This document shows, piece by piece, positions 1-64,000 of a stretch of 64,000 nucleotides of DNA. The position numbers and the translations under genes are program-made. Under the pieces are notes generated by a model. That model searched no databases, was not told the DNA's origin, and saw only the letters and a list, made by a program, of their open reading frames with translations. Positions within the stretch are counted from its first letter, which is position 1. Each line of letters begins with the position of its first letter. Source of the DNA: Desulfurivibrio dismutans (GTDB lineage Bacteria > Desulfobacterota > Desulfobulbia > Desulfobulbales > Desulfurivibrionaceae); NCBI RefSeq assembly GCF_029210385.1, contig NZ_JARGDQ010000004.1:62001-126000 (forward strand). The letters are read 5' to 3'.

Positions 1-93
1 GTGCTTACCGTGATGAAATTCCAGGGTGCGGGCACTGAGGTGGGGTTCCAAGGCGTTTAAGGCGTAAGGCAGGTCAGGCAGAAGCAAGCTCAT
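1..93 (-). CDS. sodB: Superoxide dismutase [Fe/Mn], N-terminal fragment (gene runs off the left edge)
   Basis: Reading leftward from an ATG at 93 there are 31 open codons to the window edge. The peptide starts [20 protein letters not shown] and continues to LEFHHGKH, which matches the conserved start of Fe/Mn superoxide dismutases (LPxLPYxxxALEPHxSxxTxxxHHxKH); the last histidines include the first metal ligand region. A GGAGG ribosome site (complement of 101-105) lies 7 bases upstream of the start. The enzyme disproportionates superoxide in the cytoplasm, as expected in an anaerobe with occasional oxygen exposure. Only about one sixth of the protein is present, so Fe versus Mn preference cannot be judged. 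Confidence 0.85.
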
Positions 94-343
94 GGTCGTT
101 CCTCCAGGTAAGTGGTTGGCCCAGGCGGTAGCATGGGTGAAAGGTGAGGTTGTTGAGGATGTAAAAAGCATAGCAGGCTGGAAAGGTATGTCAAGCTTGG
201 GCCGGGACATTACTTTTGCTGGCCGGCGCGATGTGATAGAGTGGGGGACGCCGGTCAAAAAAGAAATGCCCCCGAGGCGGGCCGACGGGAATGGCGGGCG
301 GGGTCCACCGGCGGGGGTGGCCAACCTGATGCGGGAGCGAAGC

Positions 344-919
344 ATGAAAATCATCGGCAAGTACTTTCTCCATGGCCTGCTTTTTTTGGTGCCGGTACTG
401 GTAACCCTGTATGTATTGTACCTGGTGTTTACCAGTATTGACGGAATCTTTCCCTTCACCGTGCCGGGGGCCGGCTTTATGCTGACCATCGGCTTGATCC
501 TGGCCGTGGGTTTTGTCACCTCCAACCTGCTGGGGCGGGGGCTGGTACAACTGGTGGATCGGCTGTTTGCCCGTCTGCCGCTGGTGGCCCTGCTCTATAC
601 CTCCATAAAGGATTTGGTCAACGCCTTTGTCGGCGACAAGAAAAGCTTCAATCGGCCGGTGGAGGTGTTTCTGGATGCTGATGGTCAAATTCGGGTGCTG
701 GGCTTCATTACCCGTGAGGATTTGGCCGGTTTCGGTCTGGTGGACAGTTGTGCCGTCTATCTGCCGCAGTCCTACAATTTTGCCGGCAACCTGATCATTG
801 TCCCCCGGCAGCGGGTGCGGCCGCTGGCTGCGGACCCGGCTGAAGTAATGAAGCTCATCGTTTCCGGCGGGGTTTCGTCGAAGCCAACTGACATGGGCCG
901 ATTTAAGGAGACCGACTGA
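344..919 (+). CDS. DUF502 family membrane protein
   Basis: This 191-residue protein has two strong membrane segments (about residues 5-30 and 45-68) followed by a soluble domain. The layout and the [20 protein letters not shown] stretch are typical of the DUF502 family, whose function is unknown. The frame is open upstream to 92, but that part is low in hydrophobic structure; the ATG at 344 has a GGGAG site at 333-337 and puts the first membrane helix right at the N-terminus, so I chose it. It is divergent from the superoxide dismutase gene and is followed by a 107-bp repeat and aat. Confidence 0.8.
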
Positions 920-924
920 AAGCT

Positions 925-1031
925 GTCGGCGTCGCAAAAAAATGCGCCACCGACCGGATGCGCTCTGTAGCTGCTTGTTTTCGTGTTACCGACCAACCCG
1001 CTTGGCGGGTTTTTGCGAGGTTATCAAAGTT
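925..1031 (+). repeat. 107-bp dispersed structured repeat, copy A
   Basis: This segment is nearly identical, base for base and with the same length, to 59117-59223. It begins with an imperfect hairpin (GTCGG pairing with CCGAC around an A-rich loop) and ends with a terminator-like hairpin, AACCCGC-TTG-GCGGGTT plus T residues, then GCGAGG. The aat start codon follows immediately, so the repeat's terminal GAGG (1017-1020) may act as the aat ribosome site. It is open in the aat frame, which can mislead gene callers into an N-terminal extension. Confidence 0.8.
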
Positions 1032-1730
1032 ATGCCGGTTTATCAGCTTGATCCCGACCTGGTGCTGTTCCCGCCTCCGCAGCTGGCCCGTTATGACGGC
1101 CTGTTGGCGGTGGGGGGTGATCTTTCCCCGCAGCGTTTGCTGCTGGCCTACCGGATGGGGATTTTTCCCTGGTACGCCCCGGATGAGCCCATCCTATGGT
1201 GGGCGCCGGACCCCCGCCTGGTGCTGTTCCCCGAGGAGTTTCACTGCAGCCGGCGGCTGGCCAGGATATTGCGCCAGGGACGTTTTACTTTCAGCGTTAA
1301 CCGGGATTTTGCCGCGGTTATCCGGAATTGCGCCGCAATTCACCGGCCCGGCCAGGAAGGCAGCTGGTTGGGAGAAGAGATGATCGCCGCCTACTCTCGG
1401 CTCCATGAACTGGGCTACGCCCATTCGGTGGAGTGCCGGCGGGACGGCGCCTTGGTGGGCGGTATTTACGGCCTGGGCATGGGACGGGTCTTTTTCGGCG
1501 AATCGATGTTTTCCCGGGAGCCCAATGCCTCTAAGGCGGCCCTGGCTCACCTGGTTGTGGCCATGCAGGCGTCCGGCGGCAGCATGATCGATTGTCAGGT
1601 CAGTAGCGATCATATGCGGCGCCTGGGCGCCCGTCTGCTCCCTGGGCGCGTCTTTTATCAGCGGCTGGCCCTGGATATATCCGATGACGAACTGGTGGCC
1701 CCTCGGCAACCTGCCGCTCTTTTACTTTGA
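1032..1730 (+). CDS. aat: Leucyl/phenylalanyl-tRNA--protein transferase
   Basis: Transfers Leu or Phe from aminoacyl-tRNA to N-terminal Lys or Arg of proteins, marking them for ClpS/ClpAP degradation (N-end rule). The 232 residues match the usual family length (about 234 in E. coli). Visible family motifs are FPPPQLARYDGLLAVGGDLS near the N-terminus, FPWY, WWAPDPR, a GESMFS block and SMIDCQ. The frame extends upstream through the 107-bp repeat, but the family start aligns with the ATG at 1032. A small inverted repeat (1719-1727 with 1747-1755) straddles the stop codon. Confidence 0.93.
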   Translation: MPVYQLDPDLVLFPPPQLARYDGLLAVGGDLSPQRLLLAYRMGIFPWYAPDEPILWWAPDPRLVLFPEEFHCSRRLARILRQGRFTFSVNRDFAAVIRNCAAIHRPGQEGSWLGEEMIAAYSRLHELGYAHSVECRRDGALVGGIYGLGMGRVFFGESMFSREPNASKAALAHLVVAMQASGGSMIDCQVSSDHMRRLGARLLPGRVFYQRLALDISDDELVAPRQPAALLL

Positions 1731-1824
1731 CAAGCCGATTTTTACTAAGTAAAAGCCTGGCTCGCCAGCATAGTGATGTTGAAGAACCACATCGTTGAAC
1801 CTTCCCGAAGGAGCGATTACCCCC

Positions 1825-3918
1825 ATGAGCAACTATATCGTCCTGGTTAAACAGGTGCCGGATGTGGCCCGGATCACCGACAATGCCTTTGATCCGGAAA
1901 CCGGCAACCTGATCCGGTCCCGGCTGGCCAGTGTGATCAACGAACTGGACGCCCAGGCCCTGGCCTTTGCCTGGCGGATGAAGGAGATCTCCGGTGATAC
2001 TGAAGCCAGGATCATCTGCCTGTCCATGGGGCCGCCCATGGCCGCCGAGGTGTTGCGTTACGGTTTGAGCCGGGGGGCCGATGCCGGGGTGCTGCTCACC
2101 GACCGGGCCCTGGGCGGGGCCGATACCCCGGCCACCGCCAACCCCCTGGCGCATGCCATCAAAAAAATCACGGCGGAAATGCTGGCCGGGAATGAGGATT
2201 ATTTCGTGGTGGCTGGCATGCAGTCGGTGGACGGCGATACCGCCCAGGTCCCGCCCCAGATTGCCGAGGAGCTGGGGATTGGTTGTATTCCCTATGCCAC
2301 CGAGGTGGAATTTATCGATGGTGGTTTTCGTTTTCATCATATTATCTCCGGCGGCAGCCAGATGGTTACGGCCCGGCGCCGGCCGACGGTGATCACCGTC
2401 GCCCAGTACGACTACCACCTCTACGCCTCATTTGCCGCCACCCGACAGGCCGCTCACCGTGAGCTGGTGCAGTGGAACGCCGATGATGTCAAGCCCACCG
2501 CCATGGGCGGCAGTGGCTCCAAAACCCGGGTGATCCGGGTTTTCCCGCCGCCCAAAACCGATCGGCTGGGGCGTCAGTTGCACTCGGTGGCGGAACTGGC
2601 CGGGGTGCTGCGCGAGGCTTTAAACAAACAGGCGAGCCGGGGCGACGAGGCGCCGGGCGGCGACCCCGACTATCTGCTGCCCGCCCGGCGCTCTTCCTGG
2701 TTCGACCGCTCCTTTGAAGGGGCGACCAAGGAGTGTGATGATTTTGCCCACCTGGCGGTGATTCTGGCCGAACAGGGAATTACAGAACCGGAACAGCTCA
2801 CCGAAGAGGTCAAGGAGCGGGTTTTGGCGGCGAAAAACCTGGAGCTGTCGCCGAAGGTGGCGGCCAAAATGCTTGACGGCCTGCAGCAGCGGGAAACGGC
2901 TTACCAGGGAGAGGTCTGGGTGATGGCCGAGCATGAGGACGGAGCGCTTAACGCCGCCACCTTCGAGCTTGTCGGCAAGGCGCGGGAATTGGCGGACTCT
3001 TTGGAAGTGCCGGTGGGCGTGGTGCTGGCCGGCCACGGGGTGCGAGATCTGGCGCCGGAGCTGATTGCCGCCGGAGCAGACCAGGTGTATCTGCTGGAGC
3101 ATCCACTGCTGCAGGAATTTGACCCGTTGAGCTACCGCAAGGCGGTGGCCGAGCTGTTTGCCGTTCATCAACCCCAGATTCTGCTTTACGGCGCCACTCC
3201 CCAGGGCCGGGTGCTGGCCCCCATGGTGGCTTATCGGACGGGCTGCGGGCTGACCGCCGACTGCACCGAACTGACCATCCGCGATATTTCTCGCCTGGGT
3301 CAACTGGCGGTGATGATGCAGACCCGGCCGGCTTTGGGCGGCAATATCATGGCCACCATCTGCAGCCGCAACTCTCCATGCCAAATGGCCACCGCCCGGC
3401 CCGGGGTGATGCAGCGCCGGCCGACCGATCCCGACCGCCGGGGTGAAATCGTGGTCCATCCAGTGGAGTTGAGCGAGGAAGATCTGGGGCTGGAGATTAT
3501 TGAGCGGGCGGCCGTCGGCGGCCATAAGGTCGATTTTGCCTGTGAGGTCATCGTCGGTGGCGGTAAGGGCCTGGTCAGTCGCGATAATTTTGCCCGCTTG
3601 CTGGAGGAGTTGACCACCGTCCTGGCAGCAAAATTTCAGGTTAAGGCCGGCAAAGGGGCTTCCCGGGCGGCGGTGGAGCAGGGCTTTGTCGAGCGGGCCT
3701 TCCAGGTGGGGCAGACCGGAACGGCGGTGGGTCCCAAGGTTTACCTGGCAGTGGGGATTTCCGGTGCCATCCAGCACATGATCGGGGTGGCGGCCAGCGG
3801 TACCATTATCGCCATCAACGCCGATCCGGCGGCGCCGATTTTCAAACAGTGCGATTACTATCTGGTGGGCCGGGCCGAACAGGTTATTCCGGAATTGATC
3901 GATACTTTGAATCAATAG
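1825..3918 (+). CDS. etfBA: Fused electron transfer flavoprotein, beta-alpha (EtfBA)
   Basis: A single 697-residue chain carries both ETF subunits. The first ~260 residues are EtfB (start MSNYIVLVKQVPDVARITD, then AGMQSVDGDTAQVPPQIAE). A linker of about 100 residues leads to EtfA, whose FAD-binding end is clear (AVGISGAIQHMIGVAASGTI, then INADPAAPIF). ETF carries electrons from acyl-CoA or similar dehydrogenases to ETF:quinone oxidoreductase, which is the next gene. The ATG at 1825 has AAGGAG at 1808-1813. Separate etfB and etfA genes are the usual arrangement, so the fusion is notable; the frame is uninterrupted throughout. Confidence 0.92.
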   Translation: MSNYIVLVKQVPDVARITDNAFDPETGNLIRSRLASVINELDAQALAFAWRMKEISGDTEARIICLSMGPPMAAEVLRYGLSRGADAGVLLTDRALGGADTPATANPLAHAIKKITAEMLAGNEDYFVVAGMQSVDGDTAQVPPQIAEELGIGCIPYATEVEFIDGGFRFHHIISGGSQMVTARRRPTVITVAQYDYHLYASFAATRQAAHRELVQWNADDVKPTAMGGSGSKTRVIRVFPPPKTDRLGRQLHSVAELAGVLREALNKQASRGDEAPGGDPDYLLPARRSSWFDRSFEGATKECDDFAHLAVILAEQGITEPEQLTEEVKERVLAAKNLELSPKVAAKMLDGLQQRETAYQGEVWVMAEHEDGALNAATFELVGKARELADSLEVPVGVVLAGHGVRDLAPELIAAGADQVYLLEHPLLQEFDPLSYRKAVAELFAVHQPQILLYGATPQGRVLAPMVAYRTGCGLTADCTELTIRDISRLGQLAVMMQTRPALGGNIMATICSRNSPCQMATARPGVMQRRPTDPDRRGEIVVHPVELSEEDLGLEIIERAAVGGHKVDFACEVIVGGGKGLVSRDNFARLLEELTTVLAAKFQVKAGKGASRAAVEQGFVERAFQVGQTGTAVGPKVYLAVGISGAIQHMIGVAASGTIIAINADPAAPIFKQCDYYLVGRAEQVIPELIDTLNQ

Positions 3919-4025
3919 CGGCCCCGCCGGCACGGTTGCACGTATTTGGCCGTTAAAACAGGGTTCCGTGCCTGATGAACGGTTACGGACAACAGGGCTA
4001 ATTCCAGCTCATTCTAGGTACGCTT

Positions 4026-5699
4026 ATGAACGACAGCCTGCAGGATTACAATCAAGTTGATGTACTGATCGTCGGGGCCGGCCCGGCAGGGCTGGCGGCG
4101 GCCATTGCCGCCAAGCACCGACGGCCGGAGCTGACGGTCGTCGTCATCGACAAGGGTGCGGCCCCGGGCAGCCACGCCCTCTCCGGGGCAGTGCTGGAAC
4201 CAGGCGCCCTGGTCCGGCTGCTGGATCCGGTGCTTCCCGGCTGGCCGGAGAGCGATGAGGCCAAGGGGGTACTACTGGCCCAAGTGGAGGTCGATGATGT
4301 CTTGTGGTTGCCCGGTCATCGTCAGGCCTGGTCTTTGCGGCTGCTGCTTAAGGCCGCCCGGTTGCTGGGTCTGGGATATGGCCAGATGCTGCATGCCGGG
4401 GATTATATCTGTTCAGTGAGCCGGTTGGCTAGCTGGTTGGGCAAGGTGGCCCGGGAGATGGGGGTTGAGGTGCTGCCCGGTTTTGCCGCCGCCGATCTTT
4501 TGTGGGATGAAGCCGCCGGGCGGGCCGCCGGGGTAAGGCTGGTGGACCAGGGGCGCGACCGGGAAGGGCAGCCGCAGCGTAACTTTTTGCCCGGCGAGAC
4601 CATCCGCGCCGATTTTATCCTGCTGGCGGAAGGCTGCGATGGCCTGCTCAGCGAAAAATTTATTGCCAAAGCCGGGTTGCAGCGGGCCGGAGAGCAGCTT
4701 TATTCCCTGGGAGTCAAGGAATTGATCCGGGTCAGCGACCAGCAGTACGCCAAATTCGGCATGCACCGGGTGGTGCATGCCATGGGATTTCCGCTCTGGA
4801 CCCCGCTGAGCGGCCCCGATGTTTTCGGCGGCGGCATCATGTATCCCATGGGCGATAACCGGATCGCTGTGGGGATTATCGCCGGACTGGATTACCACTA
4901 CCACGATTTCAATCCCCAGAACGCCCTGGCCCTGTTTAAGGAGCATCATTACGTCAGGCAGTTCATCGAAGGTGGCACCCTGGTGGAGGCTGGAGCCAAG
5001 ATGATTCCCGAAGGGGGTTGGGATGCCGTGCCCCGCTGCCCGGAGAGTGGCAGCATCGGCAAGGGCAACGTGATTCTGCTCGGTGATGCCGCCGGCCTGG
5101 TCAACATGCTTAAGATCAAGGGGCTGCACAACGCCATTGAATCGGGGCTGGCCGCCGCCGCGGCTATGGCGTCGGCCCTCGAAACCCCGGAGCAACTGGC
5201 GGCAGCGTATACCGCCGAACTGAGCCGGGCCGGGGTGGAGCGGGAAATGGCCGCGGCCCGCAACTTCCGTCAGTGTATTGCCCGCTTTGGCACCACGGCG
5301 GGATTGTTGCTGGCCGCCGGTGGCCGATTGCTGCCCCGGTTCAAAGTCGGGCCCGATTACACCCGGATGACAAACGAGGCTTTTCCCCGGCGGGTGCCGA
5401 CACCATACGACAAAGACACCTTCACGGCCCTGACCCGGACCGGTCACCGGGAAGAAGAACCCTGCCATCTGCTGATCGGTGATGAAGCTCTCTGCCGTGA
5501 CCGTTGTCTGGCCAGTTTCGGCGGCCCCTGTGTTACCTTCTGTCCCGCCGGAGTGTATGAAAAAATCGGGGGGCTTCCCCGACCGGCCAACCCTTCCAAC
5601 TGCCTGCACTGCAAGACTTGCCAGCGGAAGTGCCCCTACGACAACATTCGCTGGATGGTGCCGGAAGGGGGTGAAGGTCCGAATTATTCCACCATGTGA
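4026..5699 (+). CDS. Electron transfer flavoprotein:quinone oxidoreductase
   Basis: A 557-residue flavoprotein that passes electrons from ETF to the membrane quinone pool. It opens with an FAD dinucleotide motif (VLIVGAGPAGLAAAIAA), then the family GSHALSGAVLEP block, a second FAD contact LLGDAAGLVNMLKIKGLHNA, and a C-terminal 4Fe-4S region with cysteines in CPAGVYE, NCLHCKTCQRKCPYDNIRW. It sits 107 bp after etfBA on the same strand and most likely forms a functional unit with it in oxidation of acyl-CoA or organic acids. An inverted pair GGCACGG/CCGTGCC lies in the spacer between the two genes. The ribosome site is weak. Confidence 0.93.
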   Translation: MNDSLQDYNQVDVLIVGAGPAGLAAAIAAKHRRPELTVVVIDKGAAPGSHALSGAVLEPGALVRLLDPVLPGWPESDEAKGVLLAQVEVDDVLWLPGHRQAWSLRLLLKAARLLGLGYGQMLHAGDYICSVSRLASWLGKVAREMGVEVLPGFAAADLLWDEAAGRAAGVRLVDQGRDREGQPQRNFLPGETIRADFILLAEGCDGLLSEKFIAKAGLQRAGEQLYSLGVKELIRVSDQQYAKFGMHRVVHAMGFPLWTPLSGPDVFGGGIMYPMGDNRIAVGIIAGLDYHYHDFNPQNALALFKEHHYVRQFIEGGTLVEAGAKMIPEGGWDAVPRCPESGSIGKGNVILLGDAAGLVNMLKIKGLHNAIESGLAAAAAMASALETPEQLAAAYTAELSRAGVEREMAAARNFRQCIARFGTTAGLLLAAGGRLLPRFKVGPDYTRMTNEAFPRRVPTPYDKDTFTALTRTGHREEEPCHLLIGDEALCRDRCLASFGGPCVTFCPAGVYEKIGGLPRPANPSNCLHCKTCQRKCPYDNIRWMVPEGGEGPNYSTM

Positions 5700-5773
5700 A
5701 GCAGCGACTGGTCTGGCTTAGCCAAGTGATTGACGACGGGCATTAAATCGAGGAGCGTAAGTAACACGGGCGG

Positions 5774-7423
5774 ATGGAGATTTTCGAGCAGCTTGATATC
5801 TGGCGGCTGCTGGCCGGGTTGGGGATTTTTCTCTTCGGCATGTACATGCTGGAGGAATCAATCCGTCAGTTGGCCGGGCGGGCTTTTAAGTCGCTGATCC
5901 GGCGCTATACAGGCACCCGCCTGCGGGGGATTGTGGCCGGGGCGGTTAGCACTTCGATCCTGCAGAGTTCTTCGGCGGTTTCCCTGATGGTGCTGGCCTT
6001 CACCGGGGCCGGGCTGATGAGCCTGGTCAATGCCCTGGCGGTAATGATCGGGGCCATGGTGGGCACCACCATGACCACCTGGATCGTGGCGGTCTTTGGC
6101 TTTAAAATCAAGATCGAGGCATTCGCTCTGCCGATGATCGCCGCTGGCGGTCTGAGCCTGGTCCTGCTGGCCCGTTCGCCGCGCTACGTCAATCTCTGCA
6201 AACTGCTGGTCGCCTTCGGTTTTCTTTTCCACGGCCTGGACTTCATGAAGACCAGCGTCGAGGGCCTGGCCGCTGCCATCGACATCGCCGCTCTGCCGGA
6301 TCTCGGGTTGTGGGTTTACCTGTTGGCCGGCCTGTTGCTGACGGTGATCATGCAGTCATCGTCGGCCACCAACGCCATCACCCTGACCATGCTGTTCACC
6401 GGGGTGGTGTACTTCCCCGCCGCCGGGGCGATGATCATCGGAGCCAACGTGGGAACCACGGTAACCGTGCTGATCGCCTCTGTCGGCGGCATCCCGGTGA
6501 AAAAACAGGCGGCTTGCGGCCAGTTGATCTATACCACCACCACCGCCCTGGTGGCCTATACGGTATTGCCCGTTCTGGCCTGGCTGGTGCTGGACCTGCT
6601 TCGTTTCGCCGACAATCCGGTGCTGGGCCTGGCCCTCTTTCATACCCTCTATAATATTCTGGGCGTGCTGCTTTTCTATCCTCTGATTCCCCGGGTGACC
6701 GATTTTGTACGGCGCTGGATTCCCGAGCCGGAACTGCGGCACCTGACCCGTTATATTACCAAAACCAGTCCCGAGGTGCCCGAGGCGGCCATTGAGGCTT
6801 TGCGTAAGGAGACCGTCAACCAGGCCCGCTGCAGTATGGATTTTATCCGCATGATTTACGGCATCGATCCCCAGGGTCGTACCCGGGGGCGCAGCACTTA
6901 CGACGATCTGGAACGCCTGCACGCCGAAATCTTCACCTTCTACGCCAAAATTCAGGCTCAGCAGATGGAAGAAGAGGAGGCCCGCGGGCTGGAGCCTTAC
7001 ATTCGGGCTTCCCGCAGCATCATGAACGCTGCCAAGAATTTATACGAGCAGAATCAAGATTTGGATGAACTGCGGCGGGAGGATCAGGCTTTCATGCAGG
7101 ACGCCTGGCGTCTCTTTTTAGTCCGGCTGCAAAATATCGGGGAGCTGGTGGATCGCATCGGCGAAGAACCCGATGTTGATCACGCCGCCCTGCTGCAGCA
7201 GAGCTTTACCGCCGTGGAAGAAGCGGACAAGAATTTCATCCGGGCCTGTGCGGCGGAAGTGGCCAACAAGCGGCTGCGTGAGTATGAGGTTACGCGTTTG
7301 CTGATGAGCAATCGCCTTTTTACCCAGTCCTGCCGGATGCTGGTGTTAAGCCTGCAGAGTTTGAATTTGGCGGCGGTCGCCCCGCAGGAAAAATCCGCCG
7401 GGGAAGCCGCCGCCGAGGAGTGA
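5774..7423 (+). CDS. Na+/phosphate cotransporter family protein with C-terminal PhoU-like domain
   Basis: A 549-residue membrane protein of the NptA/YjbB (PNaS) type. Two copies of the family's QSSS signature are present (LQSSSAVSLMVLAF and MQSSSATNAITLTML), each in a hydrophobic repeat unit; about eight membrane segments occupy residues 10-310. The C-terminal ~200 residues are soluble and helical with charged heptads, as in PhoU-like domains of these transporters. Expected to move inorganic phosphate with sodium across the inner membrane, direction uncertain in this family. It ends 4 bases before the convergent gene at 7428. Confidence 0.87.
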   Translation: MEIFEQLDIWRLLAGLGIFLFGMYMLEESIRQLAGRAFKSLIRRYTGTRLRGIVAGAVSTSILQSSSAVSLMVLAFTGAGLMSLVNALAVMIGAMVGTTMTTWIVAVFGFKIKIEAFALPMIAAGGLSLVLLARSPRYVNLCKLLVAFGFLFHGLDFMKTSVEGLAAAIDIAALPDLGLWVYLLAGLLLTVIMQSSSATNAITLTMLFTGVVYFPAAGAMIIGANVGTTVTVLIASVGGIPVKKQAACGQLIYTTTTALVAYTVLPVLAWLVLDLLRFADNPVLGLALFHTLYNILGVLLFYPLIPRVTDFVRRWIPEPELRHLTRYITKTSPEVPEAAIEALRKETVNQARCSMDFIRMIYGIDPQGRTRGRSTYDDLERLHAEIFTFYAKIQAQQMEEEEARGLEPYIRASRSIMNAAKNLYEQNQDLDELRREDQAFMQDAWRLFLVRLQNIGELVDRIGEEPDVDHAALLQQSFTAVEEADKNFIRACAAEVANKRLREYEVTRLLMSNRLFTQSCRMLVLSLQSLNLAAVAPQEKSAGEAAAEE

Positions 7424-7427
7424 TTGG

Positions 7428-7868
7428 TTACTGCCAGGAGGGGAAATAAATAGTGAGCGAACTCTTGCCCGGCTTTTCTTTCATTTTAACCTTCAGGTCA
7501 ACACTGCCGGTCCGCAGTCCCAGAGCCAGGGGCAGTTCGCCGCCCTCCTGGTCGAAATGCAGAATCTGGCGAATGGTGGCGATGATACCGTCCAGAACAT
7601 CGCCGTTGGGGGCGGGCAGCCTGATTTTCTGCTCACCCTTGAGTTCCACCTCAATTTTGCCTTCCTTTTCCTGTTTGAACTTGAGCTTATCGGCCTTTTC
7701 GGTAATGCCGTACATAATGGCCAGGGCCAGGTACTTGACGGCATTTTCCTCCGGATCGCTTTCCGGTCCGGCCGCCATTCTGGCCAGCTCGACGGCATAG
7801 CCGGTATCCAGGTAGCAGTCGCACATCTCCTGCAGTTTCAGATGCAGATTGGGGTCTTTGATTTGCAT
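7428..7868 (-). CDS. Uncharacterised 146-residue protein
   Basis: I do not recognise this family. It begins MQIKDPNLHLKLQEMCDCYL, has no signal peptide or membrane segment, is rich in Lys and Glu in its middle, and ends in a beta-rich stretch (SLTIYFPSWQ). A GGAGG ribosome site lies just upstream (GGAGGCGGCC before the ATG). The gene follows the 82-residue gene at 7892 by 23 bases on the same strand, so the pair is probably one transcript. Codon use and composition match neighbouring genes. Its reality as a gene is well supported; its function is unknown. Confidence 0.7.
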   Translation of the reverse strand: MQIKDPNLHLKLQEMCDCYLDTGYAVELARMAAGPESDPEENAVKYLALAIMYGITEKADKLKFKQEKEGKIEVELKGEQKIRLPAPNGDVLDGIIATIRQILHFDQEGGELPLALGLRTGSVDLKVKMKEKPGKSSLTIYFPSWQ

Positions 7869-7891
7869 GGCCGCCTCCTTTTCGAGTGTTG

Positions 7892-8140
7892 CTACAACTG
7901 TTCAATATTTTTTTTGAGTTGGCCGATTTGCAGCCCCAGCGACACGCACTGTTTCCCTTCCATGCACTGCTGTGCTTCGGGCTCTTCGAGAAAAGTCTTC
8001 AACTCGTGATTATCCCTTTTTAAATCAACCACCCAAGCCTGGTTGTCATTGTCGTAATCGACCTTCACCTCGATGCCGCAGGCGCCAATGTCGGGGAATA
8101 CTTCCTTGATTTTATTGCACAACTCTTCTTTGGTGGTCAT
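7892..8140 (-). CDS. Small uncharacterised acidic protein (82 residues)
   Basis: I do not recognise this protein. It starts MTTKEELCNKIKEVFPDIGA, contains cysteines at four positions (two of them in QQCMEGKQC) and ends with a short amphipathic helix (LGLQIGQLKKNIEQL). AGGAGG lies about 7 bases upstream of the ATG. It is first in a two-gene transcript with the 146-residue protein. The ~210 bp upstream (8141-8350) is AT-richer than the surroundings and presumably holds the promoter; I could not define its elements. Confidence 0.68.
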   Translation of the reverse strand: MTTKEELCNKIKEVFPDIGACGIEVKVDYDNDNQAWVVDLKRDNHELKTFLEEPEAQQCMEGKQCVSLGLQIGQLKKNIEQL

Positions 8141-8350
8141 CTTATTTCCTCCTGTTGTTTAACAAATAATTTGTTGGGGGGTCTCTTAACGGTAACTTAT
8201 AGGTTAATAAGAGTGTAGGGGAAACTGATCCTGGCTGTCAATATAGATAAATCTGGCCGCCGGTTGGAGAGGATGGTGGTTTTCGGGGGGATGATAACGG
8301 GCGTAAAATGAGTTTGTTGTCAAGCGCTCTGGGGGTGCTGGGGGGGGAGA

Positions 8351-8710
8351 TCAGTTGAACCACCACGTGGTGGGGTTGGGGGGGGATTCGCGTCGGTCCA
8401 GGTATTTCAAGCCCTGGGCGCAGCGGATAATCAGCCAGACCATCCAGAACATCACCAGCAGCCAGCCCACCACCACGGTGGCTAGGATCGAGCCCAGCAG
8501 GAGGTAGAGCAGGCCGATCCAGAAAGTGCGAATCTGGAAGCGGTAGTGGCTGGCCAGCCAGGCCGGGGCGTCACTGCGGTTGATATAGGCCATGACCACC
8601 CCGATGATCGCCGTCAGGCCGATGAAAATCCCCACCAGGTAGAGAATGTAGATGATCTTGGCGGTGGTGGTGCGGGGCTGTTCGGCGTGGGGGTGTATAA
8701 TCTCGCTCAT
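8351..8710 (-). CDS. DUF4870-type small membrane protein
   Basis: From the ATG at 8710 (AAGGA about 10 bases upstream) the protein is 119 residues with three hydrophobic stretches: IIYILYLVGIFIGLTAIIG, the FWIGLLYLLLGSILATVVVG segment, and MFWMVWLIIRCAQGL. This pattern is typical of DUF4870-like proteins, whose role is unknown. The frame is open further upstream, but that part overlaps the TorD-like gene and is its frame shadow. It lies 14 bases after the TorD-like gene and is likely cotranscribed with it, which hints at a link with the molybdoenzyme. Confidence 0.7.
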   Translation of the reverse strand: MSEIIHPHAEQPRTTTAKIIYILYLVGIFIGLTAIIGVVMAYINRSDAPAWLASHYRFQIRTFWIGLLYLLLGSILATVVVGWLLVMFWMVWLIIRCAQGLKYLDRRESPPNPTTWWFN

Positions 8711-8724
8711 GATGTCGATTTTCC

Positions 8725-9369
8725 TTAACCGACGGCCAACTGCAGGGCCTGCATGTCCTGCATGATGAACTGTTGGGTCAGAACTGCCAGCAGCTTGTAA
8801 AACTCGGCGGTGGAGCCCTCGATGATCTTTTCGGTGAAGGGTTCGATCCACAGGGCCGGGTGCTGCCCCAGAAAATCTCTTTGCCGTTCAAGAAATTCCG
8901 GACCTTGCGTCTGCAGATAACAGTGGCCGAGAAAAAACATGAACTCCAGCTCGGTAGCGATGAAATCCGGCGGCTGGTTGATGTCCTTGCTGGCCTTGAG
9001 TCCCACCGCCTGGTAGTGCTCCAGGGCGTTCATGGTGGTATCGCCCATGATCTTGCGCCCCTCTTCCAGGTAAATCGAACCATAGGGTGCCGCCACCAGG
9101 GTGTTGGGGCCGACAAAGAGCCGGGCGTGTTCCACCTGGAGGTCGGTGAGGTCTTGTTGCTGCTCCTTGAATTCGGCCAGCAGATCGGCGGCATATGGGG
9201 CCAGTTGGGGATAGGTGGCCTCCAGGGTGGCGGGCAGGTTTTCCAGCAGTTCACCCATTTCTTCCGCCGGGGAATAAAATAGGGCGGCAAGGGTCTGGTA
9301 GATATAGGCCCGGCGGGCCTGTTGTTCATCGACGGGTCCGGCTTTGGTGGTGGTTTCCGGGTTGCTCAT
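8725..9369 (-). CDS. TorD/DmsD-family molybdoenzyme maturation chaperone
   Basis: A 214-residue, mostly helical cytoplasmic protein. It shows the family pattern: an N-terminal RAYIYQTLAALFYSP helix, the EHARLFVGPNTLVAAPYGSI region with the conserved LF-G-x(n)-PY element, and ELEFMFFLGHCYL. Members bind the Tat signal and apoprotein of molybdoenzymes, and the obvious client is the Tat-signalled catalytic subunit at 10304-12841. It lies on the same strand but beyond a strong terminator (9464-9506), so it probably has its own promoter or relies on readthrough. Confidence 0.85.
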   Translation of the reverse strand: MSNPETTTKAGPVDEQQARRAYIYQTLAALFYSPAEEMGELLENLPATLEATYPQLAPYAADLLAEFKEQQQDLTDLQVEHARLFVGPNTLVAAPYGSIYLEEGRKIMGDTTMNALEHYQAVGLKASKDINQPPDFIATELEFMFFLGHCYLQTQGPEFLERQRDFLGQHPALWIEPFTEKIIEGSTAEFYKLLAVLTQQFIMQDMQALQLAVG

Positions 9370-9463
9370 GGTTGGCGGCTCCCAAATGGCAGTTACTCTT
9401 TTTTATCTTCGGGTCAATTTAACGCATTCGGTTGTGTTCTTAAAGTGCTTAAGGGCATGTCCT

Positions 9464-9506
9464 AAAAAAATACCGGAGTGGCTTCTTATGAAACCACTCC
9501 GGTATT
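9464..9506 (-). terminator. Rho-independent terminator of the molybdoenzyme operon
   Basis: A perfect 13-bp stem (9469-9481 with 9494-9506, arms AATACCGGAGTGG/CCACTCCGGTATT) with a 12-base loop. On the minus strand it is followed by a run of seven T. It lies about 80 bases after the stop codon of the FeS subunit gene at 9586. Confidence 0.9.
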
Positions 9507-9585
9507 GGCTGCCGCGTTGCCGCGGCAGGCTGAGGTTGAAAGGTTAGGAAAGGCTTAATTCTCTCTTAAATAAAACACCTTGAGT

Positions 9586-10287
9586 TTAGTAGCCATAGTT
9601 GCGCAGGTATATCACCTTGGGCTTGGTGCCCTGTTCCGGCATTCTCACCTTGCTGGGGTAGCGGGCGATCAACTCGTGGATCGGATCGACGGGGTCATCA
9701 AGATCGCCCAGCAGCCGTGCGCCGGCGGGACAGGCTTCGACACATCTGGGCTGCTGGCCCCGGGCCAGGCGGTGGGAACAGAAAGTACATTTTTCCACCA
9801 GGCCTTTTTTTCGGATCCCCAGATAATTTTGATTCAGCGCCGGGTTGTAGGTGGGAATGGGCGGCGCTCCCTCCATTCTGGAAGTCAGTTCCCGGCCCGA
9901 CGAGGTTCCCCCGGGCACCAGAGCCTGGTCATCCTTAAACATGGCGTGGGGCTCGTAACGGTTGAAGCTGATGGCGTCGTAAGGACAGGCCACCATGCAG
10001 GCCCGGCACCCCACGCAGCGTTTGGGGTTATGGAGAGTCAGCCCCGTATCCCGGCGTTTGTGCATGGCCCTGGTGGGACATACCCGTGTGCAGGGGGCAT
10101 TGTCGCAATGGTTGCACTGGTTAAGCTGCACCTCATAGCTAACATTGGGGAACTTGCCGGTGGTTTTGGTCTCATAATTGAGCCATTTTATGCCCTCGGT
10201 TACGTTGTTTTCGATTTTGCAGGCAATCAGGCAGGCGCCGCAGCCCATACATTTTTTCAGATCGTGGGTCATCGCATAGTTAGTCAC
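9586..10287 (-). CDS. Four-cluster ferredoxin subunit of PsrABC/PhsABC-type molybdoenzyme
   Basis: The 233-residue electron-transfer subunit carries four cysteine groups of the DmsB/PsrB/PhsB type: CMGCGACLIAC, CNHCDNAPCTRVC, CVGCRACMVAC and CTFC with a later CVEAC. It would shuttle electrons between the membrane anchor and the molybdenum subunit. The start is a GTG at 10287 with a strong GGGGAGGTGAT site upstream. It lies 16 bases after the catalytic gene, so it is translated from the same operon. No Tat signal is visible; such subunits usually travel with the catalytic partner. Confidence 0.92.
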   Translation of the reverse strand: MTNYAMTHDLKKCMGCGACLIACKIENNVTEGIKWLNYETKTTGKFPNVSYEVQLNQCNHCDNAPCTRVCPTRAMHKRRDTGLTLHNPKRCVGCRACMVACPYDAISFNRYEPHAMFKDDQALVPGGTSSGRELTSRMEGAPPIPTYNPALNQNYLGIRKKGLVEKCTFCSHRLARGQQPRCVEACPAGARLLGDLDDPVDPIHELIARYPSKVRMPEQGTKPKVIYLRNYGY

Positions 10288-10303
10288 GGTAAATCACCTC
10301 CCC

Positions 10304-12841
10304 TTATATCATTTCAATTCTAACCCGACAGAACCCGCCGTTGCGGGCGGTGGAGCCGGACAGGTGATCCCAGTCGGCATGCATCAGGGTGTTGTTGTTG
10401 CCGCCCCGTGGGGTCTTGAGAAACTCCTTGGCGGCGTGCCGACCCATGGCCCAGTGGCCCTGGCCGAAGTATTTTTGCGCCACTCCCGGCCGGACCCCTT
10501 CCCAGACTTTAAGCATACAGGTGATGGGCTGGCCGCTGGCGGAAGTGACCCGCACCTGGGATCCATCCCGCAGGTTCAGCCGCTGGGCGTCCACCGGGTT
10601 GATTTTGATGACGTCCTCCTGGTCCAGGTCGCCGGGATCCAGGCCCTTGAATTCATAATACCAAGAGCAGTTCTGTGAACGGCCTTCCCGGTTGAAGCGA
10701 GACTTGGCATCAATCAGCATCAGCGGAAATTGGCGGGGATCACCTTCGCGTCGCGGCTGGTCGTAATGGGGGATAAAGGCCTTCTCGCCCCGGGCCGAGT
10801 ACCTGCAGGCCTCCATGACCCGGTCGACACTGACCCCGTGGCGGTCGGCATGGCCCTGCAGCCCGGCCTTCAGGGTTTCGCTGTAAAATTCGAACTTGCC
10901 GGTTTCGCCGCCGAATTTGCCGCCCCAGCGCTGCTTGTAGGGATATTTGATGGAGTTCCAGACCCCCTTCTCGACAAAGTCCTGCCAGCCGTTGAGGGTG
11001 TCGCCCTGCTTTTCGCCGGTCGGGTCCCAAATATTTTTGGTATAGGACTTCAGGGCGAAAATCGCGAACTCTTCGCCGCTGGTGGGGGCAGCCCCCGTTT
11101 CCGGATCCTTGTAGGTCTTATAGTAATTCAGCAGATTGGGAAAACCCTTGTCCGCCAGTTTTTCGGCGATCATCCAGGTGATCTCGGTTTCGTCGTTTTT
11201 AACGTCAAAGATCCGCTCGTGTACCGGCTGCTGAATGGAAATATGGGTGTACATCCTGGTCTTCTGGCTGGTATAAGCCCAGCGTTCCATCATGTGCTGG
11301 GCCACCGGCAGCACCAGATCGGAGAAGTGGGACATTTCCCCGTAATGGGTGGTGATATGGGCCGAGAAGGGGATCTTGGCCATGGCCCGGTCCCAGCGAT
11401 CGGTGCCGGTGCAGGAGAAATTGAGGTTGGCGAAGTAGATCAGCGCCACCTTGATGTCGTAAGGATCTTCGGCCAGTACGGCGTCGGCCACCCGGTTGGT
11501 GTTCACCCCGCTGCCGGAGCGGCCCCGGGCCAGGTTGGGCCACTCAAGACGACCGCGCTGGTCGATTTTTTCATGTTTGGTGCCTTCTTTGGCCAGGTCA
11601 TCCTGGAAATCGGCCATGGAGTTGGGACCGTGTTTGGGGCCGCCGGGGGAGCCGCCGGTATGGCCGCCGAAGCTGTCCGGGGCGCCCACTAGACCGGACA
11701 GGGCCTGGATGGCCAGGCTGGCATAAGAACCGTTGGGCCACATGGTGGGGCCGTTCCAGACACAGACCCTCGGCGCGGCTTCCGCCATGTCCCGGGCCAC
11801 TTTGTAGATCTGTTCACGGGCTACCCCGCAGACCTGCTCGGCCCACTCCGGGGTCCGATCCTTGACCTCCAGGTTCCACCATTTCACCAGCCCGTAGGTT
11901 TCCTTTTCCTCAAAGGTGTTTTCATCCACCGGGCGACCGGCCACAAAATGGTTTTCGCCATCGGTGAAGTCCCCGACAAAGGGTTTGTACCACAGCCCTT
12001 CGGTGAGGATTACGTGGGCCATGGCCAGGGCCAGGGCGCCGTCTTCACCGGGGATCACCGGCAGCCAGTCGTCGGCCTTGGCGCCGGTGGTGGAGAGCCG
12101 GGGGTCGACGCAGGCGATCTTGCCCTTTTCCTGGATGCGTCCCAGGGCGTGAATGCTGAAAGGTACCAGGCGGTTGGAAGAGACCGGGTCGCAACCCCAG
12201 GCCAGCAGGTAGCGGGTATTAAGCAGGTCGTAGTCCCGGTAGCCCCAGTTGCGCTCGGTGAAGTAGGCCCCGACCTTTTCCGCCTCGGCACAGATGGAAC
12301 TGTGGGAGATGTTGTTGGGGGAGCCGATGATTTTGGGAAAATGATCATAAAGCAGGTGGTGCATGTGCGAGTAACGTCCCCGCATTACCCATAACTTGTG
12401 AGATTCTTTATTCTGGCGCAACTCGATGAGCTGGTCGGCGATCATGTCCGCCGCCTCGTCCCAGGAGATGGGGACAAAACGGGGATCCTCGTTGCGGCCC
12501 TTTCGGGGGTTGGTCCGTTTCATCGGGGTTTTGACCCGGTCGGGATCGTAAACCTGCTGGAGCACCAACTGCCCCCGCGGGCAGAGGTTGCCCACCCCGG
12601 TCTTGGCGTTGGGGTTGCCCCGCACCCGGATGCCGCGGCCGTTTAAGACGTAAATCTGGGCCGAGCACCAGGTGGTGCAGCCCTGACAGGAAGTACTGAC
12701 CCAGCGGCCGCCCTCCTGGGTGTCGTTGGGATAGGTGTCCAGCGCCAGAGCCTTGAGGGTGGGCAGGGAATTGCCGATGGCGGCGGCTCCGGCGGCCAGC
12801 GCCGATGCTTTTAGAACGTTTCTGCGTGTCGTCTTAATCAT
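10304..12841 (-). CDS. Molybdopterin oxidoreductase catalytic subunit, PsrA/PhsA-like (polysulfide, thiosulfate or related reductase)
   Basis: An 845-residue Tat-exported enzyme of the complex iron-sulfur molybdoenzyme family. The N-terminus has a Tat motif (TTRRNVLKAS). A 4Fe-4S site follows with Cys52, Cys55, Cys59 and Cys87 (CQGCTTWC ... NLCPRG). Cys184 in HSSICAEAEKVG sits where the molybdenum ligand is expected. The C-terminal molybdopterin dinucleotide domain starts near DQEDVIKINPVDAQRLNLRD. The ATG at 12841 has GGGAGG upstream; the longer open frame overlaps the preceding gene. Substrate cannot be assigned from sequence: polysulfide, thiosulfate, tetrathionate and arsenate enzymes are related. 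Sulfur compounds are favoured by the neighbouring rhodanese and PhnD-like sensor. Confidence 0.88.
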   Translation of the reverse strand: MIKTTRRNVLKASALAAGAAAIGNSLPTLKALALDTYPNDTQEGGRWVSTSCQGCTTWCSAQIYVLNGRGIRVRGNPNAKTGVGNLCPRGQLVLQQVYDPDRVKTPMKRTNPRKGRNEDPRFVPISWDEAADMIADQLIELRQNKESHKLWVMRGRYSHMHHLLYDHFPKIIGSPNNISHSSICAEAEKVGAYFTERNWGYRDYDLLNTRYLLAWGCDPVSSNRLVPFSIHALGRIQEKGKIACVDPRLSTTGAKADDWLPVIPGEDGALALAMAHVILTEGLWYKPFVGDFTDGENHFVAGRPVDENTFEEKETYGLVKWWNLEVKDRTPEWAEQVCGVAREQIYKVARDMAEAAPRVCVWNGPTMWPNGSYASLAIQALSGLVGAPDSFGGHTGGSPGGPKHGPNSMADFQDDLAKEGTKHEKIDQRGRLEWPNLARGRSGSGVNTNRVADAVLAEDPYDIKVALIYFANLNFSCTGTDRWDRAMAKIPFSAHITTHYGEMSHFSDLVLPVAQHMMERWAYTSQKTRMYTHISIQQPVHERIFDVKNDETEITWMIAEKLADKGFPNLLNYYKTYKDPETGAAPTSGEEFAIFALKSYTKNIWDPTGEKQGDTLNGWQDFVEKGVWNSIKYPYKQRWGGKFGGETGKFEFYSETLKAGLQGHADRHGVSVDRVMEACRYSARGEKAFIPHYDQPRREGDPRQFPLMLIDAKSRFNREGRSQNCSWYYEFKGLDPGDLDQEDVIKINPVDAQRLNLRDGSQVRVTSASGQPITCMLKVWEGVRPGVAQKYFGQGHWAMGRHAAKEFLKTPRGGNNNTLMHADWDHLSGSTARNGGFCRVRIEMI

Positions 12842-12864
12842 TGTATCTAATACCTCCCTCCAGA

Positions 12865-13734
12865 TTATGCCATCTGACCGGCGAAAAGGATTACATGCCG
12901 CAACAGGTAACCGCCCAACAGGCTGCATACCGCCGCTATCACTGTTAACTGCATGGTGCCGCGTCCCTGCATCTCTATCCATGCAATCCGGAAGGGGGCC
13001 ACCAGACCCAGCAGGACAAAGCCAACCCAGAATGTTACCGCGTAGCCGCCCAGCACCACGTTCCGCATGGCCACTTCACCACCGGGAGCCCAGGCCCAGG
13101 CCATGATCATCAGGGCGACCACGATGAGCTTGGTGCCGTTCAGGAAAAAATCGCATTTGGACCAGGTATTAATGGCCTCGTGGGAGTCTTCGGGGGCGGT
13201 GTAGCATGCCACCAGGGTAGTAATGGCGATACCGGTAGAAAAACCGGAGACGACGAAAAGTACTGGCAGGATCGAGGTGGCCCAGATCACGTTAACGGCC
13301 GCCTGCTGGAGCAGCAGGGCGGTGTAAACCGCCACCATGTTGGCCAGAGCAATCCCGCCCCAGGCCAGAAAATTCTGCAGCCCTTCGGGTTTTTTGTAGG
13401 GCTCGTTTTGCCGCGCCCACAGCAGGTAAGCGTAAACGATGCAGACGGGAGTGTAAATGCCCAGCAGAAAGACACCGATGGACATTACGGAAGAGGGATT
13501 GGGATAAACCATCAGCTTCCAGAAGGTGTAGGGCATGCCCAGGTCATAAATCAGCAGAATCAGACCCAGGATAATCGGTACAGGTGCGATGTAGGCAGCG
13601 ATGCGGGCAAAATGGCGGTACTTCTCACCCCCGTAAAGGTCTGAAAACGCCGCCACGGCAAACGCGCCAGCGGATAGTCCACCGAAAAACAGGTAGATGG
13701 CGATCCATATCGGCCAAGCAATAAAGTCTTCCAC
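12865..13734 (-). CDS. NrfD/PsrC-type integral membrane quinone-interacting subunit
   Basis: From a GTG at 13734 this is a 289-residue protein with about eight membrane helices, starting VEDFIAWPIWIAIYLFFGGL, the usual NrfD-family opening. It anchors the complex and exchanges electrons with menaquinol. AAGGAGA lies 7 bases before this GTG. A longer start (GTG at 13833) would add 33 polar residues and is less likely. It is first in the operon, 23 bases before the catalytic gene, giving the order anchor-catalytic-FeS. Confidence 0.88.
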   Translation of the reverse strand: MEDFIAWPIWIAIYLFFGGLSAGAFAVAAFSDLYGGEKYRHFARIAAYIAPVPIILGLILLIYDLGMPYTFWKLMVYPNPSSVMSIGVFLLGIYTPVCIVYAYLLWARQNEPYKKPEGLQNFLAWGGIALANMVAVYTALLLQQAAVNVIWATSILPVLFVVSGFSTGIAITTLVACYTAPEDSHEAINTWSKCDFFLNGTKLIVVALMIMAWAWAPGGEVAMRNVVLGGYAVTFWVGFVLLGLVAPFRIAWIEMQGRGTMQLTVIAAVCSLLGGYLLRHVILFAGQMA

Positions 13735-13948
13735 GGTCTTCTCTCCTTTATTGATGTTGTTGATTGTCGTCCCCGGTCTGACGTTTATTAGCCGGATAAC
13801 GCGAAATGCACGATTGCCTGTTTCTCCATTCACCTCCCTGATGTTTGAAGTTGTTTTTTACGTTGATGGCGGTTTGAGGTAAATATCCAGCCACCACCGA
13901 GTTGCCCGTTTGAGATTCCCATGACAGCCATCTTAGAATGGAAAGGCC

Positions 13949-13967
13949 AAAAAAAAAGCCGGGCTTT
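13949..13967 (-). terminator. Possible weak terminator after the response regulator gene
   Basis: On the minus strand a short stem AAAGC-CCG-GCTTT is followed by a run of T (A-run 13949-13957 on the plus strand). It lies about 140 bases after the regulator's stop codon. The stem is only 5-6 bp, so efficiency is doubtful. Confidence 0.45.
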
Positions 13968-14017
13968 ACCTGATTTTTGTGTAGGGTTTTGGCTTACTGT
14001 AGGTCTTTACCTGACAA

Positions 14018-14063
14018 AAGGTGAGAAGGTGAGAAGGTGGGAAGGGGAGAAGGGGAGAAGAGA
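14018..14063 (+). repeat. Purine-rich octamer tandem repeat
   Basis: Five successive 8-base units of pattern AAGGKGRG (AAGGTGAG twice, AAGGTGGG, AAGGGGAG twice) and a partial sixth unit. It lies in the noncoding gap between the regulator and the molybdoenzyme operon. Confidence 0.75.
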
Positions 14064-14103
14064 CCGCCGTGGCAGGTGTACGCCTGTGGCCGGATTGGTT
14101 TGA

Positions 14104-14787
14104 TCAGCTTTTAAGCAGGCCCAGATCCATGATCAGTTTGACCAGTTCGGCTTTGTTGCCCAGCCCCAGTTTGGTCATGGCCCGGCTCCGGTAAGTGGTG
14201 ACGGTTTTGTCGCTGACAAAGTAGCGCGCGGCAATCTCCCGGCTGGTGTGGCCCTGGGCTACCGCCAGCATCACCTGCTGTTCGCGCTGGCTTAATGAAT
14301 GCCAGAGTTGGGCACGGTGATCCGGTGTTTCCTGATCTTCCTGGGGGTCTGTCCGGCCGCCGTCGCCGCCGACAAACTCCAGGAGCATGGAGGGGTGTAC
14401 GTACACCTCGCCGCGCTGGACGGTGCGGATGGCGTACAGCAGGTCGGCATCCAGCCCCTTTTTCAGCACGAACCCCCGGGCGCCGGCGTTCATCGCCAGT
14501 TGCAGATAACGCTGGTTTTCATGCATGGTCAGCATGATCACCCGGCTGTCGGGGCTGACCTCCAGCAGTTGTGGCAGCAGATCGATGCCGCTGGTATCGT
14601 TTAGAGTGATATCCAGCAGGATAATGTCCGGCTGCAGTTTTTTCGCCAGTTCCAAGGCGCTTGGCGCCCGGTCGGTCTGGCCCACCACCTCCAGGTCAGC
14701 CTCGGCGTTGAGCAGCATGCCAAGGCCGGACAGCAGCAAGGGATGATCATCCACCACCAGAATGGTGGTAGGTCGCGGGTCAGTCAT
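14104..14787 (-). CDS. LuxR/NarL-family response regulator
   Basis: A 227-residue two-component regulator. The receiver domain (about 8-125) has the acidic pair in VVDDHP, the phospho-acceptor Asp59 in ILLDITL, and the Lys in FVLKKG. The C-terminal LuxR-type helix-turn-helix is clear (LSQREQQVMLAVAQGHTSRE, then FVSDKTVTTYRSRAMTKLGL). Its start overlaps the kinase gene's 3' end by 8 bases, implying translational coupling. It lies immediately upstream of the molybdoenzyme operon on the same strand, so regulation of that operon is the natural inference. Confidence 0.93.
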   Translation of the reverse strand: MTDPRPTTILVVDDHPLLLSGLGMLLNAEADLEVVGQTDRAPSALELAKKLQPDIILLDITLNDTSGIDLLPQLLEVSPDSRVIMLTMHENQRYLQLAMNAGARGFVLKKGLDADLLYAIRTVQRGEVYVHPSMLLEFVGGDGGRTDPQEDQETPDHRAQLWHSLSQREQQVMLAVAQGHTSREIAARYFVSDKTVTTYRSRAMTKLGLGNKAELVKLIMDLGLLKS

Positions 14788-16264
14788 TGGTTTGTTCCGT
14801 TGGTTGGATTGCGGTTTGACCGGGCATCAGCGGCAGGGCAAAAACCACCATGGTGCCCTGGCCCGGCTCCGAGTCGATGTGCAAGGTGCCGTTCAACAGT
14901 TGCGCTCTTTCCATCATGCCGTAGAGCCCCAGACGATCGGTGCTGGTGATGATCTCCGGGTTAAACCCCTGGCCGTCGTCTTCCACCACCCCGCGGATTT
15001 GGTTCTGCTGCCGTTCCAGCAGAACCTTGATTTCATTGGCCCGGGCATGGCGGATGGCGTTTAGAACCGCCTCCTGGACAATGCGATAAACACAGGTTTC
15101 CGTGGCGCTATCCGGGCGCTGCTGGCCGAACCCGACCATGGTCAGCTGCACCGGCAATTGGTGGCGCCGACGGGTATCGTTGACAAACACCTCCAGAGCC
15201 GGGGCCAGTCCCATGTCGTCCAGCACACTGGGGCGCAGGGTGACGGCCAGGTTGTGCAGGGCGCTCATTTCCGTGGTGATCGCCTGTTTCAACGAGACGA
15301 TACGCCGTTTGATCTCCTCCTCCTTGGCGCTGTTTTCCAGCATTTTCAACTCCACCATGATCGAGGCCAGGGTCTGCCCGGTTTGGTCATGCAACTCGCG
15401 GGCGATTCTTTTACGTTCCCCTTCCTGGCCGGCGATGACCTTCTGGAGAAAGTCCCGGCGGATCTTTTCTTTTTCCCGGCGGTTCTCTTCGGCCAGGGCC
15501 AGTTGTTTGACCATGTCGTTAAAAGCCCGGGTCAGGGCACCCACCTCATCGCTGGTACTTTTTTCCAGAGTGATGCGGTAGTCGCCTTCGTTGACCGCCC
15601 GGGTGGCGGTGAGCAGGCTGTTGATGGGGCGGGTGATCAGCCAGGTAAGGTAAACCGATAGCAGCAGGCCGACTAGCACCACCCACAAAGAGTTCCAGAC
15701 GAAGTTGTGGAGAAACTGGTTGATCTGCTGGCGGAAGGCGTTTTCCCGTACGCCGACCCGAACCCTGCCTTCATCGCCCTGCATGATGGGCGTCCCGGTT
15801 TCCCAGACCATCCCTTCGGTGGTGGGAATCAGGCGCAGGCTCATTTCCGTCGTCGGCTCACTGTGCAGGCGGTAAAACTGCAGCAGCTCCCGGGGGAAAC
15901 CGCCGCCGAAGGTGTGGGCCACGACTTGCCCGGCCCGGTCGCTGATCACCACGTAGCGTAGGTCGGGCCGGTTGCGGACGGTGTTTTTGAGGTTTTCGGT
16001 CAGCCCGTAGAGGTCGTTGATCAACAGGTAATCCGGGGCCTGGTGGGCCAGTTCCATGGCGATGGAATGGCCTTCCTTCTCCAGCAGGTCGTGCATGTTG
16101 CGCAGCAGGGTACCGTAAATCAGGTAGAGGCTGGTGACGGCAAAGAGGAAGATGATCCCCAGGACCATGCCCATGATCTTGAGCCGCAGGGGGATTCCCA
16201 GCAGCCAGTAGCTTGCCCGGTGCAACATGCGGTGCAGTATTTTGTTTTTTTGGCGGTTGGCCAT
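14780..16264 (-). CDS. NarX-type (HisKA_3) sensor histidine kinase
   Basis: From the ATG at 16264 the protein has 494 residues. Membrane helix 1 is at about 31-52, a periplasmic domain follows to about 188, helix 2 is at about 190-211, then HAMP, and a HisKA_3 domain with His292 in IARELHDQTGQTLASI. The ATPase domain has DDGQGFNPE and LGLYGMMERAQLL. It starts 1 base after the PhnD-like gene. In TtrS-type kinases a PhnD-like domain is fused to the kinase; here the two are separate adjacent genes, so the lipoprotein probably feeds this kinase. A longer open frame upstream is only a shadow of the PhnD-like gene. Confidence 0.9.
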   Translation of the reverse strand: MANRQKNKILHRMLHRASYWLLGIPLRLKIMGMVLGIIFLFAVTSLYLIYGTLLRNMHDLLEKEGHSIAMELAHQAPDYLLINDLYGLTENLKNTVRNRPDLRYVVISDRAGQVVAHTFGGGFPRELLQFYRLHSEPTTEMSLRLIPTTEGMVWETGTPIMQGDEGRVRVGVRENAFRQQINQFLHNFVWNSLWVVLVGLLLSVYLTWLITRPINSLLTATRAVNEGDYRITLEKSTSDEVGALTRAFNDMVKQLALAEENRREKEKIRRDFLQKVIAGQEGERKRIARELHDQTGQTLASIMVELKMLENSAKEEEIKRRIVSLKQAITTEMSALHNLAVTLRPSVLDDMGLAPALEVFVNDTRRRHQLPVQLTMVGFGQQRPDSATETCVYRIVQEAVLNAIRHARANEIKVLLERQQNQIRGVVEDDGQGFNPEIITSTDRLGLYGMMERAQLLNGTLHIDSEPGQGTMVVFALPLMPGQTAIQPTEQTND

Positions 16265-16265
16265 C

Positions 16266-17186
16266 TTAGTGATACATCTCCAGATCGCCGGGCACGAAAC
16301 GTTCCATGCCCAGCCCGGCCAGAATCGCTGCCCCGTCCGGATCGCGGTGCAGGTTGAGAAAGAAATCGCGCAGCAACTTTTTTTGGTCCGGGTCAAAGCC
16401 GGGGGGGACCACCACCGGGGGGATTCCGAACTCCCGGGAGATATGGAGGATGCGGAATTTGTCTTTAAGTTCAGGATTGGCCCGCAGGGCGTGGTTGAAG
16501 ACGATGCGGTCCACCGAGGCGCCGTCCACCACGCCGTCAAGCACGGCGGCAATGGAGCGATCGTGACTGTAGGTGAAAATGAACCGGCCGAAAAAGTCCT
16601 CCGCCGACATACCTCTGGCCTGGATCACCGACATGGGATAATCATACCCGGTGTTGGACATGGGATCGGTGAAGGCAAAAACCCTGCCCCGCAGGTCATC
16701 CAGCGTTTTGATGCGGGAGTTGGCGGCGGTGATGAACATCCCCTGGTAGGTGACCTTGCCTTCCACCTGGGGCACCACCAGCAGCTCCATGGTGCCTTCT
16801 TCCAGGCCGGAGATAAACGGGCCGGTGCAGACAAAGGCCACGTCCACCAGGCCCTGGGCCAGCAGTTCGTTGACCTCCTGGTAGGTGCGCCGCTGCACCA
16901 ACTGCACCGGCTTGCCCAATTGCTGTTCCATGTAAGCCTGCAGCGGCCGGTAGGAGTAGACCGTGCCCTGGGGGGAGATAATCGCCGCCACCGCCAGCTT
17001 CAAGGATTCAAAGGGCTGTTCGGCGGCAGGTTCGGGCAGATTAATAAGGTCATCCAGGTTGATTCTGGCGCTTTCCGTTTGCTGGTCCGGCTGCTCGCGG
17101 GCGCAGCCGGTAAAGCCCAGCAGCAGGGACCAGCAGACCAGCACCAGTAGTATTAACCATGGTTTTGCCAGCCGGTCACTGATCAT
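16266..17186 (-). CDS. PhnD-like periplasmic substrate-binding lipoprotein, putative sensor partner of the kinase
   Basis: A 306-residue protein with a lipoprotein signal (LLLGFTGC, lipid-modified Cys at about 27). The mature part follows the phosphate/phosphonate-binding PhnD-like fold: a LAVAAIISPQGTVYSYRPLQ opening, TYQEVNELLAQGLVDVAFVCTGPF, the segment LRGRVFAFTDPMSNTGYDYP and DGASVDRIVF. No ABC transporter genes are nearby; instead the gene is sandwiched between a rhodanese and a histidine kinase, which argues for sensing rather than uptake. Related domains in TtrS sense tetrathionate. Ligand here is unknown; an oxidised sulfur species is my inference. Confidence 0.85.
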   Translation of the reverse strand: MISDRLAKPWLILLVLVCWSLLLGFTGCAREQPDQQTESARINLDDLINLPEPAAEQPFESLKLAVAAIISPQGTVYSYRPLQAYMEQQLGKPVQLVQRRTYQEVNELLAQGLVDVAFVCTGPFISGLEEGTMELLVVPQVEGKVTYQGMFITAANSRIKTLDDLRGRVFAFTDPMSNTGYDYPMSVIQARGMSAEDFFGRFIFTYSHDRSIAAVLDGVVDGASVDRIVFNHALRANPELKDKFRILHISREFGIPPVVVPPGFDPDQKKLLRDFFLNLHRDPDGAAILAGLGMERFVPGDLEMYH

Positions 17187-17198
17187 GGTCGTTCTCCG

Positions 17199-17606
17199 TT
17201 AGCGGACGCTGATGGGGTAACGTTTCTGTTGCCACTCGGGAAACCCCGCCCGGTAGGTAAAAACATTTTTGTAGCCGGCCTGTTGCGCCGCACCTGCGGC
17301 AGCTGGAGCCAGGCCTCAGTCGTAGCCCCGGCAGTAAAAGACCACCGGAGTTTCCTTGTTTTCCGGCAGGTGCGCGGCGATTTGCTCAAATTGGCTGGAA
17401 GGGATGTTGATGGCGCCGCTGATGTGGCCCTGGCGGTATTCCTGGGCGGTTCTGGTGTCCACCACCACGATTTTACGGGGCTGGTCAAGCCGCTGTTTCA
17501 ACTCTTCGGTGGTCAGGTCGCTGATCCAGGCCCGGGCGCCGGCGGTGGCGGCCAGCAGCAGGCAGCCCAGGCAGATCAGCAGGGTGGTAAAAATTTTACA
17601 ACGCAT
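17199..17606 (-). CDS. Predicted selenocysteine-containing periplasmic rhodanese (TGA at 17316-17318 read as Sec)
   Basis: From an ATG at 17606 (AGGAG 10 bases upstream) the frame gives a signal peptide (about 1-26), then a rhodanese domain (VVVDTRTAQEYRQGHISGAI) to the loop VVFYCRGYD at residue 96, then TGA, then continues in the same frame for 38 codons: GLAPAAAGAAQQAGYKNVF, YRAGFPEWQQKRYP, ending TAA at 17199. The part after TGA is a perfect rhodanese C-terminus, so without readthrough the domain is broken. In the periplasmic CxGxxC rhodanese subgroup a second cysteine follows the catalytic one by five positions; here Cys92 is followed by TGA at 97. With Sec the protein is 135 residues. 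selA is in the window. The alternative is a nonsense mutation. Confidence 0.82.
17277..17318 (-). promoter_or_regulatory. Predicted bacterial SECIS element after the TGA codon
   Basis: Directly after the TGA the mRNA can fold with an outer stem GGCCUG/CAGGCC and an inner stem GCCGC/GCGGC closing an AGGU loop. The loop begins 21 bases after UGA, inside the range known for bacterial SECIS, and AGGU resembles the AGGUCU loop of E. coli fdhF that SelB binds. Confidence 0.72.
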
Positions 17607-17826
17607 TGCTTTCTTGCTCCTCTGTTTTGAATGTGGCTGGCGGTTTGCCGTGCCATGGTTTAAGCTTGCGCCAAGCTCCCTTGGGTGACACGGCGACAGC
17701 CGCCAAGATTGGGATAACTGCCAGGATGGCAAAAGGGAGCCGGCAGAATGCTATTCAATCAGGCTGCGCATGTCAATCGGAAAGGGACCGGGGCGGGGGT
17801 GTTGGGACCGCCGGAGGAGGGAGCGG

Positions 17827-18615
17827 ATGGGCCTTTGGCGGTGGTGGAAAAAATGGCGGCGAGCCCGATTGTTGCGCCGTCATGTGCTCCCCGATGAAGT
17901 GTGGGCCGCCGCCCTTCGGCATCCGCCGGAACTGTTTGCCGGTTTGGCGGCCGAGGAATTTACCCGCCTGCGACAGTGGGTCACCCTTTTTCTGGTGGAA
18001 AAACAATTTTACGGGGCGCGTGGCTGGCAACTTACCCCGGCCATGGAAGCCGCCATCGCTGCCCAGGCCTGTATGCCCATTTTGAACCTGGACCTGGACT
18101 GCTACGCCGGCTGGCGTTCCATCGTGGTGTATGAGGACACCTTTGTCGCTCCCCGGGAAGAGACCGACGAGGACGGCATCGTCCACAGCGGCAGCGAAAT
18201 TCTGGCCGGCGAGGCTTGGGCGGCAGGGCCGGTGGTGCTTTCCTGGGCCGATTGCGCCCCCGGCAGCTACCCGCACGGACCGGCGAGTAATGTGGTGATT
18301 CACGAATTTGCCCACAAGCTCGATATGCTCAACGGCGCGGCCAACGGCTTGCCGCCGTTGCCCCGGGGGATGAGCCGGGCCGCCTGGGCGGCAGCTTTGG
18401 GCGGCGGCTATGAGCAGTTGCGAGCGGCGCTGGGGCACGGGGTAGAGCCGCTGCTGGACGAGTACGCGGCTGAAGACCCGGCCGAGTTTTTCGCCGTGGT
18501 CAGCGAATATTTTTTCATGGCTCCACTCCATCTACAACATCACTTGCCGGCGGTTTACGACCAGCTTGCCCTCTATTACCATCAGGATCCGGCGGCTCGT
18601 CGGCAAAAAATCTGA
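17827..18615 (+). CDS. mtfA: MtfA-family zinc metallopeptidase (M90)
   Basis: A 262-residue cytoplasmic protein with the zinc motif HEFAH at 159-163 in VVIHEFAHKLDMLNG, and the downstream acidic EDPAEFFAVVSEYFF helix carrying the third ligand region, both typical of MtfA. In E. coli MtfA binds and inactivates the glucose regulator Mlc and has aminopeptidase activity; whether that role applies here is unknown. The ATG at 17827 has GGAGG just upstream; the frame is open 19 codons further but that part is Arg/Gly-rich and unlike the family. Confidence 0.88.
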   Translation: MGLWRWWKKWRRARLLRRHVLPDEVWAAALRHPPELFAGLAAEEFTRLRQWVTLFLVEKQFYGARGWQLTPAMEAAIAAQACMPILNLDLDCYAGWRSIVVYEDTFVAPREETDEDGIVHSGSEILAGEAWAAGPVVLSWADCAPGSYPHGPASNVVIHEFAHKLDMLNGAANGLPPLPRGMSRAAWAAALGGGYEQLRAALGHGVEPLLDEYAAEDPAEFFAVVSEYFFMAPLHLQHHLPAVYDQLALYYHQDPAARRQKI

Positions 18616-18624
18616 AAAAACGAA

Positions 18625-18732
18625 GTAACTGTCCAGCAGCACCCCCTCTTGCGGCGATCAGGTCGGCTTGAGTACTTGATGTACGCTACGCCGACCTGCT
18701 TACCGCAACCTGGGGCACTGCTGAACAGTTAC
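18625..18732. repeat. Palindromic element of the GATCACGGGGCACCGC family (divergent long copy)
   Basis: A 108-bp imperfect inverted repeat between mtfA and the M20 peptidase gene. Outer arms 18625-18645 and 18712-18732 match at about 18 of 21 positions, inner arms 18649-18667 and 18690-18708 at about 16 of 19. It starts GTAA and ends TTAC like the other copies and shares the GGGGCAC and CCGCAACCTG segments with the 62772 copy. It lies between convergent genes, so it may also stop transcription. Confidence 0.75.
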
Positions 18733-18768
18733 TGGCTAGAATGAGCTGGATAGTTACAAAACGAAAAA

Positions 18769-19920
18769 TCAAAAATCATCGGCGGCCAGGCACAAGTCCA
18801 GGTAAATTTCCCCGGCTTTGATTACCTCGCCCAGGGTGGTGTGTTCTTCCGAAGTATGGGCTACCTCCAGGGCGCCGGGACCCAGTATCACCGGCTTGAT
18901 GCCGGCCTGGTGAAACAGGTTGCCATCGGAGTGGGAGCGGAAGGCATCGCAACGCCAGGGCAGTTGCCGGTGGCGGTAAATTTCCTGCAGTCGCCGGGCC
19001 AGAGGATTGTCCAACTCCAGGCTGTAGCCGGGGGCGGCCAGGTTGCAGGTCAATTCCAGGTTCAGGTCGGGAATCAGGGTGTTGGCTTCGTCGGCCCGTT
19101 GTCGCAGCACCTGCTCCACTTCCGCCGGATCGGTGTGGGGCGGCAGGTGCAGGTCGATCCAGGTCTCGCAGTGGTCCGGCACCACAAAACCGGCCCGGCT
19201 GGAGGTCATCTCCCGGATGGAATAGACGATGGAAGAGCTGCCGCGATCGAAAAGGGGATCGCGCCCCAGGTGCAGCAGCACCCGCAGCATGGACTCCACG
19301 GCGTTGTGCCCCAGTTCGGGCAGTGAAGAATGGGTACGCCGGCCCCGGGTGAGCAGATAGGCCTCAAGGTAACCGTAATGGGCAAAGTTGGGGGCCAGGC
19401 CGGTGGGCTCGCCGATCACCACCCAGGGCGGTGGCGAGGCCCGGCAGGATTCGATAAAGGCGGCACTGCCTTCCCCGTTTTCTTCCTCGCCCACCACCAG
19501 CAGCAATCCCACCGGCGGCCGCCGGGCCGGCGGCAGATCGCGGGCCAGGGTCAGAAAGGCCTCCACCATGGCGGCGCATCCCCCCTTCATATCGGCGCTG
19601 CCCAGGCCGTAAATCAGACCGTCTTCCTCCCGGGCTTCGTATTCGTCCAGATCCCGGGCGGCCACGGTGTCCACATGGCCCACCAGATAAAATTCCGGCT
19701 CCCGCGGGCCCAGGGGGACCACCAGGTTGTAGCGATCTTCTTCCACCTCCTGGCGCTGTACAGCCAGTCCGGCTCCGCTTAACACTTCTTCCAGGTAAAG
19801 CTGGATATCCTCCTCCTTGCCGGAGGGAGAATAGATGTCAATCAGGGTTCGAAGCAGTTCATCCAGGTGCTGGTGGTCCAGGGCCGGCCAGGCCGGTGAC
19901 GGGTCATGATTTGGCGGCAT
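18769..19920 (-). CDS. M20 family metallopeptidase/deacylase (ArgE/DapE type)
   Basis: A 383-residue zinc hydrolase with the family's ligands: FYLVGHVDTV, the GLGSADMKGGCAAM segment with the bridging Asp, and the catalytic GEEENGEGS. A dimerisation lid domain lies around residues 180-290 with RTHSSLPELGHNA. Close homologues deacylate N-acetyl amino acids (ArgE), succinyl-diaminopimelate (DapE) or lysine-carrier conjugates (LysK); sequence inspection does not decide. The start overlaps the end of the GNAT gene by 17 bases, so the two are cotranscribed, with the acetyltransferase first. Confidence 0.87.
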   Translation of the reverse strand: MPPNHDPSPAWPALDHQHLDELLRTLIDIYSPSGKEEDIQLYLEEVLSGAGLAVQRQEVEEDRYNLVVPLGPREPEFYLVGHVDTVAARDLDEYEAREEDGLIYGLGSADMKGGCAAMVEAFLTLARDLPPARRPPVGLLLVVGEEENGEGSAAFIESCRASPPPWVVIGEPTGLAPNFAHYGYLEAYLLTRGRRTHSSLPELGHNAVESMLRVLLHLGRDPLFDRGSSSIVYSIREMTSSRAGFVVPDHCETWIDLHLPPHTDPAEVEQVLRQRADEANTLIPDLNLELTCNLAAPGYSLELDNPLARRLQEIYRHRQLPWRCDAFRSHSDGNLFHQAGIKPVILGPGALEVAHTSEEHTTLGEVIKAGEIYLDLCLAADDF

Positions 19921-20434
19921 TTTTCTTCTTCTTTTTTCTTCTCTTTTTGGGGGTGGCGAGGTTCAGGGTCATGTAAACGTGTTGCTGAGGATGGTCAAAA
20001 CCCAGCTTGCTGAAAAAGTGGATAGCGGCTTCGTTGTCAGCGGAGGTGTCGATGATGATCATCCGCACCCCCTGGGCCTGCATTCGCCGTTTCATTTCCC
20101 GGAACAGGCGTTCGCCCACCCGCAGTTTCTGGGCCCGGGGACAGACCCCCAGCCACACCAGATAGCCATATTTCCAGGCCGAATGCTGTTTCTCCACCGT
20201 GGTGCCCAGGGCAAAGCCCACGGTCCGGTCGGCGCTTTCCGCCACCAGGCAGAGCTGGGAATCGGTATTGAACATGGAGGTCACTTCGTATTCATCCCAG
20301 GTCCGGTAGAGGCTCGGCGAGTATTCGGCGGTGAAAACAGTTTCGCCGATATGAAAAACTTCGGCCAGGTCGTCGATGGTCATTTCCCGGATACACAGGG
20401 AGCTTTTGCTGTTGAGTTGGCTGCAGACGGTCAT
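19904..20434 (-). CDS. GNAT family N-acetyltransferase
   Basis: A 176-residue (from the ATG at 20434) acetyltransferase. The acetyl-CoA site is visible as LGVCPRAQKLRVGERLFREM, followed by the IIIDTSADNEAAIHFFSKLG segment typical of RimI-like GNAT proteins. The tail is an unusual lysine/arginine run (KKRRKKKKKNAAKS), which could bind nucleic acid or ribosomes. The start is uncertain: no good ribosome site precedes 20434, and a GTG at 20518 extends the frame by 28 residues. Overlaps the M20 peptidase gene downstream. Confidence 0.78.
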   Translation of the reverse strand: MTVCSQLNSKSSLCIREMTIDDLAEVFHIGETVFTAEYSPSLYRTWDEYEVTSMFNTDSQLCLVAESADRTVGFALGTTVEKQHSAWKYGYLVWLGVCPRAQKLRVGERLFREMKRRMQAQGVRMIIIDTSADNEAAIHFFSKLGFDHPQQHVYMTLNLATPKKRRKKKKKNAAKS

Positions 20435-20647
20435 GTTGGTCAAGATTTGCTGTTTTATCAGTGGTGTAGGTAGAAGTGAAGCGGTTGCCGCCGGGGTTGA
20501 CAGGCCCCAATCTAACACGATGCCGTGCTTGGTGGAAGTTTATAATCAAGCTGTAGAGGCGGCGGCTTTTTTGCGTGGTGCTGCTTGGCCGATTATGCTT
20601 GAAATGTTACGGTGCGGGTGAGCATATTAGGCGAGGGGGTCAATGGG

Positions 20648-23179
20648 ATGTCGATTGACGAAGAAAATAAACCGGACCAGAGTGCGGCGACACCCGTAGA
20701 GATGTCATCCGGAGAGGCGGTACCGCCGTTTCTGATCCGGGTCCGGGCCGACCGGATGGCGGTGGATCTGGAGGTCCGCGACCCGCTGGTACCGGGGCAG
20801 GAACTGCGGCTGGAGCAGATCAAAGAGGAACTGGCGCAGCGGAAGATCGTCTTTGGTTTTGACGACCGGAGCCTGGCCGCCGCTCTGCTGGAGCTGGCCG
20901 GTCAGCCCCAGGGAGTGGGAGTGGTCCGGTTGGCCGACGGCCAGGCACCGGTGGATGGCGGTCGCGGCAGCCTTGAGTACCTGGTGGGTTCCGCGGCGGT
21001 CGGTGGGGATTCGGCAACTTTCGACCTGGTGCGTCCCGGTCAGGTGCTGGTACGCAGGATCAAGGCGGCGGCCGGGACCCCCGGGCGCGATGTGTTCGGG
21101 GAGGAGATTCCGGCCCGGGAGGGCCAGGAACCGTCCCTGGCGTTGGGCGAAAATGTTCGGCTGGCTGGCGACGATGGTCGCCAATACCAGGCCGAGATTT
21201 ACGGCCGGGCCAAGGTGAACGGAGGCCGGATTGCGGTGGAGCCGCTGGTGGAAGTTTCCGCCGACGGCATGAGCGCCTGGCTGCCGATTTATCCGCGCCT
21301 GGCCGACAACGGGGCGCTCGAGTATGAACATCTGGAGCACAGCCTGCAGGCGGCCGGCGTGATCCATGGCATCCGGGAAGAGGCTTTGCGGGGAGCCCTG
21401 GAGCAGCAGACCGTGGTGCCTCGGATGCTGGCGGCCCGAGGAGATGAGCCGGTAGATGGCCGGGACGCCAAAGTCCGTTTTGAATTTTATCTCAATGACG
21501 ACGATCCCCTGCGGGTAGATGCGGCTCGTCGGGACAGGGGCCTGCCGCCGGGGCCGGTGCGCAAAACTTTGCGTCTGAAAGGAGAAATTCTGGCGGTAAA
21601 AACGCCGTCGGCGGCAGCGATTCCCGGTCGTAAGGTGACCGGGGAAATGATCGCCGGCCGCGAAGGCCGCGATTTTTTACTGCAGTCGGGAGAAAACGTG
21701 GCGGTGGCCGACGATGCCCTGGTGTTTTCGGTGGTCGAAGAGCTGGCGGCCGGTTACCCGGATTACCAGGACGGCGCCATTTCCGTCGGTGATCCCCTGC
21801 TGGTAAGCGAAGATGCCATGGCCGCCTACCTGGAGATTCATCCGCCGGACCGGACCGGTCGCGGGCTCAACGGGGAGCTGATCCTGCAACTGATGGCCGC
21901 CCATGGGGTCACCCGCGGCCTGCGCAAGCGGCACATTCGCCGGGCGGTGGAGTTTGCCGCCACTCATCGGCGGGTGTTGCCCAAAGTTATGGTGGCTCGG
22001 GGCCGGCCACCGGAAGATGGCCGGGATGCGGTTATTGAAATGCTGGTGCAGGCCGGCAAACAACCCGGCCGCCTTGTTGCGCCCACGGAAAACATGGATT
22101 TCCGGGAGCGCAACGCCATCAGTTCGGTGCGCCGGGGCGATCTGCTGGCCCGCAGAACGCCGCCGGAGCCCGGGGTGGAAGGTTGGACGGTGCGGGGTGA
22201 ACCCATTGCGGCCAAACCCGGAGCCGATGTGCAGTTCCAACCCCAGCCCAACGTGGTGATCAGCGAGGATGGCCGGGAACTGCAGGCCGGGCTGGACGGC
22301 ATGCTCACGGTGCTGGCCCCCAACAAAATCGCGGTATTCGAAGTTTTTGAGGTGCAGGGGGATGTGGACTACCGGGTGGGCAACCTGGATATGGTCGGCG
22401 CCTTGCTGATTGGCGGCTGGGTCCGGCCCGGTTTTACGGTCCGGGCCAGTGGCGATATCCGGGTGGGTGGTGGCGTTGAGGATGCCAAGCTGATCGCCGG
22501 GGCCAATGTGGAAATCAACGGTGGCATGGTCTCCCGGGGCAAGGGCAAAATCAAGGCCGAACTGGATGTCGTCGCCCGTTTTCTGGAGTGGACCAGGGTG
22601 CAGGCCGGTGGTAATATTGTAATCCATGATCAGGTTATGCGCAGTCAGGTCTTTGCCGGTGGTACTCTCACCGTCACCGCTGGCAAGGGTAGAATCCGGG
22701 GAGGGGTGTGCTCGGCGATCCAGGGGATCGTGGCCAATGAAATTGGCTCTCCGGCCGGGGTCAGAACGGTGGTGATGGCCGGTGCCAATCCGTCTCTGCG
22801 GCGGCGGCTGCTGCGGGTCGATCGGCAGATGGCCGCGTATGCCCGGCAACGGGCCAAGATGGACATGGTGTTGGGGCGCTACTTGAAGCATGGGCGGGGC
22901 AGCAGTCTGCCGCCGGAAGTGCAGCGCAAGCTTTCCCTGCTGGCCAAGCAGCGGCGGGCCACCGCGCAGGCGGAAACACAACTGGCTCGCCCCCGAGAGG
23001 AGATGGCTCGGGAACTGGCCGCCATTGATTTGCGTAAAATCAAAATTGTCGCCCAAAAAGCAGTTTATGCCGGAACCATGGTGATTATTGGTCGGAGTCG
23101 GTATAAAGTGCGGGAAGACCTGCTGCGGCCGGTTACCTTCATGGTGGATCCGGCCGGAGGAGAGATCAAAGAGCCGTAA
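20648..23179 (+). CDS. FapA (DUF342) family protein
   Basis: An 843-residue protein ending in the FapA/DUF342 beta-helix domain: VQGDVDYRVGNLDMVGALLI, GWVRPGFTVRASGDIRVGGG and VEDAKLIAGANVEINGGMV, then a coiled-coil helical pair (about 700-790) and a final beta segment. The N-terminal ~480 residues contain two repeated modules, each with a PVDGRDAKVRF or PEDGRDAVIEM motif. FapA proteins are implicated in polar localisation and surface polymer or motility control, but the molecular role is unclear. Start chosen at ATG 20648, with GAGGGGG 9 bases upstream; a GTG at 20612 is an alternative. Confidence 0.85.
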   Translation: MSIDEENKPDQSAATPVEMSSGEAVPPFLIRVRADRMAVDLEVRDPLVPGQELRLEQIKEELAQRKIVFGFDDRSLAAALLELAGQPQGVGVVRLADGQAPVDGGRGSLEYLVGSAAVGGDSATFDLVRPGQVLVRRIKAAAGTPGRDVFGEEIPAREGQEPSLALGENVRLAGDDGRQYQAEIYGRAKVNGGRIAVEPLVEVSADGMSAWLPIYPRLADNGALEYEHLEHSLQAAGVIHGIREEALRGALEQQTVVPRMLAARGDEPVDGRDAKVRFEFYLNDDDPLRVDAARRDRGLPPGPVRKTLRLKGEILAVKTPSAAAIPGRKVTGEMIAGREGRDFLLQSGENVAVADDALVFSVVEELAAGYPDYQDGAISVGDPLLVSEDAMAAYLEIHPPDRTGRGLNGELILQLMAAHGVTRGLRKRHIRRAVEFAATHRRVLPKVMVARGRPPEDGRDAVIEMLVQAGKQPGRLVAPTENMDFRERNAISSVRRGDLLARRTPPEPGVEGWTVRGEPIAAKPGADVQFQPQPNVVISEDGRELQAGLDGMLTVLAPNKIAVFEVFEVQGDVDYRVGNLDMVGALLIGGWVRPGFTVRASGDIRVGGGVEDAKLIAGANVEINGGMVSRGKGKIKAELDVVARFLEWTRVQAGGNIVIHDQVMRSQVFAGGTLTVTAGKGRIRGGVCSAIQGIVANEIGSPAGVRTVVMAGANPSLRRRLLRVDRQMAAYARQRAKMDMVLGRYLKHGRGSSLPPEVQRKLSLLAKQRRATAQAETQLARPREEMARELAAIDLRKIKIVAQKAVYAGTMVIIGRSRYKVREDLLRPVTFMVDPAGGEIKEP

Positions 23180-23211
23180 GCGATCCACGGGGCACCACCG
23201 TGACCGCTTAC
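23176..23211. repeat. Palindromic element, short copy overlapping the stop codon of the FapA-family gene
   Basis: GTAAGCGATCCACGGGGCAC at the left and GTGACCGCTTAC at the right form a short palindrome of the same family as the 62772 copy. Its first bases supply the TAA stop codon of the upstream gene. A further arm TCCGTGGATCC follows at 23212-23222. Confidence 0.65.
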
Positions 23212-23319
23212 TCCGTGGATCCTATGGTCAGTTGCAGAGAGCCGAATGAGCCGGCGGTCGGCCGGGATTGGGCGGTGTTGAATACCCGTTGCCAAAGAAG
23301 ATAAAACAGGAGGATGAGG

Positions 23320-23724
23320 GTGATTGATATCAAAAAGCTGCGGGTTCGGGATTTGATGCAGACCCGGGTGCAGACCATTGAAAGAACCGCCACTCTGGCG
23401 GAAGCGGCCCGCTGGATGGCGGATAACAACTGTTCCAGCCCGATTGTGCTGCCGCTGGATGACAGTGATGCCTACGGGATTGTCACTCGCAAGGATATTC
23501 TGAACATCATGGTCATGGAGGTACACGACGAATTTGTTTCCCAACTCGGGGATATCATGACCAAGCCGGCGATCACCGTCGGATCGGCCCTGTCGTTGGA
23601 AAATTGCCTGTTGCTGATGCGCAGTACCGGCACCCGCCGTCTGCCGGTGGTGGATGGTGACAAACTGGTGGGGATGATCAGCACCACCGATATCTTTAAA
23701 CGCCTGGTCCGGGAGTTGGGCTAG
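23320..23724 (+). CDS. Tandem CBS-domain protein
   Basis: A 134-residue protein made of two CBS domains (RVRDLMQTRVQTIERTATLA; LGDIMTKPAITVGSALSLEN with RLPVVDGDKLVGMISTTDIF). Such stand-alone pairs bind adenine nucleotides and regulate partners. I prefer the GTG at 23320, which is 6 bases after GGAGG; an ATG at 23314 abuts the GGAGG directly. It lies between the FapA-family gene and an unknown gene, the latter only 19 bases downstream, so these are likely one transcript. Confidence 0.88.
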   Translation: MIDIKKLRVRDLMQTRVQTIERTATLAEAARWMADNNCSSPIVLPLDDSDAYGIVTRKDILNIMVMEVHDEFVSQLGDIMTKPAITVGSALSLENCLLLMRSTGTRRLPVVDGDKLVGMISTTDIFKRLVRELG

Positions 23725-23743
23725 GTTGGGGCAGGGAGACCGT

Positions 23744-24517
23744 ATGAGCCCGAAACAGCAAGGCCTTGACGATATTTTAGCCAACGAGGTCAAACAGGAA
23801 ATCGCCGGTCGTTATTTCGGCTTTCGTAAGTTGATTGAAGAAGACACTCTGGATTATACGCAAAAGGTCCGCCGGCATTCGGTGGTCCTGGAAAAACGGA
23901 TCAGCTTTGATCTGATCCGAATTTATCTGTTGCTGGGCCGGGAAGAGTTTATTCAACGGTTTCTTGATCTCACCGGCTTGCAGGAAAGACTTTTTTTCGA
24001 CCCCTACCTGCTGGAATCCCCCACCATCCGTGAACGGGTTTTTGAGTGTCAGCGCTTTAAAGGGTGGACCAGAAAGGGGCGGTTTGTCCGTTATTCTCTT
24101 ACCTGCTACGATAACCTGGCCTTTCACGTCAAGGTGTATCGCCGCAGACTGCAGGAGTTGGCCGACGACCAGCACAACATCAAGGCTACCATCGAGGCCT
24201 TTTATGAGCAGAACAATATCAGCGCCATCATGGCCTTTCTGCGTTCTCTGGGGGAGGATCATTCCACCGGGACCATGCAGGGCGAAAAAGAGATCGGTCT
24301 GGTCCAGGGGCTGGATGATAAGCTGAAGATCACTCCCCCCGCCCCCCTTGAGCAGATGTTACCCATAATCAACCCTTTGCCCCCATTGAGCGAGGTTAAA
24401 CGCCCTTTAAAGCGCCTCTTTAATCAAGCTTTTCGTTTGCAAACGCCTGAAATTCTAGAACTTTTCGATTCTTACAGCACCCCTTGTCCGGAGCGGGATT
24501 ATGTGCTGAAGACTTGA
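23744..24517 (+). CDS. Uncharacterised 257-residue protein
   Basis: I do not recognise this protein. It starts MSPKQQGLDDILANEVKQEI with GGGAG close upstream, has no signal peptide or membrane segment and appears largely helical. Notable regions are YFGFRKLIEEDTLDYTQKV, LIRIYLLLGREEFIQRFLDL and a Pro-rich hinge (PPAPLEQMLPIINPLPPLSE) before the C-terminal helix. It follows the CBS protein by 19 bases and is likely cotranscribed with it. No catalytic motif is visible. Confidence 0.75.
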   Translation: MSPKQQGLDDILANEVKQEIAGRYFGFRKLIEEDTLDYTQKVRRHSVVLEKRISFDLIRIYLLLGREEFIQRFLDLTGLQERLFFDPYLLESPTIRERVFECQRFKGWTRKGRFVRYSLTCYDNLAFHVKVYRRRLQELADDQHNIKATIEAFYEQNNISAIMAFLRSLGEDHSTGTMQGEKEIGLVQGLDDKLKITPPAPLEQMLPIINPLPPLSEVKRPLKRLFNQAFRLQTPEILELFDSYSTPCPERDYVLKT

Positions 24518-24715
24518 GCGCTGCGGCTTCGACCCCCCTGGAAAACATATGTTTTTCCCTGGGCGGTTGCTTGACCCCGGAGCGTCGGCTTGTTAAGTTG
24601 GCGCCAACTGTACCAAGGGTAATGCTAACCCGGTGGCCGTCGAGCAATCTTTGGCCGCCGCCGATTCCAGATGCCAGCCGGCAGCGGTGGCTGTCGGCAA
24701 TCAGGGAGGTTTTTC

Positions 24716-24979
24716 ATGAAAAAACAAAGTTTAATATTGTCGCTGCTGCTGGCGGGTGGTTTAATGCTGGCCGCCGGGGTAGGGTGTCAGCGGGCCGATG
24801 ACGATGAATTACCCACGGTCGCCCCTAGTGAACAACCAAGTCCCGGAATTTACTCGGCGCCGGAAGAAGAGGCGCCGCCGGCCAGGGAAAGTGAACCTGC
24901 CGCACCTTCCTATGGCGTGCCCTCACCTGAACCTGCGGATTCTGTCCCCGCGGAGCCGGCCGGTGGTTACGGGCTGTAG
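24716..24979 (+). CDS. Small Pro/Glu-rich lipoprotein
   Basis: An 87-residue secreted lipoprotein: signal MKKQSLILSLLLAGGLMLAA followed by a lipobox-like GVGC, then a low-complexity mature part rich in Pro, Glu, Ala and Ser ending GGYGL. AGGGAGG precedes the ATG. The mature part looks disordered, as a periplasmic tether or spacer might. It precedes selA by 58 bp; a GC-rich hairpin at 24991-25016 (GGTTGCG/CGCAACC arms) lies between them. No function can be assigned. Confidence 0.7.
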   Translation: MKKQSLILSLLLAGGLMLAAGVGCQRADDDELPTVAPSEQPSPGIYSAPEEEAPPARESEPAAPSYGVPSPEPADSVPAEPAGGYGL

Positions 24980-25037
24980 CGGCGGATGAGGGTTGCGTGG
25001 CCGGGGCCGCGCAACCAAAACACCTAATGGAGAGCGC

Positions 25038-26516
25038 ATGACCAGATCGCCTTCTGCTTCTGCCGCGGCGGATTCCCGGGCCCTTCTGCGGGCCATCCCC
25101 AAAGTTGACGAAGCGGCAGCCTGGCTGGCAGCGGAGGTGGAAGTCGCTGCGGCGGCTGGAGAGATGCAGCCCGTCGTGCCCTCCCGGCTGCTTAAAAATG
25201 TGGTACGTGAACTGCTCGATGATTACCGCCGACGGATCCTGGCCGGGGAGCTGCTTACCCCGGCGGCCCTGACCCGGGATCAACTGCTGCCAAGCTTAAA
25301 AAAACGGCTAACCGCCCGGCTGCAGCCCAATTTTCGCCCACTGATCAACGCCACCGGCGTGGTGGTGCATACCAACCTCGGTCGCTCTCTGCTGCCGGAG
25401 GAGGCCACCGCCAACCTGATGGCAGTGGCCGCCCGCTACTCCAACCTGGAATATGACCTGCAAACCGGCCGCCGGGGCAGCCGCTACTCCCTGGTGGAGG
25501 ATCTGCTCACCGAACTGACCGGGGCGGAAGCGGCGCTGGTGGTCAATAACAACGCCGCAGCGGTGCTGCTGGTGTTGCAAACCCTGGCCGCCGGCCGCGA
25601 AGTGGTCGTTTCCCGGGGGCAGTTGGTGGAAATCGGTGGCTCTTTCCGGATCCCTGAAGTCATGGCCCGTAGCGGCGCCCGCCTGGTGGAGGTGGGGGCC
25701 ACCAACCGCACCCACCGGCGCGATTACGAGCAGGCCATCGGTGAGGAAACGGCCCTGCTACTCAAAGTTCACACCAGCAACTACCGGATCAGCGGTTTTA
25801 CCTCCGAGGTGGCGGCAGAAGAGCTGGTAGAATTGGCCCGTGGCTACCGCTTGCCGGTGATGGAAGACCTGGGCAGCGGTTCCCTGCTGGATTTTTCACG
25901 TTATGGCCTGACCAGGGAGCCCACCGTCCAGGAGGTGCTGGCGGCCGGGGTCGATGTGGTCACCTTCAGCGGCGATAAACTGCTGGGCGGTCCCCAGGCC
26001 GGACTGATTCTGGGCCGCCGGGAACTCATTGAACAGATCAAGAAAAACCCCCTGAACCGGGCGCTGAGGATCGACAAGTTCACCCTGGCCGCCCTGGAGT
26101 CGGTGTTGCGTCTTTATTTTGACGAAGAGCAGGCCTGCCGGCAGATTCCCACCCTGCGGATGCTCACCGCTTCTTATGAAGAGATTCGTCGCCGGGCGCA
26201 ACGGCTGCGCCGCCGGTTAAAAGACCTGCCTGTCGCTCGCTGCGAACTGGAATTGGTTCGGGTAAACTCCCTGGTCGGCGGCGGTGCTCTGCCGGAAATG
26301 CCCCTGCCCAGTTGCGCTCTGGCTTTGAAGCCGCGGCAGATAAGCCTCCATCAACTGGAAAAGGCGCTGCGCGCCGCCCCGGTACCGGTGATCGGCCGCA
26401 CTGAAGATGATCGGCTGCTGCTCGATCTCCGTACCGTGGCCGATAACGAAGTGGTCGAACTGGCGGCTGTTCTGCAAGAGGTGCTGGTCGCCGGGAGTAA
26501 CGAACAGGTCGCGTAG
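25038..26516 (+). CDS. selA: L-seryl-tRNA(Sec) selenium transferase (selenocysteine synthase)
   Basis: A 492-residue PLP enzyme converting seryl-tRNA(Sec) to selenocysteinyl-tRNA(Sec) with selenophosphate. Family features are PLINATGVVVHTNLGRSLLP, NNNAAAVLLVL, the GATNRTHRRDYEQAI stretch, VMEDLGSGS, and the PLP lysine Lys314 in TFSGDKLLGGPQAG. The ATG at 25038 with GGAG just upstream is preferred over the longer open frame. selB, selC and selD are not found in the window, so the rest of the pathway must lie elsewhere. Its presence supports reading the in-frame TGA of the rhodanese at 17316 as selenocysteine. Confidence 0.95.
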   Translation: MTRSPSASAAADSRALLRAIPKVDEAAAWLAAEVEVAAAAGEMQPVVPSRLLKNVVRELLDDYRRRILAGELLTPAALTRDQLLPSLKKRLTARLQPNFRPLINATGVVVHTNLGRSLLPEEATANLMAVAARYSNLEYDLQTGRRGSRYSLVEDLLTELTGAEAALVVNNNAAAVLLVLQTLAAGREVVVSRGQLVEIGGSFRIPEVMARSGARLVEVGATNRTHRRDYEQAIGEETALLLKVHTSNYRISGFTSEVAAEELVELARGYRLPVMEDLGSGSLLDFSRYGLTREPTVQEVLAAGVDVVTFSGDKLLGGPQAGLILGRRELIEQIKKNPLNRALRIDKFTLAALESVLRLYFDEEQACRQIPTLRMLTASYEEIRRRAQRLRRRLKDLPVARCELELVRVNSLVGGGALPEMPLPSCALALKPRQISLHQLEKALRAAPVPVIGRTEDDRLLLDLRTVADNEVVELAAVLQEVLVAGSNEQVA

Positions 26517-26676
26517 CGCCGGGAGGGGTAATAATTCGGTGAGCGGGGGAAGGACCGGTGGCCGGTGCTGCGGCATATTGGCTGGGGTTTTCGTTGCCGT
26601 TCACCATGGCCAACAGAGTATCGATTTAACGGGCTGTTCGTTTACAGGTTTTCTGATTTTATGATCATGGGGGAGC

Positions 26677-28419
26677 ATGGGGTTTCCGTTTTATAAACAG
26701 CAGGCCGATCATTGGCAGGATCCGGTCACCGGCTTGCCCGGCGCGGTGGCCCTGGCGGCGGAACTGGCTGTCTGGACCGGGCAGGCGACTGCTCAGGAGC
26801 CCCGGGGAGAGGGAGATTTTCTGTTGCTGCTGGAGGTGTACCCTCAGGCCCGCAATGCCGCTGGCGGGCTCAAGGCCATCCGCCGGGCCGGGGATTACCT
26901 GCAGTCGCTGTTTGCTTCTCCCACCCAGCTTTATTCTCTGGGCCTGGGGGTTTTTGGCCTGCTCTGGCCCGGGGTCGGAGCGGATGACGCCAGGCATATG
27001 GCGGATATGCTGTTGCGTCGTTTGCAGCGGGAAGATTTTCCCCGGGCCCAGGCCGGCCTGGTTGCCATCGGGCGCGGGGGTCGGCAGAGCGAGACCGAGG
27101 TGCTGGCTGAAGCCTGGCAGGCCCTGGCGGTGGCCCGCCGACGTGGGCCTTTCGGATTGTGCGTGGCCGGCAGTGAGCGCATCTTCCCGCCGCCGACGGC
27201 CAGTGACCGGGCCAGATTGAATCGACTATGGCGAGGGCGAGACTGTTTTGCCCTGCTGCTGATCCGCCAGGATCAAGTGGCTTTGAGCAATCATTTCAGT
27301 AAACGGGCCCGGGCTGCCCTGGGGCCTGAAACCACCGCCCTGTTTCTCAACCAGCGGGAGGTGCTGGTCTATCTGGATGGGGCCGTTGGGGAAGAGGCGG
27401 AGGCCTGGTATCAGGATTTCCGCCGGCGGATGCTTACCACCGGCGGCAGCACCTTCTCCGCTGGGATCGCCCTCTATCCCTGTTTAAATTTTCGCAAATC
27501 ACAGATTCCGGTTAACGCCCGTAAGGCCCTGCGGCATGCCGAACTGCTGGGGCCCGAGTCGGTGGCGGTGTTTAACGCCGTCAGCCTCAATATCAGTGGG
27601 GATGCCTATTATAACGAGGGTGATCTGCGTAAGGCGGTGGGTGAATATCGGCTGGGGCTGACCCTGCAACCGGTCAGTGTCAATTTGCTCAACAGTCTGG
27701 GGGTGGCCCTGGTGCAGCTCAAACAGGTGCGGCCGGCGCTGGCCGCATTTGAAAAAGCATTGCAGGTTGAACCGGAGAATTTCATGGCCCTTTGTAACCT
27801 GGGTTTTGCCCATCTATCGGCGAGCCGGGATGAAGTGGCGACGGATTTCTTTGAACGGGCCCTGGCCGTTGACGGACGTTCCTTTGATCTGCTGCTGCAG
27901 TTGGGCAAACTCTATTGCCGGCAGCGGCAATACCGGGCGGCGGTGGAGCTGTTGAACCGCTGCGTGGATGATCCGCAGATCGAAGAGCGGCGCAACGGTG
28001 ACCTGGCCGCCGCCCATCGCCTGCTTGGGCGCTCCCTGTTGGCCCTGGAGCAGTATGTACCGGCCATGGCGGCGGTACAGAAGGCGTTGGCCTTCAACCC
28101 CCGCGATGCCCAGGCCATGAGCCTGTTGGGTGAGTTGTATCTGCACAATGGTGAAGGAGATGACATCGCCCTCTCCCTCTGCCGCCAGGCGGTGGAACTG
28201 GATGCCGGGAGGAGTGAGAGTTGGCGGCGGCTGGGCTGGGTGCAATGGCGTCTGGGCCGCCTGAATGAGGCTGCGGTGGCGCTGGAGCGTGGTTTGCGGT
28301 TGCACCGTCGTGACCCTTTGGCGATTTCCTGGCTGGGAGAAGTTATGGTCCAGTTGGGGCAGGTTCGCCGGGCCAGGCAACTGCAGGCCCGGGCCCGTCG
28401 GCTGTCCGCCGCCGGCTGA
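26677..28419 (+). CDS. TPR protein with degenerate diguanylate-cyclase-like N-terminus
   Basis: A 580-residue cytoplasmic protein. The C-terminal half (about 305-575) is built from tetratricopeptide repeats (NISGDAYYNEGDLRKAVGEY, GVALVQLKQVRPALAAFEKA, LGRSLLALEQYVPAMAAVQK). The N-terminus begins with DPVTGLPG, like the start of GGDEF domains, and has two alternating segments resembling degenerate cyclase folds, but no GG(D/E)EF motif is present, so cyclase activity is not expected. It is followed 55 bases later by the LOG-family gene. Confidence 0.78.
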   Translation: MGFPFYKQQADHWQDPVTGLPGAVALAAELAVWTGQATAQEPRGEGDFLLLLEVYPQARNAAGGLKAIRRAGDYLQSLFASPTQLYSLGLGVFGLLWPGVGADDARHMADMLLRRLQREDFPRAQAGLVAIGRGGRQSETEVLAEAWQALAVARRRGPFGLCVAGSERIFPPPTASDRARLNRLWRGRDCFALLLIRQDQVALSNHFSKRARAALGPETTALFLNQREVLVYLDGAVGEEAEAWYQDFRRRMLTTGGSTFSAGIALYPCLNFRKSQIPVNARKALRHAELLGPESVAVFNAVSLNISGDAYYNEGDLRKAVGEYRLGLTLQPVSVNLLNSLGVALVQLKQVRPALAAFEKALQVEPENFMALCNLGFAHLSASRDEVATDFFERALAVDGRSFDLLLQLGKLYCRQRQYRAAVELLNRCVDDPQIEERRNGDLAAAHRLLGRSLLALEQYVPAMAAVQKALAFNPRDAQAMSLLGELYLHNGEGDDIALSLCRQAVELDAGRSESWRRLGWVQWRLGRLNEAAVALERGLRLHRRDPLAISWLGEVMVQLGQVRRARQLQARARRLSAAG

Positions 28420-28474
28420 AAGCGGGGTGGGTTCGCCTGTCCGTTCCAACAAATTATCACAGAGAAGAGAGAGA

Positions 28475-29161
28475 ATGATGAAAATTACCAGAGCCGGGGT
28501 GGTGGATGAACGTCAGCAGTATTCACTGGATAACTTCAAAGCCGGCGACTCCTGGCGGATGTTCCGGATTTTGGGTGAATTTGTCGATGGCTTCGACACC
28601 CTCTCCAGCGTTGGCCGGCCGGCGGTGTCGATTTTCGGCTCGGCCCGGACCCCCATGGAGGATAAATATTTTGAGCTGGCCGACCAGATCGCCTACGAGC
28701 TGGCCAAGGCCGGTTATGCCGTGATCACCGGCGGCGGCCATGGGATCATGGGGGCGGCCAACCGCGGGGCGGCCAAGGCCGACGGCATTTCCATCGGGCT
28801 CAATATTAATCTGCCTTTCGAACAGGAGCCCAACGGCTTTGCCAACGTGCCGCTGAACTTCAAGTACTTTTTTGTCCGCAAGGTGATGTTTATCAAATAT
28901 TCCATGGCCTTTATCGGCATGCCCGGCGGGTTCGGCACCCTGGATGAGTTGTTTGAATCGCTGACGCTGATGCAGACCAGACGGATCAAGGCCTTCCCGG
29001 TGATCCTGGTGGGCAGCGAATTCTGGGGCGGCCTGGTGGACTGGATCAAGGATCAGATGCTGGCCACCGGTAAGATTGATCCCGATGATATGCTTTACTT
29101 TCAGGTGATGGATGATCCCGAGGAGGTGGTAAAATATATCAAACGTACCGTGGTCCTGTGA
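28475..29161 (+). CDS. LOG family protein (Rossmann-fold nucleotide-binding, cytokinin-riboside-monophosphate hydrolase-like)
   Basis: A 228-residue protein with both LOG signatures: GGGHGIMGAANRGA and PGGFGTLDELFE. LOG proteins hydrolyse nucleoside 5'-monophosphates (including AMP or cytokinin derivatives) to base and ribose phosphate; the bacterial role is mostly unknown. Two adjacent ATG codons (28475 and 28478) follow a weak purine-rich site. The upstream open frame overlaps the TPR gene and is its shadow. Confidence 0.88.
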   Translation: MMKITRAGVVDERQQYSLDNFKAGDSWRMFRILGEFVDGFDTLSSVGRPAVSIFGSARTPMEDKYFELADQIAYELAKAGYAVITGGGHGIMGAANRGAAKADGISIGLNINLPFEQEPNGFANVPLNFKYFFVRKVMFIKYSMAFIGMPGGFGTLDELFESLTLMQTRRIKAFPVILVGSEFWGGLVDWIKDQMLATGKIDPDDMLYFQVMDDPEEVVKYIKRTVVL

Positions 29162-29222
29162 GTAAGGAGGGGCGCCATGCCGTTGCCAGTCCGGCCTTTG
29201 TCGACGAGAGGTCTTGAGCCGC

Positions 29223-30575
29223 TTACCGGAGCAGGTAGCGCAGGGCCTGCAGCGGCGCCGGCTGGCCGTTGATGGTCAATTCTCCCGCCTGATAGTGCAG
29301 TTTGAGGCTGACTTCGTCCCGTTCCGGATCGGCGGCCAGGTAGCCCCGCTGCCGCAGGTCCGCCAGTGGGTCAGACGCTGAGAATTCTTCTTCATCGGCA
29401 GCGGTGATGCTTTCATCGGCGCCCAGTTCCGGGCTTTTCCGCCAGTACTGATAGTCTTTTAGCAGTGACGCCAGCAGCGGGGCCGGAGCCGCAGCCTCGA
29501 CGGCCAGTTGTAATCCGGAAAGCAGCATGATCGGATGAAAGGGACGGGCGTCGTCCCGTTGACGGTAGGTCAGTTGCAGACGGCCTTGAGCGTCTCCGTG
29601 GGGGGTGGTAAGTCGTAGTTGGTCGATTTCCAGCTCCGGCGATTTAGCCAGCAGCCTGGCCAGGGTCTCCACCAGGCTTTGGGCCGTGGCTGGTGGAATT
29701 TCTCGACCGTTGGGCCCCAACAGCAGCCGCCGCCACCAGGGGGTCAGGTTAAACATTTCGCCGGCGGCTTGCCGGTCAAGATTGCGCCAGTGCAGAGTCA
29801 TCTGCATGGGGCCATGCTGTTCACCGGTGGTTGCCAGGGCGGTAAACTCCAGCTGCTGTGTTGCCTGCAGCGTAACGCCACCGCGGTCGTCCCGCTGTTG
29901 CTGGTAGCTAAAACAGAGTTGGAGACCGTGCATCTCCAAAATATGTTGATCGGTGCCGGCCGTCTCATGCTTGGTCAGGGCCAGTCCTGGGGCGTGCAGC
30001 TTTCCTTCCATATCTCCAAGATCCAGTGGAAAAACCAGCCTTCCTTCCAGTTCCCGCCAGGTTAAAGTCATGCCGGCCAGGGCTGGCTCTCGTCGCTGGC
30101 CGGCGGCCAGCTGAAACCAGACCTCGGCTTGGCCGCCGAAAGTGATGGCCGTGCGGGCGCACAGCCGTTCTTCCGGCTCGCTTCCGGGTACTAACAGCCG
30201 TGATTTAACCACCGCCAGCAAAGGCCGGAGGCTGAAACGGCGTGGCTGGTGCAGGCCGGCTCGAGGCAGGGGGCCGTGCCAGAGCTGATGCACTATTTCC
30301 TGCGGAGGCTCTTTCAAGGTCGCACTCCCCGGCGGGCTTGGCGATGGCTCCGGGTGTAGACGGGAAATGGCGCGCGAGGAAAAAAGGCCCCGCTGATAGC
30401 TCACCAGCTCGAGATGGATTTGGTGCTGGTCGTTGAGGCGAGCAATACTGCGGGTGAAGTGCTCTTCGGTCTTAAGGCCGATGAAGAAGGTCGCGGCGCC
30501 GCCGGCCAGCAGAACAATGCCGGCGGCTGGCGGCAGCCATCGGAGGAGCAGCGATTTGCGATTGCGGTCCGGCAT
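29223..30575 (-). CDS. DUF945 family membrane-anchored protein
   Basis: A 450-residue protein with one N-terminal membrane anchor (about residues 12-33, WLPPAAGIVLLAGGAATFFIG) and a large periplasmic part, beginning with the family's GLKTEEHFTRSIARLNDQH and LELVSYQRGLFSSRA segments. This is the YdgA/DUF945 pattern; the function is unknown. It ends in a conserved-type ELTINGQPAPLQALRYLL. It stands apart by 49 bp from the kinase-like gene upstream and is probably cotranscribed. Confidence 0.82.
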   Translation of the reverse strand: MPDRNRKSLLLRWLPPAAGIVLLAGGAATFFIGLKTEEHFTRSIARLNDQHQIHLELVSYQRGLFSSRAISRLHPEPSPSPPGSATLKEPPQEIVHQLWHGPLPRAGLHQPRRFSLRPLLAVVKSRLLVPGSEPEERLCARTAITFGGQAEVWFQLAAGQRREPALAGMTLTWRELEGRLVFPLDLGDMEGKLHAPGLALTKHETAGTDQHILEMHGLQLCFSYQQQRDDRGGVTLQATQQLEFTALATTGEQHGPMQMTLHWRNLDRQAAGEMFNLTPWWRRLLLGPNGREIPPATAQSLVETLARLLAKSPELEIDQLRLTTPHGDAQGRLQLTYRQRDDARPFHPIMLLSGLQLAVEAAAPAPLLASLLKDYQYWRKSPELGADESITAADEEEFSASDPLADLRQRGYLAADPERDEVSLKLHYQAGELTINGQPAPLQALRYLLR

Positions 30576-30624
30576 GGATATCCTTTTTCGGGTCGGTAGC
30601 GCTCTGGTGAAGGCGGACCAAATC

Positions 30625-31740
30625 TCAGGTTAATTCACTGACGATCAGGCGGATCCGGGTTTCTTGAGCCTCGATGGAGGCGGTCAGACGGAACTGGGTC
30701 AGAGCCCGGCGCAGGTTATGCTCCGGGTCGGCCACCTTGAAATAACAGTTGCCGCTCAGGTAGTCATTGAAAAAACGGATTCCCAACTCGAAGCTGATCA
30801 GTCGGACGGCATCGTAAAAATAGGCGAAATCACTGTAGGTCAGCAGGGCTCGCATCTCTTCGAAATAGCCAATCAGCAGGGCCCGGGCCAGATCCAGGTC
30901 GAACTCAGCCTCATCGGGGTCGGCGGGGTTTTCACCAGCCCGGTTGCAGCAGGAGCGCAGGCAGTCGCCGACATCGTACTGGGTCAGGCCCGGTTTGACG
31001 GTGTCCAGGTCGATGAGAGCCAGGGGAAGGTCGCTGTCGTGGGCGAAAAGAATGTTGCTCAGCTTGGGGTCACCGTGGATAACCCGTTCCGGTAGAACAC
31101 CACGGGCCCGGGCCTGTTCCAGGACGGCGGCGGTGGTGCGGCGGTGTTGGATGAAATTGTGGCAAAAGGAGAGTTCGGCCTCGGGGCCGGTAACCGTCGA
31201 GATGGCGGCAACCTCATCATAGGCGCGTACCACGCATGGTGTGACGTGCAGAGTGGGCAGTGGATCGTAGAGCTGGGAGGGGGCTAAGTCATGGATCAGG
31301 GCCTGAAAGCGGCCCAAGGCCACGCCGGCGGCTCTGGCCTGCTCTTCTGCAGTGATCCGGGTAAGCACCCGGCTGTTTTCAATGAAATTAAGGGCTCGCC
31401 AGCAGGCGTTGTCCCGGTCGTAATGACAGTCCTCTCCGATTCGGGTGGGCAGCAGCCGGATAATTTGCCGACCGGGATCAAGTTTGGTGGTCCGGGCCTT
31501 GTGGCTCAGGTGTTCACTGATCCGGCGTAGATTGTTCATCAGTTTTGCCGGTTCGGGGAAAACCACCGGGTTGAGGCGCTGCAACAGAAAGGCCTCGCCG
31601 GCATGGCAGCGGACCAGATAACTGTCGTTGATCAGCCCGCAGCCATGCGGTTGCACACTTATGATATTTTCTGGCACCGTAAAAAAGGCGGCGATACCGA
31701 CGGCGGTCGGTTCTGATCTGGCAAGTGGTTCGGTGTTCAC
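30625..31740 (-). CDS. Aminoglycoside-phosphotransferase-fold kinase
   Basis: A 371-residue enzyme of the APH/choline-kinase fold. The catalytic loop VIHGDPKLSNILF and the metal-binding LALIDLDTVKPG are intact; the N-terminal ATP lobe has GLINDSYLV and FLLQRLN. Similar proteins phosphorylate sugars, for example N-acetylhexosamine 1-kinases, and the GLINDSY element fits that subgroup. The actual substrate is unknown. It is followed on the same strand by the DUF945 gene. Confidence 0.83.
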   Translation of the reverse strand: MNTEPLARSEPTAVGIAAFFTVPENIISVQPHGCGLINDSYLVRCHAGEAFLLQRLNPVVFPEPAKLMNNLRRISEHLSHKARTTKLDPGRQIIRLLPTRIGEDCHYDRDNACWRALNFIENSRVLTRITAEEQARAAGVALGRFQALIHDLAPSQLYDPLPTLHVTPCVVRAYDEVAAISTVTGPEAELSFCHNFIQHRRTTAAVLEQARARGVLPERVIHGDPKLSNILFAHDSDLPLALIDLDTVKPGLTQYDVGDCLRSCCNRAGENPADPDEAEFDLDLARALLIGYFEEMRALLTYSDFAYFYDAVRLISFELGIRFFNDYLSGNCYFKVADPEHNLRRALTQFRLTASIEAQETRIRLIVSELT

Positions 31741-32012
31741 AATTTTTCCTGCTTAACTGTTTGCTAAGACCTTGTCAAGGTCGAGCATCTTTTGTCGTGG
31801 GGTTTTGGCCCCGGGCTGGGGCCTGCCTTTGCCGTTCAAGAAAAAAAACGAGCGGCCGATAAGGCGGGCAACATCGGGGTTCTCCACTTATGGAACCCGA
31901 CTGCGGCGGCGGCGAACTTTCCCCGGCTACCCGGCCTGATTTTTTACCATCGTTCATCAGCCTGCCAAGCTGCTGGGCGTTGACAATTTTTTCAACCAAC
32001 GGAGGCGGATGA

Positions 32013-32363
32013 ATGCTGCAGTGGGAAATAGATGGGCGTAAACACTGGCTTTGTCGGGAATGCACCCGGATGAACACCCGCGTTTTTCTATACTCGCGGG
32101 CCCGCTTGCTGGCGGTGGTGGCAGAAGATGCCAAGCAGTTGTGTGCCAGTTGCGGTCAGGAGGCTGAGCCGTTGGTGTCGGGGGTTGTGCCGATGCGGAA
32201 CGTCGCGGCGGCTTTCTTTTTCAGCTGGTCCCGGTGGCTAAAGTTGCCGCACCCCAAAACGGTCTGGTTGCAATGCCGGCGCCTGGCTGGGGCGGTGATG
32301 GTACTGTTGCCATCGCGGGTGGTGATCGATGGCCGGCGCCGGGCTTTGCGGCGCGCCAAGTAG
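32013..32363 (+). CDS. Uncharacterised small protein with two CxxC pairs
   Basis: A 116-residue basic protein beginning MLQWEIDGRKHWLCREC with a second pair in LCASCGQE; the four cysteines could form a zinc site (about residues 14-48). A hydrophobic stretch lies near residues 66-75, and the C-terminus is Arg-rich. GGAGG is 7 bases before the ATG at 32013, which supports translation. The convergent ATP-binding protein gene ends 43 bp downstream. I do not recognise a family, and it could be a spurious frame. Confidence 0.5.
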   Translation: MLQWEIDGRKHWLCRECTRMNTRVFLYSRARLLAVVAEDAKQLCASCGQEAEPLVSGVVPMRNVAAAFFFSWSRWLKLPHPKTVWLQCRRLAGAVMVLLPSRVVIDGRRRALRRAK

Positions 32364-32406
32364 GATGGCCTTGTAAAAAAACGTCAAGCGGGTTGGCCGG
32401 CTGGTT

Positions 32407-32892
32407 TCAGCGCGGGGCAAAAGTGACAATCAGGTGGCGGCCTTTATCCCGCCATTGCACGGCATTGGCCAAGGTTCGGATGATAAAAATTCCCCGCCCG
32501 TTTTCGGCGGTTTTCAGCTCACCCTTAGTAGGGTCGGGCAGGTTGTGGTAGTCGAATCCCGGACCTTTATCCAGTACCTCGAAAGTAAAATTGTGGTTGA
32601 AGTGCCAGCGGAAGACAATGGGCTGATTCTGCTTGCGGCGGTTGCCGTGCTTCCAGGCGTTGATGATGGCCTCGGCCATGGCCATGTGAATGTTGCTCGC
32701 CAATGCCCCGAAGCCACGTTGGCCGATGGCTTCCACGATCCTGTTCCAGCAGTTGTCCACCACTGCGTCGATATCCCGGAAGTTGCCGGGGTAAACCGTG
32801 GCTTCTCCGGCCATCGTTGCCAGTTCTTCTGGGGAAGTGAATGACGGGTTGCCGTCGTGGTTGCTCATATCACGCAAACTCGCCGCTGTCAT
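32407..32892 (-). CDS. RsbW-like anti-sigma factor / serine kinase ATPase domain protein
   Basis: A 161-residue HATPase_c_2 protein: N-box ASNIHMAMAEAIINAWKHGN, G1 box DKGPGFDYHNLPDP, and G2 box ENGRGIFIIRTLA. Proteins of this kind phosphorylate STAS-domain antagonists or bind sigma factors in partner switching. It starts 3 bases after the SpoIIE-type phosphatase gene, its expected counter-player. The nearest STAS protein in the window is the one at 55598, too far to be assigned as partner from position alone. Confidence 0.85.
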   Translation of the reverse strand: MTAASLRDMSNHDGNPSFTSPEELATMAGEATVYPGNFRDIDAVVDNCWNRIVEAIGQRGFGALASNIHMAMAEAIINAWKHGNRRKQNQPIVFRWHFNHNFTFEVLDKGPGFDYHNLPDPTKGELKTAENGRGIFIIRTLANAVQWRDKGRHLIVTFAPR

Positions 32893-32895
32893 GCC

Positions 32896-34119
32896 TTATC
32901 TCTTGTCGGCGCCAGTGGTACGGCCGGTATATTGCATGGCCAGCATGGTGACATCGTCGGGGAAACGGATTTGGTTGGAAAATTGCAGCACCTTTTTCGC
33001 CAGGTGATCCATGGCCTCCTCGTCGGCGGGGAAGCCAAGCTGGTTAACCATTGTCAACAGACCTTCGCCGCCCAGCATTTCTTCCCGCTGGTTGATGACT
33101 TCAGTAAGCCCGTCGGTATAAAACAGCAGGCCATCGCCGGGATTGAGAGGCAGGAAGGTGACTTCGTAGACGTGATCTTCAACCAGCCCCAGGGGCAGGC
33201 TGGAGAGTCTGATCTGCCGGCCGCGGCCCCCACGGTACAGAACGAAAGAGGGACTGCCGGCGGCGCACAAAGCCAACGCTTCGGCTCGCAGATCAATGAT
33301 GCCGAACAGCCCGGTGGCAAAGGATTCACCGTCGCGCACCAAGGAGCAGAGGCTGCGGTTTAATGAACTGACAAAAGTAGCCGGCCGGTCGATGACTTGG
33401 CGGTTGTTTTCCCACAAGGAGTGCAGGTGCATGGCATAGAGCCCGGCCGCCGTGCCATGGCCCATGACGTCGGCGATACAAAAGGCGTAACGGTGTTCGT
33501 CGAGCCTTTCCATGGTGTAATAATCACCGCCCAGCATGCCGTGGGGCAGGTATTTGACCGCCACCTGCAACCCCGGGGTGTCTCCTTGCGGGGTTTGCAT
33601 GGAAAGACTTTGGATCTTGCGGGCCCGCTCCTGGTCGTGCACCTCTGCCGAATAATCCCGAAAAATTTCCACCCCGCCGATCACCTCGCCTCGGCCATCG
33701 ACAATGGGGGAAACGTTGACCATCACCGGCACCCGACGACCGGATTTGTCCTGGGCAAAAACCAGGGAGGGAGAGGCCGAGGCCTTGCCGGTGCGCATGG
33801 CCCTGTGCAGAGGGCAGTACTCTTCGCCGCAGAGCTGGTGGCCGTCTTTGTCCACGTGGCACAGGATATTGTCGTAGCAGCTGCGCCCCAGCACCTCTCC
33901 CGCCGCCCAGCCGGTGATCTTTTCCGCCGCCTGGTTCCAGTATACGATCCGCCGCCGGCGGTCGGTGACATAGACTCCGTCACTGATGGCCTGGAGGATC
34001 TGGGGCGCGGAGTAGGTCAGCGGCGACGCACCGTCGTTGCTCAGGTACCCCGACCTTTTTCCCTGAGGATGCCCAAGGGGATGCTCAAGGGGATGTTCGT
34101 GACCGTTATTGTTGATCAT
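32896..34119 (-). CDS. PAS domain / SpoIIE-type PP2C serine phosphatase
   Basis: A 407-residue protein: a His/Pro-rich N-terminal tail with HPLEHPLGHPQG, a PAS domain (about 40-155, ILQAISDGVYVTDRRRRIVY) and a SpoIIE/RsbU phosphatase domain (about 185-400) with the metal-binding motifs GGDYYTM, ADVMGHGTAAGL, FYTDGLTEV and PDDVTMLAMQY. A cluster of cysteines and histidines inside the PAS (CHVDKDGHQLCGEEYCPLH) may bind a metal. It lies between a GGDEF/EAL protein and an RsbW-like kinase, so it probably dephosphorylates a STAS antagonist in response to the PAS signal. Confidence 0.88.
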   Translation of the reverse strand: MINNNGHEHPLEHPLGHPQGKRSGYLSNDGASPLTYSAPQILQAISDGVYVTDRRRRIVYWNQAAEKITGWAAGEVLGRSCYDNILCHVDKDGHQLCGEEYCPLHRAMRTGKASASPSLVFAQDKSGRRVPVMVNVSPIVDGRGEVIGGVEIFRDYSAEVHDQERARKIQSLSMQTPQGDTPGLQVAVKYLPHGMLGGDYYTMERLDEHRYAFCIADVMGHGTAAGLYAMHLHSLWENNRQVIDRPATFVSSLNRSLCSLVRDGESFATGLFGIIDLRAEALALCAAGSPSFVLYRGGRGRQIRLSSLPLGLVEDHVYEVTFLPLNPGDGLLFYTDGLTEVINQREEMLGGEGLLTMVNQLGFPADEEAMDHLAKKVLQFSNQIRFPDDVTMLAMQYTGRTTGADKR

Positions 34120-34131
34120 TTTATGCGTCGC

Positions 34132-36834
34132 CTAACTGCTGTTTTCCTGGTTGCCAACCGGTCGGGCCGGGAGTTTGGTGAATCCGAGGGCCGGCCGGCT
34201 GATATGATATCCCTGGCCGTAGTCCACGCCCAAGTCCCGGCAGGCATAGAAGATTTTCTCGTCTTCAATGTACTCGGCCACGGTTTTGATGTCCAGTTCC
34301 CGGGCCAGGGTCACGATGCTTTTGGTATAGGCCATATAATCACGATCTTCAAGGATATTGCGGATAAACTCCCCTTCAATTTTGAGAAAATCAATGGGGA
34401 AGAGCTTGAGGTACTTGAAAGAAGAGTAGCCCGAGCCGAAATCATCGACGGCGAAGCGGAAACCTTCGGCTTTCATCATGGTCACGAATTTTTTCAGCAT
34501 GGACACATTGCGGATAGTATCCCGCTCGGTGACTTCAAACACCACCCGTTGCGGGTTGATGTCGAACTTTTGGCACAACTTTTGGATCTTGGGGAAAAAT
34601 TCCGGAAAAATAAAGGATTTGGGGGTGAGGTTGATGAACAGCCGGCCCTGGTATCCCTGGTTGCCCACTGCGGCAAAGGTTTTTTCCATCAGCAGGTGAT
34701 CGAGCTTATGCAGCAGCCCGATCCGGTCGGCGGCCTGAATAAAGTCGGAGGCGGCAATCATGCTGCCGTCATCGGCGGGAATCCGCATCAGCACCTCGTG
34801 GGCCTCGATTTCGCCGGTGGCCAGATCAAGGATGGGCTGAAAATAAGGAACGACACTTTTCTCTTCCAGAGCCTGGTAAACCCGGAAGTTGATCTTGCTT
34901 TCCTCTTTGAAAATTTCGGTGATTTCCGCTTCCTGGGGCTCGGCGATGGCGTTTTTGCCCTCGCCTTTGACCTTGTACATCATGTTGTCGGCTACCAGGA
35001 AAAGCTCCTTGGCGTTTTTGCCGTGTTCTGGATACATGGCAATGCCCAGCGAGACGGTGGCCTGTACCCTGATTCCTTCCGGGGTCAGTACGCTCATGCC
35101 GGAAACTGCCTTAACAATCCGTTCGGCGACGGTTAAGGTCTGCTCCCGGCTGGTTTCCGGCAGCAGCACGGTAAACTCGTCACCGCCGTAGCGGGCGATA
35201 AAATCACCGTCCCTTACTGCCTGGCGCAGGGCTTCCGCCAATTGCTGGAGAAAAAGATCGCCGAAGGCGTGACCGTACTGGTCATTGATGGTCTTGAAGT
35301 TGTCGATGTCGATGACCATCAGGGCAAAGGGGTAATCGTGGCGCTGGGCTCGGCCCACTTCGTAACCGAGCAGTTCCCAGAACATCCGCTGATTGTGCAG
35401 TTGGGTGATGGGGTCGCGGGTGGCGTAATACTCAAGATCTTTGGTGTATTTATAGATGGCTTTAACCGACCCCACCAGGTTGAGCAAGGTGGCCAGCACG
35501 CTGTCCAAAACTATGTGGTAGATGGAATCCATCACCATGTTGGACTGCACTCCGATCCCGACGATGCCACCCACCTTGGGGGCGTCAAGAAAAAGCGATT
35601 TGGTACGCAGTTCGATGTCTTTGAGATTCAGGTGTTTGGGCAGGGGGACTGGCGAGCCGCAGTCGTGGTGGACGATCCTCACCGCCGGCGAATCGCTGGG
35701 CAGTTGGAATTGGTTGTAAAGCTGCTTCTGGATCAGTTTTTCAAATTCATTGCGAGTTTCATGGGAAGGGGCGGCACGCCAGAAGACATCCAGCTCGTAT
35801 TCGTTTTCACCTTCCTGGAAGAAGGCCATCAGGGCGTAGGTGTCGAGGATATTGTTGATATCAAGCAGCAGTTCTTTCACAAACAGTTGCCAGTCCTGGA
35901 CCACGTTGGAGGTGATGATGAACTTGTTTAAAATCTTGATCTCAAATTCCAGAATATCCTTGTCCACCGCCACGTTATGCAGGCGCTCGGCCAGTTCACC
36001 CACCGCCTGAAAGGCCTGGTTTAACTCGGAAAAACCCACGCTGTTTCGGCTCAGCCGGGAGATGGCGGGCAGGTCGGTAACGGTTTGAATCTCTTCGGTT
36101 TTACGCCGGAAATCTTCCACCGTGGCGCTGACCCGGTTGACCACCAAGGTGGTGATGCCCACCACCAGGGCAATGGCCAGACCGCCGTAAAAGAGAAAGA
36201 TCCACAGGTAGTCGCTGCGCATCCGGCTGACCATTTCCCGGACGCTCTGCCTTACTTCCACGATGCCCAGCACCGAGCCGATTTCAGCGTTGGGGTGACA
36301 GGTAAGACAGTTCTGGTCTTCAACGGCCAAAGCGTAGAGGTGTTTGGTGGAGGTATGATTTTCCAGGGTGAACTGGCGGCCATAACCCGGGGCCAGGGCC
36401 TGCTCGGTGGCCCGGAAGGGAAATCTTTGTTCAATTTCGCCGTAGAGTTCGCTGACCAGCGGGCTGCGGTAGACCTTGATCTGGTAGGGGGTGTCGCGAT
36501 GGGCGGTCTTGATCTCTGCGATTACCGTTTCCAGTTGCTCCCGGCTGATACCGTGGGGCATCAGGCTGCTGATGGTGGTGTAGGTCTGGGCGGCGATGCC
36601 TTCGGCGGCGGCTTGGGCCTGCTGGATAAGCAGGCGGTCGTACAGATAAGTGGCGGTTCCCAGCACCACCAGGAAGACCGCCAGGGTCACGCCGATGAAG
36701 CGGGAAAAAAGAAAGGCGCGCAGGGAACTGCTGAAGGGTAGCACGATGATTCGTTGCAGAAATTTGTTTTGGGCCAGCATTTTTTCCAGCATTGTACTAA
36801 GGACTCCGAAATTCATGCCGTTTTGAATGACCAT
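34132..36834 (-). CDS. Membrane c-di-GMP enzyme: DUF3365-like haem domain, GGDEF and EAL
   Basis: About 900 residues. Helix 1 (near 46-66), a periplasmic domain carrying a c-type haem motif CLTCH, helix 2 near the HAMP-like region, then a GGDEF domain with intact RYGGDEF and an upstream I-site RDGD, and an EAL domain with EVLMR, NLTPKSF, DDFGSGYSSF and KIEGEF. Both synthetic and hydrolytic motifs look intact, so net activity is open. The haem motif suggests redox or gas sensing. The start is uncertain: ATGs at 36834, 36816 and 36792 are in frame, the last with GGAG 10 bases upstream. Confidence 0.87.
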   Translation of the reverse strand: MVIQNGMNFGVLSTMLEKMLAQNKFLQRIIVLPFSSSLRAFLFSRFIGVTLAVFLVVLGTATYLYDRLLIQQAQAAAEGIAAQTYTTISSLMPHGISREQLETVIAEIKTAHRDTPYQIKVYRSPLVSELYGEIEQRFPFRATEQALAPGYGRQFTLENHTSTKHLYALAVEDQNCLTCHPNAEIGSVLGIVEVRQSVREMVSRMRSDYLWIFLFYGGLAIALVVGITTLVVNRVSATVEDFRRKTEEIQTVTDLPAISRLSRNSVGFSELNQAFQAVGELAERLHNVAVDKDILEFEIKILNKFIITSNVVQDWQLFVKELLLDINNILDTYALMAFFQEGENEYELDVFWRAAPSHETRNEFEKLIQKQLYNQFQLPSDSPAVRIVHHDCGSPVPLPKHLNLKDIELRTKSLFLDAPKVGGIVGIGVQSNMVMDSIYHIVLDSVLATLLNLVGSVKAIYKYTKDLEYYATRDPITQLHNQRMFWELLGYEVGRAQRHDYPFALMVIDIDNFKTINDQYGHAFGDLFLQQLAEALRQAVRDGDFIARYGGDEFTVLLPETSREQTLTVAERIVKAVSGMSVLTPEGIRVQATVSLGIAMYPEHGKNAKELFLVADNMMYKVKGEGKNAIAEPQEAEITEIFKEESKINFRVYQALEEKSVVPYFQPILDLATGEIEAHEVLMRIPADDGSMIAASDFIQAADRIGLLHKLDHLLMEKTFAAVGNQGYQGRLFINLTPKSFIFPEFFPKIQKLCQKFDINPQRVVFEVTERDTIRNVSMLKKFVTMMKAEGFRFAVDDFGSGYSSFKYLKLFPIDFLKIEGEFIRNILEDRDYMAYTKSIVTLARELDIKTVAEYIEDEKIFYACRDLGVDYGQGYHISRPALGFTKLPARPVGNQENSS

Positions 36835-37126
36835 GGCGGCAGGCACAGAATTGATGTTAATTTTTAGTAAAATTAATTATTGTAAACAGAAGATTACCGG
36901 CGCAATGTGGTCTTTGCTCGGCTTTTGGTCAAGTGTTTTTTAAAAAAGAAATGCTGCGTTCCGGGGTGTCTGTGCAGGATGGCGGCCTGCATTAGCTCGG
37001 CAAACTTGATTTTGTTTGTTAAGCTGGCCCAGGTGCTGTTGAGGCGAAATTAAAGGTTGATTCTATTCGACTGGGGTTAGGTCGGCAATCGTTAAGAAAA
37101 GGCTTGAGGGAGCGTGAGCTGCGAGA

Positions 37127-37465
37127 ATGCATGAAATGTCGCTGGCCTTGAATATCGTCGAGTTGGCCGAAGCGGAGTGCCGGGCCGCCGGCGGAGAGAT
37201 GATTAGCCGGGTGGAGGTGGAAGTCGGGGCCTTGGCCGGGGTAATGCCCGAGGCGCTGCAGTTCTGTTTTGCCGCCGCCTGCCGCGAAACCATGGCGGAA
37301 GGGGCGGAGCTGGAAATCATCACCGTGGCTGGGCGCGGGGAATGCGCCAGCTGTCGGCAGGTCGGGACCATGGCTGAACAGTTTACTCTTTGTTCGGCCT
37401 GTGGCGGATTGATGCGCCCTCTGCAGGGGCAGGAACTGCGGCTGGCGGCGATTGTGGTCGATTAG
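37127..37465 (+). CDS. hypA: Hydrogenase maturation nickel metallochaperone HypA
   Basis: A 112-residue protein with the nickel ligand His2 in MHEMSLALNIVE and a zinc site Cys73, Cys76, Cys89, Cys92 (CASC ... CSAC). It delivers nickel to [NiFe]-hydrogenase large subunits together with HypB, whose gene follows by about 110 bp. First gene of the hypABFCDE cluster; the 290 bp upstream (36835-37126) is AT-rich in part and should hold the promoter. Confidence 0.95.
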   Translation: MHEMSLALNIVELAEAECRAAGGEMISRVEVEVGALAGVMPEALQFCFAAACRETMAEGAELEIITVAGRGECASCRQVGTMAEQFTLCSACGGLMRPLQGQELRLAAIVVD

Positions 37466-37574
37466 CAACTGTTTGTCGGGCTCCGGGTGATGGTCGGTGA
37501 AGATTTAACTGGCTCCAAACGTTGCTTTACTAATGAAGTGCCGGGTGTTCCGGATAAAACGAGGTTGGTGGGTT

Positions 37575-38372
37575 ATGTGTGATGATTGCGGTTGTGGCCC
37601 CGGAGCGGAAGGGGTCACCATTACTCGAGCGGGGCAAAAACGGCGGGCCGCAACCATGGACCGGGCCGGGCATGCCCATGATCATGCCGTGGCGGCTGGC
37701 GTTGGTCATGAACCAGTACAGGGTCGACGCCTGGAGGTGGCCCGCGAAGTGCTGGCCGGTAATAACGAGCAGGCGGCCCACAACCGGGAGCATTTGCAGG
37801 CCCGCCGGGTTGTGGCCCTGAACCTTGTCAGTTCGCCGGGCTCGGGCAAGACCACCATTCTCGAGCAGACCATCCGCCGCCTGGCCGGCGTGCGACCGGT
37901 GGCGGTGATCGAAGGCGACCAGCAGACCTTGCTGGATGCCGAGCGGATCGAAAAGACCGGGGTGCCGGTGGTGCAAATCAACACCGGCGCCGGCTGCCAT
38001 CTCGATGCCGCCATGGTGCACCGGGCGTTGCATGAACTGAAACTTCGGGAAGATTCTCTGCTCTTTATCGAAAATGTCGGCAACCTGGTCTGCCCGGCCA
38101 TGTTCGACCTCGGCGAGACGGCCAAGGTCGTGATCATAAGTGTCACCGAAGGCGAGGATAAACCCTTGAAATATCCGGCCATGTTTGCCGCTGCCCGCTG
38201 GTGCCTGATCAATAAGATTGATCTCCTGCCCCATCTTGATTTTGATCTGGAAAAGTGCCGCGAATATGCCCTCCGGGTCAATCCGGAACTGCAGTTTGTG
38301 GCGCTGTCCGCCCGCAGCGGCGAGGGCATGGAAGAATGGCTGGCAGTGCTGGAAGACCTGGCGGCAAAGTGA
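37575..38372 (+). CDS. hypB: Hydrogenase nickel incorporation GTPase HypB
   Basis: A 265-residue GTPase. The N-terminus carries the high-affinity metal site MCDDCGCG (Cys2, Cys5, Cys7) and a short His stretch (HAHDHAVAAGVGH), weaker than in nickel-storing HypB proteins. P-loop SSPGSGKTT, switch DQQT, metal-binding GCHLD and base-recognition NKID are present. The ATG at 37575 with GAGG 10 bases upstream matches the family start better than the longer frame from 37533. The stop codon overlaps the hypF start (GTGA). Confidence 0.95.
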   Translation: MCDDCGCGPGAEGVTITRAGQKRRAATMDRAGHAHDHAVAAGVGHEPVQGRRLEVAREVLAGNNEQAAHNREHLQARRVVALNLVSSPGSGKTTILEQTIRRLAGVRPVAVIEGDQQTLLDAERIEKTGVPVVQINTGAGCHLDAAMVHRALHELKLREDSLLFIENVGNLVCPAMFDLGETAKVVIISVTEGEDKPLKYPAMFAAARWCLINKIDLLPHLDFDLEKCREYALRVNPELQFVALSARSGEGMEEWLAVLEDLAAK

Positions 38373-40891
38373 GCAGGCAACGCTGGTCCCTGGTGGTTGG
38401 CGGTCTGGTGCAGGGAGTGGGATTCCGACCATTTGTTTATCGCCTGGCCCAGCAGTATTCCCTGGTCGGCCGGGTGTGCAACAATGCCGCCGGGGTGGAG
38501 ATCGAGCTGGAAGGGCCAGAAAACCGGTTGGCCGCGTTTCTTCGGGATCTGGAGCGAAAAACGCCGCCAGCGGCCATTATCGAGCGGCTGGAAAGCCGGG
38601 AATTGGCCTTGGCCGGCGACGATGAATTTGTTATTGCCGATTCCGCCGCCGGCTCCCCCCCCACGGCCGGAGTGGTGCCCGACCTGGCACTTTGTGCCGA
38701 TTGTTGGCGGGAACTGGAGGATCCGGCCGATCACCGTTACCTTTATCCCTTTATCAACTGCACCAATTGCGGCCCCCGTTATACCATAATTGAACAAATC
38801 CCTTATGACCGGCCCCATACCAGCATGCGGGCCTTTACCATGTGTTCGCGCTGCCAGGCCGAATACGACGATCCGGCCAGCCGCCGCTTCCATGCCCAGC
38901 CCAATGCCTGCCCGGTTTGCGGTCCCCGTTTGTCCCTGGTGACGTTAAGCGTAAGTGATCACGAGGCACCGCATCTTGCGGCCCCCCTTGACCGCTTATC
39001 CCGTGGCCCCCGTGATCAGTTACCGTTAAGCGACCGTGAACAAAACCAAACGGGAACAGATTCGGGCGGGGCGGAAAATCAAGCTGCCCATATTTTATCG
39101 CCGGTTTGGGAAGGCCAGCAGGCCGTGGCCGAGACCCGGCGCCGCCTGCTGGCCGGTGAAATTATTGCGGTCAAGGGTATCGGCGGTTTTCATCTGGCGG
39201 TGAATGCCGCCGACCAGGAGGCGCTGTTGCGCCTTCGGCGCCGCAAGGGGCGGCTGGCCAAGCCGCTGGCGGTGATGGTGTGCGATCTGGCAACGGCCCG
39301 GCAACTGGTGCATCTGTGTCCGGCTGAGGAGAAATTGCTGCTCTCCCCCGCTCGCCCCATTGTATTGGCGCCCCGCTCCACCACCACCACGCCGCCGGTG
39401 GCGGCGGCGGTGGCCCCGGGGCATCACCGTCTGGGTTTGATGCTGGCCTATGCCCCGCTGCATTATTTGCTACTGGGGGATGATTTGCCGGTGCTGGTGA
39501 TGACCAGCGCCAACCCCGGCGGCGAACCGCTGTGTACCGATAACGACGAGGCCTGCCGCCGCTTGGCGGGCATAGCCGATGCGGTGCTGCTCCATGACCG
39601 GGAAATCGTACGCGGCAACGACGATTCGGTGGTGCTGAGCGGGGCTGATGAGCGGGACGGTGCGTTGCCGCCGTTGGTGATCCGCCGGGGCCGGGGCTAT
39701 GCGCCGGGGTTACTGCCTTTCGCTGAGCAGGGGCCGGCCATTCTGGCCGTCGGGGGCGAACTGAAAAATACCGTCTGCCTGGCCGCCGACGGCCGGGCGG
39801 TGGTCAGCCAGCACCTGGGGGACTTGCAGAACCTGGAAAGTTACCGGGTGTTCTGCCAAACCATCGCCGATCTGCGCCGGCTTTTTGCCATTGAGCCGCA
39901 AATGGTGGCTCTGGATCTGCATCCCGACTACCTGGCTTCCCGTTGGGCCCGGCAGTGGGCGGCCGAGCGGGGGCTGCCGGTTCTGGCGGTGCAGCACCAT
40001 CATGCCCATATGGCATCTTGCCTGGCGGAAAATGAACACCATGGCCCGGCTTTGGGCTTGATTTTGGACGGCACCGGTTATGGCCCGGACCACACCATCT
40101 GGGGCGGTGAGATCCTGCTGGGCGATCTTGCCGGCTTCAGCCGTTGGGGTCAGCTGGAAACCATGCCCCTGCCCGGCGGTGATCTGGCAATCAGGCAACC
40201 CTGGCGTGCCGCCGTGGGGTATCTGTATCAGGCTTTTGGCGGTGAGCCACCGGCTTTGCCCTTCCTGGCCGCCATGGCGGCTGACGGTGTTGACTGGCGG
40301 GCGATCTTGCCCATGCTGCGGCAAAATATCAACTCTCCGCGGACCAGTAGTTGCGGTCGCCTCTTTGACGCCGTGGCCGCCATGGCCGGGGGCTGCCGGG
40401 AGATCAGCTATGAAGCCCAGGCCGCGGTGGAATTGATGCAGGCTGCCGCCGGTCCGGAGTTGCCTCCCCTGGTAGCAGGGAAGGGGGGGCAAGCTGAAGT
40501 AAGCGGCCATGGTTTGCATCCTTTTGCTTATCAATTGCTCCGTGGGGAAGGCCGGCTGATCATCGGTATCAGTCAGTTGATCCGGGAGGTGGCCGCGGCG
40601 GTGGCGGCCGGGGCTGGCCGGGCGGAAATAAGTCGCCGTTTTCATGCCACCCTGGTAGATATGTTTACCGCCGCCCTGGTGGCTGCCGCCGAAGAAACCG
40701 ATATAAAAACGGTGGCCCTTTCCGGGGGGGTGATGCAAAATGAGATTCTGCTGGCCGGGTTAAGGAAAAACCTGGCCGCGGCGGGGCTGACGGTGTTGCT
40801 GCCCCGTCGGCTGCCGCCCAATGACGGCGGCCTGGCTTATGGTCAGGCGGTGGCGGCGGCGGCCCAGTGGCAGCAGGTAAACGGCAAATAA
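38369..40891 (+). CDS. hypF: Carbamoyltransferase HypF
   Basis: An 840-residue enzyme that makes the thiocarbamate precursor of the cyanide ligands with HypE. Domains: acylphosphatase (about 1-90, VQGVGFRPFVYRLA), two zinc fingers (Cys109/112/131/134 and Cys159/162/181/184), YrdC-like (from EIIAVKGIGGFHLA), and the Kae1-like carbamoyl transferase (HHHAHMASCL, ILDGTGYGPD, ALSGGVMQNE). The start is a GTG overlapping the hypB stop. Residues about 195-219, in the linker after the second zinc finger, are encoded by a palindromic repeat (38951-39023) inserted in frame; all catalytic blocks remain intact. Confidence 0.94.
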   Translation: MSRQRWSLVVGGLVQGVGFRPFVYRLAQQYSLVGRVCNNAAGVEIELEGPENRLAAFLRDLERKTPPAAIIERLESRELALAGDDEFVIADSAAGSPPTAGVVPDLALCADCWRELEDPADHRYLYPFINCTNCGPRYTIIEQIPYDRPHTSMRAFTMCSRCQAEYDDPASRRFHAQPNACPVCGPRLSLVTLSVSDHEAPHLAAPLDRLSRGPRDQLPLSDREQNQTGTDSGGAENQAAHILSPVWEGQQAVAETRRRLLAGEIIAVKGIGGFHLAVNAADQEALLRLRRRKGRLAKPLAVMVCDLATARQLVHLCPAEEKLLLSPARPIVLAPRSTTTTPPVAAAVAPGHHRLGLMLAYAPLHYLLLGDDLPVLVMTSANPGGEPLCTDNDEACRRLAGIADAVLLHDREIVRGNDDSVVLSGADERDGALPPLVIRRGRGYAPGLLPFAEQGPAILAVGGELKNTVCLAADGRAVVSQHLGDLQNLESYRVFCQTIADLRRLFAIEPQMVALDLHPDYLASRWARQWAAERGLPVLAVQHHHAHMASCLAENEHHGPALGLILDGTGYGPDHTIWGGEILLGDLAGFSRWGQLETMPLPGGDLAIRQPWRAAVGYLYQAFGGEPPALPFLAAMAADGVDWRAILPMLRQNINSPRTSSCGRLFDAVAAMAGGCREISYEAQAAVELMQAAAGPELPPLVAGKGGQAEVSGHGLHPFAYQLLRGEGRLIIGISQLIREVAAAVAAGAGRAEISRRFHATLVDMFTAALVAAAEETDIKTVALSGGVMQNEILLAGLRKNLAAAGLTVLLPRRLPPNDGGLAYGQAVAAAAQWQQVNGK
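38951..39023. repeat. Palindromic element inserted in frame inside hypF
   Basis: The arms GTAAGTGATCACG (from 38951) and CGTGATCAGTTAC (to 39023) are inverted copies of the repeat family core. A 9-bp direct repeat CGTTAAGCG flanks it (38943-38951 and 39024-39032), as a target duplication would. It adds about 25 residues to the HypF linker without breaking the frame. Confidence 0.78.
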
Positions 40892-40977
40892 AAGTTCAGC
40901 AGGGGCGCAGTTTTGATCTTGCCGCCCTGCATGACGGGCAGTTGAACGTGTACCAAGGTAAAAGGGGGTGGCGGCAT

Positions 40978-41265
40978 ATGTGTCTGGCGGTACCGGGAAA
41001 AGTGGTGGAGATCTTTGAGGAAAACGGCCTGAAGATGGGGCATGTCGACTATGCCGGGGCGATCAGCCGGGCCTGCCTGGAATATGTGCCGGAGATCAAA
41101 ATCGGGGATTATACCGTGGTCCATGCCGGTTTTGCCCTTTCCATTCTGGATGAAGAGGAGGCGGCCAAGAGTTTTGAGACTTGGCGAGAGCTGCAGGCGG
41201 CGGCGGCCCGCGAAGGGGTGGATCTCTTCGGGCGGCCTTTAGGCGATTTTGAAGACCGGGATTGA
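40978..41265 (+). CDS. hypC: Hydrogenase maturation chaperone HypC
   Basis: A 95-residue protein starting MCLAVPGKVVEIFE with the essential Cys2 and ending in the typical acidic tail. It binds HypD and the hydrogenase large subunit and carries the Fe(CN)2CO moiety. The hallmark MCLA start fixes the initiation codon at 40978 (AGGGGG upstream), although the frame is open further upstream. hypD follows with no gap. Confidence 0.95.
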   Translation: MCLAVPGKVVEIFEENGLKMGHVDYAGAISRACLEYVPEIKIGDYTVVHAGFALSILDEEEAAKSFETWRELQAAAAREGVDLFGRPLGDFEDRD

Positions 41266-41277
41266 ATGGAGCCGGGC

Positions 41278-42363
41278 ATGCTGAAACACCTGGATGAATA
41301 CCGCGATCCGGCCCTGGCTCGGCAGCTGCTGGCGGAGATTGCCGCGGTTACCACCCGTCCCTGGGTGATCATGGAGATCTGCGGCGGTCACACCCATGCT
41401 ATTATCCGCCACGGCCTCGATCTGCTGCTGCCGCCACAGCTTGAACTGGTGCACGGCCCGGGCTGTCCGGTTTGTGTAACCCCGGTGGCCCTGATCGATA
41501 AGGCCCTGGCCCTGGCCCGGCGGCCTGAGGTGATTTTTACCAGCTTCGGCGACATGCTGCGGGTGCCTGGCAGCTGTGAGAGTCTGGCCCAGATCCGGGC
41601 TCAGGGGGGTGATGTCCGGCCGGTATACTCCCCGTTGGAAGCGGTCAACCTGGCGGCGCGAAACCCGGTGCGGCAGGTGGTTTTTTTCGCTGTCGGTTTT
41701 GAAACCACTGCGCCCGGCAACGCCATGGCGGTGCAGCAGGCCGCCCGCCTGGGGCTGGACAACTTCAGCCTGCTGGTCAGTCATGTCCTGGTGCCGCCGG
41801 CTGTCGGCGCGCTGCTGGCGTCGCCCGGCAACCGCATCCAGGCCTTTCTGGCCCCGGGTCATGTCTGCACGGTGGAGGGACTGCAGGATTATGAAGCCAT
41901 GGCCGCCCGGCACCGGGTGCCCATGGTTCCCGCCGGTTTCGAACCGGTGGATATCCTGGCCGCCATTTTGTTGCTGGTGCGCCAACTGGAAGCGGGGCGG
42001 GCCCGGGTGGAAAACGAATACCGCCGTTCGGTACGACCCCAGGGAAACCCGGCGGCCCGACAGGCGGTGGCGCAGGTGTTTCAGGTTTGCGATCGTACCT
42101 GGCGGGGCCTGGGTGAAATTCCCGCCAGCGGCCTACGGTTGCGGCCGGAATTTGCTGCCTTCGATGCCGAGTGCAAGTTCGCCTTGGGCGAGATCAGGGC
42201 CGAGGAATCGCCGCTGTGCATCAGCGGGGCGATCCTGCGGGGAGAACGGAAGCCGCCGGGGTGCCCGGCCTTTGGTAAGGAGTGCACCCCGGCCCATCCC
42301 CTTGGGGCCACCATGGTTTCCAGCGAGGGAGCCTGCGCCGCCTATATGCTGGCCAAACGCTGA
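41278..42363 (+). CDS. hypD: Hydrogenase maturation iron-sulfur protein HypD
   Basis: A 361-residue scaffold for assembly of the Fe(CN)2CO group with HypC. Family motifs: [38 protein letters not shown], and the C-terminal 4Fe-4S cysteines in [20 protein letters not shown] with GKECTP. I chose ATG 41278, which has GGAG 6 bases upstream and aligns with the usual start before LDEYR; an in-frame ATG at 41266 directly abuts the hypC stop and would add four residues. Confidence 0.95.
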
Positions 42364-42496
42364 ATGTGCCCGGTCGGGCAAGCGGTTGGCAAGCCGCCGT
42401 CGGTAATGTTGCGGCTTTGATTCTGGTAATACTTTGTGGTATTGTTTAACGGGTTGTAATTTCCCGGCATGGTGCCGGCCAGTTGATGGGTGATTG

Positions 42497-43579
42497 ATGT
42501 CATTACAGGTGAAACCGGAAAATTTTGGCTGTCCGTTGCCGGCGGCGGATGAGGATACGGTGCAGTTGGCCCATGGCGGCGGCAGCCGGCTGGCCGCCGA
42601 GTTGATTGAGCAGACCATGGTGCCGGCCTTTGGCGATCCGGTGCTCTCCCGGTTGGAAGACCAGGCGGTGCTGGAGGCGCAGTTGGACCCCGGTGAACGC
42701 CTGGCCTTTACCACCGACTCCTTTGTGGTGGACCCGCTTTTTTTTCCCGGCGGCAGCATCGGTGAGCTGGCGATCAACGGCACCATTAACGACCTGGCCA
42801 TGGGCGGTGCCCGGCCGCTTTATCTGTCGGTGGCGTTGATCATCGAAGAGGGCTTGCCGCTGGCAACTTTGCACCGGGTGGTCGCGGCCCTGGGGGCGGC
42901 TGCCCAAGCCGCCGGAGTGCGGGTGGTTACCGGCGACACCAAGGTGGTGGGGCGGGGGAGCTGTGATAAAATTTTTATCAACACCAGTGGCATCGGGGTG
43001 GTGCCGGCCGGTGTTACCCTATCTGCCGCCAACCTGCAGCCCGGGGACAGGATCATCATCTCCGGCACCATGGCCGATCACGGCATGGCCATCATGAGTT
43101 GCCGCCAGGGTCTGAGTTTTGCCCAACCATTAACCAGCGATACCGCCGCGTTACATCAGCTTACGGAGGTGATCCTGACCGTCGCCGCTAAGCCTGCCGG
43201 CCAGGCGCTGCGGGCCATGCGGGATCCCACCCGGGGTGGGGTGGCGGCGGTGCTGACCGAATTGGCGCGGGCTTCCCGGGTCGGGGTGATGATATCCGAA
43301 GAGACCCTGCCGGTGGCCGGGCCGGTAAAAGGGGCCTGCGAGATCCTGGGGATTGATCCGCTCTTTGTGGCCAACGAAGGTAAACTGCTGGCGGTGGTGG
43401 CCCCGGAGGCGGCCGAGGAGGTGCTGCGGGCCATGCGAAATCATCCCTTGGGCCGCCAAGCGGCAATCATTGGCGAGGTGACGGCGGCCAACTCCGGTTT
43501 GGTGGCGCTGCGCACCGCTTTGGGGCCCGAGCGGGTCATTGATCTGCCCAGCGGTGAACTGTTGCCGAGGATCTGCTGA
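42497..43579 (+). CDS. hypE: Hydrogenase maturation protein HypE
   Basis: A 360-residue member of the PurM/SelD-like ATPase family. It dehydrates the carbamoylated C-terminal cysteine to thiocyanate for the hydrogenase iron; the obligatory C-terminal PRIC is present. Other motifs are FTTDSFVVDPLFFPGGSIGE, GTINDLAMGGARP, GDTKVVGRG and RDPTRGG. It follows hypD by 133 bp. The final PRIC distinguishes it from selD, which it resembles in fold. Confidence 0.95.
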   Translation: MSLQVKPENFGCPLPAADEDTVQLAHGGGSRLAAELIEQTMVPAFGDPVLSRLEDQAVLEAQLDPGERLAFTTDSFVVDPLFFPGGSIGELAINGTINDLAMGGARPLYLSVALIIEEGLPLATLHRVVAALGAAAQAAGVRVVTGDTKVVGRGSCDKIFINTSGIGVVPAGVTLSAANLQPGDRIIISGTMADHGMAIMSCRQGLSFAQPLTSDTAALHQLTEVILTVAAKPAGQALRAMRDPTRGGVAAVLTELARASRVGVMISEETLPVAGPVKGACEILGIDPLFVANEGKLLAVVAPEAAEEVLRAMRNHPLGRQAAIIGEVTAANSGLVALRTALGPERVIDLPSGELLPRIC

Positions 43580-43610
43580 TTCTACCTGTTTCATGGGGTG
43601 ATCACGACCA

Positions 43611-45212
43611 ATGACTATTAAGACCCGTATAACCCTGATCGGTATCATGGCGGTGGGAGGTCTTGTTTTTTTGCTGTTGGGGATGATGACCACCGAATTT
43701 TCCCGTTATCGCCAGCAGCACCTGGTGGTGGAAGAACTGGCCCTTATCAGTGAACTCTCCGCCCTGGTGCATGAGTTGCAGAAGGAACGGGGACTCAGTA
43801 CCGGCTTTCTGGCTGCCCCGGAAGCCGGTTACCGTGATTCCTTATTGCTCCAGCAGGCCGCAACCGACCGGAAACTGAACGCCCTGCGCCGGGCCGAGGG
43901 GGGGCTGGAAGCGCGACTCCAGCAGGAGTTGACCACTTTGCGGCAGCGGATTATGGCCGGTAACGGCGTCTACCCGGAAGACTACCGGCAATATTCCCTC
44001 CTGATTCAAAGCCTGCTGGACCAGGTTTGGAGTCAGATCCGTCAGGTGGATTTTGCCGGGCTGAAGGATGATCTTGGGGCCCATAGTCATTTGATGTTTG
44101 CCAAAGAATACCTGGGGCGGGTCCGGGCCACCGTCAATCATTGTCTGCGGACGGCGGGCGTAAGCCGGGAGGAAAAGGTGGCGGAGGCGGCGCGGCTGCA
44201 TGGTCTGTTTGCCGAATATCGGCGTCTTTTCCAGCTTGACGCCGGCGCTGATTGGGCGGAACGACTGGATCAGGTGCTGGGTACCCCGGCGGCCGAGGAG
44301 GTCTTCGCGGTCATGCAGGCTACCGCCGCAGGAGAGTTTGCTCCCCTGCAGATCTCCTCCGAGCAGTGGTTTAATCAGGCCACCCGGGTGATCAATGACC
44401 TTAAAAAGCTGGAGGATCGTTCACTGGCCCGGCTGGTCAACGAAGGCGAGCAGTTGTTGGACAACCTGCGCCGGCGCCTGCTCTTTTTCACCTTGGGGAC
44501 TTTGGGCGTCGGCGGCGGTATTCTGCTTTTGGTCCTCTACACCCTGCACGGCATGATCCGCTCCCTCGACCTTCTGTTGGCCGAAATCGGCCAGATTGGC
44601 AGCCAGCAAGACTTCGGTCGGCGGCTGCCGGTGCGTGCCCGGGACGAAATGGGGACTATTGCCAGTTCCTTTAACCGATTACTGACCATTGTCGAGCGCC
44701 TGTTGCAGGAGAAGGACCACCTGGCCGGGACTGATCAGCTGACCGGCCTGAACAATCGCCGCCGGTTCAAAGAGTTCCTGGACCAGGAACTGACCCGCCA
44801 CCGCCGTGTTCCCGAGCCTTTATCTTTGATTATTTTCGATATCGACCATTTCAAGCTGGTTAACGATACCCACGGGCATGAGACCGGGGATCTGGTGCTC
44901 CGGGAAATGGCGCAGTTGCTGCGGGCCACGATCCGTCGTACCGATACCCCGGCCCGCTGGGGCGGGGAGGAGTTTCTGGTGTTGCTGCCGGCCACCACCG
45001 TCGAGGCGGCGGCCGGGCTGGCGGAAAAGCTCCGGCAGGCTATTGCCGGACATGATTTTCCCAATGTTGGCCGGCTTACCGCCAGTTTCGGGGTGGCCGC
45101 CCTCCTTGACGGTGAACACGAGGAGAGCGATTTGTTGCGGCGGGTGGATCAGGCCCTCTATCAGGCCAAGCAGCAGGGGCGCAACCGGGCGGTCAGCTGG
45201 TCGGGGGCTTAG
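43611..45212 (+). CDS. NIT-domain diguanylate cyclase
   Basis: A 533-residue membrane protein: helix 1 (about 8-28), a periplasmic nitrate/nitrite-sensing (NIT) type domain marked by ELQKERGLSTGFLA, helix 2 (about 288-310), HAMP, and a GGDEF domain with LTGLNNRRRF, DIDHFKLVNDTHGHETGD and ARWGGEEF. An I-site RRTD precedes GGEEF by five residues, so product inhibition is expected. It starts 31 bp after hypE, perhaps by readthrough. Its 3' end overlaps the convergent kinase gene by 20 bases. Confidence 0.9.
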   Translation: MTIKTRITLIGIMAVGGLVFLLLGMMTTEFSRYRQQHLVVEELALISELSALVHELQKERGLSTGFLAAPEAGYRDSLLLQQAATDRKLNALRRAEGGLEARLQQELTTLRQRIMAGNGVYPEDYRQYSLLIQSLLDQVWSQIRQVDFAGLKDDLGAHSHLMFAKEYLGRVRATVNHCLRTAGVSREEKVAEAARLHGLFAEYRRLFQLDAGADWAERLDQVLGTPAAEEVFAVMQATAAGEFAPLQISSEQWFNQATRVINDLKKLEDRSLARLVNEGEQLLDNLRRRLLFFTLGTLGVGGGILLLVLYTLHGMIRSLDLLLAEIGQIGSQQDFGRRLPVRARDEMGTIASSFNRLLTIVERLLQEKDHLAGTDQLTGLNNRRRFKEFLDQELTRHRRVPEPLSLIIFDIDHFKLVNDTHGHETGDLVLREMAQLLRATIRRTDTPARWGGEEFLVLLPATTVEAAAGLAEKLRQAIAGHDFPNVGRLTASFGVAALLDGEHEESDLLRRVDQALYQAKQQGRNRAVSWSGA

Positions 45213-47760
45213 CCGGCGACCGACCCAGGACCTTGCTGACGACGGCGGCCAGTTCTTCGCGGGTAAAAGGTTTCTGGAGAAAATTGATTTCCTCTCCCTG
45301 ATCGGGTAGTTCGGCGAATGACTCCACGGGGTGGCCGGACATGAAAAGGAACCGGGTCTGCGGCCGTTTTTGCCGCAATCGGCTGGCCAGTTCCTGGCCG
45401 TTCATCCCCGGCATGGCCAGGTCGGTCAGCAACAGGTCAATTTCGCCGGGATGTTCGTCGGCCAGGCGCAGGGCCTCATGCGGGTCGGCGACGGCCAGCA
45501 CCTGGTAGCCCAGCATGGTCAGCAGATGGTGGCTAAGGTTGAGCAGGGCAACTTCGTCCTCCACCAGCATGATGGTCCTATGACCGGTCGCTTTGAGCAG
45601 CTCGGCGGCGGAACCGGTGATAACGGCGTTGTCCGGGGTGGGGCCGCTGAAACGGGGCAGGTGGATGCGGAAAGTACTGCCGTGCCCCGGGCTGCTGAAA
45701 ACTTCCAGAAACCCCTTGTTCTGCTGAACAATCCCGTAAACCGTGGCCAGCCCCAGGCCGGTGCCTTTGCCCATTTCCTTGGTGGTGTAGAAAGGATCAA
45801 AAATGCGGCCCAGGGTTTCGCCATCCATGCCGCAGCCGTTGTCGCGCACCTCCAGGAGGACGTAGCATCCGGGCCGGGCGTCGGGGCAAAAAAGGCAGAA
45901 CTCTTCGTCAATTTCCACATTCCGGGTGGTAATGGTGATTTCTCCCGGCCCGTCGCCGACGGCGTCGCGGGCATTGACCGCCAGATTGGCCAGGATCTGA
46001 TCCAGTTGGCCGGGATCCAGGTAGACCGGCCATAGGTCGTCCCCGGGATGCCAGCTCAGGGTGATATGCTCGCCGATCAGCCGGGCCAGCATTTTCAGGG
46101 TGCCGTCGATTTCCTCGTTAATGGTCAGCACTTTGGGAATAATGGTCTGCTTGCGGGCAAAGGCCAGCAATTGCCGGACCAGGTCGGCGCTGCGCCGGCC
46201 GGCGGCGATTATTTCGCCGATCTCACCCTGCCGGGGATCGTCGGGGGGCAGCCGCAATTGCAGCACCTGGGCATAGCCGATGATCACCGCCAGCATGTTG
46301 TTGAAGTCGTGGGCCACGCCGCCGGCCAGCCGCCCCATCGATTCCAGCCGTTGTGATTTTTGCATGGTCTCCCGGATGGCATAGGCTTCGGTCTGGTCGC
46401 TGAACACCAGGACCACCCCGGTGATGTTACCCTCTTCATCCCGGATCGGCGCTCCGCTGTCGGCGATGGGCCGTTCGCTGCCGTCACGGGCGACCAGCAG
46501 AGTGTGGTTGGCCAGCCCAACCACGGTGCCTTCGCGCAGCACCTTTTGCGCCGGGTTGGCCACGGTGGCTCTGCTTTCCTGGTTGATAATGCAAAAAATC
46601 TCCGGCAGTTCCCGCCCCCGGGCCTCGATTTCCGGCCAGCCGGTAAGCTGTTCGGCCACCCGGTTCATGGCCCGCACCCGTCCCCCACGGTCGGTGGTAA
46701 TGACCGCATCGCCGATGCTGTAGAGGGTGGTGCGAAACTCCTGCATCGCCTCCCGCCGGCTTCTTTCGGTTTGATAGAGCCGGCGAAAAAAATCAGCCTG
46801 ATGCCGCCGTTGAAGGAAAGCCGTAAAAAGCAGGCCCAGTGCCATGACCAGCCCCAGCAGGGCGGTGCGATAGCGAGCATCGGTGAGGATTTCGGCCTGG
46901 GGCATGCTGGTAACCAGCAGCCAGGGGGTATCGGGCACCAACTGCAGGTCGGCCAGCATGGGGGTGCCGTCGCGGTAATGGCCGGCAAATTTACCTTCAT
47001 GCCGGTAAAATTCGGTCAGCGCCGACGGGGCGACGCCGATGGCGGCAAGGTCGCGCTTCGCCTGTTTTTCCGGGTTGATGGTGCAGTCACACAAGGTGTG
47101 CAGTCCTTCGGCATGGGGGTAAATGATAAAGGTGCGGGAGTCGATGCCGGTTTCCGGCCAGTACTGGAGCAGCGGTTCAAAGAAGTCCCGGGCCAGGCTG
47201 CGGAGGACAATCAGTACCGGCAGGTGGTCCGGCGCCGCTGCTACCGGGGCCACAACATCAAGATAAATCTCCCGGTCGGTGGCGCGGAAAAAGGGGGAAA
47301 GGTTAGCCTCCCCGGCGGCGTGGGTCTCGGCGATGGTCTGTCGAGCGGCCTCAGCCAGGGTCACGTGCTGTCCGGTGGCGGAGAGCATAATTTCACCGTC
47401 GGGTCCGACCAGCAGAATGTCGGCATACCCTTGCGCTTTTTGCAGGCGCAAACGGTTTACTACCGCCGAGCGGGCGGCCGCCGGGTCTGCCGGGGCTTGC
47501 AGCCAGGCGGCGGCGCTGGCTTCGGCAAACAGGCCCTGGCTCATCCGGGTGACGTCGGAAAGTCGTTCCTGTCGCCACTGCTCAATCTGCCGGGACTTCA
47601 GGTTGTTGGTGGCGGCCATGGCCTGGTGGGCGGTGGCCATTTCGGTGGCGGTCTCCTGGCGGTAAAACCAGGCCACAATCAGTACCAGGATGATTAACAG
47701 GCCAGCCCAAATGATGGCTTCGCTAATTTTTGGCCGGATTTTTCCGTAGTCCATTACCAT
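45193..47760 (-). CDS. Hybrid sensor histidine kinase (Cache-like sensor, PAS, HisKA, ATPase, receiver)
   Basis: An 855-residue membrane kinase. Helix 1 is near 16-32; a large periplasmic sensor domain resembling a double Cache fold spans about 35-295; helix 2 follows near 300-318. Then comes PAS (TTLYSIGDAVITTDRGGRV), HisKA with the phospho-His in GGVAHDFNNML, the ATPase with NLAVNARDA, DNGCGMD and GTGLGLATVYGIV, and a C-terminal receiver with Asp in LLLTDLAMPGMNG. A CxxC-like cluster CLFCPDARPGC is inserted in the ATPase domain. Such architectures usually act in phosphorelays; no dedicated partner is adjacent. Confidence 0.9.
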   Translation of the reverse strand: MVMDYGKIRPKISEAIIWAGLLIILVLIVAWFYRQETATEMATAHQAMAATNNLKSRQIEQWRQERLSDVTRMSQGLFAEASAAAWLQAPADPAAARSAVVNRLRLQKAQGYADILLVGPDGEIMLSATGQHVTLAEAARQTIAETHAAGEANLSPFFRATDREIYLDVVAPVAAAPDHLPVLIVLRSLARDFFEPLLQYWPETGIDSRTFIIYPHAEGLHTLCDCTINPEKQAKRDLAAIGVAPSALTEFYRHEGKFAGHYRDGTPMLADLQLVPDTPWLLVTSMPQAEILTDARYRTALLGLVMALGLLFTAFLQRRHQADFFRRLYQTERSRREAMQEFRTTLYSIGDAVITTDRGGRVRAMNRVAEQLTGWPEIEARGRELPEIFCIINQESRATVANPAQKVLREGTVVGLANHTLLVARDGSERPIADSGAPIRDEEGNITGVVLVFSDQTEAYAIRETMQKSQRLESMGRLAGGVAHDFNNMLAVIIGYAQVLQLRLPPDDPRQGEIGEIIAAGRRSADLVRQLLAFARKQTIIPKVLTINEEIDGTLKMLARLIGEHITLSWHPGDDLWPVYLDPGQLDQILANLAVNARDAVGDGPGEITITTRNVEIDEEFCLFCPDARPGCYVLLEVRDNGCGMDGETLGRIFDPFYTTKEMGKGTGLGLATVYGIVQQNKGFLEVFSSPGHGSTFRIHLPRFSGPTPDNAVITGSAAELLKATGHRTIMLVEDEVALLNLSHHLLTMLGYQVLAVADPHEALRLADEHPGEIDLLLTDLAMPGMNGQELASRLRQKRPQTRFLFMSGHPVESFAELPDQGEEINFLQKPFTREELAAVVSKVLGRSPAKPPTS

Positions 47761-47956
47761 TTCATGTCAGGCCGGGTTGTATGTTCACCACCCTCCACAC
47801 GATCCACCACTCGGTAGCAGGATGATTCAGGTTGTTTGCTAATGGTTTTGTTGGGTTATGGTTGGCAATTGTTGTCAAAAACACTTTATTTGATCGAAAC
47901 TAAAGGGTTTTATAGCCATAAGCTGGGCGCCATGGTAGCAGTTGGTCAACATTAGT

Positions 47957-48466
47957 TCAATCATTATCTTGGTCGTCGTCATCCAGGTCACTGAGTGGTG
48001 TGATGTTGACCCTGATCGTTTGCGCATCCATGAAACGGTAGGAAACATGGAGCAGATCGCGCCGCAGCAGAGGCGAGGGCTGAAAATAGAGGGGGCGCAA
48101 TTCGTAGCCTAATACCCCGTCCTGCCGGTCTTTAACGGCGATCAGGCGGGTGCCGTCGAAATGGGGGCTGCAGATGACGAAATCGCGGGCCTGGCTCAAG
48201 GCCTCTGGTAGTAGCAGATTTTCGATGAGACGGTACTGGAAGGCGGGTGAGTAGGGCTTGAAAGTGTAGTCTTGGGTGGCCGGCCAGAAAAAAGCGATGG
48301 TGTTGGGGTCGTTGGTGTAGTTGCAACCGTGCAGGAGCAGATGGTAGGCGCCTTCCGTCGGGGGATGTTCGACTTTGACGGTGCTCAGCCGGGTGGACGG
48401 GGCGCAGGCATGGAGCAGTACGGCGGTCAGGATCAGCGGCAGGAACGAAACACTGAGGCGGTTCAT
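47957..48466 (-). CDS. Uncharacterised lipoprotein (169 residues)
   Basis: Signal peptide with lipobox (ILTAVLLHAC, lipid Cys near 21), followed by a globular domain with LLLHGCNYTNDPNTIAFFWP and a highly acidic tail (LSDLDDDDQDND). I do not recognise the family. Its start overlaps the upstream 240-residue gene by 4 bases (ATGA type), so the two are translationally coupled and probably work together. Confidence 0.7.
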   Translation of the reverse strand: MNRLSVSFLPLILTAVLLHACAPSTRLSTVKVEHPPTEGAYHLLLHGCNYTNDPNTIAFFWPATQDYTFKPYSPAFQYRLIENLLLPEALSQARDFVICSPHFDGTRLIAVKDRQDGVLGYELRPLYFQPSPLLRRDLLHVSYRFMDAQTIRVNITPLSDLDDDDQDND

Positions 48467-49185
48467 GGGGCTCCTCCGGTTATTGAGGGTGGGTCTTCGC
48501 TGAACAGATAGGCCAGTTCTTCCAGGGCCTGCTTGATGGCGTATGGCATGGCTTTGGCATACATGTCCAGCAGAATGATGGCATTGACGGAAGAATCACT
48601 TTTAGTGACGCCACGCAGCCGTTTGGCCATGGCGCTGTTGACCTCCTGGATGTTACGGTAGATCTCGTTTAAGCCATCCAGGGCGAAATCAGGTTGCCGT
48701 CCTTGCCGGTTGCGGAAATACTGGGTGAGCATATAAGTGGCGGCGGCCCGGTAAATGGTCTCCTCCTCGCTGGCTAGGGGCAGGTGAAATCGGGCCATGG
48801 GCTTGAAAAAACGGGTGCGGGGGCAGTCGCTGGCCGCCATCAGCAGGCCCATCAGGGAAGAGACCGCCCGTTGGATTGTGGTTTGCTGGCTGATTTTGCG
48901 CTCTTCAGTGATAACTTCCAGGAAAATTTCGTCGTGGGAAAGCAGGTGTTCAAAGTTGCTCACCAGAGGTGCCAGATTAAGAGCGGCTGGGCAGTGCGGG
49001 GCTTGCTCCGGGGTCAGGGGGCAGGCGACACACTGGTGTTGTCCCAGCCTGGTCCAGTCCGGTGGCGGATGCGGCTGGTCGCAGAGCAGCCGCATGGTGG
49101 GGTCGAAGGCCAGGTCGAAGCTGACCACTTCCGTTTCGCTCAGGCGGAAGCTGTAAGTTATCCGGAAAAGCGGTTCGCTGATCAT
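48463..49185 (-). CDS. Uncharacterised 240-residue protein with a cysteine motif
   Basis: I do not recognise this protein with certainty. It is soluble, begins MISEPLFRITYSFRLSETEV, and contains CVACPLTPEQAPHCPAALNL (about residues 52-71), a Cys arrangement that could bind a metal. The C-terminal half is helical, including NEIYRNIQEVNSAMAKRLRG. It is coupled to the lipoprotein gene downstream. Similar sequences seem common in Desulfobacterota, but I cannot name a function. Confidence 0.72.
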   Translation of the reverse strand: MISEPLFRITYSFRLSETEVVSFDLAFDPTMRLLCDQPHPPPDWTRLGQHQCVACPLTPEQAPHCPAALNLAPLVSNFEHLLSHDEIFLEVITEERKISQQTTIQRAVSSLMGLLMAASDCPRTRFFKPMARFHLPLASEEETIYRAAATYMLTQYFRNRQGRQPDFALDGLNEIYRNIQEVNSAMAKRLRGVTKSDSSVNAIILLDMYAKAMPYAIKQALEELAYLFSEDPPSITGGAP

Positions 49186-49237
49186 GGGGCACTATACCGG
49201 ACAGGTAGTCGATAAGTCCATACCTCTTGGCGTAATT

Positions 49238-49274
49238 GATCACGGGGCGCTGCAAGAAGCGGTGCCCCGTGATC
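49238..49274. repeat. Palindromic element, minimal copy
   Basis: GATCACGGGGC and its inverted copy GCCCCGTGATC enclose a 15-base loop. The right arm carries the full family core GATCACGGGGCACCGC in inverted form; the left arm differs at three bases. It lies between two divergent genes, where it could affect promoters. Confidence 0.72.
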
Positions 49275-49343
49275 GTTTATCTCTTGGCCCTTGACATCGG
49301 CGGCCCGGTACAACAAGCTGTAAAAAACCACCGGGAGAGAGTC

Positions 49344-50831
49344 ATGAAGATACTGTTGCTGGTTTTTTTTATCCTATGGCTGGCGGGCGCCATTTACGGT
49401 CTGACCCGGCGCCCGGCGGCCGGGTTTGCCATTACCGGTCCCTGGCGTCGGGCGGCGGCGCTGGAGTTTTTTTTTGATGTCACCTACGAGCGTGATGGGC
49501 ATCCGGTCCATGAGCAGCATATTTTGCCGGCCATGCTGGCCGCTGTTGAGCAGGCTGAATACTTTATCATCATCGACCTCTTTCTTTTTAACGATATCGG
49601 TGGCGACCAGGTTTTAGGCCCGGAACTCACTTCCCCCGTGGCTCGCCTCACCGAGGCCTTGCTTGTTGCCCGGCGGCGTCGCCCCGAACTGGCGGTGCTT
49701 TTTATCTGCGATGAGATCAACACCGGCTACGGATCTTACCCGGAGCCGCATCTGGCGCGGCTAGCCGCCGCCGGCGTGGAGGTGGTGGTGGTGGACCTTG
49801 CCCGCCTGCCCGATTCCAACCCGGCTTACTCGGGGCTCTGGCGCCCCCTGTTGCAATGGTTCAAGCCCGGCGGCCGGGGGCGGCTGCCCAATATCTTCGC
49901 CGCCGGCGCACCGGGCATGAACCTGGCCTCCTATTTGCGTCTGCTCAACTTTAAGGCCAATCATCGCAAGCTGTTGATCACCGAACAGTTGGCGCTGGTA
50001 AGCTCCCGCAACATTCATGATGCCTCGGCCCGGCACAGCAACATCGCCTTTCTGGTCCGGGGGGGGATCATTGCTGATCTGGCCGCCGCTGAAGTGGCCA
50101 CCGCCCGCTTTTCCGGCCATGATTTTATCCTGCCCCGCGGCACTTTACCGGTCGCTTCACCGTTGGCGCTGGATGACCGGGACGGTGAAGCGGTGGACGA
50201 CGTTGCGGCCCTGGAGCCGGTGGTGCGGTTGCTCACTGAAAGCGCCATCGGCGAGGCTCTACTGCAGGCGCTTAATGTCACCCGGGCGGGGGACCGGATC
50301 TGGGTGGCGCAGTTTTATCTTGCCGACCGGCGGGTCATGGCCGCTCTGGCCGTCGCCGCCCGGCGCGGTGTCGCCGTGCGGTTGCTGCTGGATCCCAGCC
50401 GCGACGCTTTTGGCCGTGACAAGCACGGTATTCCCAACCGCAGCTCGGCGGCCTGGCTCAAAGCTCGGGGGGGAGAAAAACTGAGGGTTCGCTGGTACAA
50501 CACCCGAGGCGAACAGTTTCATGTCAAAATGACCATGATCGAGCGGGCCCCCGCCGACGGGGAGAGGGCCCCGGCCGGCCGGGTCACGATCATTGGCGGC
50601 TCCGCCAACCTGACTCGCCGCAACCTGACCGGCTATAACCTGGAGAGCTGCCTGGAAATCAGGGCTGCCGCCACCGCGCCGGTGGCCGTTGCGGTGCACG
50701 ACTTCTTCCATCGTCTGTGGCATAACCGGGAAGGCTGTTATCTGGTGGATTATGAAAAATACGCTGAACAGCGCCCGTTGAAGGCGGCCTGGGTTGCCTG
50801 GCAGGAGTTCAGCGGTATGGGGACCTTCTGA
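49344..50831 (+). CDS. Phospholipase D / cardiolipin synthase family protein
   Basis: A 495-residue protein with one N-terminal membrane helix (ILLLVFFILWLAGAIYGL) and two PLD half-sites: NHRKLLIT with SSRNIHD, and FHVKMTMI with GSANLTRRNL. The HxK(x)4-D consensus is relaxed, the second halves being Ser/Asn-rich as in many PLD-family members. It could be a cardiolipin synthase or a phosphodiesterase; sequence does not decide. ATG 49344 with GGGAGAG upstream is preferred over the longer frame, which runs into the palindromic element. Overlaps the next gene by 1 base. Confidence 0.85.
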   Translation: MKILLLVFFILWLAGAIYGLTRRPAAGFAITGPWRRAAALEFFFDVTYERDGHPVHEQHILPAMLAAVEQAEYFIIIDLFLFNDIGGDQVLGPELTSPVARLTEALLVARRRRPELAVLFICDEINTGYGSYPEPHLARLAAAGVEVVVVDLARLPDSNPAYSGLWRPLLQWFKPGGRGRLPNIFAAGAPGMNLASYLRLLNFKANHRKLLITEQLALVSSRNIHDASARHSNIAFLVRGGIIADLAAAEVATARFSGHDFILPRGTLPVASPLALDDRDGEAVDDVAALEPVVRLLTESAIGEALLQALNVTRAGDRIWVAQFYLADRRVMAALAVAARRGVAVRLLLDPSRDAFGRDKHGIPNRSSAAWLKARGGEKLRVRWYNTRGEQFHVKMTMIERAPADGERAPAGRVTIIGGSANLTRRNLTGYNLESCLEIRAAATAPVAVAVHDFFHRLWHNREGCYLVDYEKYAEQRPLKAAWVAWQEFSGMGTF

Positions 50832-52411
50832 TGACTGCCGGCTTGCTGCTGGCCCTGCTTCTGGGCGGCGGCCTGGGGGCAGGGGGGGCCGGCTGGTATT
50901 TTCGCCGCCTGCTCCGGCGGGAGCGTCGGGAGAAGCAGCGCCAAATGGAAGCGGCTCTGCGGCGCCAGGTTGATGAAGTGTTCGCGGTTTTTCAGGCCAT
51001 CGACGGCGGAGTTTATGTGGCGGATATGGATACCCACGAAATTCTAGCTCTCACCGGCCGTGACCGGGGCAGCTTCGACGCCTCGGTGGTGGGCGGGAAA
51101 TGTTATGAGCAGGCCGGTGCCGGCCGCCCTGGCCCCTGCCTGTTCTGCACCAACCGGATTCTCCTGGACACTGCCGGCCAGCCCGGCCCGCCGGTGATAC
51201 GCGAGTTTCGCAACCCCTGGAATAACGCCTGGTACCTGGCCATCGGCCGGGCCATTCACTGGTTTGACGGCCGCTTGGTACGGATGGAAATCGCCATCAA
51301 TATCACCGAACGCAAGCGGGCCGAAGAGGCCCTGCGCCGAAGTGAGCAGAACTTCCGGGAACTGGTGGAAAACTCCCTGGTGGGGATCATGCTGATCCAG
51401 GACGGCGAGATAATTTTTCAAAACCCGGAACAGCAGCGCTTGTTGGGGCGACTGCCCCGTTCCTTCAACCTGGAGGAGTTTACGGCGGTTCACCCCGAAG
51501 ATCGGGGAAAAGTGCGGGAGAGTTACCGTAAGATCAGCGTTGGTCTCGCCCCCCAGGTGGACCTTGATTTTCGGCTTTACACCGGTGGTCGGCTGGATGA
51601 CACTGCTCTGGTATGGGTCTATTGCCGGGCCCGGCCCATTGATTTTCAGGGCCGCAAGACCGTGCTGATCAGCATGATGGAGATTACCCGCATCAAAGAG
51701 CTGGAGCGGTTGCTGCGTCTGCAGGACCGGATGTCTTCCCTGGGCCGGGTGGCCGCCGGCATTGCCCATGAGATTCGCAATCCGCTCTCTGGTATCAATA
51801 TTTCCCTGGCCACTCTGCGGCAGATCTATGATCAGCCGCAACATCGGGGTAAGGTGGAGGATATTTTCCGCCGTTTGGCCACCGCTTCCGGCAAGATCGA
51901 GGCGGTTGTCAAGCGGGTGATGGATTTCTCCAAGCCCGGGCAGCTTCATCCCCGAGCCATGTCACTCAATGAACCGGTTTCCGAGGCGTTGGAACTGGCC
52001 GGCGTTTTTTTAAGCAAGCACCGGATCGGCCTGGAGGTGGAACTGGCTCCGTCGTTGCCCCCCTGCAGGCTTGACCCCGGCCAGATCGAGCAGGTGGTGC
52101 TCAACCTGCTGACCAACAGTGCCGAGGCCATGGAGAATCTGCCGCGGGAAGCTGTCCGGCGGCTGAAAATCACCACCCGGGTCCTGGCCGACGGGGTGGA
52201 ACTCCTGGTCGATGACAGCGGCCCGGGGCTTGCCCCGGGGGTGCAAGAGAAGATCATGGATCCTTTTTTCACCACCAAGCCGGAGGGTACCGGGATCGGG
52301 CTGAACATCAGCCACCGCATCATTAACGACCATGGCGGTTCCCTGGAGACGTGCGCTGGTAAGCTGGGCGGCGCCTGTTTCCGGATTTATTTGCCCGCCT
52401 CCGCGGTTTGA
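50831..52411 (+). CDS. PAS-domain sensor histidine kinase
   Basis: A 526-residue kinase with one N-terminal hydrophobic helix (about 4-24), a PAS-like domain containing CYEQ and GPCLFC cysteines (about 90-125), a second PAS (about 170-285), HisKA with His313 in GIAHEIRNPLSGI, and an ATPase domain with NLLTNSAEAMENL, DDSGPGL, FFTTKPEGTGIGLNIS. Starts on the last base of the phospholipase stop codon. The stand-alone receiver gene 130 bp downstream is the likely partner. Confidence 0.9.
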   Translation: MTAGLLLALLLGGGLGAGGAGWYFRRLLRRERREKQRQMEAALRRQVDEVFAVFQAIDGGVYVADMDTHEILALTGRDRGSFDASVVGGKCYEQAGAGRPGPCLFCTNRILLDTAGQPGPPVIREFRNPWNNAWYLAIGRAIHWFDGRLVRMEIAINITERKRAEEALRRSEQNFRELVENSLVGIMLIQDGEIIFQNPEQQRLLGRLPRSFNLEEFTAVHPEDRGKVRESYRKISVGLAPQVDLDFRLYTGGRLDDTALVWVYCRARPIDFQGRKTVLISMMEITRIKELERLLRLQDRMSSLGRVAAGIAHEIRNPLSGINISLATLRQIYDQPQHRGKVEDIFRRLATASGKIEAVVKRVMDFSKPGQLHPRAMSLNEPVSEALELAGVFLSKHRIGLEVELAPSLPPCRLDPGQIEQVVLNLLTNSAEAMENLPREAVRRLKITTRVLADGVELLVDDSGPGLAPGVQEKIMDPFFTTKPEGTGIGLNISHRIINDHGGSLETCAGKLGGACFRIYLPASAV

Positions 52412-52542
52412 GGGTGAGGGAGCGCTTACAAAAAAAATGACAGAATGGTGGCAAATGTGCGATGATTTGCCAGGAAGAAAGCCTGGCCTGGAACGACGGT
52501 GCCGCTCCGGGCGGCGAAGGCCGATGCAGGAGGATAATCGTG

Positions 52543-52980
52543 ATGCTGCTCCAGAACCGAGACGACCTCTTTGCCGTTCTGCGGCAACTCAATCTGCTGC
52601 TGGTGGAAGATGACGAGCTGATCCGTGATTCCCTGGAGTTGTTTTTTGCCAATGAAGGCTGCCGCCTGGAGGTGCAGGCCAGCGCCGAAGAGGGCCTGCA
52701 ACTGGTTCGGGTGCGGGATTTCGACGTGGTGATCACCGATTTTCGTCTGCCAGGCATGAGTGGGCTGGATTTTTTGCGTGTTCTGCAAGATATGCAGCCG
52801 GAAGCGCAGAAAATTCTGTTGACCGCCTACATGGACGAAGAGGTGTTGGCCGAGGCTTTTCGTTTGGGGGTGCACGAATTTATCGAAAAACCCATCGCTA
52901 CGGAAGATATCGAAGAAGCCCTGAGCCGGCTGATTCGGCGTCGGAGGCCGGACAAGCAGCCCCTGCCCGAGGGGGTGTGA
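52543..52980 (+). CDS. Single-domain response regulator
   Basis: A 145-residue receiver protein with the acidic patch LLVEDDELIRDS, phospho-acceptor Asp66 in VVITDFRLPGMSG, Thr in LLTAYMD and Lys in FIEKPIAT. There is no output domain beyond about 20 C-terminal residues, so it works by protein contact or in a relay. ATG 52543 has AGGAGG 8 bases upstream. It follows the PAS kinase on the same strand. Confidence 0.9.
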   Translation: MLLQNRDDLFAVLRQLNLLLVEDDELIRDSLELFFANEGCRLEVQASAEEGLQLVRVRDFDVVITDFRLPGMSGLDFLRVLQDMQPEAQKILLTAYMDEEVLAEAFRLGVHEFIEKPIATEDIEEALSRLIRRRRPDKQPLPEGV

Positions 52981-53071
52981 TTCCTGGGTCGATATGTTAT
53001 AATGCTCGACGAAATCAGGTTGCCGTCCTGCGGGGCGGCGCCGTGAACCCTAAAAGAAAGGAGAAGCAGTT

Positions 53072-53500
53072 ATGACTCAGGCTAAATCAGGCGACAGCGT
53101 CAAGATCCACTATACCGGGAAACTGACCGACGGCACCGTTTTTGATTCCTCCGACGGGCGAGAGCCCCTGGGATTTACCATCGGCAACGGCGAAGTGATC
53201 CCCGGCTTTGAAGAGGCGGTTAGCGGCATGGCGGTGGGGGAAAGCAAAAACGTGACCATCCCCATGGACAAGGCTTATGGTCCCCGCATGGATCAGCTGA
53301 TCATCGACGTGCCCCGCAGCCAGGTACCGCCGGATCTGAACCCGGAGGTGGACCAGAGCCTGCAGATGAGCGGTCCCAATGGCGAGAACGTGGTGGTCAA
53401 GGTGGTGGATGTGTCCGAGGAATCCATCAAACTCGACGCCAATCCGCCCTTGGCCGGTGAAGATTTGAACTTTGATATTGAACTGGTGGAAATCGCCTGA
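53072..53500 (+). CDS. FKBP-type (SlyD-like) peptidyl-prolyl isomerase
   Basis: A 142-residue prolyl isomerase/chaperone: [34 protein letters not shown] and the inserted IF domain ([20 protein letters not shown]) typical of SlyD-like FKBPs. The metal-binding His-rich tail of E. coli SlyD is absent. AAGGAG lies upstream of the ATG. A strong terminator follows. Confidence 0.93.
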
Positions 53501-53530
53501 GCAAATCGGGTTTAATTTCAGTCGCAAAAC

Positions 53531-53579
53531 AAAAAAAGCCCCTGATTATCCAACCGTTAGATAATCAGGGGCTTTTTTT
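53531..53579. terminator. Strong bidirectional terminator
   Basis: A perfect 20-bp stem (53531-53550 with 53560-53579) with a 9-base loop, A-run on the left and T-run on the right. It separates the convergent FKBP and chemoreceptor genes and can serve both strands. Confidence 0.95.
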
Positions 53580-53622
53580 GTTGTTTGTTAGCTGCCCCGG
53601 CTAAGCCGGGGCGTTAAGGAGC

Positions 53623-55575
53623 TTATGACTTATGCCCAAGCCGCGGGCGCTCCGTCGGCCCTTCTGGCTGCCAGTCCCAATCATCGTCGGGATCGTGGCT
53701 CGCAGCGGCGGGGTAGGCGGATGATTGTTGCCGCTTGCGGCCAAATACCATCTTCTCCAGTTCAGTCACCACCTTTTTAAGTTCTTCCGACTGGGCGCTC
53801 AACTCTTCCGAAGCGGCGGCGGACTCTTCGGCGGCGGCGGCGATACGCTGGGTGGAGTCGGAACTTTCATGGGTGGCTTCGGTGATCTGCTGCACCCCTT
53901 GGGCCTGCTGTTCGGTGGCCTCGGTGATGGCGGAGTTCTTATCGCCAATGGTGGTGGCGGTTTCAACGATATCATCGAAATCATGGTTAATTTCCTTCAG
54001 TGAACCGGCACAGGAGGTGATCCGGGCCACGGTGGTGTCCAGCAGTTGCTGTATCTGATTGGCCTCCTGGGCGGTTTTCATGGCCAGGTTCTTCACCTCG
54101 TCGGCCACCACCGCAAAACCGGCGCCGGCCTCACCGGCCCGGGCTGCTTCCACCGCCGCGTTCAAGGCCAGCAGGTTGGTCTGGAAGGCGATGGAGTCGA
54201 TGGTGGCGATGATGGAGCGGATCTGGCCACTGTCCTTTTCGATCTGGGTCATGCTTTGGGTCAGTTCAGCCAGGGCCTTGAGGGATTGGCCGGATTTTTT
54301 GATGTTTTCCTTCATCAGTTTTTCCGAACCCTCGGTAAGTTCTACGGTCTGGGCGCTTTGGGCGGCGATTTCCTCCAGGGCGGCGGAGGTTTCTTCCACG
54401 GAACTGGCCTGGTTGGAAGCGGTGTCGGACAGTGACTGTCTGCTGGAGGCAATTTCCTCAGCGGCGATGGCAACCTGGCTGGAACTGTTTTCCACCTCCC
54501 GGGCCGCTCTTTCCAAAGTGCGGGACAGCCGGATGGTCAGGGGCCAGGTGATCCCCAGGCCCACGGCCAGGCCCAGCATGATCACCAGCCCCATCCGGAC
54601 CTTGAGTCCCCAGGCGGTGTGCAGCAGCCCTTCGTCGGAAATCAGGTTGGCCGCCACGTGTTCCCTGATCCGGTGCAGAATGCTCTGCACTTCGGCCAGG
54701 GCAGCCAGGGTTTCCCGGGTGTAAGTGGTCTGGGCCGCCTGGTAGCCAGCCAGGTTGTCATCCAGCCAAGCCAGAGCTTTGTCGATGGCGGCCAGGGTGG
54801 CTTCGCCAGCCGGCAGGGTGATCTCACGGAAGTGTTCGATGGCGTCCTGGCGCCGGTCCTCGGCCAGTAACTCGTTGATCCGGATTACGCTTTCATGCAA
54901 CTGCTGGTGGGGTTCTTCAATCTCCTGCCAGAAGGCGGCCAACTCCGGGTTTTGCCTCTGCCGCTGCCGGAATTCGTCTGAATACAGCCAGCGGCCCAGG
55001 GCGCACTGGCGGGCATCGGTCTGCACCCGGGCGGCGGCAATTTCGGGATCCATCAGGGCGTCTTTAACGGTATGTAGCCATTCCAGGTGGCGGACCTTGA
55101 TGTTGCGCAGATAGTTGGTCAGGTGGTGGTCCGCCGGGCGGAACTGGGCTTCGATGCGGGCCGCCGACTGGTGAAGACGGAAGTGTGGTTGTTCCAGTTC
55201 CCGCAGCATGGGGGCCAGGCTGGGCAGCAGCTCTTCAGCCTCTTGCCGGGCTGAACCATACAGCCAGCGGCCCAAGGCGCACTGGCGGTCGTCGGTTGAA
55301 ACCTGCAACTGGGTAACCGAATCGTCGGTGAACAGGCTGTTGAGCTGGTTGGCCCACATTAAGTGGTCGACCTCTCGCTGGGCCAGTTCAGCGTCCAGCC
55401 GGTTGCTGTCGGCCACTTCGTTGGCGTCCCGGATAATAAAGTTGACCCCGATATAACTGGCCAGTCCGCTGAGCATCAGGATGCCGATCATCAGAATAAA
55501 GCCGGCGCTTATCTGCTGTTTGATGGTAAAACGGTCGAGCAGCGAGTCGATTGTTCGGTTCAGGTTTTTGAGCAT
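53623..55575 (-). CDS. Methyl-accepting chemotaxis protein with two CZB-like zinc-binding modules
   Basis: A 650-residue chemoreceptor: membrane helix 1 (about 24-44), an extracytoplasmic region with two CZB-type modules (HLMWANQL ... CALGRWLYG and HLEWLHTV ... CALGRWLYS, each with later His), helix 2 (about 330-350), HAMP-like linker, and the signalling hairpin around [23 protein letters not shown] modules bind zinc through His and Cys and normally lie in the cytoplasm; finding a tandem pair between the two membrane helices is unusual. The gene follows the STAS gene by 22 bases. Confidence 0.9.
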
Positions 55576-55597
55576 GACTGTCCTTCCTCCCTCCCGC

Positions 55598-55909
55598 TCA
55601 GCTTTGGCGGGTGATACTGAACAGGGTGTCCATCTTTAGTTCGGAAAACAGTTCGAACAGCGGTCCGGAAAGATTGACTACCCGCAATTTGCCGCCATTG
55701 CTGGCCAGGTGTTTGTAAAGCAACAGGATTTTGCCGATTCCCGAACTGCCGATATGTTTGACTCGGCTGCAGTCGATCTCCACTTCCTGAATACTGTCCA
55801 GGGGCAGCTGTTTGATCCTCTTTTTCAGTTCTTCCGCCCCCTTCTCGTCAACAACCCCTTCCAGGGAGATGCAAACCTTATTGTCGTTTTGGCTGGCTTC
55901 AATCTGCAT
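55598..55909 (-). CDS. STAS-domain protein (anti-sigma factor antagonist type)
   Basis: A 103-residue single STAS domain: beta start [20 protein letters not shown] and the phosphorylation loop [20 protein letters not shown] with a Ser-Ser pair at 55-56. Such proteins act in partner switching and are controlled by Ser phosphorylation. GAGGAG lies 9 bases before the ATG at 55909. First gene of a pair with the chemoreceptor. Confidence 0.88.
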
Positions 55910-56281
55910 GGTGATCTTCTCCTCGGGCAACGGATCTGGAATTTTGCCGGCTGGGCCTTTTGGGGGATTGGCTGGATTACGGGACGAGCCGTTATGCTCT
56001 ATTTTGTTGTGATGTCAAAAAGTTATTCTCTTGTAAAGATTTATCAATGTATAAGAATAATGTTTTTTTGGCAAATAATTTTCTGGATCGTTTTTGTGAT
56101 GGCAAATTTTTTGTTGGTCCAGTCGAATTTAAGGGATGATTTTGTTGGTTGGATGCTGCATCATGGATGTTGCTGTTAAGTGGTTGCCGCTGCCCGTCCC
56201 AGGCGCTGTTTGCTGTTGTGCACATGAGGGCAGAGGTATTGGATGAGCAAGTTTGTTGGGGGCGGACGGAAGAGGTTCTTA
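55910..56281. other. AT-richer intergenic region between divergent genes
   Basis: This 370-bp gap separates the STAS gene (-) and the SIMPL gene (+). It is clearly more AT-rich than the rest of the window (for example around 56010-56140) and is expected to hold both promoters. I see no convincing gene, terminator or riboswitch in it. Confidence 0.5.
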
Positions 56282-57001
56282 ATGAAAAATTTACCATGGT
56301 TGTTGGCGGTGGTGATTGCTTTGCTGGTGCTGGTTCCTTTGGCGGCGGGGGCCAGCCGCGCCCCGCTTGGGCCGGATGACGGCTTTACGGTGCAGCTCAG
56401 CGCCTGGGCGGAGCAAGAAACGGTCAATGACCTGCTGACGGCCGTGCTGGTGGTGGAGCGCAGTGGTCCGGACAGCGCCCGGCTGGCGGTGGCGGTGGCC
56501 AACCTCATGCGTCGGGCCTTGGGCGAGGCCGACCGTTACCCTGAGGTCAAGGTGAGTAGCGCCGCCTACGCCACCCAGCCGGTTTACCAGCGTCAGGACG
56601 GTAAAAATGAAAGGGTGGGCTGGCGGGTTCGACAGTCGTTGCAGCTTGAGAGCACCGAGGTGGAAAGGGCGGTGGAACTGATCGGGCGGTTGCAGGCCTT
56701 TGATTTGCAGCTTACCGGCCTGCACTTTACCGTCTCCGAGCAAAAAAAGGAGCGGCTGCGGGCGGCTCTCACCGAGAGGGCCGTCGACGCTTGGCGTGGC
56801 CAAGCCGAAGCGGCGGTAAAGAGGCTCGGAGGTCGGGTTTGGCGGCCCCATGAAGTCCGGATCGATGACGAACGTCACCAGCCGGTGCAGCCCCTGCTGC
56901 GAGCCGAAGCCCTGTCGTTGAGCCAGCCCGTGGAACCGGCGGTGGAGGCCGGTACTTCCCGGCTTCGGGTTACGGTCAGCGGCACCGCCTGGGGCCGGTG
57001 A
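56282..57001 (+). CDS. SIMPL (DUF541) domain protein
   Basis: A 239-residue secreted protein: signal peptide (about 1-25, LPWLLAVVIALLVLVPLAAG), then a SIMPL domain with FTVQLSAWAEQETVNDLLTA, YATQPVYQRQDGKNERVGWR and the RVRQSLQLEST core. SIMPL proteins are periplasmic or outer-membrane oligomers of unclear function, some linked to oxidative stress. The ATG at 56282 is preceded by AGAGG. It stands alone, 110 bp before the GspE-like gene. Confidence 0.82.
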   Translation: MKNLPWLLAVVIALLVLVPLAAGASRAPLGPDDGFTVQLSAWAEQETVNDLLTAVLVVERSGPDSARLAVAVANLMRRALGEADRYPEVKVSSAAYATQPVYQRQDGKNERVGWRVRQSLQLESTEVERAVELIGRLQAFDLQLTGLHFTVSEQKKERLRAALTERAVDAWRGQAEAAVKRLGGRVWRPHEVRIDDERHQPVQPLLRAEALSLSQPVEPAVEAGTSRLRVTVSGTAWGR

Positions 57002-57112
57002 AAACTTTTCTTAGGCGGCCTGAAACAGTCATTGGCAAAAAATGTCTAACCTCCAAAAGACATGGGACGCACCGGTTGCCGAGAACCAAAAATGTTATTA
57101 CAGGATAGCAGG

Positions 57113-59086
57113 ATGAAGCGGCCCTGCCATAAAGTGCTAAGCTCCCAAGCGGATTTTCCTGTTCAGCGTGCCGACGGCGCTGGAATGGCGGACTTTGCTT
57201 GCCGATCGCTTGATGATTTTGCATATGCTGAAGGTGCTAAACACCTGCTGACGGTCTTTATCAGCCCGGAATACGCGCAAGAACATTTCGTCCTGCCGCT
57301 TTCATTCAGCGGCCAGGAACTCACCGTTGCTGTCATTGATTCCGAGCGCAGGGACGTCGTCCAAAGTCTGAAGAGGACTTATGAGCCCTTTTATATCTCG
57401 TGGGTTCTGATTGACGAGGGAAAATTCGCCGAACTTTATAACGATCTTTACCAGCGTCCGATTAAGGGACTGCCAACTACCGGTTTGCGAGCCGACACCA
57501 TGGCGCCCGCATCACGCGGTCAACATACGACTGGCAGCACGTCCGGCCAGAATCCGGAGCCGTCGGGCCCCCCCCCAAACGTCCACTCTGACGGTTCGGT
57601 CGACTTCCTTGACCACAAAGACTTGGTCAATGCCGTTATCTCCTCTGGCATTAAGCACCGGGCCAGCGAGATTCATTTTGAGCAGGAACAGGGTAGGGGA
57701 AAGCTGCGTTACCGTATAGACGGTGTACTTCGCGAGCTGGAACCGGGCTGGCTGCAGGAAAAAATCCAGGTCCAGCCGGACGCCTTTGTTTCCTGCCTTA
57801 AAGCTTTGGCCAACCTTGATCTATCCAGGCATCATCGGCCCCAAAACCGTGTTTTTCGTTTTGTCTGTTCCGAACCGTCCCTGTCTGGTCAGGACGATCT
57901 TCTGTTGCAACTGGCCACCTGCCCCTCCATCAACGGCGAAAATTGCACCATTAGAATTCTTGATGCGTGCCAAGTCCGGCCCGGCCTGGACATGCTCGAC
58001 CATTCCCCCCGGGTTTTGCAGTCTTTGAAGACTTTTCTGAGCAGTAAGACGGGATTGATCCTGGTTGCCGGCCCTCCCGGCAGCGGCAAGACCACCACCC
58101 TCTACGCCGCCCTGGAATTTCTGCGGGCCCCTTCCCGCAAAATAATCACGGCCGAGGATCCGATTGCCGGCCGTTTGCCCGGAGTCATGCAAGTGGCCGT
58201 CAACCCGGAAAGAGGGTTGACGGCGGCACGGTTGCTGCGCTCTTTCCTGCCGCTTGCCCCCGATGTCGTAATGCTCGATAAGCTTTGCGATTACGATTCG
58301 ATTCGTCTGGGGTTTGATGTAGCGCCCAAAGGCCCGCTTTTTTTGAGTTCGATGCCGGCGGCCGACAGTCTGGAGGTCCTGGCTCGCCTTGAGGCCGCCG
58401 GTATCAACCGTACCGAGATTGCCGCCGGCCTAAGCTGTGTGCTGGTCCAGCGGCTGGTGCGGCGGATCTGCCCTTCCTGCCGCGGCACCTATATTCCTGA
58501 AGCTGAAGAGTGGGGCCGGCTGTTTGCCGATTACCCCTCCCAACTCACTTTTTTTCGGGGAAAAGGTTGCGATGTTTGCGATTTCACCGGTTTTAAAGGC
58601 CGTACGATACTTTCCGAACTGCTGGTGCTCGATGTTACTGAAGCAGCCGCCTGGCGAGACGGCGGGGGTGATTTGCCGAACGCGGCGGGCAACGGCAACG
58701 GCGGCCTGCATTCCCTGCTCGATGATGGTCTGCTGAAATTGGCTGACACCACTCTGGCGGAAATCCTGCGGGTGGTGTCCGCCGCTGCGGTTGCGCGCTT
58801 TCGGCAACAGGCCGGTCTGGTTTCTATGGAGGAACTCAAAAAAGGCCGGAGTTTCCTGCTCTCTGATCCGATCGGTCAACAAGATCGCATCGACCGCATG
58901 TATGAATTTTACCGGGAACTGACCTTTGCCATGATGAAGACCAAGGTGGTTGAACGAGAACTTTTTCACCGCTTTATCTCCACCAGTTACGAGGAAATCA
59001 AGCGCTCGGCGCAAAACGGGGCGATCACCTTCAATTTTACCGGCGCAGGCGACAGGGTGCAGATTACGGCCATCCCCCGTTACTGA
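57113..59086 (+). CDS. GspE/PilB-like secretion ATPase with degenerate Walker B
   Basis: A 657-residue protein. The N-terminal ~130 residues resemble the MshEN-type domain, then a Pro/Gly linker, and the ATPase core from about 165: HRASEIHFEQ, RYRIDGVL, Walker A GPPGSGKTTT at 320-329, Asp box TAEDPIAGRLPGVMQVAVNP, a zinc tetracysteine (CPSCRGTY ... CDVCDF). At the Walker B, where relatives read VMVGEIRD, this protein reads VMLDKLCD, so the usual glutamate is missing. It may bind rather than hydrolyse ATP efficiently. The next gene is a MinD-like ATPase. ATG 57113 has AGGA 7 bases upstream; earlier starts are possible. Confidence 0.82.
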   Translation: MKRPCHKVLSSQADFPVQRADGAGMADFACRSLDDFAYAEGAKHLLTVFISPEYAQEHFVLPLSFSGQELTVAVIDSERRDVVQSLKRTYEPFYISWVLIDEGKFAELYNDLYQRPIKGLPTTGLRADTMAPASRGQHTTGSTSGQNPEPSGPPPNVHSDGSVDFLDHKDLVNAVISSGIKHRASEIHFEQEQGRGKLRYRIDGVLRELEPGWLQEKIQVQPDAFVSCLKALANLDLSRHHRPQNRVFRFVCSEPSLSGQDDLLLQLATCPSINGENCTIRILDACQVRPGLDMLDHSPRVLQSLKTFLSSKTGLILVAGPPGSGKTTTLYAALEFLRAPSRKIITAEDPIAGRLPGVMQVAVNPERGLTAARLLRSFLPLAPDVVMLDKLCDYDSIRLGFDVAPKGPLFLSSMPAADSLEVLARLEAAGINRTEIAAGLSCVLVQRLVRRICPSCRGTYIPEAEEWGRLFADYPSQLTFFRGKGCDVCDFTGFKGRTILSELLVLDVTEAAAWRDGGGDLPNAAGNGNGGLHSLLDDGLLKLADTTLAEILRVVSAAAVARFRQQAGLVSMEELKKGRSFLLSDPIGQQDRIDRMYEFYRELTFAMMKTKVVERELFHRFISTSYEEIKRSAQNGAITFNFTGAGDRVQITAIPRY

Positions 59087-59116
59087 TGCTTGATCGCCGC
59101 AATGAGGACAAACGTT

Positions 59117-59223
59117 GTCGGCGTCGCAAAAAGCCGCGCCGCCGACGGGGTGCGCTTTGTAACTGCTTGTTTTCGCGTTACCGACCAGCCCGCTTGGCGG
59201 GTTTTTGCGAGGCTATCAACGTT
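59117..59223 (+). repeat. 107-bp dispersed structured repeat, copy B
   Basis: Collinear with 925-1031 without gaps and differing at roughly a dozen positions. It keeps the 5' hairpin (GTCGGC/GCCGAC) and the CCCGC-TTG-GCGGG plus T-run hairpin. It lies between the GspE-like and MinD-like genes and can be read as an N-terminal extension of the latter. Confidence 0.8.
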
Positions 59224-59280
59224 CAGCAGGAGGTTCTTGGGCCTGGTGAACGGTTAACACAAGGAAATTACGGAGCCCCG

Positions 59281-60366
59281 ATGAGCAGAATCATTGCCGT
59301 TACCAGTGGCAAAGGAGGAACCGGAAAAACCACCCTGGCGGTCAACCTTGCCGTCCAGTTGGCGGAACTCGGCCATCGTACCTGCATCTTTGATGCCGAT
59401 CTGGGTACGGCCAATATCAACATTATGCTGGGGATCAACCCGAAAGCCGATATCGGCGATGTCGTTAATGGAAAAATGACCATTCACGATATCATGATTC
59501 ATGACCCCTCAGGGATCGATATTATTCCTGGCAGCAGCGGTGTCGAAAGCATCGCCAATCTTGGGGCCAAGAGGCTTGATTCTTTGGTTGCGGCCTTTGC
59601 CGATGCCGGCAGTTACGATTTTTATCTCTTCGATACCGGGGCCGGGATTTCCCGCCGGGTAATTGCCTTTTGCCTGGCCGCCGCCGAGTTGCTGCTGGTG
59701 ATCACCGATGAGCCAACTTCTCTGACCGATGCCTATTCCCTGCTCAAGGTGTTAAACCATCATAAATACGAGGGCCGGATCAAGGTGGTGGTAAATCGTT
59801 GCGCCGACCTTGAATCCGCGAGGAAGGTTTACCGGAGGTTTCGGGCGGCGGTTGATTTATACCTGGGTGTCGAGCTGGAACCTCTGGGCCTGGTTTTCCA
59901 GGATGAAGCCGTTTCCCTCTCCATGCAGCGGCAGAGCCCATTCATTAAGCTGTTTCCCGACTCCAAAGCTGCCGGTTGTGTAAGATCCCTGGCGCAGCGA
60001 CTGACCGGCGATCGCGCGAAAGAGACAGCACCGGCAGACATAGCTGCTTTCTGGAGCAATTGCGTCTCCTATTTCAACATGCCCCTGGAACTTCCGGGGC
60101 AGGACGCAGACCCGGAGGAGGATAACACCAGAACGGCAGACGCTCGCCAGGAGGAGATGCTCCGGGAAGTTAAGCGTTTGGCGGATAACTTTGCCGGCTT
60201 GACGGACGAGTTGACCAGCGCCTTAAAGAGCCTAGAAAAGGCCGGAAGAAGAGTAGAAAGCGAAGAAAGTGTACAGCATGAAGATGAGGCAGGTCAGCAG
60301 GCAGGGGAACGACCGATTTACTTTCTCGATCTGGAGGCCTTTGTCGCTGAAACCGAAAAAAAATAA
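59281..60366 (+). CDS. MinD/ParA-family ATPase (FlhG-like)
   Basis: A 361-residue ATPase with the deviant Walker A TSGKGGTGKTTLAVNLA, switch FDADLGTANINIMLG and GIDIIPGSS, all as in MinD/FlhG proteins. The C-terminal ~100 residues are charged and coiled-coil-like instead of a clear amphipathic membrane helix, ending YFLDLEAFVAETEKK. Likely roles are spatial positioning of a polar machine, and the GspE-like neighbour suggests a pilus or secretion apparatus. Start at ATG 59281 (GGAG upstream) aligns with the family; the longer frame is repeat-derived. Confidence 0.87.
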   Translation: MSRIIAVTSGKGGTGKTTLAVNLAVQLAELGHRTCIFDADLGTANINIMLGINPKADIGDVVNGKMTIHDIMIHDPSGIDIIPGSSGVESIANLGAKRLDSLVAAFADAGSYDFYLFDTGAGISRRVIAFCLAAAELLLVITDEPTSLTDAYSLLKVLNHHKYEGRIKVVVNRCADLESARKVYRRFRAAVDLYLGVELEPLGLVFQDEAVSLSMQRQSPFIKLFPDSKAAGCVRSLAQRLTGDRAKETAPADIAAFWSNCVSYFNMPLELPGQDADPEEDNTRTADARQEEMLREVKRLADNFAGLTDELTSALKSLEKAGRRVESEESVQHEDEAGQQAGERPIYFLDLEAFVAETEKK

Positions 60367-60408
60367 GGAGGCCGTGACTTCTTTTGTCAAAAAAAATGGA
60401 TAGAGAAA

Positions 60409-60484
60409 TGGTGCCCCCGGCAGGAATCGAACCTGCGACTCCAGGATTAGGAATCCTGTGCTCTATCCCCTGAGCTACGGGGGC
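60409..60484 (-). tRNA. tRNA-Arg (anticodon CCU)
   Basis: A 76-base tRNA: acceptor arms GCCCCCG/CGGGGGC, D arm with GCTCAGGGGATAGAGC, anticodon stem CAGGA/TCCTG with loop TTCCTAA (anticodon CCT), T arm GCAGGTTCGATTCCTGC, and encoded CCA end. It reads AGG codons. It lies between the MinD-like gene and the NAD(P)HX repair gene. Confidence 0.97.
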
Positions 60485-60677
60485 TTCTTGGTGAATGTCG
60501 GCATTGGCGCCGCCCGGAAAAGGGCAGCATCCGGCAAGGTTGCCGCAAGGCGTCCTGTTTAGCACAGGGTGGAAAAAAAGACAACAGGGCAAAAAAGCAG
60601 GGTCTCAATTTAGCTCCACCAGCTTAAACGTTTACCAGGCCCGATAAGCTGCCGGCAACAGAAAATAACGGAAAATA

Positions 60678-62261
60678 ATGATGAAACTGGCCAGCGCTGC
60701 GCAAATGCGGGAAGGCGATCGCCTTGCCATGGACGTTTTCGGGGTTCCCGGCCTGGTGTTGATGGAAAACGCCGGCCGGGCGGTGGTGGAGGTGGTGGCT
60801 CGCCGCTATGGTATTAAGGGTGACGGAGAAATTGCCGTGCTGGCCGGGCCCGGCAACAACGGCGGCGATGCTCTGGTGATTGCCCGTCATCTCCACCAGC
60901 GCGGGGCTCGGTCTTGGGTGTTGCTGCTGGTGGAGCCGGAACGGTTAACGGGTGATGCCGCCGCCAATTTCAGTGCCCTGCGGGAGTTGTCCGTGCCCGT
61001 GGAGGTAGTGACCGATAGTCAACGACTGCAAGCTTTGCAGGAGCGAGTGCTGGCCTCCCGGCTGGTGGTGGACGGGATTTTCGGTACCGGCCTGAGCCGG
61101 GAGTTGAGCGGCCGCTTCCGGGCGGCGGTGGAACTGCTGAATCGTTTCTCCGGTCCCGTGATTGCAGTGGATGCCCCTTCCGGCCTGGACAGCGACCACG
61201 GCCGGGTGCTGGGGGCGGCGGTGCGAGCCGATTGTACCGTTACCTTTGCTCTGGCCAAGCCTGGCCTGGTAACCTTTCCCGGCCGGGAGTGGGCTGGCGT
61301 GGTGGAGGTGGTGGATATCGGTATCCCGCCGGAAGTTTACCGCCGGCTTGAGCCCTTTCGGGAATTGTTGAGCCCCGCAGAGCTGGCCCCTTTGCTGCCG
61401 CGTCGCCAGGCATCGGCCCACAAGGGCAGTTTCGGGCATTTGCTGCTGCTGGCCGGTTCCCGGGGGATGACCGGCGCGGCCCTGCTGGCGGCGCGGGGGG
61501 CGCTGCGCAGCGGGGCTGGCCTGGTCAGCGCCTGTGTGCCCGAGAACCTTTTGGTGATTTTTGCCACGGCTCTGCCCGAACTGATGACCATCTCTTTGCC
61601 CAACTCGCCCACGGCGGCGGGGGCGGATGATCTGGAGGCGGTACAGGCGGCCTTGACCGGGAAAAGCGCCCTGGTCATGGGGCCGGGACTGGGCACGGCG
61701 CCGGCAACCGCCGCCCTGGTCCGGCAGCTTTACCGGACTCCGGCCCAGCCGTCGGTGCCCCAGGTGTTGGATGCCGATGCCCTGAATATCATGGCCGCGG
61801 ACCCGGAGTTGTTAAGTGCGCCGCCGGGAACTCGGATTTTGACCCCGCATCCGGGAGAAATGGCCAGCCTGCTGGGCGTTACCACCGCCGAGGTGCAGCA
61901 GGACCGGTGGCAGGCGGCTGCCGAACTGGCTGGCCGCCACCGGGTCTGGGTGGTGCTCAAAGGGGCAGGTACGGTGATCGCCGGGCCCGAGGGGCAACTG
62001 GCGGTTAACTCCACCGGTAATCCCGGCATGGCGGCTGGCGGCATGGGCGATGTCCTGGCCGGGCTGATCGGTAGCCTGCTGGCGCAAGGTTTGCCCCCCT
62101 GGCAGGCCGCCTGTCTGGGGGTTTATGTACACGGATTGGCCGGCGATCTGCTGGCCGCCGCCAGCGGCCTGAATTTCGGCTTTACCGCCTCGGAACTGGC
62201 GGATAAACTGCCGGCGGCTTTTGGTCGACTGACGAAAACCGGGGAGCGGGAAGGGCTGTGA
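60678..62261 (+). CDS. nnr: Bifunctional NAD(P)H-hydrate epimerase / ADP-dependent dehydratase
   Basis: A 527-residue repair enzyme. The N-terminal YjeF_N domain (about 1-215; ENAGRAVVEVV, LAGPGNNGGDALVIARHL, DGIFGTGLSRELSG, DAPSGLDSD) epimerises NAD(P)HX. The C-terminal YjeF_C domain (about 225-520; HKGSFGHLLLLAGSRGMTGA, LTPHPGEMASLLG, LKGAGTVIAGP, GNPGMAAGGMGDVLAG) dehydrates the S-form using ADP. Two adjacent ATGs (60678 and 60681) are possible starts. The next gene is a CBS protein 57 bp downstream. Confidence 0.95.
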   Translation: MMKLASAAQMREGDRLAMDVFGVPGLVLMENAGRAVVEVVARRYGIKGDGEIAVLAGPGNNGGDALVIARHLHQRGARSWVLLLVEPERLTGDAAANFSALRELSVPVEVVTDSQRLQALQERVLASRLVVDGIFGTGLSRELSGRFRAAVELLNRFSGPVIAVDAPSGLDSDHGRVLGAAVRADCTVTFALAKPGLVTFPGREWAGVVEVVDIGIPPEVYRRLEPFRELLSPAELAPLLPRRQASAHKGSFGHLLLLAGSRGMTGAALLAARGALRSGAGLVSACVPENLLVIFATALPELMTISLPNSPTAAGADDLEAVQAALTGKSALVMGPGLGTAPATAALVRQLYRTPAQPSVPQVLDADALNIMAADPELLSAPPGTRILTPHPGEMASLLGVTTAEVQQDRWQAAAELAGRHRVWVVLKGAGTVIAGPEGQLAVNSTGNPGMAAGGMGDVLAGLIGSLLAQGLPPWQAACLGVYVHGLAGDLLAAASGLNFGFTASELADKLPAAFGRLTKTGEREGL

Positions 62262-62318
62262 TTTTTATCACGTTTGGCTGATTTTTGCGCGGATATCAAT
62301 AGATAAGGAGAAATAAAC

Positions 62319-62768
62319 ATGCAACTTGCCAAGGATATCATGACCCAAGAGGTGATTACCGTCAGTCCCGATCTGCCGGTGGAAAAACTGGCCGCCCTGT
62401 TCTGGGAAAAGAGGATCAGCGGGGCGCCAGTGGTGGATGAACAGGGCAACCTGGTGGGGGTGGTGACCGAAAGTGACCTGATTGACCAGGCCAAAAAACT
62501 GCATATACCCACCGCCATCGCCGTGCTGGAGGCGGTGATCTTCCTGGAGCGGAGCCGCAAGGTGGAAGAGGAACTGAACAAAATGGCCGGCGGCAAGGTT
62601 AAAGACATCTGCACTCCCAAACCTGCCACCGTCGCCCCCGATACCCCTCTGGATGAAATCGCCACCATCATGGCTGAAAAACATCAGCATACCCTGCCGG
62701 TCATTGAGCAAGGCAAGCTGGTGGGGGTGGTGGGCAAGGCCGACATCATCCGGGCCCTGATCAAATAG
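62319..62768 (+). CDS. Tandem CBS-domain protein
   Basis: A 149-residue pair of CBS domains (AKDIMTQEVITVSPDLPVEK with NLVGVVTESDLID; VKDICTPKPATVAPDTPLDE with KLVGVVGKADIIRALIK). A helical insert (about 65-85) separates them. AAGGAG lies upstream of the ATG. Probably an adenylate-sensing regulator of unknown target, cotranscribed with nnr. Confidence 0.92.
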   Translation: MQLAKDIMTQEVITVSPDLPVEKLAALFWEKRISGAPVVDEQGNLVGVVTESDLIDQAKKLHIPTAIAVLEAVIFLERSRKVEEELNKMAGGKVKDICTPKPATVAPDTPLDEIATIMAEKHQHTLPVIEQGKLVGVVGKADIIRALIK

Positions 62769-62771
62769 TCC

Positions 62772-62880
62772 GTAAGCGATCACGGGGCACCGCCGAAAAC
62801 GGCGATCGGGCCGGCTCACGTGCTGATGAACACATCGCCGTCCCGCCTGCCGCAACCTGCGGCATCCCATGATCGCTTAC
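62772..62880. repeat. Palindromic element, full-length copy
   Basis: A 109-bp element starting GTAAGCGATCACGGGGCACC and ending in its imperfect inverse (62859-62880), arms matching at about 18 of 22 positions. The inner part contains CCGCAACCTG as in the 18625 copy. It sits between convergent genes, 3 bases after the CBS protein stop codon. Confidence 0.8.
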
Positions 62881-62907
62881 TAGCTTGTAACCGTTCGGCA
62901 GTTCAGC

Positions 62908-64000
62908 TCAGGCCGTCAGTCGGACCTGGGTCAGGCCGCGCAGAGAGTTGCCGATAAAGATCGCCTCGGCGGCTTGCAGGTCCGCTGGTCGCAGGGTTTC
63001 TTCATGCAGTTTGGGTTGGGGCTGGTCCAGCAGGTGACGGCGCAGCACCCCGTCCAGTAGGCCGGCGCTTACCGGTGGGGTCAGCAGCCGGCTCTGCCGG
63101 CGAACGAAGAGGTTGCTCACCGCCCCTTCCGTCAACTCTCCTCGGGTGTTGATAAACAGCACTTCGCGGTGTCCCGCCGCCAGGGCTTTTTCCCGCTCCC
63201 GGTCGTAAACTTCCCGCCGGCTGGTTTTGTGATACAGCAGTGGCTGGTCGGGGTCAATGGCAATGGGGGCAATGACCACGGTGGGTAAAGGTTGCTCCAC
63301 GTCGCGGCTGGTCGGCGCCGTCTTGCCCTGGTCGACGGCCGCTGGCGGCCAGTTGAAACAGGGGTGGCCGGAAAAGGGGGTGTAGCTCAACTCCAGGGTG
63401 CCGTCCTTGGCCAGGGTAAGCCGGACCCGTTGGGCGTCCATGGCGGCGGCGGTAAAGGCGGCGTCCCGGGCGGTCAGCAGTCGCCGGATCTCTTCCGGGG
63501 CGGCGGCAAAAGCCAGCCGGGTAGCGGAAGCCAACAGCCTTGTTAAGTGCAGCTCCAGCATCCGATAGCCCACGCCCGGCTGCCAGAGTATGGTTTCAAT
63601 GAGCACAAAAGGCGGGGTCGGTCGGCTCAGGAAATTACCTTTCAGTTTGCACTCCCGCCATTCCTGCTCCGGGTCCGAATCATAGACCACCCCGGAACCG
63701 ATGCCCATTTCGGCTACGCCCTGTTCAAGAGTAACGGTGCGAATGGGCACATTGAGCACCATCTCCCGCTTCGGGCTGATAAAACCGATGGCGCCGGTGT
63801 AAACCCCGCGGGGAGCCTGTTCCAGCTTGTGAATAATCTCCATGGTTCTGAGCTTCGGCGCCCCGGTCACCGAGCCGCAGGGAAACAGGGCCCGAAATAT
63901 TTCCGTCAGCCCGGTTTCACGGCGCAATTCGCCCCGGATGGTGGAGGTCATCTGGTGCAGGGTTTCGTAGCTCTCCAGGGTGAACAAATCCAGGGTCTCA
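62908..64000 (-). CDS. PabB-PabC fusion: aminodeoxychorismate synthase component I / 4-amino-4-deoxychorismate lyase (5' end beyond the window)
   Basis: At least 363 residues remain. The right part is the end of the chorismate-binding PabB domain: EIFRALFPCGSVTGAPKLRT, EIIHKLEQAPRGVYTGAIGF, AEMGIGSGVVYDSDPEQEW, ECKLKGNFL. It is fused to a PabC-like aminotransferase class IV domain (LLYHKTSRREVYDRER, EVLFINTRGELTEGAVSNLF, GLLDGVLRRHLL, and EAIFIGNSLRGL). Together they make 4-aminobenzoate for folate. The frame stays open to base 64000, so the start lies outside. It ends 27 bases after the palindromic element. Confidence 0.92.
   Translation of the reverse strand, partial: ETLDLFTLESYETLHQMTSTIRGELRRETGLTEIFRALFPCGSVTGAPKLRTMEIIHKLEQAPRGVYTGAIGFISPKREMVLNVPIRTVTLEQGVAEMGIGSGVVYDSDPEQEWRECKLKGNFLSRPTPPFVLIETILWQPGVGYRMLELHLTRLLASATRLAFAAAPEEIRRLLTARDAAFTAAAMDAQRVRLTLAKDGTLELSYTPFSGHPCFNWPPAAVDQGKTAPTSRDVEQPLPTVVIAPIAIDPDQPLLYHKTSRREVYDREREKALAAGHREVLFINTRGELTEGAVSNLFVRRQSRLLTPPVSAGLLDGVLRRHLLDQPQPKLHEETLRPADLQAAEAIFIGNSLRGLTQVRLTA

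Follow-up and report, generated by a model that had tools for sequence, protein, structure and literature searches.

An apparently truncated rhodanese gene of Desulfurivibrio dismutans very probably encodes a full-length, selenium-containing protein, as judged from comparative sequence analysis. The gene lies in a stretch of 64,000 nucleotides, referred to here as the window, on a 330,047-base contig of the host genome assembly (2,838,417 bases in 33 contigs). We consider it highly probable that this is an intact selenoprotein gene in which the UGA of codon 97 would be read as selenocysteine (Sec) through SelB, tRNA-Sec and a SECIS-like hairpin; the identity of the residue as Sec is close to certain. 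We further propose that the product would act as a Cys92-Sec97 sulfur carrier. The reading as an intact selenoprotein gene is based on the frame itself, the Sec machinery of the host, the conservation of the site and a hairpin positioned after the UGA.

The coding sequence occupies positions 17199..17606 of the minus strand, running from an ATG at 17606-17604, preceded by a Shine-Dalgarno-like GAGGAG (17617..17622, minus strand), to a TAA at 17201-17199. An earlier note on this DNA had described a rhodanese frame that was interrupted once by TGA and then resumed in frame, and this was what we found: a single TGA at 17318-17316 (17316..17318, minus strand) and, with TGA translated as U, a product of 135 residues (MRCKIF...VVFYCRGYD-U-GLAPAAAGAAQQAGYKNVFTYRAGFPEWQQKRYPISVR). 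The active-site loop motif of this product, CRGYDU, has CxxxxU spacing and places U97 five residues past the catalytic Cys92, the spacing that the note had given. Standard ORF calling ended the gene at the TGA, after residue 96, also as noted before. The read-through product scored 82.4 bits against the Pfam Rhodanese family PF00581 (gathering threshold 22.2) and the 96 residues upstream of the TGA alone scored 57.2 bits, while the 38-residue tail alone had no Pfam Rhodanese score, indicating that the tail completes the rhodanese domain. A hydrophobic, signal-like stretch was visible at the N-terminus and the protein is apparently exported. In the text of PMC12142623, RS05685 is given as a secreted sulfur-transferase, along with the Arr-like genes RS05665-05655 and two regulators, RS05675-05670. 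This gene order points to RS05685 as the probable locus of the window gene.

Some rhodanese match was identified in 26 of the 27 genomes of the host's family. The best non-self matches, with one TGA each, were in G002 (77%), in the Desulfobulbaceae genome UBA5628 (G026; 63%) and in the Desulfobulbaceae genome Del10 (G005; 56%). Among 80 loci kept from a genome scan, the best four were those of Desulfobulbaceae UBA5628, Del10, LH_M19 and Pelovirga terrestris (G204), all of which had U at the position, as did the fifth-best, from Nitrospiraceae UBA6898. Of the 41 loci inspected among these 80, a simple motif search gave U at the Sec position for 5, Cys for 6, Arg for 11, Gln for 7 and some other residue for 2; for the other 10 it read no residue. 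The Nitrospiraceae locus (L096, position 2902) is a CRGAGU rhodanese from outside the Desulfobacterota, with a hairpin after its TGA. In close relatives this position was TGA or Cys, where a lack of both would have told against the earlier proposal; more distant rhodaneses often had Arg or Gln there. In the same-genus genome G003, only a remnant was present, from which the active-site part was missing. This remnant (L053, about 2650-2792; G003:C180) consists of a signal-like start fused to the C-terminal end, and either natural decay or assembly collapse could have produced it.

The 38 codons after the TGA had dN/dS values of 0.06-0.40 in 14 of 15 pairs, with the fifteenth undefined and some dS values saturated, which indicated that these codons evolve as protein. 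Differences after the TGA were commonest at third codon positions in all 15 pairs. The TGA is retained in the orthologues of G002, G026, G005, LH_M19 and Pelovirga terrestris, which shows that it arose neither by chance nonsense mutation nor as a sequencing error confined to one genome. A sequencing error or a recent nonsense mutation, either of which would have told against the proposal, is also ruled out by a TGA kept throughout a six-row clade with purifying selection downstream of it.

To determine how widely the site occurs, an in-frame FYCxGxxU pattern was scanned over 395 genomes of the phylum Desulfobacterota. The pattern was matched in 40 of these genomes (host included), from 28 of 246 genera, compared with 6 of 395 genomes for an out-of-frame background pattern that had 6 rather than 7 unspecified bases after GG. 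We read 31 matches in 30 of the 40 matched genomes, of which 27 (in 26 genomes) were in rhodanese frames and four (L086, L087, L090 and L091) were elsewhere. By eye, some of these proteins have a single domain, others (L066, L082) have two, and others again (L070, L075, L088) are multi-rhodanese proteins whose N-terminal part differs; Pfam identified three rhodanese stretches in each of L054, L055 and L201. At L074 (G337), a single frame carries two successive CxGxxU rhodanese domains, each with its own TGA (positions 1527 and 1842), and the product is a candidate double selenoprotein.

A SECIS-like hairpin was present after the TGA. Its apical part (17286..17301, minus strand; RNA UGCCGC-AGGU-GCGGCG) is a 6-pair stem with the loop AGGU, which starts 21 nt past the UGA. 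The inner five pairs of the hairpin were retained within the longer stem of the predicted minimum-energy fold that encloses it (17273..17315, minus strand; -23.4 kcal/mol), a fold whose energy was ordinary relative to shuffles (z -1.21). For comparison across loci, we assembled a Sec set (45 distinct pattern matches, 41 of which were kept after the same four non-rhodanese loci had been dropped) and a Cys set (22 matches, 20 of which were kept by a crude check, and 19 after the non-rhodanese L146 was dropped by eye). A hairpin was scored when its stem had 5 or more pairs, G was among the first three loop bases and the loop began 20-23 nt past the UGA. With registers that were fixed after the synonymous-shuffle results had been seen, such a hairpin occurred in 40 of 41 Sec rhodanese domains and 3 of 19 Cys homologues, many of the 41 being close relatives and hence not 41 independent events. 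When the register was slid by -8 to +11 nt (excluding 0), the hairpin was found in only 0 to 5 of the 41 Sec domains. Stem nt 18-27 were paired in 9/9 cases as CG, TA or GC, and nt 22-26 in 24/24 as GT, AT or CG; these paired changes indicate that the stem sequences vary yet the pairing persists.

Synonymous shuffles of the window copy (L020) gave a stem P of 0.31 and an energy z of -0.02, neither significant alone. The median stem P was 0.10 for the 41 Sec domains versus 0.40 for the Cys domains, and the two groups differed by Mann-Whitney test in both stem strength (P 2e-5) and energy z (P 0.004). As single sequences are weak against shuffles, the hairpin evidence lies in its fixed position across sequences. 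A search of the window for Rfam SECIS families returned none at gathering or at E<=10; three weak matches at E<=10 were to unrelated families on the opposite strand.

The host genome also encodes what is needed to make Sec. The nearby selA that the earlier note had pointed to, for L-seryl-tRNA(Sec) selenium transferase, was confirmed at 24993..26516 on the plus strand, about 7.4 kb away (NCBIfam TIGR00474, 637.8 bits versus a cut-off of 267.9). The genes for SelB, tRNA-Sec (selC) and SelD, which the note had proposed to look for, were all identified: a tRNA-Sec with anticodon TCA (73.2 bits), SelB (358.3 bits; cut-off 242.25) and SelD (382.6 bits; cut-off 125). With tRNA-Sec, SelA, SelB and SelD all present, the host has the capacity to make Sec. 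The SelD gene (locus L017, G000:C12:203584-204513) was itself read through one in-frame TGA, and the host SelD is probably a selenoprotein. Of 52 genomes surveyed, 36 had a Sec-rhodanese that was read, and tRNA-Sec was above the cut-off in 33 of them (missing in G016, G025 and G381); it was also above the cut-off in 13 of the 16 others (not in G001, G461 and G389), so that its presence indicates capacity only and is a poor discriminator.

The earlier note had seen a Cys-to-Sec pairing at this position, and the wider comparison bore this out, with Cys at the matching position in 33 of 77 collected domains. A quick tree of these domains, 44 with Sec and 33 with Cys, was built on 110 columns, with the trait position masked as X, after leaving out the duplicates L020, L021, L051, L052, L077, L092, L093 and L095, as well as L206-L208 and 5 non-rhodanese loci. 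Its resolution was poor: of 74 inner branches, 31 were left open. The window clade, with Sec in 6 of its 6 rows, had an SH-aLRT support of 99. Parsimony required a minimum of 11 Cys/Sec changes, at least 3 of which were forced by well-supported branches; shuffled traits gave a mean of 25.2 changes and in 0 of 500 shuffles was the number as low as 11. On these alignments, Cys and Sec have replaced each other repeatedly in the rhodaneses of sulfur-cycling bacteria. The clearest case is a pair of paralogous triple rhodaneses in the host, which are reversed relative to one another: in L054 the first domain carries Cys and the second Sec, and in L055 the first carries Sec and the second Cys. In G003 (L042), both domains have Cys. 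A double ExtH-like gene and the gene for an ExtI porin (540.7 bits) lie about 5 kb from L054 (462-1667; G000:C23).

AlphaFold modelled the window protein as a rhodanese with a mean pLDDT of 90.6 (block means of 95-98 over residues 31-130, and a mean of 97 over residues 91-100), and the best PDB match was 6mxv (E 1.2e-8). In the model, C92-U97 forms the loop joining the strand 88-91 to the helix 99-109. Cys92 was invariant across 22 aligned rows, and among the 31 loci with a residue read at the place of Sec97, 11 had Arg, i.e., the usual CxxGxR loop. Drawing on general knowledge of rhodaneses and of thiol/selenol chemistry, we propose that the product would be exported and fold as one rhodanese domain with the active-site loop Cys92-Arg-Gly-Tyr-Asp-Sec97. 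Cys92 would accept sulfane sulfur from polysulfide or thiosulfate to form a persulfide. Sec97, which stands where the Arg closes the usual CxxGxR loop, may then serve as a second nucleophile that either frees sulfide via a selenenylsulfide or passes the sulfur on. The protein would in effect carry sulfur and contain its own redox partner, and we infer persulfide transfer or reduction by the Cys/Sec pair.

A different role for the recoded residue is unlikely, yet of all the alternatives it deserves the most weight. The UGA might be recoded with Sec97 having no redox function, and being instead structural or binding a metal or oxyanion, for example in the handling of selenite, tellurite or arsenate. 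The ExtH-/ExtI-like genes about 5 kb from L054, a triple rhodanese with the same motif, are consistent with such a role, as the text of PMC5877670 ties the Ext cluster of Geobacter to selenite and tellurite reduction, and an ArrA-like Mo enzyme is encoded near the window gene. However, Cys and Sec have exchanged repeatedly at a site whose spacing from the invariant Cys does not change, as redox pairs show, and ArrCAB-like genes had no match in the 19-20 kb around the orthologues L050 and L052. We favor the Cys92-Sec97 redox pair over a non-redox Sec97.

The genomic neighbors bear on whether this putative sulfur carrier acts by itself. On the same strand, the window gene adjoins PhnD-like, kinase, regulator and ArrCAB-like genes. 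The ArrB/ArrA/NrfD-like molybdoenzyme genes lie at 9586-13833 of the window (minus strand), with ArrA at 1108.5 bits, under the NCBIfam cut-off of 1600. Their shared strand and adjacency would suit a rhodanese that is a dedicated part of this molybdoenzyme cluster, and the text of PMC12142623 reports that the ArrCAB-like Mo-enzyme proteins were raised on nitrate and suggests nitrate as the substrate. Such a dedicated role is nevertheless improbable. Around the orthologues L050 (TorD-rhodanese-M90) and L052 (NaPi-rhodanese-M90), nothing matched the Arr genes, the kinase, the regulator or PhnD, while L051, L094 and L095 had other neighbors and matched 0 of the 18 window proteins compared. L050 keeps the chromosomal place of the window gene (ETF-QO, NaPi ... 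TorD, rhodanese, M90, M20, GNAT). A link to the ArrCAB-like cluster as a general rule was rejected, since the neighbors differ among the orthologues. Based on this lack of conserved neighbors, the window protein is probably a stand-alone sulfurtransferase and not a subunit of the Arr-like enzyme.

Least credible of all is that the TGA is a true stop, leaving a 96-residue truncated protein or pseudogene and a relic frame downstream: standard ORF calling does terminate there, the truncated piece by itself still scores as a rhodanese and the congener G003 has a decayed copy, but the frame and TGA are retained in 6/6 rows of the orthologous clade, the dN/dS values after the TGA are low in 14 of 15 pairs, and the higher score of the full domain, the positioned hairpin and the complete Sec machinery all argue against it.

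Read as a selenoprotein, the window protein joins rhodanese selenoproteins that are already known, to which it adds a single-domain member in its own clade; rhodaneses with several domains carry Sec at this site too. Forms 1-3 of these proteins reportedly have their likely source in a 2004 paper on the prokaryotic selenoproteome. Rhodanese selenoproteins are listed in publications of 2005 (PMC1088965), 2008 (PMC2398784), 2022 (PMC9312934) and 2026 (PMC13188914). A word search of the main text of PMC13188914 did not find 'CxxxxU', and neither the window protein nor the triple rhodaneses L054 and L055 reached the cut-off of any NCBIfam selenoprotein model.

The table of PMC13188914 gives the 'form 1' rhodanese-like selenoprotein as PF00581 with the motif UxxS (WP_010941598.1), a rhodanese domain with Sec, as in the window protein. 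In the G089 family (L201, L202), which we have taken as Geobacteraceae from an ExtH match of 482.5 bits, the same site reads YFCAGVTUALS, i.e., it has both the +5 Sec and UxxS. As this motif stands at +5 in these Geobacter-like rhodaneses, the published form 1 of Geobacter probably uses the same +5 Sec site, although the identity of the site with that of WP_010941598.1, presumably a Geobacter sulfurreducens protein, is itself inferred. The window protein differs from form 1 in having one domain, UxxP after the Sec and a clade of its own.

By score, the top NCBIfam match of the window protein was TsoB (NF045694; rhodanese/DsbD fusion-like) at 79.2 bits, far under the cut-off of 805. TsoB is likewise a rhodanese that carries Sec, with a spacing of five between its two reactive residues, but according to the table of PMC13188914 it is a long fusion with Sec at both places (UxxxxU), whereas the window protein has Cys at the first place, one domain and 135 aa. 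The TsoB model has a length of 572. ExtH was rejected as the identity of the window protein, as NF040901 was absent from its 14 NCBIfam matches. NF041203 (form 3, CxU; model length 126) resembles the window protein in being a single rhodanese domain with a loop Cys and Sec, but its Sec is two residues after the Cys rather than five, and the window protein scored 61.6 bits against it, under the cut-off of 115. The CxGxxC rhodaneses of Desulfobacterota and others (L024, L029, L097, L176) have the same domain with Cys at the place of Sec, and several carry, by eye, a second rhodanese-like part. Sud, the periplasmic polysulfide carrier for Psr in Wolinella, has a single Cys and is not known to contain Sec. 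The Sud structure (PDB 1qxn, deposited as 'sulfide dehydrogenase') was a sequence match to the profile, with an E of 2.6e-7.

The other host triple rhodanese, L055 (800-2062; G000:C28; also L206:11300-12562), has its in-frame TGA in domain 1 (FYCGGPTU), followed by a like hairpin, and its G002 counterpart reads FYCGGLAU. The genes upstream of L055 encode a PhsA-like molybdoenzyme (NF012032, 482.7 bits, under the cut-off of 694), a DsrO/TtrB-like Fe-S protein and an NrfD (Pfam, 86.6 bits), and the gene downstream encodes a triheme cytochrome protein. The set looks like a polysulfide-reductase (Psr) operon. In the text of PMC12142623, RS06465 is described as a lipoprotein with three rhodanese domains in the Psr operon, with expression strongly raised in sulfur disproportionation. 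From its make-up, L055 would be RS06465, and the three domains in the published description may mean that the record reads through the TGA already. From its estimated place (near 491 kb in G002), L055 would also match the D. alkaliphilus rhodanese DaAHT2_0417.

The window gene adds a conserved selenoprotein whose Sec is one that annotation is likely to overlook, and the Sec/Cys exchange at loop position +5 recurs among the rhodaneses of Desulfobacterota. Proteomics of the organism has been published, although a word search of the main text of PMC12142623 turned up no mention of a proteomics deposition. The main texts of three Desulfurivibrio papers that treat rhodaneses as sulfur-handling contained, by word search, no selenocysteine or selenoprotein, and 'selen' appeared there only for growth-medium additions. 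We speculate, with more doubt than conviction, that the CxGxxU/C rhodaneses form a redox class of their own among the sulfurtransferases. In this class the catalytic persulfide would be resolved by Sec or Cys, and a single domain would take up sulfane sulfur and also reduce it to sulfide. We speculate likewise that sulfur respiration and disproportionation in Desulfurivibrio are selenium-dependent. If this reading is true, the selenium dependence would follow from the presence of such a protein inside the Desulfurivibrio polysulfide-reductase operon. If the rhodanese of the Psr operon needs selenium, the selenium demand of sulfur disproportionation would become testable.
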